From contig JAGZSY010000006.1 of the NCBI GenBank assembly GCA_018380885.1, positions 62,001 to 126,000 of the forward strand: DNA of 64,000 nt, read 5' to 3'. The position numbers and the translations under genes are program-made. This DNA comes from Enterocloster asparagiformis. Its GTDB lineage: Bacteria; Bacillota; Clostridia; Lachnospirales; Lachnospiraceae. Shown here in pieces: positions 1 to 64,000 of the stretch. The first letter of the stretch is position 1. Every line of letters begins with the position of its first letter. The notes below the pieces were generated by a model. It saw only the letters and a program-made list of their open reading frames with translations, was not told the origin of the DNA and did not search any database.

Positions 1-500
1 CTGAACCGTTACAGAGGGTAGGACTTGAACCATTATATAGCTGGCAGGATACGCCTTGAGCGTGGACAAAAAACATTTACCGCCAGCCGCCCTGCCGGCG
101 GTAAGGGCCCTTTGCCCGGGCCTGATTTGGCCTCGAAAGCCGTGATATATGGCTTTTGAACGGCATTTACGACAATCCGGCGTCGATTACGGCGCCGGAT
201 TGTAGGTCTCTATTAAAGTCTCTGAGCTGCATTCCCCCACCGGAAGCAGCGCTCTCTCAGCCATCAGGTAAAATGTCCGCCCTTCTACGGCCCAGTTTTT
301 TCCAGAACGTAAATACAATTTCCCCCATTTATGAGGCTGACGAGTTTCATCACATGAAAACCGCAAGCATGGGCATTAAAATGTTTTTTTCTGCTGGAAT
401 ACCCGGGCATTTCCGTCCGCAACATGGCTATCTCCGGGTACATGGCCGCTATCCCCCTCAGACCGAAGCTTTTTGTGCAAATTCCGGCGCACCGGCACAG
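1..500. other. Gene-poor stretch before the CPBP protease gene
   Basis: I see no convincing coding region here. Open frames exist on both strands but lack ribosome-binding sites and recognisable protein features. One perfect 11-bp inverted repeat with a 10-nt loop is centred on position 187 (arms 172-182 and 193-203). It is not followed by a T tract, so a terminator role is unproven. Confidence 0.5.
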
Positions 501-509
501 CCTATTTTC

Positions 510-543
510 TTGCGTTATATTCCACACCATTGTATAATGGTGT
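510..543 (+). promoter_or_regulatory. Promoter with palindrome over the -10 box, upstream of CPBP gene
   Basis: TTGCGT at 510-515, a 17-nt spacer and a perfect TATAAT at 533-538 form a sigma-A-type promoter 48 nt upstream of the GTG start at 586. A perfect palindrome, ACACCATT (524-531) and AATGGTGT (536-543) around GTAT, covers the -10 box. That placement suggests a repressor operator, which is inference. Confidence 0.6.
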
Positions 544-585
544 CAATTTCGATCGCGCCCGCGGTCAGTCTACAAGGAGGCAACC

Positions 586-1332
586 GTGATAATCCTGAAA
601 ATTTTCCTGAGTCTGTTGATTTACTTTGCAATGTTTTACATCGTCTCCCCTTTCGCCCCCGAATCCTTCGGCCCGCTCCAGCTTACCGGGCTGTCCGCGT
701 TCATCTCCATACCCTTTTTGTACGTGTTTTTCCGCCGGGAACGGACCCGGTACGGCCAACTGCAAAAGCCGGACTACGGGAAGCTGCGTTCCTGCCTGGC
801 CCTCATACTGCTGTTCGGCGCCGCGGCCTGCCTCTGCGTCAACAACCTCCTGGGGCTCTCCGGCCTTACCCGGCTTTTCCCCGGTTACTCGGAGAACATG
901 GCTCCAAACCTGTATGCGCCTCCCTTGGCCGCCCAGCTAATCTGCACCTGCCTGCTGATTCCCGCTGCCGAGGAGCTGATCTTCCGCGGTCAGGCCTTCT
1001 GCCTGATCCGCGACCGGTTCGGCTGGAGGGCGGCGGCGCTGATCTCTTCCCTGCTCTTCGCGTTGTATCACGGATCCGTGGTTCAGGGACTGTACGCTTT
1101 TATTCTGGGTTTGGGGGCCTCGTGGCTGCTCCAGCGCTTCGGCACCCTGCTGGCGCCCTGGCTGTTTCACGTGGCCGCAAACCTGTTCTCCGTCTGTCTG
1201 GAGTATTTTAGCAGTCAGCTCTCATTTTTAAATGTAACGCCTGTGTTCCTGGCCGCAACCGTGATCGCCCTGGGCCTGTCGGCGGTGTGCATCCTCGGCA
1301 TCCGCAAAAGGAGCGGCCAACGGCAGGAGTGA
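586..1332 (+). CDS. CPBP family intramembrane metalloprotease
   Basis: A 248-residue polytopic membrane protein of the CPBP (CAAX protease / bacteriocin-processing, Abi) family, glutamic-type intramembrane endopeptidases. The family signature is complete: EExxxR at E129, E130 and R134, a second-motif histidine at H162, and the HxxxN motif at H195 and N199. The remaining sequence is hydrophobic helices with short loops, and length is normal. The GTG start at 586 is chosen because AAGGAGG lies at 574-580; the gene has its own promoter. In Firmicutes these proteins often serve in bacteriocin self-immunity or membrane-protein processing, but the neighbours give no substrate. Family assignment is firm, physiological role unknown. 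Confidence 0.9.
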   Translation: MIILKIFLSLLIYFAMFYIVSPFAPESFGPLQLTGLSAFISIPFLYVFFRRERTRYGQLQKPDYGKLRSCLALILLFGAAACLCVNNLLGLSGLTRLFPGYSENMAPNLYAPPLAAQLICTCLLIPAAEELIFRGQAFCLIRDRFGWRAAALISSLLFALYHGSVVQGLYAFILGLGASWLLQRFGTLLAPWLFHVAANLFSVCLEYFSSQLSFLNVTPVFLAATVIALGLSAVCILGIRKRSGQRQE

Positions 1333-1469
1333 CCATTTCCCGGCACTGTTGAAACGGTCCTCCGGGCCGCGGCACGCCCTTCGGTACCTGTGAACGACCT
1401 TCTGCGCTCAAAAAGGGCCGCGGCCGTTGGAGGACAAGATAGCTACTAATGTGAAAGGAACAATACCGT

Positions 1470-3143
1470 ATGAATACAGAGCAGCCCAGAGATCACTGCG
1501 CTTCCTCCCAGGCTTCCGGGGAGGAGATACCCGCCTTTGTCAAAAACGGAAAGAAGGCCCTGTCGCTTTTGACCGCCCTCTTTTTAACCGCAATACTTTT
1601 TGTGTTTCCCATTTACTACCGGGATTTCTATTATGATATTCTGCCGGCAAAATATCAATTCTATTATGTCAGCGTCCTGGCGCTGATTGGCGGCGTGGTC
1701 ATAATCGCTTCTACGATGATGACAGCGGACCTTGCCGGCCGCGGAGGACGCTGCACAGCCTGCTTTTTGAGCCGATTCAGCATTAAGCACATAAAACGCA
1801 CGCTGACGGTTCCCGACCTGGCAATGATATGTTTTCTGGTCATCGCCGCGCTGTCAACCCTGCTGTCGGATTATAGATATGAAGCCTTTTGGGGAAATGA
1901 GGGACGGTTTACAGGGCTGTTTCTGCTCCTTCTCTACGGCTTTTCGTTTTTTATCATCAGCAGGTTATCCACGTTTAAAAAGTGGTATCTGGAACTATTT
2001 TTGGTGTCGTCCGTCCTGGTCTGTATATTTGGCATAACAGATTTTTTCAATCTGAATCTCCTGCATTTTAAAGACCATATTGATCCGAAGCATTATGCTA
2101 TTTTTATGTCCTTTATGGGGAATATCAATACCTATACCGCCTATCTCAGCCTTGTTTTAGGCGTGGCCGGCGCGCTGTTCGCCTCCGCGAAAAAAACAGG
2201 GGCCTGCGTCTGGTATTTTACGTGCTTCGTACTGGCGATTTTCGCCATTATAACCGGACAGAGCGATAATGCCTATTTGGCAATTTTGGCGCTGTTTGCG
2301 GCGCTCCCATTTTATATGTTCAGAAATTGGACCGGCATCCGGCGGTATATGGTCATATTGGCGAGTTTCTTCTCAACTGTACAACTGATCCATATCATTC
2401 GTCAGGCCATGCCGGATCAGGTCCTGGAAATCCAGGGCATTTTCAGCGTCCTGGCAGGTTTCAGCGGGCTGCCCTGCCTTGTGATCGCTTTATGGGCCGC
2501 CGCCGGCGTATTGTATGCGCGGAAATACTTATTAAACGTGCAGGAGAAGGAGCCGGGAACGCGGCTGTGCAAGATTTGGGGAGTCGTGTTTCTGGCCGGA
2601 GCCGCGCTGCTGCTCCTGGTTCTTTTTGACGCGAACATTGCCGGCAACGGCCAGCGCTACGGCGCGCTGCGCAATTATGTTGTGATCGACGACGAGTGGG
2701 GGACGCACAGGGGGTACATTTGGCGTCTCGGCCTGAGAAATTATAAGAATTTCTCCCCCATTCATAAAATACTGGGTTACGGGCCGGACACCTTTGGGAT
2801 CATGACTGTTACAAACAATTATCAGGAAATGGGCATGCGCTACGGCGAGACCTTTGACAGCGCGCATAACGAGTACCTGCAATATTTTATCACCATCGGG
2901 CCGTTGGGCCTGGCTGCATACCTGACGCTGCTGGTCTCCTCTGGTGTGCGCATGGTCAAGCGGTCCGCCGGTCAGCCCCATGTCATAGCGGCGCTTTTCG
3001 CAGTACTGTGTTACGGCGCCCAGGCGCTGGTAAATATCAATCTTCCGATCGCGACGCCTGTCATGTGGACAATATTGATGGTGGGGCTGTCGGGCTGCCG
3101 GGATACCGCAAGTCCATGTATTCCGAGAAGCAAAGCGGTGTGA
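1470..3143 (+). CDS. O-antigen ligase (Wzy/WaaL-like) family membrane protein
   Basis: A 557-residue protein with about a dozen hydrophobic segments and one large extracellular loop (roughly residues 395-470). The loop holds the family signature SAHNEYLQ near residue 467, followed by a hydrophobic helix, as in O-antigen ligase/polymerase (PF04932) proteins that transfer or polymerise undecaprenyl-linked glycans on the outer membrane face. A ribosome-binding site (GAAAGGAA) precedes the ATG. In a Gram-positive setting a role in capsule or wall-glycan polymerisation is more likely than LPS ligation, but no glycosyltransferases lie nearby. A cell-wall-binding-repeat fragment follows at once, hinting at rearrangement downstream. 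Confidence 0.85.
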   Translation: MNTEQPRDHCASSQASGEEIPAFVKNGKKALSLLTALFLTAILFVFPIYYRDFYYDILPAKYQFYYVSVLALIGGVVIIASTMMTADLAGRGGRCTACFLSRFSIKHIKRTLTVPDLAMICFLVIAALSTLLSDYRYEAFWGNEGRFTGLFLLLLYGFSFFIISRLSTFKKWYLELFLVSSVLVCIFGITDFFNLNLLHFKDHIDPKHYAIFMSFMGNINTYTAYLSLVLGVAGALFASAKKTGACVWYFTCFVLAIFAIITGQSDNAYLAILALFAALPFYMFRNWTGIRRYMVILASFFSTVQLIHIIRQAMPDQVLEIQGIFSVLAGFSGLPCLVIALWAAAGVLYARKYLLNVQEKEPGTRLCKIWGVVFLAGAALLLLVLFDANIAGNGQRYGALRNYVVIDDEWGTHRGYIWRLGLRNYKNFSPIHKILGYGPDTFGIMTVTNNYQEMGMRYGETFDSAHNEYLQYFITIGPLGLAAYLTLLVSSGVRMVKRSAGQPHVIAALFAVLCYGAQALVNINLPIATPVMWTILMVGLSGCRDTASPCIPRSKAV

Positions 3144-3159
3144 TGCGGGCTGCCCGATC

Positions 3160-3276
3160 TCCGGAAAGTGGTATTTCTTCGAACCATCCCCAGGCCCTGA
3201 CCAGGGAAAGCTCTATGTCAACCGCATGTCCCGGGACGGGTTGTGGGTGGATGAAAATGGGGTGTGGGTGGAATAA
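3160..3276 (+). pseudogene. Remnant C-terminus of a cell-wall-binding-repeat surface protein
   Basis: Read from 3160, this stretch encodes SGKWYFFEPSPGPDQGKLYV and continues to a TAA at 3274-3276, ending VDENGVWVE. It matches the wall-binding C-terminus of the adjacent minus-strand surface protein (GKWYYFETDPGKNQGKLYVN, then a tail ending in DGSW). There is no start codon or ribosome-binding site, and the frame differs from that of the ligase gene just upstream. I read it as the 3' scar of a lost or displaced paralogue. Independent expression is unlikely. Confidence 0.75.
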
Positions 3277-3287
3277 ATCATTCAATC

Positions 3288-3329
3288 AAAAAAACGAGCT
3301 GAATCCGCTGGGATTCAGTCCGTTTTTTT
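3288..3329. terminator. Bidirectional intrinsic terminator
   Basis: Stem CTGAATCC (3299-3306) and GGATTCAG (3311-3318) with a 4-nt loop, with T7 at 3323-3329 on the + side and an A7 run on the other flank. It sits between convergent genes, the ligase/remnant on + and the 1259-residue surface protein ending at 3357 on -. Confidence 0.9.
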
Positions 3330-3356
3330 GTATATGATCCGCTGCCGGCGCAGCCT

Positions 3357-6300
3357 TTAGTCTGTTTCACCGGTCCAGCTTCCGTCCGGCCCCACGGTGT
3401 ATCCGCCGGGGGTCTTGCAGTTCACGTAAAGCTTTCCCTGGTTCTTTCCGGGATCGGTCTCAAAATAGTACCATTTTCCTTCGATCTGCTGCCAGCCCAC
3501 GCACATATGGCCGCGGGTTCCGTCCGGGTTTTTGTGCAGATAGTACCAGTTGCCGTTCCAGAATAGCCAGCCGTCCTTCATGTATCCGTCCTCGTCAAAG
3601 AAGTACCAGGAATACCGGTCTCCATAGGTGAGGTAGGCCCACTGCTCCCGCGGCCAGGTGCCGTTGTTGTACTGGTACCACCAGCCCCGGGCGTCCTGAA
3701 CCCATCTGCCCGACACCGCCGGGGAATCGTCGTAACCGCCGGTTGTCCGGGTGCCGGGAGCCGGGTCCGGCTGGGGTCTTGAAACGTCTGGTTCCGGCTC
3801 TCCCCCTGCCAAAAATTCAACCTCAAAGGCGCTGAACTCGTTGGCATAGAGGCGGAGAAACTTTCCGCTGGCGCCCTGTTCCACGGCAACCTCGTAGGAA
3901 TGGTCGCCGCTTGCGGCGTGGTGGATCACCCTGGCCCTGGAAGCCGTCACGCTGTCCGGAACGCCCACCAGAAACTCAATCCTGCCGCCGGACAGCTGAT
4001 CGTTGCTGATGATTTTTGTTTGGGCTTCCCCTGTGCCGCCCGGGATCACCTTCATAACCGGAGTCACGTCCAGAACCAGCTTATGGGGCACCACCGCCAC
4101 CTCCCCGTTTTGTTCCGCTGCGCTGAGTTCGATGTCCGTTATGTCGATCTTTAAATAAGTGCTGACCTGATCGCCCGGTTTCACTCCGTCCAGGCTCTCA
4201 AGTGCTGCGTTCAGGCTGGGCACCGTATTGTTTGCCGCCGTGTCTGCGATCGCCCGGACAACCTCCTCCACCGCGGCGTTTTTCTTGGTCTCCAGCTCTT
4301 CCGGCGCAATGTCGGCGCCCTCCGGCGCCTCTGGCGTCTCCACCTGCTCGGGCGCCGGTTTCTGTTCCACCTTTCCCGGCTCTTCCTCCGGTTCGGGCAG
4401 CGGCGCGGCGCCGCGAATCTGTTCGATGAGATCGGCGTAATCGGCGTATTCGGTGATCACAGTGGACTTGCCGTTGTCGAAGAACACTGTGACGTCGTCC
4501 CACCGGCTGTCCAGATCCAGGCTATCCACCTGGGCGCGGATGGGCTGGTCCAGGGTGAGGTGGGACTCGCCGGGAGATACGGAGATGACATTATCCCCCA
4601 CTTTGCCATAGCCCTCCGCGTATATGATGATTGGACCGCTCTCATTTTCCCTGGTCAGGCCCCCGCTCAAATGAATATCCGCCGCGCCCAGCTGCGGGAT
4701 TTGGCCGTAATCTTTGCGGGACAAATACAGGCAGCCGCCGAAAATAACCGGCATACCGAAGGCTTTTGACGGTTTTATCTCACAGCTGTCGATATTGATT
4801 TCCACGGATTCCGTGGTGGCGAAGCACTGCTCGTCATAATACCCGCCGCCAAACACGCCGTTCACCGCGCTGTCCTTTAAATTAATCTCTACCCGCCCCA
4901 CTGTCACTGTGTCGGTTCCGTCCGTACTGGTGTCATAGCTGCCGCCGAAAATTTCTCCGCCGTCGTCGTTGACAATATCCGTATTCACCACGGTAATATT
5001 GGTGGAGTCACAATTCATCCGCAGATTTTTTACCTCGTCGTTTCCCATATGGCCGCCGTAGATCGAAAAGGTGAAATCCCAGTAGCCGATTGTGATAGTG
5101 CTGTCCTCAAAAACAAGGTTGGTGCTGCCGGCGTCCAGCACGGAATTGTCGGAACCGTTCCACACAAAGCTTCCGCCGCAGATGACGCAGCAGGCGACTG
5201 AGGAATCGCGGATCAAAAGGTTGGTCTCCCCGGTCAGCGCCGTAATGTTGGGGGCGTTTGTCACGCTTCCGGCATAGATATTCGTCACCTTCAGATTCTG
5301 ATTTCCCTCAATGGTGATATTGCAGGATCCGCTGATGGAGATATCAGCGTCGCGCTGGTCCGCCAGGCTTCCGCCCACAATCGTTTTCGCCAGCGCGCCA
5401 TCCTTTTCCAGGAACACTCCGCCTGTGATTGTTATATCCGTGCTGTCCAGCGCGATGTTTTTACCGCCTCCGTAGAGACAGGTCAGCTTGCCGTGCTCCA
5501 AACGAAGGGGAACGCCGTTGGCAAACAGGATAGCGCCATAGCTGCTCTTCCCGATCTTATAATCCACCCCGTCCTTACCGGTGATGACAATGCGCTCAAT
5601 CCCCTTGTCACGCGGGATGAACACCTCGTTCTCATCCTGGGTGTCTCCTGTCAGGCAGACCGTCACCTCCCCGCCCGCGCGGCTGATCTCCTCCCCGGTC
5701 AGATTTTCCAAAGCCTGGGCCACGGTCATATCCGTGCCCGCCTCCACAAACCCGTCCTCTTTCGCGGCCGCGGCGACCGTCAGCACAAAGGGTGAAAAAT
5801 GGGATACCGGCGCGGTGACGGCTGCGCCGTCCAGATCGGCCTCCAGCTGCATTGCCTCCTCCAGCCGGTCATCCAGGTGGAACAGGTCCGCCTGTAAATT
5901 TCCCCTGCCTGACACATTTTCCGGCAGGAGGATGGTGACCGTCACGTCGTCGTCCGGCTCGATCTCCTCATCCCCGCTGTACAAGGAGATATCAAACGCG
6001 TAAATCTGCCTCCCGGCGTTTTCTGCCGTGTCCTCTTCTTTAGCGCGTCCTATCGCCTGCTCAATCTTTTCCAAATCCTCAACGCCTTCAATTCGCTTGA
6101 CCGACAGACGCGTGTCTTCCGGCAGCACCCCGGCTTCCGCCTCCACGGTAATCCGCACTCCTCCGATCTCTTTTGTCAGCGTCATGTACTCCTGGGACAT
6201 CTGCTTTTTTGCCTGAGTTTCCGGCGGGATCAGCTCCGGGTTCGTCGCGCTCTCCGGCACCGTGGTCTCCTGGGCCTGCGGCGCCTGACCGCTCTCCGCT

Positions 6301-7136
6301 GTCTCCCCCGCTAAGGTTTCCTCTGAGGGCTGGTTTTCGTCCGCCGAGCTCTCCTCTGAGGGCGTCTCCTCCGGCAGTGTCTCCTCCGGGCGGATCAGGC
6401 CGGACTGGCTCCCACCGGGAGCGGTCTCTTCCGGGCGCGTCTCAACGGGCAGCGTCTCCTCCGGGCGGATTCCACCCGAATGGCCGTTGTCCGACGGCGT
6501 CTCCTCCGGCTTCGTTTCCTCCGGCAGCGTCCCCTCGGCCCCGCTGTGACCGCCCTGTGGATTCCCTGTCTGTCCCTGGGTGCCCTGGTTTTGAGAAGGC
6601 TCCTGTGAGGAACCGCTCTGGCTTCCCGTCCCCTGGCCGGAACCGTCCTGGCTTCCCGGCTCTTGGCCCGAACCGCCTTGGCTTCCCGCCCCCTGGCCCG
6701 AACTGTCCTGATTTCCCGGCTCCTGGGAGGAGCCTCCCTGGCTTCCCGGTTCCTGGCCCGAACCGCCTTGGCTTCCCGCCCCCTGGCCCAAACCTCCCTG
6801 GCTATCCTGCTCCTGGCCGGAGTCTCCGGGCGCGATCTGTTCCTTGCCCGAATCCTGCTGATTCTTCCCGCCCCGACCTGCGTTGTCCTGGTTAAGGGAG
6901 TGATCTCCCCCGCCTCCTATTTGTCCGCCCTGGTCTACGCTGCTCTGGTTTCCCGGCTCCAGTCCGGTTCCATCCTGAGCCGCGCCGGAATTTCCGGCCT
7001 CTGCGCGCTCCACATGCTCCGACACTTCCATGCCGTACGCCGGAGAAATCATCCCTCCCGCAGCAGGCATCACGGTCATAACGGCCGAGAGCCAAAGCGA
7101 CATCGCGGCCTTTGACGCACGTTTCAACCCTTTCAT
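3357..7136 (-). CDS. Large secreted surface protein with beta-helix and cell-wall-binding repeats, c-di-GMP controlled
   Basis: A 1259-residue modular exported protein. Residues 1-35 are a signal peptide (cleavage after AYG). Residues about 45-200 are a Q/G/S/P-rich tract built on GSQGGSGQEP-like decamers, and about 200-290 form ETxPEET repeats, probably a wall-spanning stalk. Residues about 315-470 form a module ending HFSPFVLT, common in Firmicutes surface proteins. About 480-870 is a repetitive Ile/Asn/Gly-rich region typical of a right-handed beta-helix, followed by a second HFS-like module (NEFSAFEVEFL). The last ~95 residues are aromatic GW..WYY wall-binding repeats. GGAGG precedes the ATG. 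Two c-di-GMP riboswitches lie in its leader, so a biofilm or adhesion role is likely; the ligand is unknown. Confidence 0.85.
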   Translation of the reverse strand: MKGLKRASKAAMSLWLSAVMTVMPAAGGMISPAYGMEVSEHVERAEAGNSGAAQDGTGLEPGNQSSVDQGGQIGGGGDHSLNQDNAGRGGKNQQDSGKEQIAPGDSGQEQDSQGGLGQGAGSQGGSGQEPGSQGGSSQEPGNQDSSGQGAGSQGGSGQEPGSQDGSGQGTGSQSGSSQEPSQNQGTQGQTGNPQGGHSGAEGTLPEETKPEETPSDNGHSGGIRPEETLPVETRPEETAPGGSQSGLIRPEETLPEETPSEESSADENQPSEETLAGETAESGQAPQAQETTVPESATNPELIPPETQAKKQMSQEYMTLTKEIGGVRITVEAEAGVLPEDTRLSVKRIEGVEDLEKIEQAIGRAKEEDTAENAGRQIYAFDISLYSGDEEIEPDDDVTVTILLPENVSGRGNLQADLFHLDDRLEEAMQLEADLDGAAVTAPVSHFSPFVLTVAAAAKEDGFVEAGTDMTVAQALENLTGEEISRAGGEVTVCLTGDTQDENEVFIPRDKGIERIVITGKDGVDYKIGKSSYGAILFANGVPLRLEHGKLTCLYGGGKNIALDSTDITITGGVFLEKDGALAKTIVGGSLADQRDADISISGSCNITIEGNQNLKVTNIYAGSVTNAPNITALTGETNLLIRDSSVACCVICGGSFVWNGSDNSVLDAGSTNLVFEDSTITIGYWDFTFSIYGGHMGNDEVKNLRMNCDSTNITVVNTDIVNDDGGEIFGGSYDTSTDGTDTVTVGRVEINLKDSAVNGVFGGGYYDEQCFATTESVEINIDSCEIKPSKAFGMPVIFGGCLYLSRKDYGQIPQLGAADIHLSGGLTRENESGPIIIYAEGYGKVGDNVISVSPGESHLTLDQPIRAQVDSLDLDSRWDDVTVFFDNGKSTVITEYADYADLIEQIRGAAPLPEPEEEPGKVEQKPAPEQVETPEAPEGADIAPEELETKKNAAVEEVVRAIADTAANNTVPSLNAALESLDGVKPGDQVSTYLKIDITDIELSAAEQNGEVAVVPHKLVLDVTPVMKVIPGGTGEAQTKIISNDQLSGGRIEFLVGVPDSVTASRARVIHHAASGDHSYEVAVEQGASGKFLRLYANEFSAFEVEFLAGGEPEPDVSRPQPDPAPGTRTTGGYDDSPAVSGRWVQDARGWWYQYNNGTWPREQWAYLTYGDRYSWYFFDEDGYMKDGWLFWNGNWYYLHKNPDGTRGHMCVGWQQIEGKWYYFETDPGKNQGKLYVNCKTPGGYTVGPDGSWTGETD

Positions 7137-7249
7137 ATGCTACCTCCATCCTTTCCATCTCATAAAATGACAGAAGTATTTCCCGAATAAACGTCGTAAC
7201 ACCTCGCTGTGAGGGCTTTGACGTCATACTTTCCGCTATTACATTCCAT

Positions 7250-7330
7250 CATTCCTGCAACTGGCTGGCATGCCCTGTGGTTTAGCCCCTGTAGCTTTGC
7301 GCCGCCGCCTTTCGGCGGGTTTGCCTTTAT
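7250..7330 (-). ncRNA. Cyclic di-GMP-I (GEMM-I) riboswitch, proximal copy
   Basis: Read on the minus strand, this segment has the conserved blocks of the class-I c-di-GMP aptamer: GGCAAACC (from 7325), a stem capped by GAAA, then GCAAAGC followed by a pyrimidine-rich link and CTAAACCA, then GCCAGCCAGTTGC. The block order and the CTAAACCA element match the Vibrio Vc2 aptamer as I recall it. It begins about 190 nt before the surface-protein ATG. No clear terminator follows, so its expression platform is uncertain; a partly paired element around 7189-7231 is a candidate. Confidence 0.9.
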
Positions 7331-7460
7331 AGTGTAATGTTTATGCAACTTGGGAGCGCTTCGCCATTCCCGCACTCCTCCGGCGGTTTTACACCCGTCC
7401 TCCGCCTGATCTTTTCCCTCCTTCCAAGTATATTTCCGTCCGGCAACATGACCGATACAT

Positions 7461-7490
7461 AATAAAAACAGGCAGCACAAAACCACCTGT
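7461..7490 (-). terminator. Intrinsic terminator between the two c-di-GMP riboswitches
   Basis: On the minus strand ACAGGTGG pairs with CTGCCTGT (two G-U pairs) around a 7-nt loop and is followed by TTTTTATT. It lies just downstream of the distal aptamer, where a transcription-control expression platform is expected, before the second aptamer. Confidence 0.7.
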
Positions 7491-7507
7491 TCCTATCCCG
7501 CCATTCC

Positions 7508-7590
7508 GGGAAGAGCAGCTGGCTGACTTACCATCCGGTGAAGTCCCTGTAGCTTTGCGCCGCCGCCTTTCGACGGGTTTGCCTAGTATG
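7508..7590 (-). ncRNA. Cyclic di-GMP-I (GEMM-I) riboswitch, distal copy
   Basis: This second class-I aptamer is in tandem with the copy at 7250-7330 and lies closer to the promoter. On the minus strand: GGCAAACC (from 7583), a stem with GAAA tetraloop, GCAAAGCTACAGGGACT, then ATGGTA and GTCAGCCAGCTGC, the receptor-side elements. It starts roughly 20 nt after the predicted transcription start and is followed by an intrinsic terminator at 7461-7490. A dual-aptamer leader can sharpen or logically combine responses to c-di-GMP. Confidence 0.92.
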
Positions 7591-7614
7591 TTATTCGTTG
7601 CATTTCTACTTTTA

Positions 7615-7642
7615 ATTATATCGGCTTTATTAAAAATATCAA
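7615..7642 (-). promoter_or_regulatory. Promoter of the riboswitch-controlled surface-protein transcript
   Basis: On the minus strand TTGATA (7642-7637), a 16-nt spacer and a perfect TATAAT (7620-7615) form a strong sigma-A promoter. It predicts a transcript start near 7608, just ahead of the first aptamer. Confidence 0.75.
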
Positions 7643-7768
7643 CAAAAAGTACTACATAATCAGATTTAAGGTGATATTTTTATTTCCATTTATTTGAAAA
7701 TAGTGGGAAGGCCCGATTGGGGGGATATGGGCGGCACAGCCTGCCGGCTGTTCTTCCCATGTCATCTG

Positions 7769-7777
7769 TGTTATAAT
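7769..7777 (+). promoter_or_regulatory. Extended -10 promoter for the nucleotidyltransferase gene
   Basis: TGTTATAAT at 7769-7777 is an extended -10 element with a perfect -10 hexamer, 45 nt upstream of the TTG start at 7822. The -35 region is weak (TGTTCT). The rest of 7643-7821 is AT-rich, then GC-rich, with no gene. Confidence 0.55.
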
Positions 7778-7821
7778 CATAGCGCACCGCGAAACGGACC
7801 ATAGATTGAGGAGGAACTGTC

Positions 7822-8328
7822 TTGAACAGAAATGAAATTGCGACAAAAGAAACCTTACTTAAGCTGCTGGACCTGCTGGATAGCTGGGATATCCCCTACT
7901 GGCTGGACGGTGGATGGGGCGTGGACGTCCTGTTCGGAAAGCAGACCAGACAGCACCGGGATGTGGATATCAACTTTGACGCCCGGCACACGGATGCACT
8001 GATCGAAAAATTGATCTCCTGCGGCTACGAAATCACCACCGACTGGCGCCCTGTGCGCATTGAGCTTTACCATCCGCAGTGGAGCTACATCGACATCCAT
8101 CCCTTTGTGCTCGGGGACAACGGCACCGCAAGGCAGGCAGACTTAGAGGGCGGGTGGTACGAATTTGAGGCGGACTATTTCGGCAGCGCCGCCTTCGAGG
8201 GCAGAGTCATTCCCTGCATCTCATTGAAGGGACAGAGAATATTCCACACAGGATACGAGCTCAGGGAGGTGGATCGGCACGATATCCGAACCCTGGACGA
8301 GCTGGCGTCCCGGTCTGAACCGCTGTAA
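7822..8328 (+). CDS. Lincosamide nucleotidyltransferase-like protein (Lnu(A)/LinA type)
   Basis: A 168-residue single-domain nucleotidyltransferase closely resembling the LinA/Lnu(A) enzymes that adenylylate lincomycin and clindamycin. The hallmark YWLDGGWGVDVL lies at residues 26-37 and HRDVDINFD at 45-53, with metal-binding aspartates D47 and D49; the downstream IDIHP, QADLEGG and IPCIS blocks also match the family as I recall it. Length fits (Lnu(A) is about 161 residues). The TTG start is chosen because GAGGAGG lies just upstream. The gene stands alone, with no mobile-element signs and base composition like its neighbours, so it looks resident. Lincosamide specificity is inferred from similarity. 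Confidence 0.85.
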   Translation: MNRNEIATKETLLKLLDLLDSWDIPYWLDGGWGVDVLFGKQTRQHRDVDINFDARHTDALIEKLISCGYEITTDWRPVRIELYHPQWSYIDIHPFVLGDNGTARQADLEGGWYEFEADYFGSAAFEGRVIPCISLKGQRIFHTGYELREVDRHDIRTLDELASRSEPL

Positions 8329-8385
8329 CCGGTCCTCGCTGTCCGCCGGAGGGGCCGCCCCGGGCTGCGGCTGCACATCGGGCGC

Positions 8386-8433
8386 GAAAAAAGCCCGCCC
8401 TCCCCGGTGCCTTGGGCACCGGAGGGGCAGGCT
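8386..8433 (-). terminator. Intrinsic terminator of the hflK-hflC operon
   Basis: A long stem (CCTCCCCGGTGCC, TTG loop, GGCACCGGAGGGG) is followed on the minus strand by T6 at 8391-8386. It lies directly after the hflC stop codon and also faces the convergent nucleotidyltransferase gene. Confidence 0.9.
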
Positions 8434-8458
8434 GATCGGCTAGCGCTCTGCTCTCCCT

Positions 8459-9331
8459 TTAATTTCCCGACAAAATTCTGGCCAGCTCGCTGTCCCCGTC
8501 GAGAATGATGGTCTTGTTGCTCCCCTTCATGGAGGCCTTCAGCGCATCCAGGGAACGCACGTAATTGTAAAAGTCCGCTTTGGACTCGTCGTTGTAAGCG
8601 TCGCTCAGAATCTGCATGTAGCGCGCCTCGCCCTCTGCCTTGGTTTTCTCCGCCTCGGCCTCCGCTTTGGCGATGGTCTCCTTCACCGTCCGGTCCGTCT
8701 CGTTCTTGATCAGCTGGGACTGGTAGTCGCCGTCCGCGGCGTACTGGGCCGCGATATTGTTCCGCTCGGAGATCATGCGCTGGTACACGGATTCCTTGTT
8801 GGAGTCCGGCAAATCCAGCTTCTTGGTCTCCACCGCGTAGATGTGGATGCCGTAGGAGTCCATGGAAGCCCCGATGTTGTCAGTGATCGCCTGGGCCAGC
8901 TCCCCGTCGCGGCCGGAGATGATGTCCGCCTGGTTGGTGGAGGACAGCACGGTCTTGATGGAGTTGTAGACCACGTTGCCCAAGCGGATCTCCGCCTTCT
9001 CCTTGCTGGCGTTCAGGGAGGACAGGTATTTTACCGGATCGCTGATATCCCAGATCACAAAGGAGTCCACGGTCATCACCTTTTTGTCCTTGGTGGTCAC
9101 GTCGCTGGGGTACAGGTCGGAGATCATTTTATACTTGGGCACCCGCTGCACGGTCTGCAAAAACGGGATGCACAGGGAGGGACCGGCATTTTCCTCCACC
9201 CGCACTACCTTGCCGAACTGCTTGATCAACACGTACTCGTTGGCCCTGGTGATCACCACCGCGTTGGAGAGTACAAAGACAGCCATGAGCACCAGGATCA
9301 GCCCCGCGCCCTTAAATATACGTTTTTTCAT
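8459..9331 (-). CDS. hflC: HflC-like SPFH/band-7 membrane protein
   Basis: A prohibitin/stomatin (SPFH, band 7) protein of about 290 residues with an N-terminal membrane anchor (about residues 8-28), the SPFH domain (about 30-190) and a coiled-coil tail containing an AEAEAEKTKAEGEARYMQ heptad region. HflC partners HflK in a membrane complex that modulates the FtsH protease in other bacteria. The ATG at 9331 overlaps the hflK stop as TGATG, indicating translational coupling; a GTG one codon earlier is an alternative start. The HflK-HflC order is conserved. Family assignment is firm; regulation of FtsH is known for the family, not shown here. Confidence 0.88.
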   Translation of the reverse strand: MKKRIFKGAGLILVLMAVFVLSNAVVITRANEYVLIKQFGKVVRVEENAGPSLCIPFLQTVQRVPKYKMISDLYPSDVTTKDKKVMTVDSFVIWDISDPVKYLSSLNASKEKAEIRLGNVVYNSIKTVLSSTNQADIISGRDGELAQAITDNIGASMDSYGIHIYAVETKKLDLPDSNKESVYQRMISERNNIAAQYAADGDYQSQLIKNETDRTVKETIAKAEAEAEKTKAEGEARYMQILSDAYNDESKADFYNYVRSLDALKASMKGSNKTIILDGDSELARILSGN

Positions 9332-10395
9332 CACTCAGCCGCTCCTTTCGCACCGTTGTTCACAAAGGAATCCAGCGGCAGCACCGTCTGGGTCCCGTCG
9401 GAACCGTTGATAATCACCTTGAGACCCGGGAATACCTCCTCCACCATCTCATAGAACATACGCTTTTTGGTGATCAGTGGGTATTTCGCATACTCGTCGT
9501 ACATATCGTTGAAACGCGATACCTGGCCCTCCGCCTCGCTGATCCGCTCCTGCTTGTAGGCCTCGGCGTCCTTTAAGGCCTTGTCGGCCTTGGCGTTTGC
9601 CGCGGGCAGCTGCTCGGACTGGTATTTCTTCGCCTCATTGAGCTTGGTGTCCATGCCCTGCTTGGCGTCCTCGACGGCTTTGAACGCGTCGTTGACCGCG
9701 TCCGTGGGCGGCACCGCATCCTGGATGGTCACGTTGTTGATGCCGAAGCCGATATCCTCCTGCTCCAGCCGCTCGGTAAGCAGGGACTTCACCTTGGTCT
9801 GAATCTCCGCCTTGCCCGTGGTGATCACCTCGTCCACGCCGTAGGAGCCCACGGTGTCGCGGATGTAGGACTGCGCCAGGTTGCGCAGAATGGAAATCGC
9901 CGACTCGCTGTTGATATACGCCTTCACCGGGTCCACAATCTGGTATTCAATGTAAAAGTCCACGTTGACAAAGTTGAAATCATTGGTAATCATCTCCGCC
10001 TCGCTGGTCACCGTGATGGGATTATTCTCGCTGTTGGCGTGATTGTAGGGGTCGTAATCCGGGTCGTAGCCGATGGACATGCCCCGAATCTCCTTGGACA
10101 TCTTGTGGACCTGCTGGATATAAGGCCATTTAAACTTAAAGCCCGAGGTAGTGACGCTGGAGGGCGATCCCAAAGTCGTGATCACCGCCATCTCGTTCTC
10201 CGACAGCGTGTAGAAAGACTGCAGCGCCGTGACCCCCAAAAACAGGACCAAAATCACCATTTTCAGGGCGAACAGCGCCGACCTTGCGCCCTTTCCGCCT
10301 CCGCCTCCATGTGGATTCCCCTGAGGCTGCGCCTGCTGGTTCATCTTCGCCTTATTATATTGATTCATAAAACTGTTACCGCCGAAAATGTTCAT
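9331..10395 (-). CDS. hflK: HflK-like SPFH/band-7 membrane protein
   Basis: A 354-residue protein: Gln/Gly-rich cytoplasmic N-terminus (residues 1-40, including a run of five glycines), one membrane helix (about 44-65), an SPFH domain and a coiled-coil tail. This N-terminal glycine-rich segment is characteristic of HflK. The ATG at 10395 is chosen because GGAAGGGAGAGG lies directly upstream; an upstream in-frame extension has no ribosome-binding site and overlaps the promoter. First gene of a two-gene operon with hflC. Confidence 0.88.
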   Translation of the reverse strand: MNIFGGNSFMNQYNKAKMNQQAQPQGNPHGGGGGKGARSALFALKMVILVLFLGVTALQSFYTLSENEMAVITTLGSPSSVTTSGFKFKWPYIQQVHKMSKEIRGMSIGYDPDYDPYNHANSENNPITVTSEAEMITNDFNFVNVDFYIEYQIVDPVKAYINSESAISILRNLAQSYIRDTVGSYGVDEVITTGKAEIQTKVKSLLTERLEQEDIGFGINNVTIQDAVPPTDAVNDAFKAVEDAKQGMDTKLNEAKKYQSEQLPAANAKADKALKDAEAYKQERISEAEGQVSRFNDMYDEYAKYPLITKKRMFYEMVEEVFPGLKVIINGSDGTQTVLPLDSFVNNGAKGAAE

Positions 10396-10482
10396 TTTCC
10401 TCTCCCTTCCGACATTTGTTGTCATTTGTATGCCAAATGTGACAATGCCGGAACGCTTTTTTACGCGCGCGACATTAGCAAA

Positions 10483-10511
10483 ATTATAACACACTATGAG
10501 GGACAGATCAA
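10483..10511 (-). promoter_or_regulatory. Promoter of hflK-hflC
   Basis: Minus-strand TTGATC (10511-10506), a 17-nt spacer and perfect TATAAT (10488-10483). The transcript would start near 10476, leaving about an 80-nt leader before the hflK ATG at 10395. Confidence 0.7.
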
Positions 10512-10562
10512 ATAAAGGTTTTTCCTTTTTAGGAAACAATATTCCACACTCCGCCCTCCCCG

Positions 10563-10591
10563 TTGCATTTCTCCGCCAATACTCTTATACT
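10563..10591 (+). promoter_or_regulatory. Promoter of the double-GNAT gene
   Basis: TTGCAT (10563-10568), a 17-nt spacer and TATACT (10586-10591), about 33 nt upstream of the ATG at 10624. It diverges from the hflK promoter. Confidence 0.7.
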
Positions 10592-10623
10592 GGAATTATC
10601 ATCATGAGCCGGGAGGTTTGCCT

Positions 10624-11577
10624 ATGCTTCAATACTCCGCCTTGTCCTGGAGGGATATGAACCAGGTGGTCGAATTGTGGAATATCTGTCCGGAGCTGGA
10701 CCCTGTGGATCACCACAAGCTGGCCGCCGTGCTCTTTGCCGACGAAAACTACAGCGGCGAAAACACGCTGGGCGCCTGGGACAACGATCAGCTGGCCGGG
10801 TTTATTCTGGGTATACGCCGCCGCTACCCCTATCTGGACCGGGGTCTGGAGCCGGAAAAGGCCTGGATTCTCTGCCAGGCCACTGCGCCCGCATACCGCA
10901 GCCGTGGAATCGGACAACAGCTGCTTGGCCGCTTGGAAAACCGTTGGACGGCCCAGGGGGTTACCCGCATCGTGCTCTCGGCTTTCAGTCCCTACTACTT
11001 TGCTCCCGGCCTCAAGGCATCTAATCCGGAAGCCATGATATTTTATAAAAGCCGCGGCTACGTCTGCGGCGCGCCGGCCTACTGGATGGAGCGGAATCTG
11101 GATCACCTCGTTGTTCCCCCTGCCGTCGCAGAGCTGAAACGCGCAAAACAGGATCAGGGATATTCCTATATTCCCTTTTCCTGGGAATATGCGCTTCCCC
11201 TCCTGGACTTTGCGCGGGAGCATTTCAGCACGGGGTGGCAGCACCATATCCGCCAGGCCATCCGGTCGGACAGAGCCGCGCAGACGCTGTACCTGTGCCT
11301 TTACAACGGATCAATCGCCGGTTACCTGCAGCGCAGCATGGACGGAGACCCCTGCCGCCTGGGCCCCTTCGGCGTGGCCCCCGCCCACCGGAACGGCGGA
11401 GTCGGCACGGTCCTGCTCTGGGAAATGTGGCGGTCTATGGCGGAGCAGGGACTAAGCTTTGTCTATTTCCAATCCACGGACCAGCCTGGACGCCGCTTCT
11501 ATGAGCGCCAGGGCATGGAGGTAAAACGGACCTTTTACCACTGCGAAAAAGCAGTTCAAGCACCGCTCCAGCGGTAA
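10624..11577 (+). CDS. Two-domain GNAT acetyltransferase
   Basis: A 317-residue protein with two GNAT folds. The first (about residues 5-150) has the acetyl-CoA loop SRGIGQQLLGRLE; the second (about 170-315) has RNGGVGTVLLWEMWRSM. Both pyrophosphate-binding loops keep the expected R/Q-x-x-G-x-G/A pattern, so neither half looks obviously dead. The ATG at 10624 is chosen over an upstream in-frame TTG because GGGAGG at 10611-10616 is correctly spaced only for the ATG. Substrate unknown. Monocistronic, with its own promoter and a hairpin after its stop. Confidence 0.85.
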   Translation: MLQYSALSWRDMNQVVELWNICPELDPVDHHKLAAVLFADENYSGENTLGAWDNDQLAGFILGIRRRYPYLDRGLEPEKAWILCQATAPAYRSRGIGQQLLGRLENRWTAQGVTRIVLSAFSPYYFAPGLKASNPEAMIFYKSRGYVCGAPAYWMERNLDHLVVPPAVAELKRAKQDQGYSYIPFSWEYALPLLDFAREHFSTGWQHHIRQAIRSDRAAQTLYLCLYNGSIAGYLQRSMDGDPCRLGPFGVAPAHRNGGVGTVLLWEMWRSMAEQGLSFVYFQSTDQPGRRFYERQGMEVKRTFYHCEKAVQAPLQR

Positions 11578-11598
11578 CCCTACGCCGCCGTACAGAAA

Positions 11599-11636
11599 GC
11601 GGACAGGCCATCCCCGAAAAGGGATTTCCTGTCCGC
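11599..11636. terminator. Hairpin between convergent GNAT gene and PTS operon
   Basis: GCGGACAGG (11599-11607) pairs with CCTGTCCGC (11628-11636). The minus side is followed by TTTCT, the plus side by a weakly T-rich stretch. Probably a modest bidirectional terminator. Confidence 0.55.
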
Positions 11637-11651
11637 CTTGCTCCCACCTCT

Positions 11652-12161
11652 CTAGCTTTTTCGCAGGCGGATCACCGGCTCCAGCTCCACGGCCTCTCCC
11701 CCGCTTCTGCAGCTTATCTCCGGATACGCCGCGCTGTTGCACACAATTACCACGGTGGTCATATCGTACCCTTCTTCCAACATCTGATCCAGCTTAAACT
11801 CCATCAGCAGATCCCCCGCCTTCACGCGGCTGCCCTAAGCCACATGTTCCTTGAACAGCCGCCCCTCCAGCCGCACGGTATCCAGACCGATGTGGATCAT
11901 CAGCTCCGTTCCGGCCTCCGTCACCATACCGATCGCGTGCTTGGTGCGAAACACCAGATTCACGGTCCCGTCCGCAGGCGCCACGATCCGGCCCCGGCCC
12001 GGAACAATGGCCGCGCCTTTTCCGATCACCTCTTCGCTGAAAACAGGATCGTTTACCTCCGCCATGGGAATCAGCCGCCCGTTCACCGGAGCCAGAATCT
12101 CATCCGGATTCCAGACCGCCTTTCCCCGTCTCTCCGCCTCTTTTCTGTTAAAAAACCCCAT
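11652..12161 (-). pseudogene. PTS EIIA (glucose-type, crr-like) interrupted by an in-frame amber codon
   Basis: From the ATG at 12161 (good GGAGGAGA site) the frame encodes a glucose-type EIIA domain with both histidines at family positions: H75 in TKHAIGM and H90 in LMIHIGLDTV. It stops at a TAG at 11837-11835 after residue 108. The same frame then continues with clear EIIA sequence (GSRVKAGDLLMEFKLDQ, then TTVVIVCNSAAYPEI) to a second TAG at 11654-11652. Family members usually have Gln or Glu at the amber position, so one CAG-to-TAG change explains it. The truncated product would lack the last beta-strands and probably be non-functional unless the codon is suppressed. It is the last gene of the PTS operon, whose EIIBC lacks its own EIIA. 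Confidence 0.85.
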
Positions 12162-12238
12162 CTATGATCTCCTCCCCTTTTATCTCCAGAACCCGCCTTT
12201 TCCGTGCAAACTGTAAAACCCGGGGACCGGCCGCCTTG

Positions 12239-13345
12239 TCACAACCGCTCTTTCAGCTGATACGCAAACCCGGACCGGTAAAAATCCAGCTTCCAGAGGT
12301 CCTCCTGCGCGATCTGCCCGCAGCAGTTCACGCGGCTGTCCTCCTCCAAATCCGCCAAAAGGAACTGCACCTCGCCGCTGTAACGGCCGTAGCCCTCGTT
12401 GTCCACCGTAACCATTCCACGCCTCCGCCTGCCGGACGGCCTGGGCGCGATCCGCCTGCCGATCCGCGACATTTCCCGGGAGGTCTCAGAGCGCAATAGC
12501 TGCCGGTTGCTGTCATAGCGGATGCGATGGGGCCCGCAAAGCAGAAGCTCCCGCTCCGCCCCGCTGATTCCGCCCTCCAGCCTCACGTTCAGAGTCAAAG
12601 GCTCCCGCCGCACCGTCCGGGCGATGCAGGCCAGCTCCTCCCGGCTGAAAAATTCGTCCGCGGCCATCACGCCGCCGATGCCGGGGCTGCCGGTCAACTC
12701 CACGCAAATCCGCTCCAGCTCCATCCGCCGGTGCTCCTCCAGGGTGGGAAGCCCCAGCCCCAGCGGCGGGCGGGGATGGCTTCTGCCGGGAATGCAGGCG
12801 TAGACGGCCAGGCCCAATCCGGCGAAGATGCGGTTCTGTTCCTCGAAAAACGCCCGGTCCAGACCAGTCTCCGGCCGCGGATAATAATTGTGGCAGGCGC
12901 GCAGCTCCATGGAAGGGTCGATGGCCGCCAAATCCGACCTGGTCCGCTTCGCCCTCTCCTCATCGCAGATCGAGGCGTTGATCACAAATCCTTTTATTTC
13001 CATATATTGGTAAAGTTTTCTGGCCTGCTCCAGATGGAAGCCGTAATCCAGCCGCAGCAGGCCGACGCCGGCCCGGCGGACCCGGGCGCAGAGTTCCCGA
13101 TCCTCCAGCAGCCGGGCGATCTCCCCGCCGCCGATATCCACCGTGAGCTCCATTCCCAGACTGTTGGTCAGGTTCGCCAGCTCCTCCAGCATTTCCACCT
13201 GGTCCTTCAGGTCCAGCTCCGGCAGATGGATGCTGGAGAACACCTCCCCAAACCCGTATCCGCGGGCCAGCTTCAGATAATCCGCCCATTCTCCCGTCTG
13301 TTTTTTCCACTGTCTGGACGGATATACGGCGACGCTGCTGTACAT
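12239..13345 (-). CDS. GH170 / MupG-like (DUF871) 6-phospho-glycosidase
   Basis: A 368-residue protein of the former DUF871 family, now GH170, whose characterised member MupG of Staphylococcus aureus is a 6-phospho-N-acetylmuramidase. A TIM-barrel N-domain covers about residues 1-240 (SVAVYPS, the FSSIHLPE segment, TVDIGG, LRLDYGF, NASICDEE, CHNYYPRPETGLD) and a smaller C-terminal beta domain about 250-368. In S. aureus mupG sits with murQ, murP and murR; here it sits with an EIIBC and RpiR regulator but no murQ, and with three sugar-phosphate isomerases. It probably hydrolyses a PTS-imported 6-phosphorylated disaccharide, perhaps not a muropeptide sugar. AAGGAGG precedes the ATG. Confidence 0.82.
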   Translation of the reverse strand: MYSSVAVYPSRQWKKQTGEWADYLKLARGYGFGEVFSSIHLPELDLKDQVEMLEELANLTNSLGMELTVDIGGGEIARLLEDRELCARVRRAGVGLLRLDYGFHLEQARKLYQYMEIKGFVINASICDEERAKRTRSDLAAIDPSMELRACHNYYPRPETGLDRAFFEEQNRIFAGLGLAVYACIPGRSHPRPPLGLGLPTLEEHRRMELERICVELTGSPGIGGVMAADEFFSREELACIARTVRREPLTLNVRLEGGISGAERELLLCGPHRIRYDSNRQLLRSETSREMSRIGRRIAPRPSGRRRRGMVTVDNEGYGRYSGEVQFLLADLEEDSRVNCCGQIAQEDLWKLDFYRSGFAYQLKERL

Positions 13346-13371
13346 AGGCTACCTCCTTTTGTATACTGTTT

Positions 13372-14298
13372 TTATGGTTTCCAGGCAATCAGCAGCCTGG
13401 CGCTGCCCCGAATCTCCACCGGACCGCAGCTGGCCGGAATCAGGATGGTTCCGGTATAGGAGAGGGGGTATTCCTCCCCTGCTCCCACCACCCGGCATTC
13501 TCCCTCCACACAGCACAGAATCCGGTAACCGCCGTACTCCTTAAGCACCCAGGAATCCGCCACGTCCAGCACATCCACCCCAAAAAGCCTGTGGCGGACC
13601 AGCGCCCGCGGCCTGCCCGGAAGCTTCTCCTGGGCGTGCGCGATCTCACAGCGCAGCGACGGGTCCAGAATCGCAAAGCCCTTGTCCAAATCCAGGGGCC
13701 TGCCTCTGCCGTAATCGTACAGCCGGTAGGTGATTCCCCCAAAGCTGCCCACCTCCAGGGCCAGCATATGCTTTCCGCAGGCGTGGACCATGCCCGCGGG
13801 AATCATGGCGAAGTCCCCAGCTTTTACCGGGATGCGCACCAGATACCGCTCCATGTCCCCGGATTCCGCGGCCTTCCTTAAAATGTCCTTGTCCGGGCAC
13901 TCCACCCCTGCGGTGATGTACGCCCCCTCATCCGCCTCCAGTATATACCAGGACTCGCTCTTCTCAAAATCCCCGGCCGCCCGGGCCTGGGCCTCGTTGG
14001 GATGAACCTGTATGGATAGGTCCTCCCTGGTATCCATGTATGCCACTCGGACCAGCTGATCGCTGCCGTCCTGTCCCATCAGCGCCTGGTGGAAATCCGC
14101 AATGACCTGATCGATCCCCTGTCCCCTGAAGGGGCCTTCCTCCACCCGGTTCTCCGACCCCCTGTAAGCGCAGACCTCGCGGCTGATGCCAATGCCGTCC
14201 TCCGCCAGTCCTCTGATCCTCTTTAAACGGTCCCCCGCCCAGACTGCCTTTTTGTAGACTGGCTCCAGGCGGATCGGCCCTAATTCTGTTTTTCCCAT
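13372..14298 (-). CDS. manA: Class I mannose-6-phosphate isomerase
   Basis: A 308-residue type-I phosphomannose isomerase (cupin fold, zinc enzyme interconverting mannose-6-P and fructose-6-P). The metal-site motif SIQVHPN lies at residues 95-101, with GDFAMIPAGMVHACGKHMLALEVG further on. Length matches the short bacterial form (about 310-320). It overlaps the preceding cupin isomerase gene by 19 bp, implying translational coupling. This is one of two ManA-type proteins in the operon; the other is longer and N-terminally fused. The name reflects family, and substrate may be another aldose-6-phosphate. Confidence 0.82.
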   Translation of the reverse strand: MGKTELGPIRLEPVYKKAVWAGDRLKRIRGLAEDGIGISREVCAYRGSENRVEEGPFRGQGIDQVIADFHQALMGQDGSDQLVRVAYMDTREDLSIQVHPNEAQARAAGDFEKSESWYILEADEGAYITAGVECPDKDILRKAAESGDMERYLVRIPVKAGDFAMIPAGMVHACGKHMLALEVGSFGGITYRLYDYGRGRPLDLDKGFAILDPSLRCEIAHAQEKLPGRPRALVRHRLFGVDVLDVADSWVLKEYGGYRILCCVEGECRVVGAGEEYPLSYTGTILIPASCGPVEIRGSARLLIAWKP

Positions 14299-14849
14299 AC
14301 GATCTCCCCGTTTCGTTTGTAGCAGCGGTACGGAAAACCGTGCTCCCTGATGGACTGGTGATCCTGTTTGCTGGACGGCAGGCTGCAGGCGGCCACGGCC
14401 AGCACCTCGTCCCCGGAATTGATGATCCGGTGGGCGTAATGCCCGTTTATATAGTGAAGCGATCCCGGATAAATTTTTTCTGCGTAGAAATCATCCCCGC
14501 CGTCCCAGAACAGCAGAAAGCCCGTTCCCTTCAGCCCGTAATAGTACTCGTCGCAGTCCTGGTCGCCGTGGTAATGGCCGCTGGTCATGGCGCACTCGCC
14601 GTCCACGGTGAAGGGATTGATATAGGTGATCCCCCACTGGAGATTCCCCTTTACAAAGCCTTCCCGGTTGAAGTTCTGGTTGTGGACCCAGTAGGCCAGC
14701 TCGTCGCCGTGCTCGCTCAGAGCGGCCTCGTTCTTGTAGACGCCGGTGCATTCCCGGACCAGCTTCTGTCTGCGCACCACATTTTCACCCTTCAACACAC
14801 ACTCGTTCCAAAATTCCTGCACCCCTTTTGGCTCACGCACAAATTCCAT
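14280..14849 (-). CDS. Cupin-type glucose-6-phosphate isomerase (cPGI)
   Basis: A 189-residue cupin matching the archaeal-type phosphoglucose isomerase family (PF06560). The metal ligands are in place: H92 and H94 in SGHYHGDQ, E101 in DEYYYGLKG, and H140 in HYAHRI, with the same spacing as in the Pyrococcus furiosus enzyme (88, 90, 97, 136). It would interconvert glucose-6-P and fructose-6-P. The start is 4 nt downstream of the upstream gene's stop. Having this beside two mannose-6-P isomerases in one PTS operon is unusual and suggests that the imported sugar yields both aldose phosphates. Confidence 0.85.
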   Translation of the reverse strand: MEFVREPKGVQEFWNECVLKGENVVRRQKLVRECTGVYKNEAALSEHGDELAYWVHNQNFNREGFVKGNLQWGITYINPFTVDGECAMTSGHYHGDQDCDEYYYGLKGTGFLLFWDGGDDFYAEKIYPGSLHYINGHYAHRIINSGDEVLAVAACSLPSSKQDHQSIREHGFPYRCYKRNGEIVWEKQN

Positions 14850-14852
14850 CTT

Positions 14853-16715
14853 TCAATCCCTCTTTCTATTTTGATAGTCCGGGTTTTTGTACCGGCTGTA
14901 CCCGTCCCGCAGAATCACTTTATGTACGACCGCGGGCTGATAGCTCTGCGCCTCAATCACATAATCGTCAATATCCGCCGGAATCGTCACGATATCCAGG
15001 AAATTGGCGGTGTAGGAAAATTCCGGGCGGCTCTTGGAGTAAATCTTCACCTGCTCTCCGTCCACCACGGTGACGACCGTAAACTGGCCGTTGTTTTTGC
15101 CCTCGTACACCGCGTGGGTATCCATCTCGATGCGGCGCGTCTCGTAATACATCAGCTCCGTTCTGCCGACCACATACTCCTTGTACCCCTCTCCCTCTCC
15201 GATCAGAATGGGATCGATGGCGATATTGTCCCGCACCCACTTGCTGTCGCGCTCAAAATGGAGCACCTGTTCGGCGTTCTTCGTGTGGATTGGCCGGGTA
15301 TTTCCGTCCTTGTCCTTGCGGTTGTAGTCGTAAACCTTATAGGTGTAGGAGCCGATGGTCAGGCTGCCCAGCTCCAGAATCAGCTGGTTCCTACCGGAGG
15401 CGTGGACCGTCCCCGCAGGTAGCATGATCTGGCGTCCCGGCACGCTGTCCAGTCCGTTGATGTATTTCTGGTAATCGATCATCTCATGGCTGGTCTCCGA
15501 GTCCTTTGCCAGCTGGAGAAATTCCCGTCCGTCCCCGCAAAAGCCGCAGTAGGTCTTGGCCCCGTGGCCCGTTGCGACCACGTAGTAGGCCTCGTCCTGC
15601 CGCCCGAATTCGTCGTAGTGGTCGATGACAAAGTCCTCATCCGGGTGGACCTGGACCGACATGTTGCCGTTGCTGTGCCAGGTATCGTCGTAATTAAACC
15701 GCACCGGGAAATACCCCTCGAACTCATCCAGACAGCGCTGCCCCATGATCTCCAGCCCCTTCTTCTGGACGAATGTGGAGAAGGGGAAATCCACCGCCTT
15801 GCCCGCCACGTCCACGACGATGCTGACCTCCATGGGAATAAAGTCGAAAATCCAGGCGATATTGCCTGCAATGTCCCCGGGAATCTTTCTGACCTTGCGG
15901 ATCAGCTCTCCGCCCCAGATTCCTTCCAGATACACCGGCTTTGCGCGGAAGGGATGCTTTGCCAGCTGCGTCAGGATTTCGTCCATGGTTGCGGCCGCCA
16001 TCATCATGTAATGGTCGTCCCAGTTTCCCAGGAGATAGAAATCCAGCAGATTTTCCTGGAGCAGCTCCCTGCGCAGCTTCACCGCCACCTCGTAGTCCAC
16101 GTAATAATTCCGGCGCATCAAAAGGTTGAAGGGTCTGCCCTCCCGGTCGCCGATGTTGACCACCTTCTTCTCCCTGGCACGGATCGCCGCCACCTTGGGC
16201 GTCACGTCCACATACCCCTTTACCTGGGCGTAAGGCCGCAGGGCGCTGCACAGGCTGCCCAGACCGTACAGAACGGCGTAACCGTCCCCCAGGCCCGCGA
16301 GCACACGTTCCGCTTTCTCCAGGTCCACAAAATCGTCCATTCTGCCGCGGTACAACCGCCCGAACAGCAGCACCGGATCGTCCTCATAATTCAGCGGAAG
16401 GCTCTCCCGCGTCAGCGCTTCGATCTCCTCCTGGGATTTGTAAAGCTCCCTCATATCCACCAGCTTCACCTGGTGTCCCCGCGTTTCCAGTTCATCCCTC
16501 ACCGCCTTCACCAGAAGGTCGAAGGGGGCGCTGACATAACCGTCCAGAGCCAGAAGGGCCGCGCCCGCCTCGGCGTTGGACTCCATGGCCGCGGCCAGGC
16601 GCCCGGCAAGCTCCTCCGTATGTTCCGTCACATCTCTTTGAATCTCGTCCGTCAGCCCGATCCGGTTGACCGCCTGTGTATCGTCATACGCCAAAGGCTT
16701 AAACATAAAGCTCAT
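14853..16715 (-). CDS. Mannose-6-phosphate isomerase-like protein with extra N-terminal domain
   Basis: A 620-residue fusion. Residues about 270-600 form a class I mannose-6-phosphate isomerase with NMSVQVHPDEDF, PAGTVHASGRNQLILELG and a zinc-site pattern. Residues 1-230 form a second domain reminiscent of a nucleoside/uridine-kinase-like P-loop fold (ALLALDGYVSAPFDLLVKAVRDE, VLLFGRLYRGRMDDFVDLEKA), but the position expected for GxxGxGK[ST] reads DGYVSAPFDL, so nucleotide phosphate binding is probably lost. The N-domain may bind a sugar phosphate or be regulatory; this is inference. AAGGAG precedes the ATG; the preceding gene is the EIIBC permease, 51 bp upstream. Confidence 0.8.
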   Translation of the reverse strand: MSFMFKPLAYDDTQAVNRIGLTDEIQRDVTEHTEELAGRLAAAMESNAEAGAALLALDGYVSAPFDLLVKAVRDELETRGHQVKLVDMRELYKSQEEIEALTRESLPLNYEDDPVLLFGRLYRGRMDDFVDLEKAERVLAGLGDGYAVLYGLGSLCSALRPYAQVKGYVDVTPKVAAIRAREKKVVNIGDREGRPFNLLMRRNYYVDYEVAVKLRRELLQENLLDFYLLGNWDDHYMMMAAATMDEILTQLAKHPFRAKPVYLEGIWGGELIRKVRKIPGDIAGNIAWIFDFIPMEVSIVVDVAGKAVDFPFSTFVQKKGLEIMGQRCLDEFEGYFPVRFNYDDTWHSNGNMSVQVHPDEDFVIDHYDEFGRQDEAYYVVATGHGAKTYCGFCGDGREFLQLAKDSETSHEMIDYQKYINGLDSVPGRQIMLPAGTVHASGRNQLILELGSLTIGSYTYKVYDYNRKDKDGNTRPIHTKNAEQVLHFERDSKWVRDNIAIDPILIGEGEGYKEYVVGRTELMYYETRRIEMDTHAVYEGKNNGQFTVVTVVDGEQVKIYSKSRPEFSYTANFLDIVTIPADIDDYVIEAQSYQPAVVHKVILRDGYSRYKNPDYQNRKRD

Positions 16716-16766
16716 AATTTATATCTCCTTCTACATTTACTCACATTTTCCGAAATTTAGCTCGTG

Positions 16767-18137
16767 TCAAAATTCTTTGTCCCCAAACAGCGCCAGCGCG
16801 CTGTCCTTGACGCCTACCGCGTAGGTGATCACGAAACCGGCGGCGATGGACACCCCGTAGGCGATCAGGTAAGCCGCGGGCTTTGTGTTGACCAGCGTTC
16901 CCAGGATACCCGACACATTCATGGTCACAGCGCCCTGGCCGGGGAACAGGCCCAGCACCGCGCCTCCGCAGGCTCCTCCCAGACAGGCTGTGATAAACGC
17001 CCGCCCCAACGGAAGGGTGACGCCGAAGATCAGCGGCTCCCCGATTCCCAAAATCCCGGCGGGCAGACCTCCGATCACCGCGCGCTGGAGCCCCTTGTTG
17101 TGCTTGTATTTCAGATACAGGGCCAGGGAGGCCCCCACCTGCCCGCCTCCGGCCATGGAGCAGCAGGCGTATAACGGCGTATAGCCGAGGTTTTCAATAA
17201 AGGTAGTGTGCACAGGTGACAATCCCTGGTGCATACCGGTCATCACAAGGGGCAGGAAAAATCCCGCGATAATCGCGTATGCCATGAAACCGGCCTTATC
17301 CATCAGCCACAGGAACGCAGCGGTAATTCCGTCCGTCACCAGGCCGCAGATAGGCTGCAGCGCATAGATTGTCACCAGGCCCACAATGATAATCGACAGC
17401 AGGGACGGCAGATGGATTTTCAGCGCATCCGGCACCCGTTTTTTGATCTCCCGTTCCACCACCGCGATCAGCGCGCCGGCCGCCAGAGCCGCCAGGGTGC
17501 CGCCCCGCCCGTTGGTGAATACCAGGCCGAATATTCCCATCCCAGTTCCCGCCAGCGCGCCCAGATTGATGATAATCCCGCCTGCCACCAGTCCCAGATA
17601 GGGATTGCCTCCCATGGCTTTGGCGGCCGACATGGCGACGGCAATATTTAAATAAGTAAAGAATGTGCTGGCCAGCACATTCACCGCAAACATAAAGGAC
17701 GAGTTGGCCGGGTCAAACAGCGGCACGCCCGCGATGTTGAAAATCAGCGTCAATACTTTCATCACGCCGAAGATCAGGCCGGCCCCGGCAAACACGGGGA
17801 TCAGCGGGGTAAAGACCTGGGCGAAAAAGCTGAAAATTCCCGTGGCGGATTTCTTTTTCATCACCGCCTCCGTCTGTATCTCGCTGTATTTGATGCCGTC
17901 CATTTTCTTGATCTCTCCGCCAACGGTGTCCGCCACCCCAGGCCCCAGCACGATCTGGGGCTCGGTCTCGCTTCCGACCACCCGCAGAACCTCCTTCATC
18001 CCGGAAAGCTCCTCCCGCCTTACAAGACCGGCGTCCCTGACGCAGACTCTCAGCCTGGTCATACAGTTCTCTATGGATATCACATTGGATGCTCCGCCTA
18101 ACGCTTCCACAATACGAAATGCCAGTTGACTGCTCAT
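16767..18137 (-). CDS. PTS EIIBC permease, glucose/sucrose superfamily (MurP-like)
   Basis: A 456-residue fused permease. The EIIB domain (residues 1-80) carries the phosphorylated cysteine C25 in the signature SIENCMTRLRV; the membrane EIIC domain (about 105-450) has about ten helices and the GIGEPLIFGVTLPLG motif typical of the glucose superfamily. There is no EIIA domain, as in MurP and other EIIBC-only members that borrow a crr-type EIIA; an EIIA gene exists at the operon's end but is broken by an amber codon. The neighbours (RpiR regulator, GH170 hydrolase, isomerases) suggest uptake and phosphorylation of a disaccharide. GGAGGAAA precedes the ATG. Confidence 0.88.
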   Translation of the reverse strand: MSSQLAFRIVEALGGASNVISIENCMTRLRVCVRDAGLVRREELSGMKEVLRVVGSETEPQIVLGPGVADTVGGEIKKMDGIKYSEIQTEAVMKKKSATGIFSFFAQVFTPLIPVFAGAGLIFGVMKVLTLIFNIAGVPLFDPANSSFMFAVNVLASTFFTYLNIAVAMSAAKAMGGNPYLGLVAGGIIINLGALAGTGMGIFGLVFTNGRGGTLAALAAGALIAVVEREIKKRVPDALKIHLPSLLSIIIVGLVTIYALQPICGLVTDGITAAFLWLMDKAGFMAYAIIAGFFLPLVMTGMHQGLSPVHTTFIENLGYTPLYACCSMAGGGQVGASLALYLKYKHNKGLQRAVIGGLPAGILGIGEPLIFGVTLPLGRAFITACLGGACGGAVLGLFPGQGAVTMNVSGILGTLVNTKPAAYLIAYGVSIAAGFVITYAVGVKDSALALFGDKEF

Positions 18138-18204
18138 AGTTTCCTCCTCGCTTCACGCTCACCCGATCCCGCAGGTCCGGCCCCGCCGTCCCGCAGGTTC
18201 TGTT

Positions 18205-19071
18205 TCAGGGCTCTAAATCCCCCGCCCCATCTGTCTTTTTTGTAAAATGTGTCCGGATAATCTTGGGAACACATTCGTCATAGTTTTTATTCACATAAGC
18301 GCTGTAGAGAATGTCGATCATGTTGGACTGGGCGATTCTGGACGACATGGCCCCCATCCTGGAAAACAGCTCGATGGTTGCCACGTAAAGGCTGTAGTCC
18401 GCCAGCTTTACCAGCTTGGACGGCTCAAACCTGGTGATGGCGATCACCGGCGTCTTGTTCTTCCTGGCGATCTCCACACATTTCACCGTCTCCGCCGTGA
18501 CTCCTGAATAGCTGATTGCCACCGCCACATCCCGCTCCGTGGAGTTCTTGGCGTGCAGAAGCTGCATGTGCCAGTCATCCCCGAAGTAGCAGGACTTGTT
18601 GACCCGGACAAATTTCATGCAGGCATCCCTGGCGATCAAAAGCGATGCGCCCATGCCGAAAAAGATCAGATTGTCCGCGGCGTCGATCAGTTCCAGGCAC
18701 TTGGTCAAAACCTCCATATTCAGCAGCTTATTGGTGTTTTCCAGAGAAAGGATATTCCGGTAAGTCACCTTCTGGGCGATCGCCTCCAGCGTATCCTCCC
18801 GGTCAATCTCTCTGGTCTGCTCGTCGCTGGCTTCTCTGCGCACCGCCAGCTCATACAACAGCGCTTTGTGAAATTCCTTGTATCCGTCGAATCCGAGCTT
18901 CCGGCACAACCGGATGATCGTGGACGCCGATGTGAACGTACGGCCCGCCAGCTGTTGAATGCTCAAATCCACCGCAGATTCCGGACTCTGCATAAGCCAC
19001 TGGATCGCACCTCTTTCCGCCTCGCTGGCTCTCGGCAAATATTCTTCCAACCGCACCAATACGTTCTTCAT
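18205..19071 (-). CDS. MurR/RpiR family transcriptional regulator
   Basis: A 288-residue regulator with the RpiR layout: an N-terminal helix-turn-helix domain (residues 1-77, including QQLAGRTFTSASTIIRLCRKLGF) and a C-terminal SIS sugar-phosphate-binding domain (about 125-260, with FFGMGASLLIARD and ISYSGVTAET). It is the promoter-proximal gene of the PTS operon, so it probably senses a phosphorylated sugar and controls its own operon through the AT-rich upstream region, which carries repeated TATTTC boxes. GGAGGAACAGAG precedes the ATG. Confidence 0.88.
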   Translation of the reverse strand: MKNVLVRLEEYLPRASEAERGAIQWLMQSPESAVDLSIQQLAGRTFTSASTIIRLCRKLGFDGYKEFHKALLYELAVRREASDEQTREIDREDTLEAIAQKVTYRNILSLENTNKLLNMEVLTKCLELIDAADNLIFFGMGASLLIARDACMKFVRVNKSCYFGDDWHMQLLHAKNSTERDVAVAISYSGVTAETVKCVEIARKNKTPVIAITRFEPSKLVKLADYSLYVATIELFSRMGAMSSRIAQSNMIDILYSAYVNKNYDECVPKIIRTHFTKKTDGAGDLEP

Positions 19072-19097
19072 CTCTGTTCCTCCATTCGACTGATTCC

Positions 19098-19125
19098 ATC
19101 ATAGCACTCGAATCGTTTTTTTCAA
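19098..19125 (-). promoter_or_regulatory. Promoter of the RpiR-PTS operon
   Basis: Minus-strand TTGAAA (19125-19120), a 16-nt spacer and TATGAT (19103-19098), 27 nt before the regulator's ATG. The transcript leader is very short. Confidence 0.65.
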
Positions 19126-19148
19126 TATTTTCGGTTCTTTATGGTATT

Positions 19149-19272
19149 TTATTTCATATCTTGGCTATTTCGTATATATAAAAGCCGTATTTCATGATTA
19201 TTTTAATAATTTTACCATATTCTGAAATTTTTTGCCATGATAGTATCTTTTTTAGTCACAAATCATTTCATA
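19149..19272. promoter_or_regulatory. Repeated TATTTCRT boxes, candidate RpiR operators
   Basis: Four similarly oriented boxes: TTATTTCATA (19149-19158), CTATTTCGTA (19165-19174), GTATTTCATG (19187-19196) and TCATTTCATA (19263-19272). They lie in an AT-rich region between the divergent RpiR and metallo-beta-lactamase genes. An operator array for the RpiR regulator is plausible but unproven. This stretch (19072-19418) contains no gene. Confidence 0.4.
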
Positions 19273-19418
19273 GAAACATTTTCATCCAAAGCCGGCTGCC
19301 GTGAGTCCAGGCGCTCTTTTTCCAACTCAAAAACCGCCCAGCCGGCCGCGGTAAGAGCTTTCGCGTCCGGCGCGTTTATGATACAATAACAGGGAATAAC
19401 AGAAAGGTGAACTGACTT

Positions 19419-20687
19419 ATGAAGCGACAGAATTTTTTGAAACTGCTGATGTCCCTTGCCCTGATCCTGGCCGTCGGCGGCTGTGGCGCGCCCGGCTCTA
19501 CGCCCGGGCTTCCCGCCCAGGATACGGAAAAAGCGGGCTCCGTCCAATTGCCGTCATCACAGCTCTCCGGGCCGGCTGGCCTGGAGGTGCATTTTATCGA
19601 CGTGGGGCAGGGGGACTGCATACTGGCCCAGTCGGACGGCCGTTTTATGCTGATCGACGCAGGCGAAAACGACCAGGCGGACACCGTGGTCTCCTATCTC
19701 AAAAACCAGGGGGTGACCACCCTGGATTATGTCATTGGAACCCACCCCCACTCGGACCACATCGGGGGCTTAGACAAGGTGATCGACACCTTTGACATCG
19801 GCAAGGTCATCATGCCGCCGGTGGAGCACACCACGAAAACCTTCGAGGACGTGCTGGATTCGGTGGCGGCCAAGGGCTTAAAGCTCACGAAGCCCCGGGT
19901 GGGCGACACCTATGCCCTGGGCGGCGCTTCCTTCACCGTCATCGCCCCCAACGGAGACTACGGAAACGACTTAAACAACTGGTCCGTGGGCATCCGGCTG
20001 GACTACGGCGACAGCCGGTTCGTGATGTGCGGGGACGCGGAGAGCGAATCCGAGGCGGATATCCTGAAAAACGGCATCGATCTATCCGCCGATGTGCTGA
20101 AGGCCGGGCATCACGGAAGCAGCACCTCCACCAGCCAGGCCTTTCTGGACCGCGTGTCCCCCGCCGTGGCCGTGATCCAGTGCGGAAAGGACAATTCCTA
20201 CGGCCATCCCCACAAGGAGACTCTGGAGAAATTCGATGAGCGCGGCATCCAAGTCTACCGCAGCGACCTGGACGGCACGGTGGTGGCTTACTGCGACGGC
20301 AAGGACATCTACTGGGGGACCGAGGCCGCCGGAACCATCGGAGCCCCGGCCGCGGGCAGCAGCGGCGGGCAGACCGCGGGCGGCAGCGCCGGGCAGACCG
20401 CGGATGGCAGCGCTGGGCAGACCGCGAGCGGCAATGACGGGCAGGCTGCGGATGGCAGCGCCGGGCAGACCGCGGATGGCAGCGGCGCGCGCGGCCCTGA
20501 AAGCGGCTCCGGTTACACAGACGCCGCGGAAGCCACCTACATTTTAAACACCAACACAAAGAAGTTCCATTTCCCGGACTGCGCCTCCGCCGAAAAGATT
20601 CACGACGAAAACCGGGAAACTTATGAGGGAAGCCGCGAGGATTTGATCCGGCAGGGATATTCCCCCTGCGGCCAGTGCAAACCATAA
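19419..20687 (+). CDS. ComEC-like metallo-beta-lactamase-fold lipoprotein
   Basis: A 422-residue exported protein. A lipoprotein signal peptide ends in the lipobox VGGC with C22. Residues about 50-300 form a metallo-beta-lactamase domain like the C-terminal hydrolase part of ComEC/Rec2 (FIDVGQGDC, THPHSDHIGG, GHHGSSTS, YGHPH). Residues about 310-365 are a Gly/Ser/Ala/Gln low-complexity linker of near-perfect GSAGQTADG-type repeats. The C-terminus (about 370-422) carries a small cysteine-containing domain (FHFPDCASA, CGQCKP) resembling the Ada-like metal-binding domain often attached to such proteins. A role in extracellular nucleic-acid hydrolysis is suggested by family. DUF3006 follows 22 bp downstream, a common pairing. 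Confidence 0.85.
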   Translation: MKRQNFLKLLMSLALILAVGGCGAPGSTPGLPAQDTEKAGSVQLPSSQLSGPAGLEVHFIDVGQGDCILAQSDGRFMLIDAGENDQADTVVSYLKNQGVTTLDYVIGTHPHSDHIGGLDKVIDTFDIGKVIMPPVEHTTKTFEDVLDSVAAKGLKLTKPRVGDTYALGGASFTVIAPNGDYGNDLNNWSVGIRLDYGDSRFVMCGDAESESEADILKNGIDLSADVLKAGHHGSSTSTSQAFLDRVSPAVAVIQCGKDNSYGHPHKETLEKFDERGIQVYRSDLDGTVVAYCDGKDIYWGTEAAGTIGAPAAGSSGGQTAGGSAGQTADGSAGQTASGNDGQAADGSAGQTADGSGARGPESGSGYTDAAEATYILNTNTKKFHFPDCASAEKIHDENRETYEGSREDLIRQGYSPCGQCKP

Positions 20688-20709
20688 CCACAGAACAAGG
20701 AGGGTACCT

Positions 20710-20925
20710 ATGAAATACATGATCGACCGCCTGGAAGAGGGCATCGCCGTCTGCGAAAACGAGCTGAAAAAGCTGATCTCCATCCCCAAGGACAAGCTGC
20801 CCGAGGGGCTGAGGGAGGGCGACGTGCTGGAGGAGCGGGAGGGCGTGTTCTCCCGCAACGACGAGGAAACCGCCAGACGGCGCAGCGAGATGCGCAAGAA
20901 ATTGATGGATTTGTTTGAAAAATAA
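20710..20925 (+). CDS. DUF3006-family small protein
   Basis: A 71-residue charged protein (MKYMIDRLEEGIAVCENE, then EGLREGDVLEEREGVF) resembling DUF3006, a small family frequently encoded beside ComEC-like metallo-beta-lactamase proteins, as here. AAGGAGG lies 6 nt upstream of the ATG. The beginning resembles a short beta-strand domain and the end a charged helix. No biochemical function is known. Confidence 0.8.
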   Translation: MKYMIDRLEEGIAVCENELKKLISIPKDKLPEGLREGDVLEEREGVFSRNDEETARRRSEMRKKLMDLFEK

Positions 20926-21013
20926 GCGCAAAATATGATCTCATGTGCCCGCGATTCTAAATTGCACACGGAGCACTTGCAGAATTGCAGCAGCTATGCC
21001 GTGTGACAGGCAT

Positions 21014-21037
21014 AAAAAACGCCCCTCCACAGGGGCG
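21014..21037 (-). terminator. Second intrinsic terminator below the YHYH gene
   Basis: Stem CGCCCC/GGGGCG with a short loop, followed on the minus strand by T6. It backs up the stronger hairpin at 21073-21130. Confidence 0.65.
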
Positions 21038-21072
21038 GCCGGGACGGCAGCTGCCCGCCCCGTCCTCACAGC

Positions 21073-21130
21073 AAAAAAACAGCAGCCGCGCCAAGCGATT
21101 CTTCCATCGCCGCGCGGCAGCTGTTTTTTA
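21073..21130. terminator. Bidirectional terminator
   Basis: AAAAAAACAGC (21073-21083) and AGCTGTTTTTT (21119-21129) flank a GC-rich inner stem (GCCGCGC/GCGCGGC). It separates the DUF3006 gene (+) from the YHYH protein gene (-), which ends at 21138. Confidence 0.85.
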
Positions 21131-21137
21131 TAGATTC

Positions 21138-21701
21138 TCAGCGGACCAGCTTCCCGTCCTGGTCAAAAAAGCACTTGACGCCGTCCACCATGGCCTCTCC
21201 GGTCACCATTTTCCCGTCCGCTCCCAGATAGTACCGGCAGTCGTCCCTGTCGTACCAGCCAGTGCGCATACAGTCATTCTCATCAAAGCTGTACCAGCAG
21301 CCGTCGATCTCCTTCCAGCAGTCGTGGGCCATGGAGCCGTCCTCGCAGCGGTATTTGTGATGGTCCCCGTCCTGCTTCCAGCCGCAGGAGCTGTCGTCCA
21401 TGCCGGAGCAGTGGTGGCCGCCCCAATCCCCGCAAACCGGCGAGTCCGTCCCCTGTACCGACGTATCGTAAGGGCATACGCCGTTCTCATGCAGATGGGC
21501 CTCGTGGCCGCCGCAGTAATAGTGGTAGCTGCCCTGGGTTCCGGCACTCCTGCCGTCCCTGTGCCGTCCGTGGGAATCCGACCGCCCGGAATGGGCGTAC
21601 GCCTCCATTGCAAAGGGCGACTGGGGAATCGCAGGGACAACCTCGGCCAGCAGCACGCCGCCCAGCGCGCATGCCAATAGACGCTTCATATATTTTATCA
21701 T
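21138..21701 (-). CDS. Secreted YHYH-domain protein with cell-wall-binding repeats
   Basis: A 187-residue exported protein. The signal peptide ends after AYA (residue 36). Residues about 37-80 hold the His/Cys-rich module SYHYYCGGHEAHLHENGVCPY, a variant of the YHYHCGGHPAHLH motif found in many Firmicutes secreted proteins. The C-terminal ~80 residues are wall-binding-type repeats (CWKEIDGCWYSFDENDCMRT, then GWYDRDDCRYYL), unusually rich in cysteine. GGAGGTGCGAA precedes the ATG. Function unknown; metal binding by the His/Cys cluster is plausible. Confidence 0.8.
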   Translation of the reverse strand: MIKYMKRLLACALGGVLLAEVVPAIPQSPFAMEAYAHSGRSDSHGRHRDGRSAGTQGSYHYYCGGHEAHLHENGVCPYDTSVQGTDSPVCGDWGGHHCSGMDDSSCGWKQDGDHHKYRCEDGSMAHDCWKEIDGCWYSFDENDCMRTGWYDRDDCRYYLGADGKMVTGEAMVDGVKCFFDQDGKLVR

Positions 21702-21796
21702 TTCGCACCTCCAAAATCGCGTTCTATCCCAATTCTACCACACATTTCGGATTTTGTGACCACCTATGTGAAACTTTTTCCCGCCGCCTCAAACCA

Positions 21797-23938
21797 TCAG
21801 TAATTCATCACCGTGCCCGCCAGCACATCCTTTTTTTTGTCGAACACGATCACATTTCCAAAGCCCAGACAGCCGTCCACTTCCACCAAATCAGTGGGCG
21901 AGTTCACCTCCTGATGGCAGATCACCACAACGTATTCCGTGCTGTGAGCCTCGATCTTCAGGGCCTCCGCCATGGAGGGCGGGTAGTATATTCCCTTTAA
22001 GGCCGATTTCACCGGCAGCTTGGTGACGCGCACGTTCTCCCCGCCGCGCTCTCCGGCGCAGATCACCGTCAGCAGCGAGGTAAAACCGCTTCCCCGCTTC
22101 CGCACCTGGATGCTCTTTCGCTCCACCGCCCGGTTGTAGTGCCGTGAAATCCTGGTGGAGATTACCTCGCCCTCCGAGCCGGGCGTCATAAACCAGACCT
22201 CTGCCCGGGCCTTTGCGCCCTCGAACACAGTCCGCTGCACCGGCGGCGTGCCCAGATGGTCCAGGTCGAACGCCAAATCCTTGCCGCCCTTGTGCAGGGT
22301 GGGATCGGGATCGCCCGCGGACTCAGGCCCGGGAAGCTTGGGCTCCTCCACCGGCACCGCCTCCGTCAGGGACAGCTCCCCGCGCTCGCTGAAATGCCAA
22401 TACTGCTCATAGGTGTGCGCCCCGCCGGAATACATCTCATCCATAATCACGTATAGATCCGGCTTGATATAGAGGATTTTCCGGTTCATAAACACGCCCT
22501 GTTCCATGTCCATGTAACCCAGGTGCCCTCCCTGGACGAACTCATAAGCCTCTGTGGTGAAAAACTGCTGCTTCACCGGCTGGCAAAGCTTGGAGCACTC
22601 CCAGGAGTCCCGGCACACGGTGAAAAACCGGCCGTCCACGGTAAGGGTGTTGTGGGCCGTGGGGTCCTTAAATTCAAACCGGTCCGGCCCGGCCACATAG
22701 TTGTAGCGCCCGGCATCGGTGAGAATGTCCTCCCCGCCCGCCACCAGGTCCACATGCAGCTTGTCGGAATGCCCGTGCCCGGCCCCCAGGGTGCCGCAGT
22801 GGAAATGCAGCAGGTTGGCGTTTTCCTCCCACCCGGAGCGCAGGTAATAGTTTCCGCTGTCCGACAGCGCGATGGAGGTGAAATCCGGCTCCTGGACTTC
22901 CATTTTCTCATAGAGCCCCGCGCTCTCGATGCCCAAATCCCAGACGCTCTCAAAATCCAGCCGCGGATAACCGCCGTATTTCAGCATGGGGTCCTTGAAC
23001 AGGAAGGCGGCCACGCTGATGTAATCCCGCACGTCCGTGTCGTCGCTGTCGCCCATGATGAACTGGTGGTGGTCCGGCTTTTTCCAGGCCAAATCCGCCC
23101 AGGCCATGCGGTGCACGGCTTCCAGGATGGTGTCCGGCACGTCGATGTCGTTCCGGGAGGCCAGGATCAGCACGTCCTCGTAGCAGTGGAGCACCTCGTT
23201 GTGGTACATGGGCGACTGCTCCCACTGCACGCCGTCCCGCAGAATCTCCATCCGCGCCTCCACCTCCAGGTGTTCCAGGGCGGTGGAGATATAGCGCTCC
23301 CGCAGCGCCCGGTCCGGGATGGCTGCGCCGATCTCGAACAGCCCGTGGTTCTCCATCACGCCCCAGTTGCTCATATAACGGTAGGGGGAGTGCATGGAAA
23401 TGATAAACTCCGCGTGCTCGACCAGGCAGTTGTAAAACGCCTCCGCCACCTGGTCCGTGACCAGCGGGCTGTCCTTAAAATACTGCATGGCCTTGACCCA
23501 GTACTCGCCCCGAATGCCGACTTCCAAAATTCTCCAGGTAGTTTTCTCCGTCTCCGGGGTCCGCCTGACCGTGGTGATCCAGTCCATCAGCAGGCGCACA
23601 AAATGCCTGGCGTACTTCTCGTCCCCGGTGATCCAGTAGGCCTGGCCCAGGCAGATAAAATACCGGTGCCGGTTGAACTGGTAAATGAACTCCGGATCGT
23701 CCCCCGGCTTGTACTCCCAGTCCACCCTGCCCCCGGGAAATTCCACCGGCTCCCAGGTCCGCTCCATATCCCACTTCAGGTCGAACAGGAAATATCCCCT
23801 GCACACCTCGTCCGCCACCCGCACGATATGCTCGCACTCCTGGGGCCAGTGCAGCCGGCAGTACGCCGCCACCGCCGCCGGGTCGTCCAGGAACATCCGC
23901 TCGTTCCAGCCCGCAAACAGCTCCCTTTTCGTCATCAT
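21797..23938 (-). CDS. Heparinase II/III family polysaccharide lyase
   Basis: A 713-residue protein with the heparinase II/III layout: an alpha/alpha-toroid N-domain (about residues 30-330, with MSNWGVMENHGLFEIG) and a C-terminal beta-sandwich (about 350-700) containing the HGHSDKLHVDLVAGGEDILT signature of the family. No signal peptide is evident, so it probably acts in the cytoplasm on imported oligosaccharides. It lies 12 bp after the GH88 gene and is last in the ABC operon. Substrates are uronic-acid-containing glycans such as heparin, heparan or alginate-like oligomers; which one cannot be told. AGGAGG precedes the ATG. Confidence 0.85.
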   Translation of the reverse strand: MMTKRELFAGWNERMFLDDPAAVAAYCRLHWPQECEHIVRVADEVCRGYFLFDLKWDMERTWEPVEFPGGRVDWEYKPGDDPEFIYQFNRHRYFICLGQAYWITGDEKYARHFVRLLMDWITTVRRTPETEKTTWRILEVGIRGEYWVKAMQYFKDSPLVTDQVAEAFYNCLVEHAEFIISMHSPYRYMSNWGVMENHGLFEIGAAIPDRALRERYISTALEHLEVEARMEILRDGVQWEQSPMYHNEVLHCYEDVLILASRNDIDVPDTILEAVHRMAWADLAWKKPDHHQFIMGDSDDTDVRDYISVAAFLFKDPMLKYGGYPRLDFESVWDLGIESAGLYEKMEVQEPDFTSIALSDSGNYYLRSGWEENANLLHFHCGTLGAGHGHSDKLHVDLVAGGEDILTDAGRYNYVAGPDRFEFKDPTAHNTLTVDGRFFTVCRDSWECSKLCQPVKQQFFTTEAYEFVQGGHLGYMDMEQGVFMNRKILYIKPDLYVIMDEMYSGGAHTYEQYWHFSERGELSLTEAVPVEEPKLPGPESAGDPDPTLHKGGKDLAFDLDHLGTPPVQRTVFEGAKARAEVWFMTPGSEGEVISTRISRHYNRAVERKSIQVRKRGSGFTSLLTVICAGERGGENVRVTKLPVKSALKGIYYPPSMAEALKIEAHSTEYVVVICHQEVNSPTDLVEVDGCLGFGNVIVFDKKKDVLAGTVMNY

Positions 23939-23950
23939 GTCAGTCCTCCT

Positions 23951-25132
23951 TTACCAGTAAACCTGCCAGTCCTTGTGCAGCCGGGTCAGCGCCTCCATGT
24001 AAAAATAGTCGCCCCAGATGTTGCACTCGTCCACGCCGTAATGGTTGCAGGTGTTAAAGGGCGAGTGGTTGGAGTAGGTGCTGTGGAGCACCTGCCCGTT
24101 GGAGACCGCGGGATCCTTCACCGCGTAGTTGTCCGCCACCGATTTGATCAGCCTTGCGGCGATTCCCCGGTAATAATCCCGGTCCTCCGGTTCCATGTAC
24201 CTGGACATCTCCAGCATCCCGCAGGCCGCGATGGAGGCGGAGGAGGAATCCCGGGGCTGATCGTCCCCGTCCCCGAACTCCAAATCCCAGAAGGGCACCA
24301 GGTCCTCAGGCAAATGTTCCAGGAAATATCTGGTCACGCCCTTGAAAATGCCGATGTACTCCGGCCGCCTCGTATACCTGTAGCCGATGGCGGTGCCGTA
24401 AACGCCCCAGGCCTGGCCCCTGGCCCAGGCCGAGCCGTCCCGGTACCCCTGGCAGGTGGCGCCGTGGTCCGGGGCCCCTGTCTCCCTGTCAAAGAAAAAT
24501 GTGTGCCAGGTGGAAAAGTCCTCCCGGATCACGTTGGACAAGGCCGTGTGAATATGGCGCTGGGCTACGCTGCAGTATTTTTCATCCCCGGTCTCCTCCG
24601 TGGCCCAGTAGAGCAGCGGAAGGTTCAGCAGGCAGTCGATGATCAGGCGGTAATTGTCCGGGGCGTTTAAGGGCCCCCAGGCCTGGATGAACTCCCCCTT
24701 CTCATGAAAACGGGTGATCAGCTCATCCGCGGCCAGCAGGGCCGCCTCCCGCCCCACCCGGCTGCCGGTCAGCTTATAGCCGGCCACACAGGAGGGGGAG
24801 TACAGAAAGCCCAGGTCGTGGGTCTCCACGTCGCGCTTGTTCTGAATACGCTCCAAAAAGCTCTCCATCTGCATATCCCCGGCCCGCTTTAGCGCCTCAG
24901 CGCCGCTGTGCTCGTAGGCCAGCCATACTTCCCCGGTCCAAAACCCCGGCGTCCAGTCCTCATTTTCCGTGGCCCGGTAAAATCCGTTCTCGCTGTAGGC
25001 CTTCTGGAACCGGTCCGAAAACTGCGACAGGTTCCGGATTACCTGCCCGCAGGCGAAGTCCAGCGCCGCCTCCACCTGCTCCTCCCCGATCTCCGGCTTT
25101 TTCTCCAAACATTCCAAGCTGATCCAGCTCAT
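23951..25132 (-). CDS. ugl: GH88 unsaturated glucuronyl hydrolase
   Basis: A 393-residue family 88 glycoside hydrolase, an alpha6/alpha6 barrel that hydrates the unsaturated uronate left by polysaccharide lyases. Family landmarks include DVETHDLGFLYSPSCVAGYK (with the conserved early Asp), WARGQAWGVYGTAIGYRYT and the DSSSASIAACGMLEMSRY segment with the second catalytic Asp. It is predicted cytoplasmic (no signal peptide) and sits directly before the heparinase-type lyase gene, so the pair would complete depolymerisation of glycosaminoglycan oligosaccharides. AAGGAG precedes the ATG. Confidence 0.87.
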   Translation of the reverse strand: MSWISLECLEKKPEIGEEQVEAALDFACGQVIRNLSQFSDRFQKAYSENGFYRATENEDWTPGFWTGEVWLAYEHSGAEALKRAGDMQMESFLERIQNKRDVETHDLGFLYSPSCVAGYKLTGSRVGREAALLAADELITRFHEKGEFIQAWGPLNAPDNYRLIIDCLLNLPLLYWATEETGDEKYCSVAQRHIHTALSNVIREDFSTWHTFFFDRETGAPDHGATCQGYRDGSAWARGQAWGVYGTAIGYRYTRRPEYIGIFKGVTRYFLEHLPEDLVPFWDLEFGDGDDQPRDSSSASIAACGMLEMSRYMEPEDRDYYRGIAARLIKSVADNYAVKDPAVSNGQVLHSTYSNHSPFNTCNHYGVDECNIWGDYFYMEALTRLHKDWQVYW

Positions 25133-25163
25133 AGTCTCAATCTCCTTTTCATTTCAAAAGCAA

Positions 25164-26000
25164 TCATCCCTTCACGCCCGTGGCCGCCACGCCCTCCACA
25201 AAGTATTTCTGCAGGGACAAAAACACGATCAGCACGGGAATCAGGCTCAGCACCGAGGCCGCCATAATCAGCCCGTACTCGGAGCCGAACTGGCTGATGA
25301 ACATGCGCAGTCCCAGCTGCAGGGTTTTCTTGGACTCGGTGGTCAGGTAAATGAGAGGGCCGAGGAAATCGTTCCAGGTGCTCACAAAGGTGAAGATCAG
25401 CAGCGTGGACAGCGCGGGCTTGGAGAGGGGCAGCATAATCCTGTACCAAATCTGATACTCGCTCATGCCGTCGATTCTGGCCGCCTCGCACAGCTCCGTG
25501 GGAATCCCCTCGTAGAACTGTTTCATCATGAACACGCCGAAGGCGGAGAACGCCTGCAAAAAGATGATCGCCAGGTGGGTGTCCGCCAGGCCCATGCCGC
25601 GCATCATCATGAACTGCGGCACCATGTACACCTGCCACGGCACGGCGATGGTGGCGATGTAGGCCAGAAACAGCGCGTTCTTGCCCTTGAACTGCAGCTT
25701 GGAAAACGCGTAGGCCGCGAAGCTGCTGGTGAGCAGCTGCAAAAACGTCACGATCAATGTCAGCTTCACCGTATTCAACACGAATTTCAACAGCGGAATC
25801 TTGCGCCAGATATCCACGTAATTCTGCCATCTGGGGTTGGTCGGAATCCACTGGATGGGAAAAATGAACACGTCCTTATCCAGCTTGAAGGAGGCCGAGA
25901 GCATCCAGGCAAAGGGCACCAGCATGAGGAACGCCAGCAGGATCAGCACCCCGTAGAGGACGACCCGCAGAGCTCTTGTCTTTGTATTTTTAATTTTCAT
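25164..26000 (-). CDS. Carbohydrate ABC transporter permease (MalG type)
   Basis: A 278-residue inner-membrane component with six predicted helices and the EAA loop EAARIDGMSEYQIWYRIMLP that docks the ATPase. It is of the CUT1 family MalG type. It pairs with the MalF-type permease 14 bp upstream and the lipoprotein at 27186-28535. No ATPase gene is present, so a shared MsmK-like ATPase encoded elsewhere is likely. Confidence 0.9.
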   Translation of the reverse strand: MKIKNTKTRALRVVLYGVLILLAFLMLVPFAWMLSASFKLDKDVFIFPIQWIPTNPRWQNYVDIWRKIPLLKFVLNTVKLTLIVTFLQLLTSSFAAYAFSKLQFKGKNALFLAYIATIAVPWQVYMVPQFMMMRGMGLADTHLAIIFLQAFSAFGVFMMKQFYEGIPTELCEAARIDGMSEYQIWYRIMLPLSKPALSTLLIFTFVSTWNDFLGPLIYLTTESKKTLQLGLRMFISQFGSEYGLIMAASVLSLIPVLIVFLSLQKYFVEGVAATGVKG

Positions 26001-26014
26001 AATTGGTCCCCTCC

Positions 26015-27088
26015 TTAATTTGCGTACTTTTTCTCGCCCCGAAACTGCACCAGGGTGATGGCAAGAACTATGAGGAACAGCACCATGGACACCGCGCTGG
26101 CGTAGCCCAGGTTCCAGTTGCGGAACGCCTCCTCGTAAATGTGGTAGACCAGCACGATGGCGGACTCGTTGAGCACGCCCGTATTGCCGCCCGCCAGCAT
26201 GTACACGATGTCGTACACCTTAAAGCAGTTGATGATCAGGATAATGGTCACGAAAAACGTGGTGGGCTGCAGCTGGGGCCAGGTGATATAGCGGAAGCGC
26301 TGCCAGGTGTTGGCCCCGTCCAGGCTGGAGGCCTCGTACAGCTCGGCGTTTATGCCCTGGAGCCCGGCCAGGTAGATCACCATATAATACCCCATATTTT
26401 TCCAGACCGAAAACAGGATCACAGTGAACATCACCCAGTTTTTGCCCGCGGACCATTTGGGCAGGTCCTTGGCCGCCACGCCCAGATGGTAGAGGATCAT
26501 GTTGACCGGGCCGCTCTTGGCCGGGGAGAACAGCATGTTCCACACCGCCGCCACAGCTACCAGTGAGGCCACATAGGGGAAGAAACTGACGGTCCTGAAG
26601 AAGTTCCGCCCTCTGACCTTCTGGTTCAGGATCACCGCCAGCCCCAGGGCCGCGATCAACGTCAGGGGCACGGTCGCCAGGCAGTACACCAGCGTGTTGT
26701 GCAGGGAGGCCAGAAACCGCTTGTTTCCAAACATCTTGGCAAAATTCTCAAGCCCGGCAAAGGAGATCGGATTGTTTCCGTCCCAGTTGAGAAAGGCCAG
26801 CACAAAGGCAAAGATCACCGGGCCCAGGGTAAAGATGGCAAACCCAATAAAGTTCGGGGCGATGAAGGAGTATGCCACGAAATCCCGCTTTGTCTGTCGG
26901 CTGAACCGTTCTCCGGTCTTGGCCTGACGGATCTTGTCGTGCAGCCTCTCTATTTTCCGCTCCAGCTGTCTCTGTTTTTTGGGGTCCTCGCAGACCGCCC
27001 TCTCATCCTCCAGCGCCTTCAGCTTCGGGTTCAGCGCCGCCAGCTTTTGCTGCGCCAGCGCCGGGTCGGCACTCTTTTGGTTCGCCAT
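26015..27088 (-). CDS. Carbohydrate ABC transporter permease (MalF type) with N-terminal coiled coil
   Basis: A 357-residue CUT1 permease, six helices, EAA-type loop ASSLDGANTWQRFRYITWPQ. It carries an unusual charged N-terminal extension of about 65 residues (repeated QQKLAALNPKLKALEDE and KKQRQLERKIERLHDKI) predicted to form a cytoplasmic coiled coil. GGAGGAAACGCAT precedes the ATG. Partner of the MalG-type permease. Confidence 0.9.
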   Translation of the reverse strand: MANQKSADPALAQQKLAALNPKLKALEDERAVCEDPKKQRQLERKIERLHDKIRQAKTGERFSRQTKRDFVAYSFIAPNFIGFAIFTLGPVIFAFVLAFLNWDGNNPISFAGLENFAKMFGNKRFLASLHNTLVYCLATVPLTLIAALGLAVILNQKVRGRNFFRTVSFFPYVASLVAVAAVWNMLFSPAKSGPVNMILYHLGVAAKDLPKWSAGKNWVMFTVILFSVWKNMGYYMVIYLAGLQGINAELYEASSLDGANTWQRFRYITWPQLQPTTFFVTIILIINCFKVYDIVYMLAGGNTGVLNESAIVLVYHIYEEAFRNWNLGYASAVSMVLFLIVLAITLVQFRGEKKYAN

Positions 27089-27185
27089 ATGCGTTTCCTC
27101 CTTTTTATACTTCGCTTCCTTAAATGAGGCAGACGACTGTTACCCCGCCTGCCCCTGATGTAAATTTGTCCCGCTGTTTTTGCTG

Positions 27186-28535
27186 TTACTGTCCCAGGAT
27201 CGCGGTGACCTTCTCGTTCATGTCCGCGATGCCCTCGTCGATGGTCATATTTCCGGTCATAATGTTGTCGTGAGCCTCATTCAGCACTGTCTCAATCTCA
27301 GAGCTGTGCGGGTTTACCGGCATCTCCAGATAGAGATTGGCTGTCTGCAGCGCTTCCTTGCTGCCCTCGTCCGCCGGGAATCCGGCCGTGGCGCTCACCA
27401 TGTTGGCGATATCGTCGGTCATAATCGCCGGGATCGTGCCGGTGGAAGCCAGCACCTTAGCCCCCTCCTCGCCGCACACAAACTTGATGAAATCCCAGGC
27501 CTGGTCCTTGTGGGGCGCGCTGGTGGGAATGGAAAGGGCTGTGATGGTCGCCAGGGTGGAGCCGGGCTCCACACCCTCGGCGTGGGGATATTTCACAATG
27601 CCCCAGTTGGTGCAGTCCGTATACTCGCCGGAACCGATCTTCTCAATCAGCGTGGAGATGAACCAGGTACCCATGTTCATAGTGGCCACATTCCCCTGGG
27701 AGAAGGCTCCTGTGTAGTGGAGGTTGGAGGTTTTTAAGGTGGCGTAGTCCTGGCACACGCCGTCCTCCTGCTCGCTTAACACCATCTCATAATAGGGCTT
27801 TAAAAATTCGTATTTGCCGTCTATGATGGTATTCTTGCCGTCCAGAATGCCGAAGAGCTGAACCGCGCTTCTCCAGGTGTGGTAGTGGGCGCCGTAAACT
27901 TCCTGGCCGGGCTCCGTGTTGGTCAGGGCTCTGGCCATTTTGTCGTACTGCTCAAAGGTCATGTCGTTGGTGGGGTAAGCCACCCCGGCCTTGTCAAACA
28001 CGTCCTTGTTGTAAAACAGCACCCAGAAATCGCTGCGGAAGGGGAGCTCGTACAGCTTGTCGTCCACCTTTACCTGATCGGTCAGCCCCTTGTAGCCCGA
28101 CAGGTCGACGCCGTCCTTCTCAATATAGGAATCCAGGGGTTCCAGAACGCCCTTGTTTACCAGGGTTGTGTATCCCGGCACATCCTTGATGGTGGCAACG
28201 TCGAAATCGCTGCCGCTGCCGGTCAGCTGGGTGGCCAGAACCGTCTGATAATCGGAGCCGCCCAGGTCCACCAGCTCGATTTTCACTCCGGGATTTTTGG
28301 CCTCGTACGCTTCAATGAGCGGGCTGTAATACGGCATAATATCCTTATCCCACATGGCCCACTTCAGGGTAATCTGGTCTCCGGCCGCCGCCGTGTCCGC
28401 CGCAGCGCTGTCCGCCGTGGTCCCCGCCGCGCCGGTATCGCCGGCCGTGGGCGCGGAAGCCGCGCCGCCGCAGGCCGCCAGGCTTCCCGCCATAACCGCC
28501 GCCAGAACTGCACTCAGTAAACGTTTCTTCATCAT
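27186..28535 (-). CDS. Extracellular sugar-binding lipoprotein of ABC transporter
   Basis: A 449-residue solute-binding protein (family 1). The lipoprotein signal peptide ends in the lipobox LAAC, followed by an Ala/Thr/Gly-rich linker (residues about 23-50) and a binding-protein fold with ALSIPTSAPHKDQAWDFIKF. It is first gene of the minus-strand operon (binding protein, two permeases, GH88, heparinase), divergent from the YesMN genes. Likely ligand: an unsaturated or uronic-acid oligosaccharide, inferred from the enzymes. GAGGAGG precedes tandem ATG codons. Confidence 0.9.
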   Translation of the reverse strand: MMKKRLLSAVLAAVMAGSLAACGGAASAPTAGDTGAAGTTADSAAADTAAAGDQITLKWAMWDKDIMPYYSPLIEAYEAKNPGVKIELVDLGGSDYQTVLATQLTGSGSDFDVATIKDVPGYTTLVNKGVLEPLDSYIEKDGVDLSGYKGLTDQVKVDDKLYELPFRSDFWVLFYNKDVFDKAGVAYPTNDMTFEQYDKMARALTNTEPGQEVYGAHYHTWRSAVQLFGILDGKNTIIDGKYEFLKPYYEMVLSEQEDGVCQDYATLKTSNLHYTGAFSQGNVATMNMGTWFISTLIEKIGSGEYTDCTNWGIVKYPHAEGVEPGSTLATITALSIPTSAPHKDQAWDFIKFVCGEEGAKVLASTGTIPAIMTDDIANMVSATAGFPADEGSKEALQTANLYLEMPVNPHSSEIETVLNEAHDNIMTGNMTIDEGIADMNEKVTAILGQ

Positions 28536-28592
28536 TCCTGTTTCCTCCTCTTGCTTATATGACTCTTTTTCAAGTACTGCTGTTTGTTATGG

Positions 28593-28720
28593 TCCCAGTA
28601 TATCGTACTGCCGGCCTTTCTTGAATGGAAAAATCCGCAAAAAAGATTCATTTTTTATGTCTGCCCAACAGCCCCCCGGCCCCGGTTCCCGCAAAAATGT
28701 AATATCTTATCAGGAACCGG
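28593..28720 (-). promoter_or_regulatory. Possible operon promoter and inverted repeat upstream of the binding protein
   Basis: On the minus strand TATACT with a weak upstream TTCAAG (17-nt spacer) lies about 60 nt before the ATG at 28535. Further upstream, CCGGTTCC (28682-28689) and GGAACCGG (28713-28720) form an inverted repeat with a 23-nt gap, a possible operator for the AraC-type response regulator. Both calls are tentative. No gene lies in 28536-28864. Confidence 0.35.
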
Positions 28721-28789
28721 TAAATTTTTCAGATTGTATTCAATATAGACAGATTAAAGGCCAAAAAAACCCATTGTCTTTATTGACAT

Positions 28790-28818
28790 TTGACAAAAGG
28801 TCTCTTATTTTATATAGT
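28790..28818 (+). promoter_or_regulatory. Promoter of the YesMN two-component genes
   Basis: TTGACA (28790-28795), 17-nt spacer, TATAGT (28813-28818). The in-frame TTG at 28790 belongs to this -35 box, supporting the downstream ATG at 28865 as the real start. Confidence 0.8.
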
Positions 28819-28864
28819 GGATACACAAATAGATTGCAGCTTTTTCGCGAAACGAGGCGGATAT

Positions 28865-30709
28865 ATGAGACAGCTTTTTCCCTTTAAAACCATACGCGGC
28901 CGCATCATCACCTACACGGCCGCCGCCATGCTGGCGCTGGCCGTGGTCACCATCACCATCTGCTTTACCGTGTTCCAGTCATTGCTGCGGCGCAATCAGA
29001 TCCAGTCTGCGGAATACAACCTGCAGATGGTCTGCCACAACGTGAAGGACAGCATGGACAATTTCACCGCGCTCAGCCAGTGGTGCAGCAACAACCCAGA
29101 GATTTCCCATTATCTGGAAGCGTTTCAGGACCGGGCCCGCATGCCCTCCATCTCCTCCGGCGACTCCCCCCTGCGGATCACAGCCACCACCACCTACACT
29201 CGCCTGAAGGAACAGTACCGCAACACGCCCCGCTCCTCAGACTACATCACCCGGGTCATCATCTCGCCGTTAAATCAGCGCAATTACCTGCTGGTCTCAG
29301 ACCTGGCGGGCGGGCCGGACGCCGCGCGCACCGTGGCCGGAACCTCATACTTTGAGGAAATGTTCCACGCGCCGGGCTACGTGTGGGACGGCTTTCACAG
29401 CGACCCCTTTTACCTGGTCAACCCGGAGCCCACAATTCCGCTGATCCGCCCCATCAGCAGCCAGTACAGCTCCGAAATTATCGGCTGGTCCTATTTCTCC
29501 ATCTCCGGCCGTCTGATCTCGGACAATCTGCGCTCCTACCCCCAGGCGCCCGACAGCCAGCTCTACGTGACCATCGGCTCCCGCTCGTACCTGGTGACGG
29601 ACGGCAGCTTCCAGGCAGGCATACCGGAGTACACGGTCATTTCCCCGATGGACGGCAACGCCAGCAACCCGGAGACCCAGGTCAGCAAAATCCGCCTGGC
29701 CGACGGCTCCCGCCGCGTGCTGGTGACCTGTCCCCTGGGCGTGGAGGGCTGGACGATCTCCAACATTCTCTCCGAATCGTCTTTCTCCGCCCAACGCCAA
29801 GCCTACCTGCTCATCATCGGCTTTATCACCTTCATCATATTCTGTATGGGCCTGGGCCTGGCCCTGACCCTGAACAAGGCCATCAGCCGGCCGGTCAAAC
29901 GGCTGTGCGGCAAAATCGACGCTATCGCGGGAGGCGATTTCTCCCGGATGAAGGAGATCGAAGGCCCGGACGAGTTAGGCATCATCGGCCGCGGCATCAA
30001 CGATATGTCCGAAAACGTGGCCACGCTGATGGACAAGCGCGTGGACGACGAGCGGCAGAAAAAGGATCTGGAATATCAGATTCTCCAGAGCCAGATCAAC
30101 CCGCATTTTCTCTATAACACGCTCAACTCCATCAAATGGATGGCCACCATCCAGAACGCCACGGGCATCGCGGAGATGACCACCTCCCTGGCCCGGCTGA
30201 TGAAAAACGTGTCCAAGGGCACCGCGGCCCAGATCACGCTGAAGGAGGAGCTGGACCTGGTGAAGGACTATTTCCTGATCCAGCAGTACCGCTACGGCGG
30301 AAGCCTCTCCATCGATTACCAGATCCAGTCCGAGGAGCTGTATTGCTGCCTGATCCACCGCTTCACCCTCCAGCCGATCATTGAGAACGCCCTGTTCCAC
30401 GGCATCGAGCCCAAGGGCTGCGCGGGCCACATCCTGCTGTCCGCCCAGCGCCTGCAGACGGAACGGCTGGGAGCTGTACTGCAGATTTCCATTACGGACA
30501 ACGGCGTGGGCATGAGCCCTGAGCTCATCAGAAGGGTGCTCTCAGACGAGGCGGCCCCCAGCGCGGACTTCTTCCGCCAGGTAGGCATCAACAATGTAAA
30601 CCAGCGCATCCGCTACGCCTTTGGGGAGGACTACGGCATCTCCATCGACAGCGTGGAGGGCGAGTACACCACCATGACCATCACGCTGCCGTACCGTTTA
30701 AAAGAATGA
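28865..30709 (+). CDS. YesM-type sensor histidine kinase
   Basis: A 614-residue membrane kinase. Helices at about residues 15-37 and 300-322 flank a large extracellular sensor domain (dCache-like); a HAMP domain follows (about 322-375). The LytS/YesM-type His_kinase motif QSQINPHFLYNTLNSIKW carries the phosphorylated histidine, then an HATPase domain with IENALFHGIEPKG and DNGVGMS. It pairs with the response regulator 16 bp downstream. Such pairs control adjacent CUT1 transporters in Firmicutes, which fits the divergent uronide operon. The start is placed at 28865 because the longer frame runs through the promoter. Confidence 0.88.
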   Translation: MRQLFPFKTIRGRIITYTAAAMLALAVVTITICFTVFQSLLRRNQIQSAEYNLQMVCHNVKDSMDNFTALSQWCSNNPEISHYLEAFQDRARMPSISSGDSPLRITATTTYTRLKEQYRNTPRSSDYITRVIISPLNQRNYLLVSDLAGGPDAARTVAGTSYFEEMFHAPGYVWDGFHSDPFYLVNPEPTIPLIRPISSQYSSEIIGWSYFSISGRLISDNLRSYPQAPDSQLYVTIGSRSYLVTDGSFQAGIPEYTVISPMDGNASNPETQVSKIRLADGSRRVLVTCPLGVEGWTISNILSESSFSAQRQAYLLIIGFITFIIFCMGLGLALTLNKAISRPVKRLCGKIDAIAGGDFSRMKEIEGPDELGIIGRGINDMSENVATLMDKRVDDERQKKDLEYQILQSQINPHFLYNTLNSIKWMATIQNATGIAEMTTSLARLMKNVSKGTAAQITLKEELDLVKDYFLIQQYRYGGSLSIDYQIQSEELYCCLIHRFTLQPIIENALFHGIEPKGCAGHILLSAQRLQTERLGAVLQISITDNGVGMSPELIRRVLSDEAAPSADFFRQVGINNVNQRIRYAFGEDYGISIDSVEGEYTTMTITLPYRLKE

Positions 30710-30725
30710 CAAGGGGGATTTTCAA

Positions 30726-32348
30726 ATGATTAAGCTTTTGATTGCAGACGACGAACCGCTGGTGCAGATCGGCATCAAATCCATGGTGAACTGGGCGGAC
30801 CTGGGGATTGAGGTCTGCGGCACAGCCATGAACGGTGAGGCGGCGCTGAAACTGATCGAGGAATACTCCCCGGAAATTGTGATCACGGACATCAAGATGC
30901 CTAAAATGAACGGGCTGGAGCTGGCCCGGGCCTGCCGCGACACCTACGGCCAGATTCCGCTGTTTATCTTTCTCACCAGCTACGAGGAATTCCAGCTGAT
31001 CAAGGAGGCTATGAACTACCAGGCCGTGGACTACCTGATCAAGCTGGAGCTGGACGTAGATTCCCTGACCGCCTCCGTCCGCCGGGCCTTGGACCGCCTG
31101 GAGGAATACCGGGCCAGCCAGGCCTACCGCAAAAAGGGCGGCGAGGACCGCCCCCTTCTCCAGGGCTACTACGACAAGTTTTTCATGCGCCTCCTGCACA
31201 ATCTGTTCGACAGTGAGGAACAGTTCACCCTCCAGGCCAAGGACCTGCGCCTGGATTTCTCCGACCCCCTCTACAGGGCGGCCCACGGCGAGATTCACAG
31301 CGACACCGCGGACCAGATGAGCGACAGCCAGCAGATCAACCTGTTCTCCAGCAGCCTGCAGATGATCCGGGAAATTTTAAACAAGCATCTGCCCTGCTAT
31401 GTGGTGAGTCTGGACATGAAGCACTTCGCCGTGGTCTTTCACTCAGCCGGCCAGTCCCTGGCCGCGCCGGAAGCCATGGCCGAGGCCTGGGACAACGCCT
31501 GCCGGATGGTTCACAACTATTTCAGCGTGTGGATCACCGTGGGCCTGGGCTCCTGCGTCAGCCAGCCGCCCCGCATCAGCGAGTCCTACCAGGAGGCCCG
31601 CCAGGCCTTTTCCCTGGCCTCCCGGGAAAATCCGGTGACCACCATGGAGAACCTGACCGGCGACTCCTTCCGCAACTCCTTCAATATGTCCCTGTTTAAG
31701 AACGATCTGACCAGAGCCTTTGAGGAATTCGACACCGACGTGCTCCACGACACCCTGACCCAGATCACGGAGCTGTTCGCCCAGCAGCCCATGCGCTATC
31801 TCCAGGCCGTGGACGGGGCCTGCAACATCCTCTACCTGGCCCTGTCCCTGCTGCCCGACGGCAGCGAGACCTTAAGTCAAATCTTCTCCTCCTACGGCGA
31901 CGGCTACCGCTCCATCTACCGCATGAACAATGTGGAGCAGGTTTTGGAATGGCTCACCGTGCTGCGGGACGGGCTCTGCCAGGTATTAAAAAGCCGCCGC
32001 AAGACCTACAAGGACCACGTGGTGACCAATGTGCAGAAATACATCAACAGCCACATCGAGGACCGGCTGCCCCTAAACGAGGTGGCCGCCGTGTTCGGCC
32101 TCAGCCCCAACTATCTGAGCGCCCTGTTTAAAAAGACCTGCAACATCGGATTTTCCGAGTATATCACCCAGAAAAAGGTGGCCCGGGCCAAGGCTCTGCT
32201 GCTGGAGCAGGACATGAAAATCTACGAGGTGGCGGACCAACTGGGCTTTGAGAGCGCATTCTATTTCAGCAAGGTGTTCAAGAAGGTGGAGGGCATCTCC
32301 CCCAGAGAGTACGTGCAGACCAGGCTGGTAAAGCCGGAGGCGGACTGA
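30726..32348 (+). CDS. YesN-type AraC response regulator
   Basis: A 540-residue regulator. Receiver domain at residues 1-120, acidic pocket D8-D9, phosphorylation site D55 in IVITDIKMPKMNG, and the switch lysine in DYLIKLELD. A long linker (about 140-430) has no recognised domain. Two AraC helix-turn-helix motifs lie at about 440-535 (LPLNEVAAVFGLSPNYLSAL; YEVADQLGFESAFYFSKVFK). It very likely activates the divergent binding-protein/permease/GH88/lyase operon on sensing a uronide oligosaccharide. GGGGG precedes the ATG. Confidence 0.88.
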   Translation: MIKLLIADDEPLVQIGIKSMVNWADLGIEVCGTAMNGEAALKLIEEYSPEIVITDIKMPKMNGLELARACRDTYGQIPLFIFLTSYEEFQLIKEAMNYQAVDYLIKLELDVDSLTASVRRALDRLEEYRASQAYRKKGGEDRPLLQGYYDKFFMRLLHNLFDSEEQFTLQAKDLRLDFSDPLYRAAHGEIHSDTADQMSDSQQINLFSSSLQMIREILNKHLPCYVVSLDMKHFAVVFHSAGQSLAAPEAMAEAWDNACRMVHNYFSVWITVGLGSCVSQPPRISESYQEARQAFSLASRENPVTTMENLTGDSFRNSFNMSLFKNDLTRAFEEFDTDVLHDTLTQITELFAQQPMRYLQAVDGACNILYLALSLLPDGSETLSQIFSSYGDGYRSIYRMNNVEQVLEWLTVLRDGLCQVLKSRRKTYKDHVVTNVQKYINSHIEDRLPLNEVAAVFGLSPNYLSALFKKTCNIGFSEYITQKKVARAKALLLEQDMKIYEVADQLGFESAFYFSKVFKKVEGISPREYVQTRLVKPEAD

Positions 32349-32353
32349 GCCGC

Positions 32354-32386
32354 GGCCTGCCCGGATAGGCAAGGCGGGCCTTTTTG
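32354..32386 (+). terminator. Intrinsic terminator of the YesMN transcript
   Basis: GGCCTGCC (32354-32361) pairs with GGCGGGCC (32373-32380), followed by TTTTTG, directly after the stop codon at 32348. Confidence 0.85.
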
Positions 32387-32479
32387 TTCAATGATTTTAC
32401 TTTTTTTTAAGATTTTGTTCATATCCCTCTTTTTTCCGTTTGATATACTTGATCCATAAAATTGAAGAGGGGTGATCGA

Positions 32480-33574
32480 ATGAATTGGAGAGAGGAATTA
32501 CGGTCCAATATTACGAAGGCGGAGGAACTGAGGGGGTATCTGAAGCTGAGCGGCGAGGAGGAAGCCCGCATGAATGCCATACTGGAGCATTTTCCTATGA
32601 CCATCACGCGGTATTACCTGTCGCTGATCAACTGGGATGATCCAAACGACCCCATCCGCCGGATGTGCATACCGTCCATCGAGGAGAACGATATGACCGG
32701 CAAGTTTGACACCAGCGGAGAGGCGGGCAACACGGTTTTGCCGGGATTGCAGCACAAATACAACGAGACGGTGCTGATCCTGTCCACCCACCGCTGCGCC
32801 ATGTACTGCCGCCACTGCTTCCGCAAGCGCCTGGTGGGTATCTCGGATGACGAGACCGCTGAGAACGTGGCGGAGATGGCAGACTACATCAGGCAGCACG
32901 AGGAAATCAGCAACGCGCTTATCTCCGGCGGCGACGCCTTTTTGAACAGCAATGCGGTGATCCGCCGTTACCTGGAACTTTTTAGCGACATCGGCCATCT
33001 GGACCTGATCCGGTTCGGAACCAGAACGCCGGTTGTGCTCCCCGCCCGGATCTATGACGATCCCGAGCTTCTGGAAATCCTGCAGACCTATTCCCGTAAA
33101 AAACAAATCTATGTGGTGACGCAGTTTAATCATCCCAACGAGCTGACCGGCGAGGCCAGAAAAGCGGTGGATGCCCTGTTAAAGGCAGGCGTCGCCCTGA
33201 AAAATCAGACCGTGCTGTTAAAGGGCGTCAACGACGACGGCAGGACCATGGGAGAATTGCTAAAGGGCCTGACCCGCTGGGGCATCGCTCCCTATTACAT
33301 TTTCCAGTGCCGCCCTGTGTCCGGCGTAGGCGGACACTTCCAGGTTCCCTTATCCGAAGGCTACAAGATTGTGGAGGCGGCCAAGCAGTTCCAGAACGGC
33401 CCCGGCAAATGCGTCCGCTATGTGATGAGCCACGTAACCGGCAAAATTGAGATTCTCGGGGAGCTGGCGGACGGACAGATGCTGTTTAAGTACCACCAGG
33501 CCAAATACGACCGCGACCGGAGCCGGATCTTCGCCCAGGCCCTGGCCCCCGGACAGACATGGCTGGCGGACTGA
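32480..33574 (+). CDS. KamA-family radical SAM aminomutase (lysine 2,3-aminomutase-like)
   Basis: A 364-residue radical SAM protein of the KamA family. The cluster-binding motif CxxxCxxC is in HRCAMYCRHCFRKR; other family blocks are ISGGDAF, RTPVVLPARI and YYIFQCRPVSGVGGHF. Family members use SAM and PLP to move amino groups (lysine 2,3-aminomutase) or act in EF-P modification. It is shorter than clostridial lysine 2,3-aminomutase (about 416), so substrate cannot be assigned with certainty. The ATG at 32480 is chosen because the in-frame TTG at 32462 lies within its Shine-Dalgarno region (GAAGAGGGGTGATCG). No fermentation partners lie nearby. Confidence 0.8.
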   Translation: MNWREELRSNITKAEELRGYLKLSGEEEARMNAILEHFPMTITRYYLSLINWDDPNDPIRRMCIPSIEENDMTGKFDTSGEAGNTVLPGLQHKYNETVLILSTHRCAMYCRHCFRKRLVGISDDETAENVAEMADYIRQHEEISNALISGGDAFLNSNAVIRRYLELFSDIGHLDLIRFGTRTPVVLPARIYDDPELLEILQTYSRKKQIYVVTQFNHPNELTGEARKAVDALLKAGVALKNQTVLLKGVNDDGRTMGELLKGLTRWGIAPYYIFQCRPVSGVGGHFQVPLSEGYKIVEAAKQFQNGPGKCVRYVMSHVTGKIEILGELADGQMLFKYHQAKYDRDRSRIFAQALAPGQTWLAD

Positions 33575-33650
33575 CCGCCCGGAAAGACATGCTTTAACTG
33601 CAAACAATCGCACGCAGACGGCCCCACGGCCCCTTGCGTTCACAAAAATA

Positions 33651-33687
33651 CCGCCCGGCTGGAATACTCCAGCCGGGCGGATTTTTG
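33651..33687. terminator. Bidirectional terminator closing the surface-protein operon
   Basis: A 13-bp perfect stem, CCGCCCGGCTGGA (33651-33663) with TCCAGCCGGGCGG (33668-33680), flanked by T and A runs on both sides. It ends the KamA gene (+) and the surface operon (-). Confidence 0.9.
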
Positions 33688-33711
33688 TGCATTTAATGGT
33701 TTACAATTTTC

Positions 33712-34212
33712 TCACACTAAGTTCTGGCACATATAAGTATTTATTTCGTCCAGCATGCGCAGCAGTTCAAGCGCGCTGCGAAAGGACACGCTGTGTTCTC
33801 CCGTGTAGCTGCATTGGAGGCGTCCCTGCATGGAAGAATGCTGCCGGAACATCACATGGACCATAATCACCTTCTTTGCATCGGCCATGTAAGGAAACAT
33901 AGCCTTTACGATTTTGATCCGATCCTGATTTTCCCTGGGTTTTTCTCTCAGCTCCTTATACTGCCGTTCCCTCTCCTTTTGCAGAAAACGCGGGTCTGTG
34001 GTCGCCATTGGCGCTCCCAGCCTCTCGCACACCTCGTCAAGTCCCAATAGTAACTGGTCGAGCCCGATAAAGCCGACGGACTTGGACAACTGATAATTGA
34101 CAATTCTCCCGTAGGGCAGATTGTCTTTATGTCCATTGATACACACAAGCATCATACAGGCCCTGTTTGTACACGCCAGCTCAATCTGACGGCTCTTTTC
34201 CTCATCCAGCAT
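33712..34212 (-). CDS. Hypothetical protein, last gene of the surface operon
   Basis: A 166-residue protein that I do not recognise. It has no signal peptide or membrane helix, so it is predicted cytoplasmic. The first part is mixed alpha/beta (ACMMLVCINGHKDN, then IVNYQLSKSVGFIGLDQLLLG); the middle is a charged helix (about residues 80-100); the end reads HVMFRQHSSMQGRLQCSYTG, a likely small beta domain, then an amphipathic helix. GGAGG with 8-nt spacing sets the ATG at 34212. It follows the giant surface protein by 57 bp with no strong terminator between. A regulatory role for the operon is possible but speculative. Confidence 0.65.
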   Translation of the reverse strand: MLDEEKSRQIELACTNRACMMLVCINGHKDNLPYGRIVNYQLSKSVGFIGLDQLLLGLDEVCERLGAPMATTDPRFLQKERERQYKELREKPRENQDRIKIVKAMFPYMADAKKVIMVHVMFRQHSSMQGRLQCSYTGEHSVSFRSALELLRMLDEINTYMCQNLV

Positions 34213-34269
34213 GCTTCATTCCTCCGCTGCGCGGTTGCAGGCGTTTCGTACCGCTGCAATCCGCCGATT

Positions 34270-37200
34270 CTATGGTGTCTCTCTGATCCATCTGCCGTTT
34301 TCATCCACGGGATACCCATCCGGCGTCGTCTCGTTCAGGTACAGGCTTCCCACCGGGCGCCCGTAGAGCCCGTCCGGATTGAAGAAATACCAATCCTCGC
34401 CCAGCTTCTGCCACCCGGTTACCATTCCTCCGGTGAACTGGTTTAAATAGTACCACCTCATGGCCTTTGCATCCCAGTACCAGCCCATGGTCAGACGCCC
34501 GAAATCAGCGCCCAGGGTCTCGTTCAGATAGTACCACTGTCCGGCGGCGTCCATATACCAGCCGTAATCCATGATGCCCTCGGGGTCAAAGTGGTAGGTG
34601 CAGGTCTGCCGGGCATCGTTGTACTTTATGTTTGCCCACTGGTTCTTGAGCCGGCTTCCGCTCCTTAAGACAAAGCTCCACTTGGTATCGTCCATGTCCG
34701 CGCGTTCCCAGCATCCCTCAGTGCCGGCCAGATAGGTCTTGTAGTCGTTGAAGGTGCCCGTCTTGGAGCCTGGGCCGGTGCCGGAGCTTCCCCGTGAGCC
34801 GCCGCCTCCGCCTCCGCCGCCGGAGCCTCCGCCGTTACCGGAACCTCCGCCGTTCGGATTATCCGGATCGTTCGGGTCGTTCGGGTCGTCCGGGCCTCCG
34901 GGATCGTCCGGATGACCGCCTCCGCTGGCGATGGAATCCACGACGGCTTTTAAGGTGTCGTAAGCCTCCAAAAGTTCCTCCACCGACGGGCGGTATTCCC
35001 GGTTGGCAACTCCCAGAGCCTCGTCAATGGCCGCCCCCAGAATCGCCTTGTTTTCTTCGCTCACCGAGGAATTGTTCTTCAGCGCCTGGGCGATGGAAAT
35101 CTCCTCCAACAGCTTCCGCCTTGCTTCCTGCCACTGCGCGTCGTCCGCCGGCTGGTAGATCACGTGAAGCGTCAGGTTCTTTGTGACCGGTTCGCTCGTG
35201 TCATACAGATTGGTCGAGGAAACCGTCTTTCCCAGCCCTGCGTATTCCCACAGGATACCGGTGATGGGGTCCGTATAATCGTCGAATATATCCAGATTCA
35301 TAAATCCTTCCGCATCTTCCAGCGCCGTATCGGTTCTGACCCTGATCAGGTATTCGGCGGACCGCTTATCGTCGATAATTTTCACACCGTGCGCTTTCAA
35401 ATACGTCAGCACATAGGTGCTCTCCACGTTTGCCTCAAAGGAGACGACTCCCGTGAACCCGGAGTCCTCGTCGTTGGGGTCCGGCTCCATGGGTACCTCT
35501 GTGCATACATAACCATCGTTCAGGTAATCCACGTTCCACAGCTGGTAATCCATATATCCCTTGGAGCTGCCGTCCAGCACGGCGTACACCCTGATGTCCG
35601 GTTTTGTGTTCACTCCGTACGGAATTTCCTTGTTGCTGCCTCCCACCTGTCTTGTGAGCGTGGAAGTCAGGGCCCACGGCACTTTTACGGTATCCTCGCC
35701 GATCTCTTCCCTCACGGCGTTGGATTCCGATGCCTTGGGGGCGCGCCGGTTGAACTTGACGGTGTAGAGCACGTCGACTCCCGCCTGCAGCGCTTCGCGG
35801 TCGCTGCCGTTGCCGGTCAGCTCCCCGATCAAATCCTCCGCCCGATCGTCCGACATGTCCAGAGCCACGTCCCCGTTCTTAGGCGTATAATCAATGGAAG
35901 CGTTGCCGGGCGTTGCGGTTCCCGAGGTGTCCGGGGCATAGTAGTTTGCCTGGAGCACCAGGTTCCCTTCCGGCATCGTGATGGTCGGATTTCTCCTGGT
36001 CTTGTCGGCCAGTGTCAGATCGCCGATCAGGGCGCTCCACTGCTTAAACGCCTGACCCCGGCTGTTCACAGTCTCCGCATCCAGCGAAATCTGATCGCCC
36101 GCTCTCACCAGGGCCGAGGTGTCGCTGTCAAAGTCCACGACCGCTTCGCCGCGCATGATCTTTGTGATCCTGCCGCCGTTTGTGAGCGTAATGGTGTAAT
36201 CCTGCTGGGCCTGTGAGCTTCCAATCACCGCCACCTGCGTGCCCATGAGAATCTTGTCGGAAGCTGCCGTATCCTCTCCCGGCTGCTTTGCAACGACCAC
36301 ATACAGCTGGTTCGTCTCCAGGCCGCCGAACACAACGCGGCGCGGGGAACCGGAAGGCGTAACCCAGCCGTCCTCATCTGCTCCCGGCACCTGGATCACA
36401 TCGCCCTCCATGCTCAGAATCGCATACAGGGTTCCGGCCTTTGCCGGCTCGACGATCACCTGCTTCGTGCCGGCCGTGTCGTCCTGCACGTTGTAATTGC
36501 TGCCCAGCGCCGGTACCGTCACGCGGGACGGCGGGCTGTAGGTATCCGGGTCTAAGCTGTCCGGAAGCACCGCTCCCACAGCCGGGTTGGCGTTCAGGTC
36601 AAGCTCGTAGGCGTAGTAGCCGGCGCAGGGATTTAATCCCGTAAATCCTCCGCTCCTTAACTGGCTTCCCGGTTTTGTCTCAATCACTTCGTAGTCCATA
36701 TTGGTCAGCGCGTACCTGCGGCTGTCGTTGGCCCCTGATATGGTCACCTTGCCGCTTCCGTCGCCAGCCACTGTTCCCTGGGCATCCGGCATTGCCAATA
36801 TGCCGTCGTCATCCAGGTAGATGGGAATGAATCTGGCCGTGTATGTCTGGTCGGCGTTGATTGTCTGGCTGTCCTGCATCCGGTTGCCCTGCTCGTCGTA
36901 CCATCCCCCGAATGTATAAAAACTGTCAGGGTGTGTGTCGGGCAGCAGCAGGCTTGACCACCTGGTTCCGATCACCACATGACTTCTCCTGCTCCCATCG
37001 ATCGTTCCGTGGGGCCCTGCGGTGAATTGCAGATCAAACCACTCGCCCTCGGTTTCCTCGAAGTTTGCAAACAATTTGATGGAATTGACGATCACCTTGT
37101 CGTCCGCCAGCTTCGGTCCCGTCTTGTTGCTTCCGTTGGACGTGGCCTGATACCAGCCGTCAAAGCTGAAATGTGCGGACGGCGTGGGCATAAGTCCTTC

Positions 37201-38682
37201 CGTCACCTGGGCCAGGGTCGCGCTGCTGGACTTTTTAACGAACTTAGGCGACGTATCCCCGCCAAAATATCCGTTCTGTCCATTGTAAAACTCGACTTTC
37301 GCCCAATACGTCTCGTCCGACACGTCCTCCGTGTAGGTGATCGTCACGGTTCCTCCCAGAAGGCTGGGGGTCACGGTCAGCTTTCCGTTCTCCTCGTCAA
37401 AGGAGACGTCCGACAGGGAGTCGTCCCATTCGATATTCGGCCGGTAAACATATCCTCCCAGCCGTTCCACGTCAATGTCAACCGGAACGCCCGGCTGTAC
37501 GGTGCGCATTTCCTCGGCGCTCAGGCTGTCGCCCCGGTTGTCCACCCGTCTCACCCGCAGCATAGTCTCAAAGGAGGGGTCCAAATCGTAGGTGTAGGTA
37601 AACGTGATCGCCTGGTTCGGCATCTTTCCGGTAAACTGGTAACTGGACGGATTCATATGGTAGCCTGCATCCTGTGCGGAAATAATTCCCATTTGATCCA
37701 AATCCGTCGTTCCCCCGTCCGTCAGCGCTCCGCCTGCGATCAGATAGGAGTCGATCACGGCCGGCTCAATGACATAGTCCGCCTCCACCGGAAGCGTTCT
37801 GGTATCCGGCGCCTTGATCTGATTGCCGTCCATATCCTGGTAGCGGACCGTAATCAGGAATTTTTTTGCGGTATCCGGTTCATATCGGTAAGCGACCGTC
37901 AGGTCGTCGTTGGGCATGTTGCCCCTGACCGAGTGGGTGGAGCTGTTGATGCTCGCCCCTCCCTCCTGCTCAGTGCCTGCTCCGCTGGCCTCGCCGTATT
38001 TGCGGATCAGGTTGTTCCGGATGATCACGGACTTGAACTTATAGCCCGGAATATCCCTTCTGTAGGTCGCCGAGATGGGATTGCTGGCCATCTGGATGCT
38101 CTCCCAGGACGGCTCAAAGAACTTCCTTAAATCCGGGTCGTTATAGTCGTCCGGCCATCCGCTGGTGTTATCTCCCTCGTTTCTCACAGCGTTAAAATCC
38201 CTGTAATGTTCCACCCGGAATGTATAGGGGCTTTGTGAGTCCGCCCGCCACACCGCGTTGTAAGTCGTCACGTCGTCATAGGGGAACGCGTAGGGAAGTG
38301 TTTCCACTTTGTTTCCGTTGTCTGCATACCAGCCGTCAAAGTAATACCCCTCCCATGTGACGCTGTCAAAGTTCGGGACCTTGGGTCTGGCTCCGGAGCC
38401 AAAGGTATCCGTGGGCAGCCCGGCAAAATTATCCGAAGTCGTCAGCGGATATCCCGCCTTTCCGCTGGCCGCAAACACATCGCCCTCCATGGCCGGCGCG
38501 GACGCCACGCTGCCGTAGCTTGAAAGCTGGATGCCCGGGCCGTTTTTGGGATCGAATTTCAGCTTGACGATATCCCCATAACCAGCCGCGTACGCCGGGT
38601 GTACCGGGGCAGCCATGGAAATTACCATGACTGCCGCCAGCGCCCCCGCCAGCTTTGATTTTATGTTATATCTCTTTCTCAT
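34270..38682 (-). CDS. Giant multidomain surface protein with wall-binding repeats (1470 residues)
   Basis: A signal peptide ends at AYA (residue 32). Repeats resembling InlB/Listeria-Bacteroides beta-grasp modules (YYFDGWYADNG, FSFDGWYQATS, YTFGGWYDEQG) alternate with MucBP-like modules (GYKFKSVIIRNN, YRYEPDT; FTYTYDLDPS). A module with KASESNAV is shared with the neighbour. A helical FIVAR-like segment (ISIAQALKNNSS, then GAAIDEALGVAN) precedes a Pro/Asp/Asn/Gly-rich linker and C-terminal aromatic wall-binding repeats (GWYWDAKAMRWYYLNQ). The ATG at 38682 is chosen for TAGGAGGAACCCG; a longer frame overlaps the upstream gene. Probably a wall-attached adhesin; ligand unknown. Third of the wall-binding genes in the inverton-controlled operon. 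Confidence 0.85.
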   Translation of the reverse strand: MRKRYNIKSKLAGALAAVMVISMAAPVHPAYAAGYGDIVKLKFDPKNGPGIQLSSYGSVASAPAMEGDVFAASGKAGYPLTTSDNFAGLPTDTFGSGARPKVPNFDSVTWEGYYFDGWYADNGNKVETLPYAFPYDDVTTYNAVWRADSQSPYTFRVEHYRDFNAVRNEGDNTSGWPDDYNDPDLRKFFEPSWESIQMASNPISATYRRDIPGYKFKSVIIRNNLIRKYGEASGAGTEQEGGASINSSTHSVRGNMPNDDLTVAYRYEPDTAKKFLITVRYQDMDGNQIKAPDTRTLPVEADYVIEPAVIDSYLIAGGALTDGGTTDLDQMGIISAQDAGYHMNPSSYQFTGKMPNQAITFTYTYDLDPSFETMLRVRRVDNRGDSLSAEEMRTVQPGVPVDIDVERLGGYVYRPNIEWDDSLSDVSFDEENGKLTVTPSLLGGTVTITYTEDVSDETYWAKVEFYNGQNGYFGGDTSPKFVKKSSSATLAQVTEGLMPTPSAHFSFDGWYQATSNGSNKTGPKLADDKVIVNSIKLFANFEETEGEWFDLQFTAGPHGTIDGSRRSHVVIGTRWSSLLLPDTHPDSFYTFGGWYDEQGNRMQDSQTINADQTYTARFIPIYLDDDGILAMPDAQGTVAGDGSGKVTISGANDSRRYALTNMDYEVIETKPGSQLRSGGFTGLNPCAGYYAYELDLNANPAVGAVLPDSLDPDTYSPPSRVTVPALGSNYNVQDDTAGTKQVIVEPAKAGTLYAILSMEGDVIQVPGADEDGWVTPSGSPRRVVFGGLETNQLYVVVAKQPGEDTAASDKILMGTQVAVIGSSQAQQDYTITLTNGGRITKIMRGEAVVDFDSDTSALVRAGDQISLDAETVNSRGQAFKQWSALIGDLTLADKTRRNPTITMPEGNLVLQANYYAPDTSGTATPGNASIDYTPKNGDVALDMSDDRAEDLIGELTGNGSDREALQAGVDVLYTVKFNRRAPKASESNAVREEIGEDTVKVPWALTSTLTRQVGGSNKEIPYGVNTKPDIRVYAVLDGSSKGYMDYQLWNVDYLNDGYVCTEVPMEPDPNDEDSGFTGVVSFEANVESTYVLTYLKAHGVKIIDDKRSAEYLIRVRTDTALEDAEGFMNLDIFDDYTDPITGILWEYAGLGKTVSSTNLYDTSEPVTKNLTLHVIYQPADDAQWQEARRKLLEEISIAQALKNNSSVSEENKAILGAAIDEALGVANREYRPSVEELLEAYDTLKAVVDSIASGGGHPDDPGGPDDPNDPNDPDNPNGGGSGNGGGSGGGGGGGGSRGSSGTGPGSKTGTFNDYKTYLAGTEGCWERADMDDTKWSFVLRSGSRLKNQWANIKYNDARQTCTYHFDPEGIMDYGWYMDAAGQWYYLNETLGADFGRLTMGWYWDAKAMRWYYLNQFTGGMVTGWQKLGEDWYFFNPDGLYGRPVGSLYLNETTPDGYPVDENGRWIRETP

Positions 38683-38692
38683 CGGGTTCCTC

Positions 38693-41600
38693 CTACTGAA
38701 TCCATGCGCCGTCGGCACCTGTCTGATACCCGTCCGGCGTCATTTCATTCTGATACATGGCACCTAAGGGGCGTCCTGCACCTCCTCCGAAGGTCCACTG
38801 TTCGTTTGTGGGGTCATAGGCGTATACGCCCGCGCCCACCGGGGAGAAGTAATACCATTTTCCGTCGATCATTCTCCACCCCAAAACCATCGCGCCGTTG
38901 TTTGGCTCTAAGTAATACCAGTTGCCGTCCTTTGAGTCCATTCTCCAGCCGGTGGCCATTCTTCCGTACGGGGCTTCCGCTTCCGTATTGCAGTAATACC
39001 AGTTCCCGGACGGATCGCAAATCCACCCGCTCAGCATGATTCCCCTGCTGTCAAAGTAGTACCAGCCGCTGTCCTTTTCCTGTGCTCCTTCCGGATACTT
39101 GAGCTGCGCCCACATACTGCTTAAGGGCAGTCCTCCGTTGAGCACAAAGCTCAACTGCCGCTCGCCGGACATGCCGGTGCTCTCCACCCAGTTGCCGTTG
39201 GTTCCAATTACGTAGCTCTTGGAAGGGGTTCCCGCGAAGGGCGCCGCTTTGGTTCCCTTGCCGCCTCCGCCGCCGCCTTTGCTTCCGCCCTTGTTTCCGG
39301 TTTCCTGAAGGTCGTCGTAGTGGCCGTACCGGTCGTCCAGCAGTTCCTTGTAGGGAGCTGTATTTTCCTTCAACTCATCCAGCGCTCCCACCAGCTGATC
39401 GATGGTGGCCTTCGGATCGTCGCGGTCCAGCACCTCCAGCGCCGACTCGATGAACTCCTTCAGCTTTTTGCTCTCGCTCAGCTTCAGGAAATGATCGTCG
39501 CTTATACCGATAGCCTCGTTGATGGCCGCCTCCAGCTTCTTGCGGATGTCGTCCACCTCGTTCTCATTGTTATCATAGTAGGCGTACACATAGGTTTTCC
39601 GGGTGATCCTGCGGTCCGGCTCGAACTCCTTGTAGCGGTCCTCCCGGTAGCTCCAGCCCAGATAGTTGTACTCCGCGCCGCCCGGGCTGATGAAGTACTC
39701 CAGCTGTTCCTCAAGGGCGCCGTACTCCTCCTCATAGTAGGAATCCTCCGGCGACTCGTTTCTGCGCACCTTAAACCAGTAGCGGTATTGTTCAGGGGCC
39801 GTGTTGTTCAGGAAATACAGGCGGTAGGCGCGGTTATATACCATCACGTACCGTTTTCCCTCCGTCGCCCTGAAGGTAAACAGACCTCCCGTCTGCTCCG
39901 GGTCGTAGTCCATGGGCACAATGCTCACCATCAGACCGAGATCCGGGTCCTGGCTGACCTCGTACAGCTGGTAATCCATCATGTCCACATCATTTTTTTC
40001 CATCTGCACGTAGGTGTTGAAGGAGGCTTCAGACGCGCTTGCGCGGTCCACCTTTCTGCCGTTCACATACCGCTCGACGGATACGTCCAGGCCCCAGGCC
40101 TCCTTGTACGCCTCCTCGTGGTCTAAGTCGTAATCGCCGCTCATCTTGATGGCGTTGGATTCCGACGCGCGCACGCTGTTCTTTACGTATACCACCTTGT
40201 AGGTCACATCCGCGTGGTTCACGTCCAACAGCTCCCGGTCCGCATCCGTGGTCAGTTCGTCCTCCAGATCCGGTATCTCTGTGGGATCTAAGGCCAGTTC
40301 CTCGCGGTTTCCTCCCCGCACCTCGTCGATCACAGTGGCGTTGCTGGGGGTAGCCGCGCGGCCGTACACCGCCGTCAGCACCAGGTTGGTATCCGGCATG
40401 GTGAAGCTGACTTCCCTGGTATTGATCCGGCTGCCGAATCCCTTCACGGAGCCGATGGTGAACTCCCAGTGGGAGAACGGACGGCCGTCGTCGTTGGAGG
40501 CTTCCGCCATAATTCTCACCGTTTCGCCCTTGTGGGCCTCCTCGTAGCGGCTTTCTCCCACGGTCTCCTCCCCTACGCTCACCACCTCGCCGTTCAGCGT
40601 TTCAATGATGTAATTTGGGAGTTCCAGGTCGCCGCCCGGGTCTGTGGTGATGACGCTTCCGTCCTCAAGGCGGCTCTCCGCCGTGATTCCGGTCTGACCC
40701 TTCGGCCGTGCCACCACCGTGTACTCCTTGTTATAGTCCAGCCCGCTGAAGCTTATGCTGCCCGGGCTGCCCGACACGCTCTGCCATCCGCCCGCGCCGC
40801 TCTGAGGCGCCATCACGACCCGGCCCTCGCTGTCTAACACCGCGTAATCCGATGCCGTGTCCGCCGGCCGGATGGTCAGTTCTGTCTTTCCTTCGTCCTC
40901 CTCGTCGTAGAGAACCTTGTAGTTGGTTTCCACCACCGGCGTCAGCACTTCCACGCCGTCGCTGATGGTTCCGCCCGCATCTGCGATCATGCTGCCGGTC
41001 TGAATCTCCGGCCGGGCCGTAGCCTCGTACACCAGATAGCGCATGCCCGGATACAGGTCGTCGAACACGGTGCGGCTGGTCAGAAGGTTGCCCTTGTTCA
41101 CCACCAGCACCTTCCCGTCAAGGTCTGTGAGTATGTACTGATAGCCCTGGGTGGTGCCAAACACCGTGATGCGCCCCTTGCCCTGGCCGTTCAGCCCTGC
41201 CATGGGTTCCGGGTCCGTCACCTCCGTGCCGAATATGGCCGGGTCCGGATAAAACTGGATCACATAGGTCTGGCCGTTTACAAGGGCCATATCGTCGTTC
41301 ATGGGTTCGCCCTGGGCGTACCAGTCGTCCACCAGGTAGTTCACCTCGGGCGTGTAGTCCGGAAGGCTGTCCTGGATGTCTCCCCATGTTTTGTCAAAGG
41401 TCGTGTGCAGCGTCAAACTCTGGTCCGCATTGATGGCGCCGTGGCTGCCCGCCTCAAAGGCGATGTCGATCCATGCCTCCGGGTTCTCCTCGAAGTGCGC
41501 GGTCAAGGTCGTGTCCTCCGTGAACCGGTAATCCTGGGGCAGAAGGGTCTCGCCCTCGTCCAGTTTCCGGTTGCCGTTGGCGTCGATAAACCAGCCGCCG

Positions 41601-44600
41601 AACCGGTAATAGCTGTTCTCAGGCCGGGCCTCCGGCATCAGATGTTTCTCCGCTATGACCGCCAGCGTGTAGGACTGTTCGCGGCCTGCGTCTGAGCCGT
41701 CGTTTGCCAGTATGCCGGCCCGGAACTTTCCGCCCGTCAGAGCCTGCACGTCCTGGGAGACGTCGCCGCCTGCGCTCAGAGATCCGTTTACGCCCGGCAC
41801 ATAGGTCACATTCACCCACTTGTCCGAAATGCGATCGTGCTTATAAGTTACCGCCGCGTTGTCGTTGGGCATGATTCCCGCCCAGTCGTTGCCCACAAAC
41901 TGCAGACCGGAGCCGGCGGGTTGAATCGTGTGGGAGGCCAGGCTGTATCCGTACTGCTCCTGGTATTCGCCCTCCACATTGCTGTCCGCCGCATAAGGAC
42001 CAAACGCCTGAGGCGGCATGATGTCCTTCAGACGGCTGTCGGCCGTCCCGTTGTCCTCGTAATGGACGGTCACTTCATATCCCAAAATCGTGGACTCGTA
42101 CAGGTACACCAGGCGTACCGGCTGGTTGGGCATGATTCCGCTGTATGCAAAGCTGCTGTCGAAATCGCCTCTCACGCCGTTTACCAGGCCGTCCGGAAGC
42201 TCTCCGGCCTCGTCGCCCCAGTCAAACCGGTACCCCACGCACTCGTAACCGTATACCTGGACCGGTTGAGCGGTAATCGCGTTCTCCGGATAGTACTGTC
42301 CGGACTGCGGGGCCGACACCGTGGTGCCGTTGTTCGTTTCATGGAGGACCTCAAATGCGGACCTGGCGCTGGTATCTCCATACCTCACCTGATAGCCATA
42401 GCGCACGGTGGCATCCTGCCCGGGCATCTTCCCGGTGAAGGTTCCTACATCGTTAAACTGGCCGATGGGAACGGATGTGCCGCTGAAATTGTATTCCGTC
42501 GGAGTCGTGCTGGAATCATCCGCGCTCCAGCGGTAACCCCTGACGGTCTTTTTCTCTTCCAGAAGCTGTTCTTCCACACTGTAGGCGTTTTCCAGCGTAT
42601 TGGACGCGAACATGATGTCGCCGGCCGCGTTGGAATGCTCCACCGTATAGTTAAACTTTACGTTTGGATCCGCCTCAAATATGGCGTAATAGGTGACGGG
42701 CGTCTCCGGGTAAACGCTGGGCAGCCTGTCGATAATCTGCGGATGATCCCAGTCGTTGACCGTGCTCCACCCCTTAAAGATATATCCGTACCGCGTCGTG
42801 GTGGGAAGCAGCGCATTGACCGGATTTCCGGCGGTTCCGGTCAGCGTCTCCGGCTCCGGCGTTCCACCGTTGCTGTTGAAAATGATCTGCGAACCGACCT
42901 TGCGGTACTCGTAGTTGACCGCCACGTCCTGGTTGGGCATGATGCCGGTAATCCGGCTGTAATCCGCTCCGTCCGCCATATTGGCCGTGAGGGTGGGCGG
43001 CGTCCCCTGTTCAATGACCACGTTGACCAGATCATATCCTGTAATGGCCGGCGCGGGGGCGATGTCCACCGGGTCCCCGGATGCCTTGGAGATTGCAGGA
43101 ATCGGCGCTGCGCCGGCGATAGAACCGCCTGTGTCCGCATCCTTTGTGTAGAAGCTGATCTGAAGGCCGTTTCGTTTGACGACCGCGTTTCGATCGTTAT
43201 TCGCGCCTGCGCCCGAAAGGTTCTTTGTTCCCACGGACACGTAAACTCCGGTGCCGTCCGCTTTCCCCTTGTCTGCAAAGAAGTTGTCTGCAAACGGGCT
43301 TGGGGACGTATCCACGCCGCTTCCAGGCAGAGGAGCGGCGATCTTAATCTCCTGCCCGGCCTCCGTGGAGATTCCTCCCGGCGACGCATCCGGCTGCCGG
43401 GCCGTTGTGACGCCGATCCTGGAAACGTTCAAGTCGCCTGTAACGGTGATGGCCCGCCCGTTTTCCAGATAGACGTTGGCTTTCTCCCCCGACGGCGTGG
43501 TATTATCCTCGATCATCACGTCGTTGACCACGTCGAATCTGCCGGAGCTGTTAAAATAGACTGCGCCCTTGCCCTCCGACACATTTCCCGACACCTTGCC
43601 GTAGTTCATGGAGAGCGCGGCGCTCCCCGTCACATTGACGGCGCTGCCCTGACTGCCGCTGCTTCCATGGCAATTTCTCAGGTTGGCCCCGGTGTTGATC
43701 TCCAGCCTGCCGGATTCGGCGCTCACCAGCGGATCGCTGCTCACTGTGCCGTTTCCGTCCAGAACAATGTCCGTCAGCTTTAAAGTCGCGCCCGTCACCT
43801 TGAAGATCGGTCCTGTGTAAGATCCCCCGCGCCTTAAGGTCTTGATGTAATCGGCGTTCTCGTTGGTGGGGTTTCCGGACCTGTCGTAATCCGTGCTTGC
43901 GATGGTAATGTCCCGATTGGAGCCGGATATCTCAATGGGAGCCGTGATATCCGGATAGTCCATGATGTAGATATACCCCTTCTTGTTTCCAATCTGATCC
44001 ATAGCGTACCGGATGGTCTTATAGGGGTTGCTGTACGTGCCGTCCGCCGCGTCAGAATCCGTACCCGTAGAAGATACGTAGTAAGACGTATCTCTGATTG
44101 CAAATGCCACGCGTTTGTGCACGATTTCATACGGATGAAGATAGAACTGCCAGGAATAGGCCATGCCGGAGTCAATTCCGCTCACAGAGCTTCCCCCGTC
44201 CTCCCGGAACACATTCGCAGTCCAGTTGCTATAACGTCCGATCCATCTGGTATCCGGCGGCGTAATACCAAGGCTGCTGTCGTTTGTAATACAGTCAAAG
44301 GTGGTTTTCACATACTGGTTTACCATGTGGAATCCGCGGTCGTTCTTGTAAACCGTAGCGTAGTCATCCGCTCTGCTGCCGCCGATCATAACGTCGGAGC
44401 CGGTGCCCAGCTTCACAAACCGTCCCGTGTTTCCGCCCTGGCCGGTTTTGTCGTAAACGTAATAGTCCACAAATACATATTTATTGTCCGGGCTTGGGGA
44501 AAGCGCGATCTTCAGCTCAATTCCCAACGTGCTGGTCAAGTCCTCCACCGCGCCGTTGTATTTGCCATTTGCCTTATATTTAGTTCCGTTATCCACCTGG

Positions 44601-44911
44601 ATGTAGGTGGCGTACCCGCTCCAATTATAGGTGGTTTGAATCCCAGATTTTGTGTACCCTGTCTGCCCAGCCTGAAGTCCACACAGGTCAAACCGGTATG
44701 TAGCACTGCCCTCTTCCGAAGCCCCTGTTGCCGGGCCAAACCACGTGTACGCCGTACCCTCGCTGGCTCCGTCTCCGAGATTCACGTCGGGGAGCTCCGT
44801 TGAGGCAAATGCGATCATCGCCAGCTGTGTGGACAGCAGGCCGACGGTCAGGCACACCGATAAAATCAGGGAAACAACACGTTTCCACTTTTGATAGATT
44901 TCTTTACTCAT
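38693..44911 (-). CDS. Giant multidomain surface protein with beta-helix and wall-binding repeats (2072 residues)
   Basis: Signal peptide about residues 1-38. About 275-520: a right-handed beta-helix segment starting YYVSSTGTDSDAADGTYSNP, with right-handed turns of the DUF1565 type. About 590-1180: repeated MucBP-like (VNYEYRKVG, VRYGYQVRYG, RLVYLYEST) and InlB-like (YIFKGWSTVND, YRFGGWFIDAN) modules. Further beta modules include VRASESNAI, shared with the 1470-residue neighbour. About 1780-1860: helical FIVAR-like segment; then a Gly/Lys linker and terminal wall-binding repeats (GWRMIDGKWYYFSP). AAGGTGAGGA precedes the ATG. With the neighbour, it looks like a tandem gene duplication. Likely an adhesin. 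Confidence 0.85.
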   Translation of the reverse strand: MSKEIYQKWKRVVSLILSVCLTVGLLSTQLAMIAFASTELPDVNLGDGASEGTAYTWFGPATGASEEGSATYRFDLCGLQAGQTGYTKSGIQTTYNWSGYATYIQVDNGTKYKANGKYNGAVEDLTSTLGIELKIALSPSPDNKYVFVDYYVYDKTGQGGNTGRFVKLGTGSDVMIGGSRADDYATVYKNDRGFHMVNQYVKTTFDCITNDSSLGITPPDTRWIGRYSNWTANVFREDGGSSVSGIDSGMAYSWQFYLHPYEIVHKRVAFAIRDTSYYVSSTGTDSDAADGTYSNPYKTIRYAMDQIGNKKGYIYIMDYPDITAPIEISGSNRDITIASTDYDRSGNPTNENADYIKTLRRGGSYTGPIFKVTGATLKLTDIVLDGNGTVSSDPLVSAESGRLEINTGANLRNCHGSSGSQGSAVNVTGSAALSMNYGKVSGNVSEGKGAVYFNSSGRFDVVNDVMIEDNTTPSGEKANVYLENGRAITVTGDLNVSRIGVTTARQPDASPGGISTEAGQEIKIAAPLPGSGVDTSPSPFADNFFADKGKADGTGVYVSVGTKNLSGAGANNDRNAVVKRNGLQISFYTKDADTGGSIAGAAPIPAISKASGDPVDIAPAPAITGYDLVNVVIEQGTPPTLTANMADGADYSRITGIMPNQDVAVNYEYRKVGSQIIFNSNGGTPEPETLTGTAGNPVNALLPTTTRYGYIFKGWSTVNDWDHPQIIDRLPSVYPETPVTYYAIFEADPNVKFNYTVEHSNAAGDIMFASNTLENAYSVEEQLLEEKKTVRGYRWSADDSSTTPTEYNFSGTSVPIGQFNDVGTFTGKMPGQDATVRYGYQVRYGDTSARSAFEVLHETNNGTTVSAPQSGQYYPENAITAQPVQVYGYECVGYRFDWGDEAGELPDGLVNGVRGDFDSSFAYSGIMPNQPVRLVYLYESTILGYEVTVHYEDNGTADSRLKDIMPPQAFGPYAADSNVEGEYQEQYGYSLASHTIQPAGSGLQFVGNDWAGIMPNDNAAVTYKHDRISDKWVNVTYVPGVNGSLSAGGDVSQDVQALTGGKFRAGILANDGSDAGREQSYTLAVIAEKHLMPEARPENSYYRFGGWFIDANGNRKLDEGETLLPQDYRFTEDTTLTAHFEENPEAWIDIAFEAGSHGAINADQSLTLHTTFDKTWGDIQDSLPDYTPEVNYLVDDWYAQGEPMNDDMALVNGQTYVIQFYPDPAIFGTEVTDPEPMAGLNGQGKGRITVFGTTQGYQYILTDLDGKVLVVNKGNLLTSRTVFDDLYPGMRYLVYEATARPEIQTGSMIADAGGTISDGVEVLTPVVETNYKVLYDEEDEGKTELTIRPADTASDYAVLDSEGRVVMAPQSGAGGWQSVSGSPGSISFSGLDYNKEYTVVARPKGQTGITAESRLEDGSVITTDPGGDLELPNYIIETLNGEVVSVGEETVGESRYEEAHKGETVRIMAEASNDDGRPFSHWEFTIGSVKGFGSRINTREVSFTMPDTNLVLTAVYGRAATPSNATVIDEVRGGNREELALDPTEIPDLEDELTTDADRELLDVNHADVTYKVVYVKNSVRASESNAIKMSGDYDLDHEEAYKEAWGLDVSVERYVNGRKVDRASASEASFNTYVQMEKNDVDMMDYQLYEVSQDPDLGLMVSIVPMDYDPEQTGGLFTFRATEGKRYVMVYNRAYRLYFLNNTAPEQYRYWFKVRRNESPEDSYYEEEYGALEEQLEYFISPGGAEYNYLGWSYREDRYKEFEPDRRITRKTYVYAYYDNNENEVDDIRKKLEAAINEAIGISDDHFLKLSESKKLKEFIESALEVLDRDDPKATIDQLVGALDELKENTAPYKELLDDRYGHYDDLQETGNKGGSKGGGGGGKGTKAAPFAGTPSKSYVIGTNGNWVESTGMSGERQLSFVLNGGLPLSSMWAQLKYPEGAQEKDSGWYYFDSRGIMLSGWICDPSGNWYYCNTEAEAPYGRMATGWRMDSKDGNWYYLEPNNGAMVLGWRMIDGKWYYFSPVGAGVYAYDPTNEQWTFGGGAGRPLGAMYQNEMTPDGYQTGADGAWIQ

Positions 44912-44932
44912 TCCTCACCTTGTCTCCTCACC

Positions 44933-46570
44933 TTAAAAATTCAGTCGTTCTCCCTCCGGCAGGCCGTCGGTCGAAGGTTCCATGCCGCTGCCGGTGATCA
45001 GGCCGCCCGCATACTTGTCATCCTTGTTGTCGGAATCGTAGTGATAGAATCCGGTCCCTTCGTCTCCGCTGTGCCACCTGGGCTTGAACTCGTCGTCCAC
45101 TCTGGCCGCGAACTTACCGTTCAGGATGATCAGCCATCCGTCGTCTTTATCCTTCACCACCTTTTTCGCTCCGGTGACGATCTTTCCTCTGGAATTGACC
45201 ACCCGGTAGATGCCTTCGTCCTCCTGAACCACGCCGTAGCCGTACTCCTCGTCCGCTTCCAGCCTGAGACCATTTATATAGTAGGAATCCTGCACCTTTT
45301 TGAGGGTGTTGCGGTTCCCGTAGGCCATGCCGTTGCTCCTGAATCCAAAGGTGTAGACTCCGTCCTCCAGCTCGACCTTCAGCTCGCGCCCGGTCTGCAT
45401 GGAGCCGTCGTTCAGCTCGTCCGGCGAAAAGAGATAGAGATCCGCCTTCTCAATTCCGTATATATTTCCCTCTATAAAATCCTCAGACGACCACGCGTCC
45501 GTGTCGTATTGAGCGACAAACGTGCTGCGGGTGTCAAAGAGCACAAACCCCGTCTGCATCCTGCCAAGCCCGTCAAACGCATAGTAGCGGCCGTTCACTT
45601 TTCTGATTCTGTTCTGGTAGACATTTCCGTCCTCGTCCGTGCGCCACCAGCTGTACTCCCCGTCGTCGTAATCGCCCTCAATCAGATTGTCCGACGGGTA
45701 CATCCAGAGCCAGGCGTTTTTCAAAAGAGTTCCGCCGTCGTATCCGGAATAGAACTTCGCCGGCACGTCGCTGGTGGGGTTGCTCTTGTCCGCATTGCTG
45801 ATGCTGGCCACCTTGGACCACCAGGGAAGCATGATTCCATACTCGTCAAAGCCGTAGGTTCCGCCGTCTATGTTCCTCTGTACCATGCGGTCCCCGTTGC
45901 TTTTCACCTTCTTGGAGTGGTTGTTAAAATACAGCCACACCTGGTCGTACTCCATGTAATCCCTTCCGCTGATCTCGCTGGTTAAGTCCTCCAGCCCCTT
46001 TAACTCCAGCTGAGCGTAATCCAGCCAGCTCTCCGTCTTTAAGGCCCCGTCCTCGTCCGCATAGTAGACGCCGTCCACCAGGGGATTGTCGTCCTCGCCC
46101 AGCGGTTCTGCGTCCTCGTTGAACCACCCGGTAAGCATCCGGCCGCTCTCGTCGAATATGTAGCTCTTGCCGTTCACCGTTCTCTTGGAGGAGGAATCAG
46201 TGCCGCGGTACGCTTTGCCGCTGGTGCCGAAATAATACCATCCGGCCTCGTGCCCCGACTCGTCCGCCTCATCCCGCAGGACCCATGTGTTCTCGGCGCG
46301 TTTTCCGTCCTCGTCCACATAATACAGGCTGTCTCCCTGCTCGATCAGACAGTCCCTCAGCATGATTCCCTGGTCGCCCAGATAGAACCATGAATCCCTG
46401 GACTGCTTCCACGTGTTGTGCACCGGCTCATCATTTCCATCCAAATATTTCCATTCCCCGTCCTCGTTCATCCATCCCTCAACTGCATATGCGGTCATGG
46501 GGCTGGATCCAGCCATGGCGGATACGGTAACGACCAGAGCGCCGGCAATGATCATCATTCTCCTTCTCAT
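44933..46570 (-). CDS. Secreted cell-wall-binding-repeat protein (545 residues)
   Basis: Signal peptide ending after AYA (residue 29), followed by about 15 aromatic wall-binding-type repeats spread through the whole mature protein (EGWMNEDGEWKYLDGN, DSWFYLGDQGIML, AGWYYFGTSGKAY, and degenerate versions to the C-terminus such as GWLIILNGKFAARVDDE). No catalytic domain is visible, so it may be a wall scaffold or a ligand-binding protein. It lies 21 bp before the 2072-residue gene and 64 bp after the 3D-domain gene. The ribosome-binding site is modest (GGAAGGACTGTAGGATA). Confidence 0.8.
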   Translation of the reverse strand: MRRRMMIIAGALVVTVSAMAGSSPMTAYAVEGWMNEDGEWKYLDGNDEPVHNTWKQSRDSWFYLGDQGIMLRDCLIEQGDSLYYVDEDGKRAENTWVLRDEADESGHEAGWYYFGTSGKAYRGTDSSSKRTVNGKSYIFDESGRMLTGWFNEDAEPLGEDDNPLVDGVYYADEDGALKTESWLDYAQLELKGLEDLTSEISGRDYMEYDQVWLYFNNHSKKVKSNGDRMVQRNIDGGTYGFDEYGIMLPWWSKVASISNADKSNPTSDVPAKFYSGYDGGTLLKNAWLWMYPSDNLIEGDYDDGEYSWWRTDEDGNVYQNRIRKVNGRYYAFDGLGRMQTGFVLFDTRSTFVAQYDTDAWSSEDFIEGNIYGIEKADLYLFSPDELNDGSMQTGRELKVELEDGVYTFGFRSNGMAYGNRNTLKKVQDSYYINGLRLEADEEYGYGVVQEDEGIYRVVNSRGKIVTGAKKVVKDKDDGWLIILNGKFAARVDDEFKPRWHSGDEGTGFYHYDSDNKDDKYAGGLITGSGMEPSTDGLPEGERLNF

Positions 46571-46634
46571 TATCCTACAGTCCTTCCAATCCTTATTTGA
46601 AATATCTATGTTAACCCTTTATCAGGGATTGTTT

Positions 46635-47501
46635 TTATTCCTTCAAGTACACGTACTTGTCTTTCCTTCCATACTGGACCGCCTCCTCGTGGGTATCGAA
46701 AAAGATGTCCAGCGTTTTTCCCTTCACCGCTTTTCCGGTGTCCTCCACCAGGTAGACCACTCCGTCGATCACAATCTCGGTTCCGAGAGGGATCACGGAC
46801 GGGTCCGCGGCAACGGTATGGCCCGCTCTGGGCACGGTTTCCATCTTCGTCAGAACCTCCTCCTTCTCCCCGCAGCACAGCGGACAGCCGCAGTAGCCCG
46901 TCACCTGGAACTCTCCCAGATAATCCGGCCCTTCCTCCGGCGCGGCGGCACGCCTGTACACAGAGCAATCTCTCCGGCCGAACTCCCTGGCCTCCTCCCA
47001 GCCTTCAAAATAGATTCGCAGCTTCTCCCCGGCCTCCTCGTTGACCTTATCCTCGATCACATACGGTTTCCCATCGATCAGCACAGCGTCCCCTATTTGG
47101 AAAACAGACAGCGCGCCGGCCGCCGTGCGCCCGTCCACCGGCAGCTCACCGGAGTATGTCATTTCACCCTCCGACGAACTGTAGGCCGCCACCTCAAGCT
47201 CCCCCAGATACTCAAATTCCCGCCGGCTTACTCCCTGGAGGAGCGTCTGCTCTTCGGCCTGGCTTGGGCCCGAATCCGGCGCCTCCACCAGGTACGGATT
47301 GTCAATGGTGCCGTCTCCTCCCTCCACAGCCCGGCACTGCTCCGCTTTGGCCGTATCCATTCGGATCAGCCAGACCCCGGCCACCAGGCCGGCCAGGCCG
47401 CAGCCAATGGCCGCCGTTCTCAGCAGCCTGCGCAGACGCCGGCGTCTCAGAGAGGATTTTCTGAATTCCGTCATCCTATATCCATGAATTTTATTTGTCA
47501 T
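46635..47501 (-). CDS. Membrane-anchored protein with two 3D-type domains
   Basis: A 288-residue protein with an arginine-rich N-terminus, one membrane helix (about residues 27-48) and an exported region. The C-terminal domain has the 3D (DDD, YabE/YuiC/MltA-like) pattern: VAADPSVIPLGTEIVIDG, VEDTGKAVKG and LDIFFDTHEEAVQYGR, implying peptidoglycan lytic activity. Residues about 90-180 look like a degenerate copy (YLGELEVAAY, IGDAVLIDGKPYVIED, LRIYFEGWEEAREFGRR) lacking the DTG aspartate. The ATG at 47501 is selected for its GGAGGCGGGGG site; a longer frame would overlap the upstream gene. It probably trims or remodels wall to accommodate the giant surface proteins. Confidence 0.8.
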   Translation of the reverse strand: MTNKIHGYRMTEFRKSSLRRRRLRRLLRTAAIGCGLAGLVAGVWLIRMDTAKAEQCRAVEGGDGTIDNPYLVEAPDSGPSQAEEQTLLQGVSRREFEYLGELEVAAYSSSEGEMTYSGELPVDGRTAAGALSVFQIGDAVLIDGKPYVIEDKVNEEAGEKLRIYFEGWEEAREFGRRDCSVYRRAAAPEEGPDYLGEFQVTGYCGCPLCCGEKEEVLTKMETVPRAGHTVAADPSVIPLGTEIVIDGVVYLVEDTGKAVKGKTLDIFFDTHEEAVQYGRKDKYVYLKE

Positions 47502-47518
47502 CCCCCCGCCTCCGAGTA

Positions 47519-48298
47519 TCACAAATGATTGTGCATGGAATCCAAATCCATTTCTTCCTGGGTTAAAAACCTCCACGTACTGCACTCCAGGCATTTGTCC
47601 CAGGTGATATCGCAGTACCGCCACTCCCCGTCGATCCAGGTCCTGTTCCACGCGTGGTTTCCGGCATAGACCGGCTCGCAGGTGAGGCCGCCCATCCTGC
47701 ACAGGACCAGATACGAGGACACGTATCCCCAGCAGACCCCGCTGCCGCCTACCACCGCATCATAAATTGTCCTGCTCTGCAGCGTGCGGTCATAGTCCAC
47801 ATTGTCATAAACCCATTCATAAAAATACTCCGCCTTCTCCCGGTCCCCCATCCCGCCGCACGCCCGGGTCACCTGGGAAAGCCTGTCCCGCACCTGCAGG
47901 TGCTCCGACACGGCCCCGGCCGGATCCTCACAGGAAACGCAGATGGCAAATCCGCCGTTTTCCCCTGCCGCATACAGCGTCACCGGCTCTTTGCCCAGAT
48001 ATATGTACCTGTAAAAGTATTTTCCGAAGGAGCTGGCCTCCGCCTTTGTGGCGAAAAAAATCCCGGTTTCAATTAAGTCCCCCGGGGCTGCCTCACCTTG
48101 GAGCGCGCTTATCACACACTCCCCAAGGGCTTCAAAGGCTTGGTTTCGGGCGGTCATTTGATCCGCCGTCCGCCCGGCGCCGGCCTCCTGCGCTGTGGCC
48201 GGTTCGGACGGCTGCATCGCATATAGCTGTTTCTCCCAACAAGAGTTCATGGCAAAAATGGCTGCTAAAAATAGGAAAATGGAACCGATCCGTTTGAT
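47519..48298 (-). CDS. Exported transglutaminase-like protein with apparent ATC start
   Basis: The C-terminal ~110 residues form a transglutaminase-like cysteine-protease fold: cysteine in GGSGVCWGYVSSYL, histidine in NHAWNRTWIDGEW and aspartate in YCDITWD complete the triad. Upstream of the ATG at 48250 the frame stays open and encodes an export signal, KRIGSIFLFLAAIFAMNSCW, preceded by a strong AGGAGGGGAGGA site. The codon correctly placed for that site is ATC (48298-48296), with no ATG, GTG or TTG in frame. Either ATC is used as a rare start or a former ATG has mutated; initiation at 48250 would remove the signal. First gene of the surface operon, 25 bp from the left inversion site. Confidence 0.75.
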   Translation of the reverse strand: MKRIGSIFLFLAAIFAMNSCWEKQLYAMQPSEPATAQEAGAGRTADQMTARNQAFEALGECVISALQGEAAPGDLIETGIFFATKAEASSFGKYFYRYIYLGKEPVTLYAAGENGGFAICVSCEDPAGAVSEHLQVRDRLSQVTRACGGMGDREKAEYFYEWVYDNVDYDRTLQSRTIYDAVVGGSGVCWGYVSSYLVLCRMGGLTCEPVYAGNHAWNRTWIDGEWRYCDITWDKCLECSTWRFLTQEEMDLDSMHNHL

Positions 48299-48322
48299 TT
48301 TCCTCCCCTCCTGTTCCGTGTT

Positions 48323-48350
48323 TACAACTGAATATCTCTTTTGTTGTACG
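48323..48350 (+). repeat. Left inverted repeat (recombination site) of the invertible segment
   Basis: Begins TACAAC (48323-48328) and ends GTTGTA (48343-48348) plus CG. The same 28 bases occur inverted at 48590-48617 with one mismatch (T at 48329). The internal dyad of 6-7-bp arms around a 12-14-nt centre is the typical organisation of a tyrosine-recombinase core site. Confidence 0.9.
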
Positions 48351-48532
48351 AAAAAACAGGGGTACGGGATAAAATTCTGATGAGCTTGGATTGACGGGAA
48401 TATTTAGAAGAATTGATGTCCGGTTTCAAGAAAACGGATAACAAAACGATTAATGCATGTGCTGAGTTGATTTAATTTGTAACCCAGTTTTGTTTTTATA
48501 CCCTTTTTTGTCGATTTATTTTGAAAAATATG

Positions 48533-48561
48533 TAGAATTATAGAAATAAATGTAGTATAAT
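48533..48561 (+). promoter_or_regulatory. Candidate switch promoter inside the invertible segment
   Basis: TAGAAT (48533-48538), 17-nt spacer and TATAAT (48556-48561), 28 bp from the edge of the right repeat. It points toward the recombinase gene as sequenced. After inversion its start site would lie about 70-80 nt upstream of the first surface-operon gene. The -35 box is poor, so confidence is limited. Confidence 0.5.
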
Positions 48562-48574
48562 TTTTTTAAATCTC

Positions 48575-49471
48575 TTAAATGTACTCTAGCGTACAACAAA
48601 AGAGATATTCTGTTGTATCGTTTAAAATCAGCTTCATTTTCTCCAGCTGCAATCGATGCTGGCTCCCACTCTCCTTTGTATAAATGCGGGTTGTGTTGAT
48701 GTCCCTGTGTCCCAGGATATCAGCTAATTTTGCCAAATCCTTTTCGATTTCATAGTAGGTTCTCGCAAAGAGGTGCCGCAGGTTGTGAGGGAAAATCTTT
48801 TCCGGCGCGACCCCAGCTTCAATGCCCAGGGCTTTCATCTCCCGCCAGATATTGCTCCGGTCCAGCGCCCTTCCGCTCTTTGTGACAAATATCATCCCCT
48901 GGCGGATATTCTTTTTTTCCACATAATTGTGCAGCACTGTGCAGAGCTTGCGGCTCAGCAGAACGGTCCTGATCCTGCCCTTGCACTCAATTTCCGCCTG
49001 TCCCTTGTGGACGGCCTCCACTGTGATATACAACAGCTCCGACACGCGGATTCCGCTGGCGCAGATGGTTTGCAGCAGCAGCGCCAGCCGCTCGTTCCCG
49101 TTGGCCAGCGCGGTTTTTACCAGCCGTTCGTACTCCTTTTTTGACAGCTCTATGCGCTCGGGATAAAAGGAGCTCTTGCTGATTTTTAAAAATTTCGTTT
49201 CACAGCCGTTCCATCCATGGTATTTAAAGAACCCGTTGAGGGCCGCCAGGGCGCAATTGATGGTCACCGGGGTGATCTGCGCGCGCAGGCCCGCTTTCCA
49301 CAGCAGCACCGTCTCCTTTGTGACCGGACACGATCCTGCAAAATCCTTGAATTGGTTTAAATAGTACCGGTATTTCTTGATTGTCTCCCTGCTCCTCTCG
49401 CGGCCCTCCAGCCATTGGCCGAACTGATCGATCTTCTGGTCCGTTATAATCCTTTGATCTTCCTTTTTCAT
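48575..49471 (-). CDS. Tyrosine recombinase (site-specific integrase), predicted invertase of the adjacent segment
   Basis: A 298-residue tyrosine recombinase: a SAM-like core-binding N-domain (about 10-95) and catalytic domain (about 105-285) with the full set R142, K164, H229, R232, H255 and nucleophile Y264 (GHRDINTTRIYT). AAGGAGG precedes the ATG. The last codons run through the right recombination site: NDTTEYLFCCT is encoded across it, then LEYI and stop. After inversion the same frame would instead continue KKQGYGIKF and stop, so the tail depends on switch orientation. It resembles XerD-like orphan invertases next to their invertible promoters. Confidence 0.9.
   Translation of the reverse strand: MKKEDQRIITDQKIDQFGQWLEGRERSRETIKKYRYYLNQFKDFAGSCPVTKETVLLWKAGLRAQITPVTINCALAALNGFFKYHGWNGCETKFLKISKSSFYPERIELSKKEYERLVKTALANGNERLALLLQTICASGIRVSELLYITVEAVHKGQAEIECKGRIRTVLLSRKLCTVLHNYVEKKNIRQGMIFVTKSGRALDRSNIWREMKALGIEAGVAPEKIFPHNLRHLFARTYYEIEKDLAKLADILGHRDINTTRIYTKESGSQHRLQLEKMKLILNDTTEYLFCCTLEYI
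48590..48617 (-). repeat. Right inverted repeat (recombination site), inside the recombinase 3' end
   Basis: On the minus strand it reads TACAACA (48617-48611), a 12-nt centre, then TGTTGTA (48598-48592) and CG. Its 7-bp arms form a better dyad than the left copy. It overlaps codons for the recombinase's last 14 or so residues. Confidence 0.9.
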
Positions 49472-49584
49472 ATTGCCTCCTTGGGTTGTGAATCACTTCT
49501 AGTTTGCTCAGGCAGTCAAAAAAACATCCAACATCCGCGGTGGCATATTGGAATTTTTTACAGACCATGGGACGATATTGATTA

Positions 49585-49604
49585 TTTGAAATCGCAGTTT
49601 CAAA
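49585..49604. promoter_or_regulatory. Perfect dyad between recombinase and AraC genes
   Basis: TTTGAAA (49585-49591) and TTTCAAA (49598-49604) around TCGCAG form a 20-bp symmetric site, typical of an operator half-way between the divergent recombinase and AraC-type genes. Owner unknown. The rest of 49472-49819 holds AT-rich sequence followed by GC-rich sequence and no gene. Confidence 0.4.
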
Positions 49605-49787
49605 AACCAGTTTGTATGGTCCTTTGAACAATTATATACGGTTATGGATTTTTGTATATAGTCTGGGGAATGAATGCTTTCGCAGTATCATTTCACCCCC
49701 GGCGGTGATCGCAAACGGGAGGGCGGCTCTTGGGCGGGGTTGCCTCCCCTGAGGGGCCGCAAAACCCGCTGTGCATTCGGCCCCGGG

Positions 49788-49796
49788 TGTGGTAAA
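49788..49796 (+). promoter_or_regulatory. Extended -10 promoter of the AraC regulator gene
   Basis: TGGTAAAAT at 49788-49796 is an extended -10 element 23 nt before the ATG at 49820. No good -35 hexamer is visible. Confidence 0.45.
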
Positions 49797-49819
49797 ATAG
49801 GCCCATAAGGAGGCGCGGT

Positions 49820-50746
49820 ATGCTGAAAAAGGTCCATCACATTGAATACCGGAACGAGAGCAAGGAGGAACTGCTGCCGGATTTCTCCCCTGATTTTCCA
49901 TATATTTCCTCAAATTGTGAGCTGGACCAGTGCCTGGAGGGGTTTATCCCCTGGCACTGGCACCGGGAGGTGGAGCTGTTCTACATGGAGAGCGGCTCCC
50001 TGGAATACTATACGCCGGGCGGCGTGCTGGTGTTTCCCGCCGGCTCCGGCGGGCTCATCAACTCCAATGTGCTCCACATGACAAAAATACGCGAAAAACA
50101 GCAGCCGGTCGCCCAGCTGCTGCACATCTTCGACCCGTCGCTGATCAGCGGCCGCCAGGGCAGCCTGATCGAACAGAAATACGTGTCCCCCATCGTCACC
50201 GCCCCTCAGCTGGAGGCCATCCCCCTGTACCCCCATGTGCCGGAGCATCTGCCGGTGCTGAAGGCGCTGCGCGGCTCCTTTCTGATCTCCGATCTGGAAT
50301 ACGGCTACGAGATCAGGCTGCGCAGCGCGCTCTCCGATATCTGGTGCGGGCTGCTCCCCCTGGCCGCCCCTCTGCTGCGCGGGAAAGGGACATACGCCAA
50401 GGCCGGCGACCAGATCAAAACCATGATGATCTACATCCACGAGCATTACGGCGAGAAGCTTACGGTGGCGGAGATCGCCGCCTCCGCCTACATCAGCGAG
50501 CGCGAGTGCTTCCGCGCCTTCCGCGACTGCCTTCACACCACGCCCGCGGAGTATCTGCGCAGCTATCGCCTGCAGACGGCCTGCCGCTTGTTGGCAGAAA
50601 GCCAGGAAAGCCTGACCTATATCAGCCACGCCTGCGGCCTGGGAAACAGTAGTAATTTCGGGAAAATTTTCCGCGAGCAGCTGGGCCAGACCCCGTCGGA
50701 GTACCGGCGTAAATGGCAGGATCGCGATATGCCTGGGCGGGAATAA
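49820..50746 (+). CDS. AraC family transcriptional regulator with cupin N-domain
   Basis: A 308-residue regulator. Residues about 30-170 form a cupin-like sensor (PWHWHREVELFYMESGSLEYY); residues about 200-300 hold two helix-turn-helix motifs (LTVAEIAASAYISERECFRA and YISHACGLGNSSNFGKIFRE). AAGGAGGCGCGGT precedes the ATG. Regulators of this kind usually control carbohydrate genes. It lies next to the recombinase (divergent) and about 1.5 kb from the beta-glucuronidase locus; target not evident. Confidence 0.85.
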   Translation: MLKKVHHIEYRNESKEELLPDFSPDFPYISSNCELDQCLEGFIPWHWHREVELFYMESGSLEYYTPGGVLVFPAGSGGLINSNVLHMTKIREKQQPVAQLLHIFDPSLISGRQGSLIEQKYVSPIVTAPQLEAIPLYPHVPEHLPVLKALRGSFLISDLEYGYEIRLRSALSDIWCGLLPLAAPLLRGKGTYAKAGDQIKTMMIYIHEHYGEKLTVAEIAASAYISERECFRAFRDCLHTTPAEYLRSYRLQTACRLLAESQESLTYISHACGLGNSSNFGKIFREQLGQTPSEYRRKWQDRDMPGRE

Positions 50747-50826
50747 GATAGTTCTTTTTTCCCATTGCGCCTATAATGAAATTAGAAAGAACGAGGACAA
50801 AGGTGCAGTGGGAAGGAGGACGAGAG

Positions 50827-51063
50827 ATGATCAAAGTAACCATTTTTAATATCAACGGCTTTTTGCAGACCGTAAATGATTGCAGCGGTGCGGTCAATCT
50901 GCTGCAGCCCGACGGCAGGCGGGAGGACATCAACAAGCAGTATTGGGCCCAGAGCAGGCTTATGCGCCGCTTTCAGGAGCAGAACGGGTATCTCAGCCTC
51001 ACGCTGGATATCCCCACCCCAAAGGACTACTTTAAAGTTGTCAACTACGCCATCGGCAATTGA
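50827..51063 (+). CDS. Small conserved hypothetical protein (78 residues)
   Basis: Sequence begins MIKVTIFNINGFLQTVNDC and ends DIPTPKDYFKVVNYAIGN. The start at 50827 follows GGAAGGAGGACGAGAG; an upstream in-frame ATG has no such site. No signal peptide or membrane helix. It has a compact alpha/beta look with N-terminal strand and two short conserved-looking blocks. I believe similar small proteins occur in other Lachnospiraceae but know no function. A run of palindromes follows. Confidence 0.65.
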   Translation: MIKVTIFNINGFLQTVNDCSGAVNLLQPDGRREDINKQYWAQSRLMRRFQEQNGYLSLTLDIPTPKDYFKVVNYAIGN

Positions 51064-51090
51064 CCTGCCACGGAAATACGGCGTGTCTGT

Positions 51091-51117
51091 GAAATTCATG
51101 GCTGCGCCATAAATTTC
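51091..51117. repeat. Palindrome 1 of the hairpin array
   Basis: GAAATTCATGG (51091-51101) and CCATAAATTTC (51107-51117) with one unpaired A. First of five consecutive hairpins in 230 bp. Confidence 0.5.
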
Positions 51118-51131
51118 AGCTCCGAAAGGAC

Positions 51132-51178
51132 GAAATGCCGATTTCCAGGGCCTTCAGCCCCTGGAAATCGGCATTTTC
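51132..51178 (+). terminator. Long perfect hairpin (palindrome 2), likely terminator
   Basis: AAATGCCGATTTCCAGGG pairs with its complement at about 51158-51176, with a 7-nt loop, followed by TTTTC. It would end the transcript of the 78-residue protein gene. Confidence 0.7.
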
Positions 51179-51185
51179 ACATTGC

Positions 51186-51236
51186 GGCGGAAATAAATTC
51201 CGCCTGCGTGAATTTAGTTCGGGGACACTGTCCCCG
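51186..51236. repeat. Palindromes 3 and 4 of the hairpin array
   Basis: GGCGGAA/TTCCGCC (51186-51204) and CGGGGAC/GTCCCCG (51220-51236, 3-nt loop). Neither has a T tract. They may be remnants of palindromic intergenic elements. Confidence 0.5.
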
Positions 51237-51270
51237 AGCTCCTGTCTCAACACTTTGACTTTGTCGACAT

Positions 51271-51317
51271 TCTGAGAGTCCTGGCCGGGAACAGCCAGGA
51301 CTCTCAGACATTTTTTT
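51271..51317 (+). terminator. Strong intrinsic terminator (palindrome 5)
   Basis: A 15-bp perfect stem (51271-51285 with 51294-51308), 8-nt loop, followed by CAT7 (T run 51311-51317). It lies between the small + gene and the minus-strand carbohydrate-binding gene ending at 51330. Confidence 0.85.
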
Positions 51318-51329
51318 GAATAGAATGTT

Positions 51330-52121
51330 TTATTTCGCTTCCGCGCCATACACCTCAATCTGCGTCAGCGCCGGGAAGGGCGACGGGTCGTCCGCTTTGA
51401 TCAGGCGGCACAGCTTAAGCCAGGTGATGCCGCTCTTTTTCATGGAAATCACGTGGGGAGCAGCGCTTTTCTCCAGCTTTACGGTCTCGTCGGTGCCGTC
51501 GGAAAAAATGAAGGTCACCTGCTCCCACCAGTTGTCGTGGGGGAAATCAGCCCTGGTGTAAAGCACAATGCGGTCGAAATCCACGGCGCGGCCGAAGTCT
51601 AAGGTCAGCTCCGCATCGTCCTGCATGTTGATCCCCCAGGACTCGTAGGGCCAGACACCGTGGGAATCGTTTGCCACCGTGCCGTCGATGGCGTTTCGCG
51701 CCGCGAACACCGACTCGCCCCTGGTCTCCACATTGGCGCTGGCATGGGGATAACAGCCCCGGTCTCCATGCTGGTCCAGCACGTTCTTCGCCAGGTTTCT
51801 GTACGATACGATCTCGTGCTCCTGCGCCCCGCGCAGGGTCAGATAATGGCAGTCCCCGGTAAACACCTTGGGATTGTAGGAGGCTTTCTTCTCCTCAAAG
51901 GGAATATCGTAAACCAACTGCTCCCTGGTCATGTACACAAACGCCTCATCCATGGCGTCGTCCACCCGGACCACGTAGAATTTCCCCGCCTCCGGCACCT
52001 GGAATAAGATGCGGTCGCCGTCCTCATATTCGCCTTTCCAGACCAGAACCACCTGATCCTCCCCCTGGGCCTGGGCTCTTACGGCGCCGTCCCTGTCCAG
52101 AACTTTTATCATAGCTTCCAT
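51330..52121 (-). CDS. Carbohydrate-binding (F5/8 type C-like) protein
   Basis: A 263-residue protein without a signal peptide. The N-terminal ~110 residues are a beta-rich domain of unknown type; residues about 125-260 resemble a discoidin/F5-8 type C jelly roll (ETRGESVFAARNAIDGT, SWGINMQDDAELTLDFGR, VDFDRIVLYTRAD, LTQIEVYG). It sits 134 bp downstream of the beta-glucuronidase gene on the same strand, so it probably belongs to the same glycan function. AAGGAG with 9-nt spacing sets the ATG at 52121. Catalytic activity is not evident. Confidence 0.7.
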   Translation of the reverse strand: MEAMIKVLDRDGAVRAQAQGEDQVVLVWKGEYEDGDRILFQVPEAGKFYVVRVDDAMDEAFVYMTREQLVYDIPFEEKKASYNPKVFTGDCHYLTLRGAQEHEIVSYRNLAKNVLDQHGDRGCYPHASANVETRGESVFAARNAIDGTVANDSHGVWPYESWGINMQDDAELTLDFGRAVDFDRIVLYTRADFPHDNWWEQVTFIFSDGTDETVKLEKSAAPHVISMKKSGITWLKLCRLIKADDPSPFPALTQIEVYGAEAK

Positions 52122-52255
52122 ATTTTTACACTCCTTCTGTCTGACATATAATTCTGATAATCGCCCTCATTATAACACATTGTCCGGGCTTCTGTCATCG
52201 TGAAAAAATGCGCCCGGCCGCACGTCTGTACACCTGCCGGTTCGGCTGCCAAAAA

Positions 52256-54079
52256 TCACGGCCGCTTGTAGCCGAAGTTGGGGATAGCCGCCCAGCGCCT
52301 GCGCAGGAAATGGGCCGCCAGCTTGGGCCTGCGATCCCTGGTGAATACGCCCTTCCTGTTACCGTCCACCCGCATACATCCCTGAACCGTCCCGTAATCC
52401 GCAAAATTCCAGACCTGCTCGCCCATAAAAAAGCTGCGCTTGTCCAGCTCCCGGTCGATGCGCTCCAGGTATTCCGCCTGAAACTCCTCGCTGAACATTT
52501 CCGGCACGGTCATGTGCACGCCGGGCATGGTGTCCGCTCCGTACTCGGTGAGCATCACGGGCTTGCCCTGCTGCTCCCAGAAATCCAGCTCCAGATTCAG
52601 CGCGTAGCAGGCCGCGTCCAGGTCGCCGGACAGGTTGTACCACCCGTAATACCGGTTTAAACACACCACGTCCATGGTTCTGGTCACAATATCCCTGGTG
52701 TAATCGTTCTGGCAGCAGACAAAGGTCACCGGCCGGTTATCCGGGTCCAGGCGGTGGGCCAGATCGTAGAGGGAGCGCCAGTATTCATAGGCGGATTGGG
52801 GAAAATGCTCCGTATCCGGTTCATTTCCCAGGGACCACATGACCACGCAGGGGTGGTTCTTGTCGCGTTGGATCAGCTCCTCAAGCACCTGTTCATGGTA
52901 TTCCTTCAGCGGAAAGGTCTCGTAGGGGTTCTCCGCCTCCCCGGCGCCGATTCCCACAGCGGGAGTCTCGTCGATTACCACGATGCCCTCCTTGTCGCAG
53001 AGCTCGTACATCTCCTCCGCGTAGGGATAATGGCTGGTGCGGAACGAGTTGGCGTGTATCCAGTCTAACAGGCTTAAATCCCGGATGTTCAGGCAGAAGT
53101 CCAGTCCCCTGCCGTGGAAGGCGGAGTCCTCGTGCTTGCCGAAGCCCTTGAAATAGAAGGGTTCCCCGTTGATCAAAAACTGGGTGCCCCGCACCTGCAC
53201 AGTGCGGATGCCGAAGGTCTGCTCGTATATGTCCTGGCCGTAAGTCACCCGGGCCGTGTACAGGTAGGGAACTCCCGGCCGCGGCTGCCAGAGCCTTGCC
53301 CTGGGCACGCGAATCTCCCCGCTCCGGCCCCGGGCCCGGGCTGCGGTCAGCCCCTGCGCGTCCAGAATCTCCAGGCAGACGTCCTGTTGTTCCGTCCCCT
53401 CCTCATCGCCGCCTGTCTCCACCCGGTAGCGCACCAGGCCGTCCCTGCCGTCTACGCCGGGCACCAGCTCCAGATCCCGTATGTATTGCCGGGGGGTGGT
53501 ATAGATGCGCACCGGCCGGTTGATACCCGCATAATTAAAAAAATCGAAATTCGGCGCATTCTGCTGTCCGCGCCACTTTTTCGCCGCCTCCACGCTGGGC
53601 ACGCCGGGGTTGTCTGACCCGAAAAAGGCCGTGGCTCCCTCGTTGCCCACCGGCAGCGTGCTGTGGCTGATCCTGTTGTCCGCGGCAATGGTCAAAAGGG
53701 CTGTTTTTCCCGGCCGTATGAGGCCCGTGATCTCCGCCTCAAAGGGCAGGAATCCGCCCCTGTGCTCACAGATCAGGCCGCCGTCCAGCCAGACCAGCGC
53801 GTTGTGGGTCACCGCGTCCATCCTCAAAAACAGCCTCTGCCCCTGGTAAAACTCCGGTACGGTCACCTGCCGCTGATAGAACGCCCAGCCCCGGTGATTG
53901 CGGTATTCCCGCTTGTCCCTCTGGTCGTTGTAGGAAGCCGGAACCGCGATGCGCTCCGCATGTTCCAAAGGCCGGCTCTCCCAGTGCTGTTTAAGCCCTG
54001 TGCCGTCGTCCAGGCAAAAGCTCCACTCTCCGTCCAGGTTCATGACCGCCCTGGCGCGGTTTTCTCTCGGATATAGCAT
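52256..54079 (-). CDS. uidA: Beta-glucuronidase (GH2)
   Basis: A 607-residue glycoside hydrolase family 2 enzyme with sugar-binding (1-180), immunoglobulin-like (180-275) and TIM-barrel (275-600) domains. Acid/base E420 in SLGNEPDTE and nucleophile E512 in LTEYGADT are present. The C-terminal NRKGVFTRDRRPK carries the N-x-K motif that recognises the glucuronate carboxylate and distinguishes beta-glucuronidases. Length is as in E. coli UidA (603). No signal peptide, so it is cytoplasmic. It would release glucuronic acid from host or drug conjugates or from GAG disaccharides. AACAGGAG precedes the ATG. Confidence 0.9.
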   Translation of the reverse strand: MLYPRENRARAVMNLDGEWSFCLDDGTGLKQHWESRPLEHAERIAVPASYNDQRDKREYRNHRGWAFYQRQVTVPEFYQGQRLFLRMDAVTHNALVWLDGGLICEHRGGFLPFEAEITGLIRPGKTALLTIAADNRISHSTLPVGNEGATAFFGSDNPGVPSVEAAKKWRGQQNAPNFDFFNYAGINRPVRIYTTPRQYIRDLELVPGVDGRDGLVRYRVETGGDEEGTEQQDVCLEILDAQGLTAARARGRSGEIRVPRARLWQPRPGVPYLYTARVTYGQDIYEQTFGIRTVQVRGTQFLINGEPFYFKGFGKHEDSAFHGRGLDFCLNIRDLSLLDWIHANSFRTSHYPYAEEMYELCDKEGIVVIDETPAVGIGAGEAENPYETFPLKEYHEQVLEELIQRDKNHPCVVMWSLGNEPDTEHFPQSAYEYWRSLYDLAHRLDPDNRPVTFVCCQNDYTRDIVTRTMDVVCLNRYYGWYNLSGDLDAACYALNLELDFWEQQGKPVMLTEYGADTMPGVHMTVPEMFSEEFQAEYLERIDRELDKRSFFMGEQVWNFADYGTVQGCMRVDGNRKGVFTRDRRPKLAAHFLRRRWAAIPNFGYKRP

Positions 54080-54284
54080 ATTCTGTCGTCTCCTGTTCCG
54101 TCAAATCAACTTGTTTTCCACGTCGCAGACAGAATACCACGATGCCGTCCCCATTTCCATGAAATATTTCCGCTGAATCCTGTATAATTTAGCGGGGCTT
54201 TCCGGCAGCGCAAAGCTCCCCGCTCCGCCGCAGCCCTTCCGGCGCGAAGCGCTGCTCCGCGGCATGTCCCACTCACCATTCCAC

Positions 54285-54331
54285 GCAAAAAGCCGGACCG
54301 CGCGGTGTGTCTCACGCTTTCCGGCTTTTGC
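54285..54331. terminator. Terminator between FucO-like and beta-glucuronidase genes
   Basis: GCAAAAAGCCGGA (54285-54297) pairs with TCCGGCTTTTGC (54320-54331). On the minus strand the stem is followed by T5. It terminates the dehydrogenase gene ending at 54405. The remainder of 54080-54404 holds a smaller GC hairpin (about 54191-54226) and no gene. Confidence 0.7.
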
Positions 54332-54404
54332 CAGGTTGGGGACCGGGGAGCGCCGCGCCATGGCTGCGCCGCGCTCCCGGCCTCTTCTGTTATATTTCGG
54401 TTGA

Positions 54405-55553
54405 TTACATTAAGGACAGATACAGGTTCTTGATATCCTCGAAGGTCGGCTCCTTGGGGTTGCCGGGCTTGCAGGCGTCGTCCATGGCGGACTGGGTCAA
54501 AAAGTCCACATCCTCGGGTTTCACGATAGCCTTTAAGTCGGCGGGGATGCCCACGTCCGCGGACAGCTTCTTCACAGCGTCAACAGCAGCCTTGCGGTAC
54601 TCGTCCTGGCTCATGTTCTCCACGCCCTCGACGCCCATGGCAATGGCGATGTCTTTGAACTTGGTGCCGGTGCAGGGAGCGTTGTACTCCATCACGGTGG
54701 GCAGAAGGATGGCGTTGGCTACGCCGTGGGGAGTGTCGTACACAGCGCCCAGCGCATGCGCCATGGAGTGCACGATGCCCAGTCCGCAGTTGGAGAAGCC
54801 CATGCCGGTCAGGTACTGGCCCAGAGCCATGCCCTCCCGTCCCTCGGGGGTGTTGTCCACAGCGCCGCGCAGGCTTCTGGCAATCACCTCAATGGCCTTT
54901 AAGTTGAACATATCGGTCATCTCCCAGGCGCCCTTGGTGGTGTAGCCCTCGATGGCGTGGGTCAGAGCGTCCATACCGGTGGAAGCGGTCAGGCCCTTGG
55001 GCATGGAGGACATCATCTCCGGGTCAACCACTGCCACAACCGGGATATCATGGGTGTCCACGCAAACAAATTTGCGCTTCTTCTCAACATCGGTGATCAC
55101 GTAGTTGATGGTAACCTCTGCGGCGGTTCCCGCGGTGGTGGGAACAGCGATGATCGGCACGCAGGGATTCTTGGTGGGGGCCACGCCCTCTAAGCTTCTC
55201 ACGTCCTCAAATTCGGGGTTGGTGATGATGGTGCCCACGGCCTTGGCGGTATCCATGGAGGAACCTCCGCCGATGGCGACGATGTAGTCCGCTCCGGAAG
55301 CCTTGAAGGCGGCCACACCGGTCTGCACGTTCTCAATGGTGGGGTTGGGTTTGATATTGGAGTAGATCTCATACTCCAGTCCCGCCTCCTCTAAAACCTT
55401 GGTCACCTTGCTGGTCACGTTGAACTTGATCAGGTCCGGATCGGAGCAGACGAAGGCTTTCTTGAAGCCTCTGCTCTTTGCCACTCCTGCGATCTCCGCG
55501 ATGGCACCTGCGCCGTGATAGGAAGTTTCGTTCAGTACAATTCTGTTTGCCAT
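54405..55553 (-). CDS. fucO: Iron-containing alcohol dehydrogenase, FucO-like (lactaldehyde reductase)
   Basis: A 382-residue group III (iron-type) alcohol dehydrogenase. NAD-binding GGGSSMDTAKAVG, then PTTAGTAAEVT, then the metal-binding DALTHAIEGYTTK and VHSMAHALGAVYDTPHGVA. It has the exact length of E. coli FucO and the characteristic C-terminal CKPGNPKEPTFEDIKNLY block, so lactaldehyde/1,2-propanediol oxidoreductase is the best call, though related enzymes reduce other aldehydes. Preceded by GAAAAGGAGAAG. The upstream region carries an inverted repeat and a promoter with extended -10; a TetR/DhaS-type gene lies next. Confidence 0.85.
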   Translation of the reverse strand: MANRIVLNETSYHGAGAIAEIAGVAKSRGFKKAFVCSDPDLIKFNVTSKVTKVLEEAGLEYEIYSNIKPNPTIENVQTGVAAFKASGADYIVAIGGGSSMDTAKAVGTIITNPEFEDVRSLEGVAPTKNPCVPIIAVPTTAGTAAEVTINYVITDVEKKRKFVCVDTHDIPVVAVVDPEMMSSMPKGLTASTGMDALTHAIEGYTTKGAWEMTDMFNLKAIEVIARSLRGAVDNTPEGREGMALGQYLTGMGFSNCGLGIVHSMAHALGAVYDTPHGVANAILLPTVMEYNAPCTGTKFKDIAIAMGVEGVENMSQDEYRKAAVDAVKKLSADVGIPADLKAIVKPEDVDFLTQSAMDDACKPGNPKEPTFEDIKNLYLSLM

Positions 55554-55621
55554 TGTTATCTTCTCCTTTTCTTTGAAAATGCTTCCGGCCCTGACGGGCC
55601 TTTGTGTTATTCATTGTTAAT

Positions 55622-55677
55622 ATTATAACAACGCCGAAAATAAAAAGAAAGTGACAAACTCATCGGTCTGTCACTTT
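55622..55677 (-). promoter_or_regulatory. fucO promoter and adjoining inverted repeat
   Basis: A minus-strand extended -10 (TGTTATAAT, hexamer 55627-55622) lies 69 nt before the ATG. Immediately upstream AAAGTGACA (55648-55656) and TGTCACTTT (55669-55677) form an inverted repeat over the -35 region. It could be the operator of the neighbouring TetR-type regulator or, being followed by a T-rich stretch, that gene's terminator. Confidence 0.5.
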
Positions 55678-55763
55678 TCCTTATTTTTTGTGCATATTGT
55701 CCATTTTACTTGGCTATTTTATCCAGACATTATGGGAATGATCCCCTGAGCCCTGTTCAGCCC

Positions 55764-56330
55764 TCACAGCAGCTCCAGCCTGCCGAACACTTCCGCCAGT
55801 TTGGGCGGCATGGCCTCCACCAGGGTCCTGGCCATCTGCTCCGGGGAATCCTTCATCCCCCCCAGCACCCATTTGACCGTCATATACACCGAGCCCTGGC
55901 AGTACATTTCCAGCAGGAAATGCAGCTCGTCGCTCAGGGGCTGGCTGGTCTTGCGGGCGATTAGGTCCGTGTAAAACTGGAGGATCAGCTCAAAATCGTG
56001 CTCCTTCAGCGAGTTCTGGTCGTCGGAGCGGAACGCCTCGGTGAAAAACACCTTCTCATTGAGGATAAAGGCAAATTTCTGGGTCAGGCTCTCCCCCACC
56101 GTATGGCCCATGCCGATCTGCTCAAAGGATTGCAGCACCAGCTTGTCGAAATACCAGTTGATCAGGTCGTACTTGTCCAGGAAATTCCGGTAAAAGGTCT
56201 GCCGGGTGACCCCGCAGCCCTCCACGATATTCTTCACTGTAATCTTGTCCACCGGCGCGGTTTTCATGCACTCCTTGATGGAGTTCGCCAGCTTATATTT
56301 TGTTTTCTCCTGCTTGCCGATTTCCGCCAT
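55764..56330 (-). CDS. TetR family regulator, DhaS-like
   Basis: A 188-residue TetR-family protein: helix-turn-helix about residues 8-55 (KITVKNIVEGCGVTRQTFYR NFLDKY) and a C-terminal domain like that of DhaS-type activators (QMARTLVEAMPPKLAE). It reads into the FucO-like gene on the same strand, so it likely regulates it. GAGGGGCGG precedes the ATG. A perfect GC hairpin lies at the very start of its own transcript. Confidence 0.8.
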   Translation of the reverse strand: MAEIGKQEKTKYKLANSIKECMKTAPVDKITVKNIVEGCGVTRQTFYRNFLDKYDLINWYFDKLVLQSFEQIGMGHTVGESLTQKFAFILNEKVFFTEAFRSDDQNSLKEHDFELILQFYTDLIARKTSQPLSDELHFLLEMYCQGSVYMTVKWVLGGMKDSPEQMARTLVEAMPPKLAEVFGRLELL

Positions 56331-56355
56331 TGGTCAACGCCGCCCCTCATAGTTT

Positions 56356-56416
56356 GGCGGGAGCGCGAACGCTCCCGCCTGATTACCATTATAAGGGACT
56401 TTGCCCTGGATTTCAA
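56356..56416 (-). promoter_or_regulatory. Promoter of the DhaS-like gene with a leader hairpin
   Basis: Minus-strand TTGAAA (56416-56411), 17-nt spacer, TATAAT (56393-56388). The expected start site near 56381 is followed at once by a 10-bp perfect hairpin, GGCGGGAGCG/CGCTCCCGCC (56356-56379), with no T tract. The hairpin may stabilise the mRNA, act as an operator, or end transcription from the upstream MMPL operon. Confidence 0.7.
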
Positions 56417-56434
56417 CTAAAATGCGTCCGGTTG

Positions 56435-59308
56435 TCAGCGCTCCTTAAAGATGGAGACGATGGCCTTCCACATCTTCACCAGCACGTTCCACATCCGTCG
56501 AAGGGGGCTGACATGCTCTTTCTCGGTCTCCACGTCCGTGGGCTTGCCGTCATCGTCGTCCAGGCTGATTTCGTCGGTACGCAGGACAATCTGCAGGGTC
56601 TTTGGCGCCTTGTTCCGATCCGAGGTGAAGGATACCTTCTCGGCCCCCGGATCGATGAACAGAAACCTGTTGTCAGTGTCGAATTTGTCCAGCTCGTTGT
56701 CCAGGGTATCCTTCATAGTGCGCCCGGCTCTGCGCATGGCCGCGGTGCTGTCCAGGATTTCCAGGCTCTTGTCCAGAAGCTCCATGCTGCCACGCAGGCT
56801 CTCCCTGGCGGCCGCGTCAAAATCATCGCTGCTGTTTTTCAGCGTGTTCTGTAAAATGGTCATGGTGCTGATTCCGCTGTTTAACGCCTCGGTGGTCCGG
56901 TTCACCAGCTCTTTCGCGTCCGTCAGCGCATCCTGTAAATCCGGGTAGTAGACGTCCAGGGAATCGTTTAACGCCGTGATGTCCTCGATGAGGAAATCCA
57001 GGTTGTCGATCAGTTCCCTGCTGTATTTCGCCGCATCCGCGGTGTTGCTTGTCATCTCGCTCATGGTGCTGACCAGGTCGCCGCTCTGTTTGGAGAGCTG
57101 CTCCAGAAGCTGACGCTTGGCAAAGAGACTGGCCGCCACCTCGGACGGCGCCAGGGGATAATCCGACCCGGCGGCTGTCACCAGGGGCGCGCTGTGAGGT
57201 GTGATGGCTGCCACAAGACCACTGCCGTCCCGGTTCTTCGCGCCGGCCCGGAGGCTGATTTCCGCGGCCCCGCCGCCTGTACCTGCGCTTTTGCCCGCGC
57301 TGACGGCGGTGCCGGATTCTGCGCTGTTATTTCCAGCGGTAACGCCGCCGGACGTGCCGGTGTCACCGGAAACGCCTGCGCCGGATGAACCTGCCTCGCC
57401 GCTTGTACCGCTTCCGCTGCCCGCGCCGCTTCCGCCTGACACGTCGCTTCCGCCCGCTGCGCTGCTTCCACCTGCCGCACTGTTTCCGCCCGCCGCATTG
57501 CTTCCGTCTCCTACGCTATTTCCGCCTGCCGCGCTGCTTCCGCCCGCTGCGCTGCTTCCGTCTCCCGCACTGCTTCCGGCCGCCGCGCTGTTTCCGCCCG
57601 CCGCGCTGCTTCCGCCCGCCGCGTTGCTTCCATCTCCTACGCTGTTTCCGCTCTCGGTACTGTTTCCGTCCGCTGTGCTGCTTCCTTCTCCCGCACTGCT
57701 TCCTTCTCCCGCGCCGCTTCCGCCCGCCGCACTACTTCCATCCGCCGCACCGCTTCCGCTTCCCGCGGTCTCGCTTCCGCCCTTGTCGCCTCCGGCCGTA
57801 TTCCCACCACCGGCGTCCGTACCTGCGCCGCCGGATGTGTTTCCGCCGCCCGCAGCATTTCCGCCATCCGCAGCATCCCCGCCGCCCGCAGCATTTCCGC
57901 TTCCGCCATTCTCATCCCCGGCGGCGTTTCCGCCTGTGGCCGAGCTGCTGCCCGAGCCGCCGCCCTGGCTGTTCGCGTCGCCGGCGCTGTTGTCCGCGGG
58001 GCTTTTGTTCTCCGCCGCGCCGGTGCTTCCGCTTCCGGCGCCCGCGGACCGGGCGTTCTCAGGCATATCGTAATAATCCTCGTCAATGTCCATCAGCGCC
58101 TGCTGTATGCTGGAAATACCGGTCAGCGTCACCTGCTCGTTGGCCTGGAACTGGGCGTCCAGGGCAATCACCTGGAGCATCAGCTCCTGAATCTCCGGCA
58201 GCTCCGTGGACAGACTGTCCATGCTGTTCTCCACGTGCTTCAGCCGCGTGTGCAGCTTGCGCAGGGGGTCCTGCATCTGCCCCAGGGTGTCCACTATATT
58301 GTTCATGCCGTTGTGCACCACCTCCGCCGAGTCCTTGGCGGTCTGCAGATGGGGCACCATGGTCTCCATCTGTCCCGACATGGCGGTCAGAGCTGCCAGC
58401 GTCTGGTCGTTTCCGGCCAGAATGTCGTCCTTGGAGCCGCTCCAGGTCTGCCTGGCATTCTCCGCGGACTGTAAACCGGACTGCACCTGGTTCACGCCGT
58501 CCCGCATGGACTCCACGGACCTGGCCATCTGCTCCAGGCTGTCGTAGAGCTCATCCCCGGCGTCCTGCCAGGTGTCCTTGGCTTCCTTCAAATCCTTGAT
58601 GTGCTCCAGGTCCTCCACCGTGCCCGGGGCCATGGCCATGATCACGCCGATGGTCTCGAAGCTGTCCGTGCCGATGCGCACCGTGTAGTCCCCCTCCTCG
58701 CCTGGCAGAGCCGTGAACACCACCGCCGTGGTTTCTCCCAGATTCTGGGTCTGAGCCCCCTCAGCGTCCACGCTGTAACACTTGCTCATATCCACAGGCA
58801 CCGCCACCATCAACAGCATGTTGTTGCGGTAATACTCCCTGGCGCCGTCGTTGGGCGTGGCCTTTACATTGATTTCAATGAGCCCGGAAGCCCCGGCCAG
58901 ACGGTCCGCGTTCACAGGCACGCCGTTTAACTTGTAGGACACGTCGAAATCCCAGGGCAGCGTCACCTGGTCGCTGCCCATGGTGCACTGGTAATAGAAG
59001 CGCCCAGTCTGGTCCGCGGGCATGGTCCAGGTCACCGTCCCGTCACCGATTTGGGGGGCGGCGCTGTTTGACATATTCACTACATTCTCATAAGTTCCGT
59101 AATCCGTATACTCCGTATTGCCGTTGAAATTACAGCTCTTCACCACGTTGACCTTGCTGGTTTTCCCGTAGTAATCCAGGTTCACGTACATGGTTTCATC
59201 CACGTCCACCCCGGCCGGCGCGCCGTAAACATCGCCTGTTCCGCCTATGTTGGTGCACAGCATAAGGCCCGCCAACACGGCCGCCGTGATTCTTCTGCTA
59301 TATTTCAT
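56435..59308 (-). CDS. Secreted repeat-rich coiled-coil protein of the MMPL operon
   Basis: A 957-residue exported protein. The signal peptide ends at about VYG. Residues about 30-240 form a beta-rich domain; about 240-430 is a coiled coil; about 440-680 is a low-complexity tract of Gly/Ser/Ala/Asn repeats (SSAAGGN-type units); about 720-900 is a second coiled coil (LVSTMSEMTSNTADAAKYSR). It ends in a basic amphipathic helix. ATG at 59308 has better spacing to GGAGG than the ATG at 59314. It overlaps the MMPL gene by 11 bp. Paired MMPL and coiled-coil secreted proteins of this kind suggest a YhgE/Pip-like role in export or surface assembly; function unknown. Confidence 0.75.
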   Translation of the reverse strand: MKYSRRITAAVLAGLMLCTNIGGTGDVYGAPAGVDVDETMYVNLDYYGKTSKVNVVKSCNFNGNTEYTDYGTYENVVNMSNSAAPQIGDGTVTWTMPADQTGRFYYQCTMGSDQVTLPWDFDVSYKLNGVPVNADRLAGASGLIEINVKATPNDGAREYYRNNMLLMVAVPVDMSKCYSVDAEGAQTQNLGETTAVVFTALPGEEGDYTVRIGTDSFETIGVIMAMAPGTVEDLEHIKDLKEAKDTWQDAGDELYDSLEQMARSVESMRDGVNQVQSGLQSAENARQTWSGSKDDILAGNDQTLAALTAMSGQMETMVPHLQTAKDSAEVVHNGMNNIVDTLGQMQDPLRKLHTRLKHVENSMDSLSTELPEIQELMLQVIALDAQFQANEQVTLTGISSIQQALMDIDEDYYDMPENARSAGAGSGSTGAAENKSPADNSAGDANSQGGGSGSSSATGGNAAGDENGGSGNAAGGGDAADGGNAAGGGNTSGGAGTDAGGGNTAGGDKGGSETAGSGSGAADGSSAAGGSGAGEGSSAGEGSSTADGNSTESGNSVGDGSNAAGGSSAAGGNSAAAGSSAGDGSSAAGGSSAAGGNSVGDGSNAAGGNSAAGGSSAAGGSDVSGGSGAGSGSGTSGEAGSSGAGVSGDTGTSGGVTAGNNSAESGTAVSAGKSAGTGGGAAEISLRAGAKNRDGSGLVAAITPHSAPLVTAAGSDYPLAPSEVAASLFAKRQLLEQLSKQSGDLVSTMSEMTSNTADAAKYSRELIDNLDFLIEDITALNDSLDVYYPDLQDALTDAKELVNRTTEALNSGISTMTILQNTLKNSSDDFDAAARESLRGSMELLDKSLEILDSTAAMRRAGRTMKDTLDNELDKFDTDNRFLFIDPGAEKVSFTSDRNKAPKTLQIVLRTDEISLDDDDGKPTDVETEKEHVSPLRRMWNVLVKMWKAIVSIFKER

Positions 59309-61559
59309 CGCCATTCACCTCCATTGGTTCGTTTCCGGCCGCTGTCGCATTTCCGGCCATTTTTTTAATTCCCTTTCTCAGCAGCTCCATGCGACGGTCA
59401 TGCCGCTTTTTCAAGAACTTTTGCAGCCGGTCCCACTCGTTGCTGGTGATGATCCGGTCGCAGAGCACCAGCAGCGCCGGCAGCACGGTCAACACCAGAA
59501 ATACGCTGAACAGCGCTCCCCTGCCGATCAGATGGCCCAGGTCTCCGATGGCCGCCGTGGTGGATATAAAGTGGATAATATATCCCGCCAGAATGATGAT
59601 GGTGCCCGACGTGAACACCGAGGGGCAGGACAGCTTGATCGCGCTGATGCAGGCCTCTTTTTTTTCCATATTTTTCCGGCAAGACACATAGTTGTTGGTC
59701 AGCAGGATAGAGTAGTCCACCGTGGCCCCCAGCTGGATGCTGCTGACAATGATATACCCCATAAACACCATGGTGTCCCCCGCCAGATAGGGGATCGCCA
59801 TATTCAGGAAAATGGCGATCTCAATGGGGATCATCACGATCACCGGTATGATAAAGGACCGGAAGCTGAACATTACCACCAGGAACACGCCCAGCATGGA
59901 CAGGTTGTTGACCCGGTTGTAGTCGTCCGTGATGGTGTATTTGATATCCTGGGTGGAGGGCGTCTCGCCCACCAGGTAGGACTCCTGGGGATAGTATTTT
60001 TGGATAATGGACTGGATCTCGTCCGAGCACTTGAAGGCCTGCTCGCTCTCCGTCTTTGTCCTTATGTAAATGAGCATCCGGGAGTAATCCCTGGTGTGCA
60101 GCTGGCTGGTGATGGAATAGGGGAGAAATTCCTCCGGGATGCCCGCCGGCAGCGTGTTGGCCATGGAGGTCACGCTCTTCACATAGGGAAGGTCCTCGAT
60201 CTCGTCGGACATCTCCTTCTCCGTCACCTGCGAGGTGTTGGGGAACAGCGCCAGCATCATGTTGCTGCGCCCGAATTTCTCCGCAATCATCTGATCGTCG
60301 GCATACACCTGGGTGCCCTCGCTGGCTCCCACCGCGCTGTTGCCGTAGAGGAAATCGTTCATCCCCTGGGCCACATAGGCCACCGGTGTGATCAGCAGCA
60401 TGATGGTGGGGATGATGTAGCGCACCCGGTATACCCAGTTGCTGAACTTGTTGAACTCTGGCAGGAAGGGACGGTGCTTTGTGCGCTCATTCCATCCGGC
60501 GAATTTCAGGATCATGGCCGGCATGAGGAACAGCACGGTCACCAAGCTGAACACAATGCCCTTTGCCAGCACCAGGCCCATGTCAAAGCCGATGGTGAAA
60601 TTCATGAACACCAGGGCCAGGAAGCCCACCACCGTGGTCAGGCTGCTGGACAGGATAGAGTTGATGGCCTCGTCGATGGCGCTGATCATGGCCTCCTCGT
60701 CGTCCATTCCCTGCCCTTTTCCGCGGGTAAAGGCATCCAGCAGGAAGATGGAATAGTCCATGGAGGTGGCCAGCTGCAGCACCATAGCCACGTTGTTGGT
60801 CAAAAAGGATACCGTGCCGATGAAAATGTTGGTGCCCCGGTTCAGCAGAATCGCCACGCCCATGACCAGCAAAAACAGGATGGGCTGTGTCCAGGCCGTG
60901 GTGGTGATGCACAGCACCACGAAGATCATGATAATGGCCACGGTCAAAATCAGGCTCATCTCACTCTCCACATTCTCGGTCAGCGATTTGTTCTGCACAG
61001 CCATCCCCACATAATAGCCCTTGTCGCCGGTGATCTGCTTCATCTCGTCGATGGCCCTGGAGGTTTTCTTGGCGGTATCCCCCTCCACAAAGGTCACGTC
61101 CATCACGGCGCAGCCGTCCTTGTAGTAGTCCTCAATATCCTTCTGGTTGATAAAATCCTCGCCGGAGTAAATATTCACAGCGCTGTCGCACCAGAGCACC
61201 TGGTCCACGCCGTCCACCGCCTCCAGCCGGTCCTTGTACTGCTTCGCCTCGTACAGCGTGACGTCCTTCAGCATAATCCGGGCCGTGCCGGGATAGCCGA
61301 ACTCCTCCTCCATCCGGTCCAGCCCGATGCGGGACTTGGCGCTGGCGGGAAGGTACTCCGTCAGGTCGTAGTTTACATTGACGAACAGCATCGCCAGCAG
61401 GCTGAATATGCAGCCCGCTATGAATATGGACTCAATCAGCCCTTTCCTGCGGATGATAAAGTGCGCCAGCCTGATGGAGCCGCGCACCTTCTCCTCCGGC
61501 TCCTGCCCGCTGTCCGGCTCTTTTCTCTTTTTCAGCTTGTCAAGCAATCTCTGTCCCAT
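59298..61559 (-). CDS. MMPL/RND family transporter
   Basis: A 753-residue RND-superfamily transporter of the MMPL class, two sets of about six helices with large external loops (about residues 50-190 and 400-550). Family features include DYSIFLLDAFTRGKGQGM after the first helix group and GATVDYSILLTNNYVSCRKN in the second, with conserved Asp-Tyr residues that carry protons. The ATG at 61559 is chosen because GTGAGGAG precedes it; an in-frame GTG sits inside that site. Cargo is probably a lipid or surface component. Second gene of a three-gene operon. Confidence 0.88.
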   Translation of the reverse strand: MGQRLLDKLKKRKEPDSGQEPEEKVRGSIRLAHFIIRRKGLIESIFIAGCIFSLLAMLFVNVNYDLTEYLPASAKSRIGLDRMEEEFGYPGTARIMLKDVTLYEAKQYKDRLEAVDGVDQVLWCDSAVNIYSGEDFINQKDIEDYYKDGCAVMDVTFVEGDTAKKTSRAIDEMKQITGDKGYYVGMAVQNKSLTENVESEMSLILTVAIIMIFVVLCITTTAWTQPILFLLVMGVAILLNRGTNIFIGTVSFLTNNVAMVLQLATSMDYSIFLLDAFTRGKGQGMDDEEAMISAIDEAINSILSSSLTTVVGFLALVFMNFTIGFDMGLVLAKGIVFSLVTVLFLMPAMILKFAGWNERTKHRPFLPEFNKFSNWVYRVRYIIPTIMLLITPVAYVAQGMNDFLYGNSAVGASEGTQVYADDQMIAEKFGRSNMMLALFPNTSQVTEKEMSDEIEDLPYVKSVTSMANTLPAGIPEEFLPYSITSQLHTRDYSRMLIYIRTKTESEQAFKCSDEIQSIIQKYYPQESYLVGETPSTQDIKYTITDDYNRVNNLSMLGVFLVVMFSFRSFIIPVIVMIPIEIAIFLNMAIPYLAGDTMVFMGYIIVSSIQLGATVDYSILLTNNYVSCRKNMEKKEACISAIKLSCPSVFTSGTIIILAGYIIHFISTTAAIGDLGHLIGRGALFSVFLVLTVLPALLVLCDRIITSNEWDRLQKFLKKRHDRRMELLRKGIKKMAGNATAAGNEPMEVNGDEI

Positions 61560-61589
61560 GGCCAAACTCCTCACTCACCGCCGCGGCGC

Positions 61590-62522
61590 TCACCGCAGCA
61601 TAATAATCAGAAAGAAATGCTTCCCGCCCTCTTCCCGGTGGGCGATGCCGATCCGCCGGTAATACTCCGGCAGATACTTCCGGTCCGCCTTCTGATCATA
61701 GCGGTCCATCATCCTGGACCGGAACTTGTCGAAGGCATCCCCTTCGTCCTGGCAGTTTTGCAGGTACAGCTCCATGGCGTTGCGGCCGGAGCCATAGGAG
61801 ATGGATTTCAGGTAATCGCTCACAGTACCCTCCCCCGGGATGCTGCCGGCCGTGTAACCGGCGGCGGCCGCCGCCTCCAGGCGATGCATGGCCGCCTGGT
61901 TCAGGTCGTCGTACACCTGGAATGCGGCGTTTCTGTCGTAGCTGTGTCTCATATCCCCGTCGTACTCGTCCTCCCGGTCCGAATACTCGTCAAAATACTC
62001 TTCTGTTTTCTCCTCGTTCAGCTGATCGAACAGCCCCTGGGTCATCTCGTCGTAACAGCCCAGTGTATAGGGGCCTCCCCCCGTGTTCTCCACCCGGGAA
62101 GCGCTCTTAAACACGCCGTCCTCTGAAAACCGGCATTCAGCCTCCCCCAGCGTCACATCCCCGGTGTTCATGGCGCCGTCCTCGTGGAAATAATACCATT
62201 TTCCGCCAATTTGACGCCAGCCCCTGGCCATAGCGCCGTCCTCATCCATATAATAAGTACGCCCGCTGTCCGTCAGCCAGCCTGTTTTCATATATCCCTG
62301 TCCGTCGAACCAGTACCAGCTTTCGCCGATCCGGTTCCAACCCGCGGGCGCGGGCGTTCCGCTCTCCTGTATGTATTTCCACTGCGCCCCATCCTGCAGC
62401 CAGCCGCTCTCAGCCGCCAGCGCATTGGACGGAAATGCCGCAGCCAACAGCGCCGCGGCGCCAAGAACCGCCGCTGCCAGCGCAGCTCTGCCGGGCCTTT
62501 GTCCCTGTCTCAATTCCCTCAT
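61590..62522 (-). CDS. Secreted wall-binding-repeat protein, first gene of the MMPL operon
   Basis: A 310-residue protein: signal peptide ending at ALA (residue 36), about five aromatic wall-binding repeats (SGWLQDGAQWKYIQESG, GWNRIGESWYWFDGQGYMKT, GWRQIGGKWYYFHEDGAMNT) to residue about 130, and a C-terminal domain (about 150-310) rich in Asp/Glu/Tyr/Arg with no family I recognise, ending HREEGGKHFFLIIMLR. GAGGAGATGACGGG precedes the ATG. It is controlled from the divergent promoter region shared with the TetR gene. Confidence 0.8.
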   Translation of the reverse strand: MRELRQGQRPGRAALAAAVLGAAALLAAAFPSNALAAESGWLQDGAQWKYIQESGTPAPAGWNRIGESWYWFDGQGYMKTGWLTDSGRTYYMDEDGAMARGWRQIGGKWYYFHEDGAMNTGDVTLGEAECRFSEDGVFKSASRVENTGGGPYTLGCYDEMTQGLFDQLNEEKTEEYFDEYSDREDEYDGDMRHSYDRNAAFQVYDDLNQAAMHRLEAAAAAGYTAGSIPGEGTVSDYLKSISYGSGRNAMELYLQNCQDEGDAFDKFRSRMMDRYDQKADRKYLPEYYRRIGIAHREEGGKHFFLIIMLR

Positions 62523-62591
62523 CCCGTCATCTCCTCGGTTTTGTTTCTATTATCCATCGCTTGTTATGTTAAACGACCTTCATTTTAGTAA

Positions 62592-62703
62592 TTGACAGAT
62601 GTCTATTTATTGACTATAATGGATTATACTAACTAATGACGTTATATACAATGATTAATTTTCCATTTAATGCACATTAATCAACATTTTTCCATATAAC
62701 GTC
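62592..62703. promoter_or_regulatory. Divergent promoters and TetR operator candidates
   Basis: Plus promoter: TTGACA (62592-62597), 17-nt spacer, TATAAT (62615-62620), perfect consensus. Minus promoter: TTGTAT (62651-62646), 17-nt spacer, TATAAT (62628-62623). GACGTTATAT (62638-62647) overlaps the minus -35 and is mirrored by ATATAACGTC (62694-62703); between them lies a nested palindrome around TTAATG CA CATTAA. Likely TetR binding sites. No gene lies in 62523-62777. Confidence 0.75.
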
Positions 62704-62777
62704 TATGATCGGAATATTAAATTTTTATAAGTTTTTTCAACGTTTGACCCACGCACAAACAGCAAGGAGGCTCTATC

Positions 62778-63359
62778 ATGGGAGTAGAAACAGTGGACCG
62801 CAGAGTTCGAAAAACAAAAAAGCAGCTGCGCCAGTGCCTGACGCAGTTGTTAAAGGAAAAGAAGGTTCAGGACATCACGGTGCGGGAGCTGACCGACATG
62901 GCGGACTTAAACCGCGGCACCTTTTATCTGCACTACCGGGATGTATTCGACCTGCTGGAAAAGACGGAGAATGAGCTGCTGGATGAGTTCAACAGCCTGA
63001 TGTACCGGCACAATGCCCAGGACCTGACCAACAATCCGGCCGCAATATTTGTGGAAATTTTTCACCTGGTGAAGGACAACTCCGACCTGGTGTTCATTTT
63101 ACTGGGAGAAAATGGGGATTTAAACTTTGTCAACCGCTTAAAGCACCTGGTGCGGGAGAAATGCCTGCAGGACTGGATGGAGGTGTTCCGCAGCGGGAAC
63201 TCCGCGTTTTTTGAAGCCTACTACTCCTTTATCGTGTCCGGCTGCGTGGGCCTGGTGCAGTACTGGCTCCAGACCGGTTTGCAGGAGACGCCGGAGGAAC
63301 TGGCCACCCTGGCGGAACAGATCATCACCCAGGGCATCCGCGTGTTGGAAAATGGATGA
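62778..63359 (+). CDS. TetR family regulator (divergent from MMPL operon)
   Basis: A 193-residue TetR-type regulator: helix-turn-helix about residues 10-60 (DITVRELTDMADLNRGTFYL HYRD) and a C-terminal ligand domain of the type seen in TetR_C_7/33 proteins. AAGGAGGCTCTATC precedes the ATG. Its location opposite the wall-binding/MMPL operon, with shared operator-like repeats, makes it the probable repressor of that operon, perhaps sensing a membrane-active compound. Confidence 0.85.
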   Translation: MGVETVDRRVRKTKKQLRQCLTQLLKEKKVQDITVRELTDMADLNRGTFYLHYRDVFDLLEKTENELLDEFNSLMYRHNAQDLTNNPAAIFVEIFHLVKDNSDLVFILLGENGDLNFVNRLKHLVREKCLQDWMEVFRSGNSAFFEAYYSFIVSGCVGLVQYWLQTGLQETPEELATLAEQIITQGIRVLENG

Positions 63360-63520
63360 ATTTTTTCTCATTCTATGATATGATAGCAAAATCAAAACGT
63401 TGCGCTTCGCGCAGCCGTCCCCGGGCATTTGACCTTTGCCGCGCTTCAGCCGCAAGATAACGCCCGGCCGGGCAGCCGCTGTGAACCGTTGCGTCAAACT
63501 GCTGTGAAATGGAGAGAAAA

Positions 63521-64000
63521 ATGGAACTTTTTAAAGAAAACGCCGTGGTGCGCGTCCGCAAAGGGGCCGGGCGCTCCTTAAAGGCCGGCGGCGCATGGAT
63601 TTACGATAATGAAATCGAAGCCATCGAAGGCGAGTTTGAGAACGGCGGACTGGTCCGCGTGGAGGACTTTGACGGATACGTTCTGGGCCACGGCTTCATC
63701 AACACCCGCTCCAAGCTGACCGTGCGCATGCTGTCCCGCAAAAAGGACGCGGTGATCGATGAGGAATTTCTGGAGAGACGGGTGCGGGACGCCTGGGACT
63801 ACCGCAAGGCCACGGTGGACACCTCCAGCTGCCGGGTGATCTTCGGGGAGGCGGATTTCCTGCCCGGACTGGTGGTGGACAAGTTTTCCGACGTGCTGGT
63901 GGTGGAGTCCCTGGCTCTGGGAATCGACCGCTTAAAGCCCGTGATCGTGGACAAGTTAAAGCAGGTGATGGCAAAGGACGGCGTAACAATTCGCGGCGTG
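63521..64000 (+). CDS. RlmI-like class I SAM-dependent rRNA methyltransferase, 5' part
   Basis: The first 160 residues of a gene that runs off the window. An N-terminal PUA-like RNA-binding domain (VRVRKGAGRSLKAGGAWIYD, VLGHGFINTRSKLTVRML) and the start of the RlmI/RlmK methyltransferase core (FGEADFLPGLVVDKF) identify the family, which makes 5-methylcytidine in 23S rRNA (position 1962 in E. coli). The SAM-binding motifs lie beyond the window edge. GGAGAG precedes the ATG. The 63360-63520 interval shows no gene. Confidence 0.85.
   Translation, partial: MELFKENAVVRVRKGAGRSLKAGGAWIYDNEIEAIEGEFENGGLVRVEDFDGYVLGHGFINTRSKLTVRMLSRKKDAVIDEEFLERRVRDAWDYRKATVDTSSCRVIFGEADFLPGLVVDKFSDVLVVESLALGIDRLKPVIVDKLKQVMAKDGVTIRGV

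Follow-up and report, generated by a model that had tools for sequence, protein, structure and literature searches.

A candidate promoter inverton between a predicted surface-protein operon and a tyrosine recombinase gene that spans one of its repeats

Does the short AT-rich segment lying between a tyrosine recombinase gene and a large predicted surface-protein operon in Enterocloster asparagiformis act as an invertible promoter, and what would its inversion do to the recombinase itself? An earlier note on the window (the whole 64,000-nucleotide stretch of DNA analysed here) had proposed such a phase switch from the letters alone. We consider it highly probable that the locus is a promoter inverton, flipped by the adjacent tyrosine recombinase, whose gene spans the right repeat, and switching a six-gene predicted surface operon. 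The features on which this reading is built are collected in Table 1.

Table 1. Features of the predicted inverton, the recombinase gene and the operon (positions in the window)
Feature	Position	Strand	Remarks
Left (operon-side) inverted repeat, putative recombination site	48323..48350	+	TACAACTGAATATCTCTTTTGTTGTACG; repeat comparison
Segment predicted to invert	48351..48589	.	239 bp, 28.9% GC; opposite orientations in relatives
-35-like element TAGAAT	48533..48538	+	17 bp from -10; columns conserved in 31 aligned spacers; not a consensus match
-10 element TATAAT of predicted invertible promoter	48556..48561	+	as sequenced faces the recombinase, which would be OFF for the operon
Right (recombinase-side) inverted repeat	48590..48617	-	TACAACAGAATATCTCTTTTGTTGTACG; within recombinase reading frame, coding for TTEYLFCCT
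Tyrosine recombinase, candidate invertase	48575..49471	-	298 aa; tail ...CCTLEYI as is, ...CCTKKQGYGIKF after in-silico inversion
Putative recombinase promoter, outside segment	49631..49658	-	TATACA-16-TATAAT; weak; the scanned stretch has 3 promoter-like sites where shuffling predicts 2.7
Shine-Dalgarno-like sequence before gene 1	48302-48312		AGGAGGGGAGG
Gene 1, transglutaminase-core protein	47519..48298	-	PF01841; apparent signal peptide
Gene 2, 3D-domain protein	46635..47501	-	PF06725; 288 aa
Gene 3, predicted surface protein, choline-binding repeats	44933..46570	-	PF19127, PF19085; 545 aa
Gene 4, predicted surface protein, List_Bact and choline-binding repeats	38693..44911	-	2072 aa
Gene 5, predicted surface protein, MucBP, Flg_new_2 and choline-binding repeats	34270..38718	-	1482 aa
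Gene 6, conserved protein without family	33712..34212	-	166 aa; homologues directly behind the inverton in several relatives

The repeat pair, the operon and the recombinase gene

The repeats themselves are as the earlier note had described them: two arms of 28 nt, inverted relative to each other and complementary at all but one position (27 of 28), enclose 239 nt with a GC content of 28.9%, against 57.4% for the whole window, and both arms contain the internal dyad TACAAC...GTTGTA. A search of the window for the inner 21 nt of the arm, with up to 3 mismatches, returns these two sites only, where shuffles expect 0.01; the repeat pair is real and beyond chance. Rfam gave no match at gathering scores between 47000 and 50000, and a repeat scan of viral contigs found no stretches.

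The operon adjoins the left repeat and comprises six genes from 48298 to 33712 (14.6 kb, gaps of -26 to 64 bp), the extent proposed for it before, but the start of its first gene needs revision, being probably the ATC at 48296-48298 and not the ATG at 48250. This ATC follows the Shine-Dalgarno-like sequence, opens the apparent signal peptide and is common to four genomes; the three relatives that share it (L081, L082 and L103, the last with a later frameshift in its gene 1 homologue) carry an in-frame stop just ahead of it, and a more distant homologue in L094 has ATG at the same position. We also considered a translational switch in which the segment supplies a start codon, as in-silico inversion brings an upstream ATG (48361) into frame with gene 1. 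That ATG is unconserved in relatives, and the idea was dropped because an in-frame stop precedes the conserved ATC in the three close relatives.

Parts of the operon recur with the inverton elsewhere. All six genes are present in order at locus L111 in genome G008 (identities of 65-81% across genes 1-5 and 64% for gene 6), genes 3-5 lie behind the own inverton of L004, and homologues of the 166-aa protein stand directly behind the inverton in L104, L110, L006 and others. The 166-aa protein had no match in Pfam, and its AlphaFold model (pLDDT 76) resembled nothing in the PDB at E 0.001 or below; the protein shows conserved RQxSSMQG and FRSALEL motifs. The first protein behind the inverton varies across the wider family: among 66 of them, with 25 of the 58 families listed, we counted prepilin peptidase 3 times, SPFH 3 times and LRR_5 twice, besides others. 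Signalling domains also occur among these 66, namely GGDEF (5), EAL (2) and response regulator (2).

On the other side of the segment, the recombinase has the two marks of its class, a Phage_integrase domain (PF00589, E 4.4e-28) and the R-K-H-R-H-Y set. R142, K164, H229, R232, H255 and Y264 are invariant across 26 aligned recombinase sequences, and we take them to be the catalytic set of tyrosine recombinases. XerA, XerD and XerH in the PDB match the protein by sequence and by fold. A neighbouring tyrosine recombinase with all its catalytic residues, as proposed earlier, is well founded. What had been overlooked is the extent of its gene. Instead of ending before the right repeat, the reading frame runs through it: the last four sense codons and the stop codon lie inside the segment, with the stop starting 12 bases beyond the repeat. 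Since the right repeat is thus inside the recombinase gene, flipping would rewrite the recombinase tail.

Relatives of the locus and the orientation of their segments

We searched genome contigs with a profile of the recombinase (26-row alignment) and inspected the best 80 of 582 confirmed loci. Many of these 80 come from Clostridia, Lachnospiraceae or Oscillospiraceae and a few from Bacilli or Erysipelotrichaceae, some records being unspecific. A repeat pair stands at the recombinase 3' end in 75 of the 80, and the other five sequences end within 356 bp past the gene. In the repeat-bearing set, all 72 of the spacers compared (out of 75 loci) fall below the GC content of their own locus. With loci from whole-genome searches added, the set grew to 117 distinct recombinase genes, window included, 10 of which have less than 380 bp downstream. 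A repeat pair scoring at least 14 accompanies 106 of the 107 genes with at least 380 bp downstream, against none of 224 control positions (at score 13, 106/107 against 2/224; at 17 or more, 100/107 genes); as the genes were found using the window's recombinase, 106/107 describes the relatives of that recombinase. The single exception, L099, has a stop within the recombinase frame. A recombinase match at L083 (genome G002) has TAG and TAA codons beside an intact repeat pair, which suggests a decayed copy.

Close relatives of the recombinase are not universal in the sampled taxa. In the family of G008, 6 of 397 sampled genomes pass E 1e-95; in its genus, 7 of 17 pass E 1e-90; and in the genus of G002, 14 of 25 pass E 1e-80. 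Further genus searches yielded no new loci. The nearest relatives form a clade of 33 members, window included, with a recombinase identity of at least 51.5%, repeats of 21-34 nt and spacers of 187-297 bp. The repeat overlaps the recombinase reading frame in 31 of these 33 and in 61 of the 107 genes of the wider set; in the remaining members, it begins 3-56 bases past the recombinase stop codon.

Comparison of homologous spacers reveals both orientations. Taking the best hit for each pair (E up to 1e-6, n=92), 15 of 92 spacer pairs match in opposite orientation, compared with 0 of 3671 matches before the first repeat and 0 of 61 after the second. In 12 of the 15, the match is a mirror image around the middle of the segment with a deviation of no more than 3 bases, as for L120/L122 (142 bp at 80%) and L047/L069 (161 bp at 81%); the others deviate from the mirror by 14 (L122/L132), 19 (L034/L069) and 6 (L021/L034). 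These pairs are not independent, L122 taking part in 5 and L021, L027 or L069 in the other 10. Five further opposite matches were left out as second hits of pairs whose best hit is on the same strand (offset 24-52); they probably reflect an internal hairpin.

The recombinase tails provide a second view of orientation. Within the 120 homologues listed of 7997 scored, the closest, P0001-P0008, read the repeat DNA in the window's frame, and many others read it in another frame as YNRISLLL and variants. In-silico inversion alters the tail in 10 of the 33 clade loci and leaves it unchanged in 23. We compared the tails of those listed database proteins that are at least 93% identical to a clade locus whose tail changes on inversion. 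The flipped tail is present in P0065, which is 99.7% identical to L086 over 292 aa, and in P0013, which aligns to L104 at 99.3% with a gap of 2 residues, so both tail forms exist for at least two relatives. The as-is tail is found in P0001, P0002, P0003, P0005 and P0062; the tail of P0011 resembles this form but has substitutions, and P0029 has a different end. For the window recombinase, P0001 (99.7% identical) has the same tail as the window, and the flipped tail was not found among the listed proteins of this database, which is clustered at 90% and could hide a flipped member.

These comparisons of assembled sequences establish that homologous segments have inverted in relatives, and we infer the same for the window locus. 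The immediate subclade, window included, is in one orientation in 4 of 4 members. An alternative is that the repeats serve as attachment-like sites, or persist as a fixed relic, in a locus that has ceased to invert; it could appeal to the fact that neither the window nor the three closest relatives compared yielded an inverted copy. We give this alternative almost no credence, given that the catalytic residues are intact, the repeats are near-identical across the family, and relatives have mirrored segments and two flipped tails.

The promoter-like element and its direction

An inverting segment between the operon and the recombinase could act through a promoter of its own, and the TATAAT at 48556-48561 does point away from the operon, on the + strand, as the earlier note had it. 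Searching for the element as TGTAGTA, TGTAGAA or TGTAATA on both strands of the 33 clade spacers, we found it 27-42 nt from the inner repeat edge and directed toward the recombinase in 29, toward the operon in one (L122) and missing in three (L104, L085 and L017). L106 and L094 have an extra copy facing the operon, yet 148-149 nt from the repeat. An alignment of 31 spacers, with L104 included via a looser pattern, gives a consensus of approximately TxGAxT, 17 bp, TATAAT (also rendered TAGA(A/C)T-17-TATAAT). A model trained without the window gives the window's element 28.9 bits on the + strand against -11.8 for the opposite strand, and leave-one-out scoring of the 33 spacers places 31 toward the recombinase, one toward the operon and one under the 95% shuffle threshold. 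The bias toward what would be the OFF state of the operon thus covers 29 of the 30 clade loci with the motif, a ratio that does not amount to 30 independent draws because several loci are close relatives. As sequenced, the window locus would likewise be OFF.

The description of this TATAAT as the best -10 of the segment holds in that the element is conserved and directional in relatives, but a consensus scan of the segment finds no sigma-70 promoter, because the -35 fits at only 3 of 6 positions. The promoter is therefore one we recognise by conservation and not by consensus. Applied to 74 more distant spacers, the clade model passes only 8 at the 95% shuffle level (6 toward the recombinase and 2 toward the operon), with about 4 expected by chance; we therefore claim the predicted promoter and its OFF bias for the clade only.

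An inverting segment may also act by control of elongation, as in the C. difficile cwpV switch, whose promoter lies outside the segment, unlike that predicted in the window, and which works without an internal one (PMC2784873, in the part available). Transcripts from the recombinase promoter would then read through into the operon, a terminator would stop them in one orientation, and the internal promoter would be minor. The recombinase is indeed co-directional with the operon. Of the 33 spacers, 20 have terminator-like hairpins of -8 kcal/mol or lower running opposite to the promoter and 15 have them on its own strand, against 11 of 165 shuffled sequences. The window itself argues otherwise: a terminator scan passes none, its only hairpin reaching -8 kcal/mol is on the promoter strand, and the cwpV-type pairing of an outside promoter with an orientation-specific terminator in the segment was not found there. 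With the internal element conserved and directional besides, we regard elongation control as very unlikely. A conserved terminator, common in relatives, was likewise kept out of the proposed mechanism because the window scan finds none.

The reading of an invertible promoter segment is thus upheld by the architecture, by opposite orientations between collinear flanks, by the two tail forms in relatives and by the conserved directional element. At the window locus, near-identical repeats around a short segment are present together with a promoter-like element that is directional as judged by conservation.

Proposed mechanism and its place among known switches

We envision that the adjacent recombinase flips the segment by strand exchange in an asymmetric core between half-sites. 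The element would be a sigma-A promoter with a start near 48568 in the present orientation; a flip would turn it from antisense to the recombinase to sense to the operon, so that it would drive the six genes in one orientation and would fire antisense into the recombinase gene in the other. As a by-product of inversion, the last residues of the recombinase would be replaced. We infer that the element is active as a promoter, that the flipping is carried out by this recombinase, and that the antisense RNA or the tail swap has consequences.

Feedback on the recombinase might instead be the main output, with antisense RNA from the OFF promoter and tail rewriting at its centre and the operon as a secondary target. 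The direction of the element in 29/33 loci and the repeat within the recombinase frame in 31/33 would suit this, as would the in-silico tail changes in 10/33 and the two such tails in databases. We judge it highly improbable all the same: the tail is unchanged in 23/33, its few residues (286-298) have low confidence in the structural model, and the operon is conserved together with the inverton. Within the promoter inverton preferred here, we raise tentatively, as a possibility more doubtful than likely, a self-reading switch. With its site in the recombinase 3' end and an OFF promoter that would fire antisense, each flip would alter how much of the flipping enzyme there is and which C-terminus it carries, giving orientation-dependent switching with a built-in OFF bias, in a recombinase family spread through Clostridia.

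A recombination site within the recombinase's own gene, as in the window, is familiar from SSV-type integrases, which have their attachment site inside the integrase gene. There the reaction is integration and not inversion, and the gene is split, whereas in the window a short tail would be swapped. The E. coli fim switch has the order fimE-fimS-fimA, with fimE controlled by orientation; to our knowledge, fimE overlaps no repeat. Like the window, fim combines tyrosine recombinases with a promoter segment of 314 bp that inverts and lies immediately ahead of a surface operon; its 9-bp repeats and two recombinases set it apart (PMC8777976, in the part available), as does its Gram-negative host. 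The C. difficile cwpV and flagellar switches have 195 and 154 bp between 21-bp inverted repeats and are flipped by a tyrosine recombinase (PMC2784873, PMC5386303); one RecV serves both, although their repeats are without recognisable identity (PMC5386303). Inversion signatures have been described in 14 unique Clostridia samples (Sekulovic 2018, PMC5903667). These statements, too, follow the available parts of the sources.

The closest precedent is in Jin et al. 2025 (PMC11892184), whose available part describes group 139, a set of 33 invertons (32 in Clostridia) associated with tyrosine recombinase group 35. Reads show both orientations, the orientation changing over time in Clostridium sp. 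D5 and Intestinimonas, and 952 of the 1837 invertons in that work intersect coding sequence. The adjacent group 139 recombinase is termed 'non-regulatable', not being placed to be driven by the inverton, and the same holds in the window, where the recombinase adjoins the inverton with its 3' end toward it. By the printed coordinates, the repeats of the Clostridium sp. D5 example measure 26 nt and its spacer 205 bp, within the ranges of our clade; the Intestinimonas example differs from the window with 14-nt repeats and a 227-bp spacer. We had considered identifying the latter with our L037, and rejected this on the printed spacer of 227 against 262 in L037; a search of that genome returned two places. 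From what is available of that article, the window fits the group 139 layout and may belong to that group; a repeat inside the recombinase gene, present in the window, is not mentioned there.

The literature covered, which is partial and of which Jin 2025, Sekulovic 2018, the C. difficile switches and E. coli fim are relevant, holds nothing on the window locus, and we found in it no account of an inversion that rewrites the tail of the recombinase driving it. The earlier note had likened the pattern to known switches and taken this specific one to be undescribed; the kind is indeed known, from group 139 (PMC11892184, as available). A promoter inverton beside a tyrosine recombinase is of a known kind; the well-supported variant with a repeat inside the recombinase gene is new.

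Taken together, these results link a recombinase family, mostly of Clostridia, to a single recognisable type of switch, in which the repeat is conserved and, within the nearest clade, the promoter element as well. Assemblies therefore suffice to tell the orientation, with no need for raw reads, and for some members the recombinase tails in databases show it too. The locus thereby offers a testable case of a switch enzyme that may be altered by its own product, beside an operon of very large predicted surface proteins.
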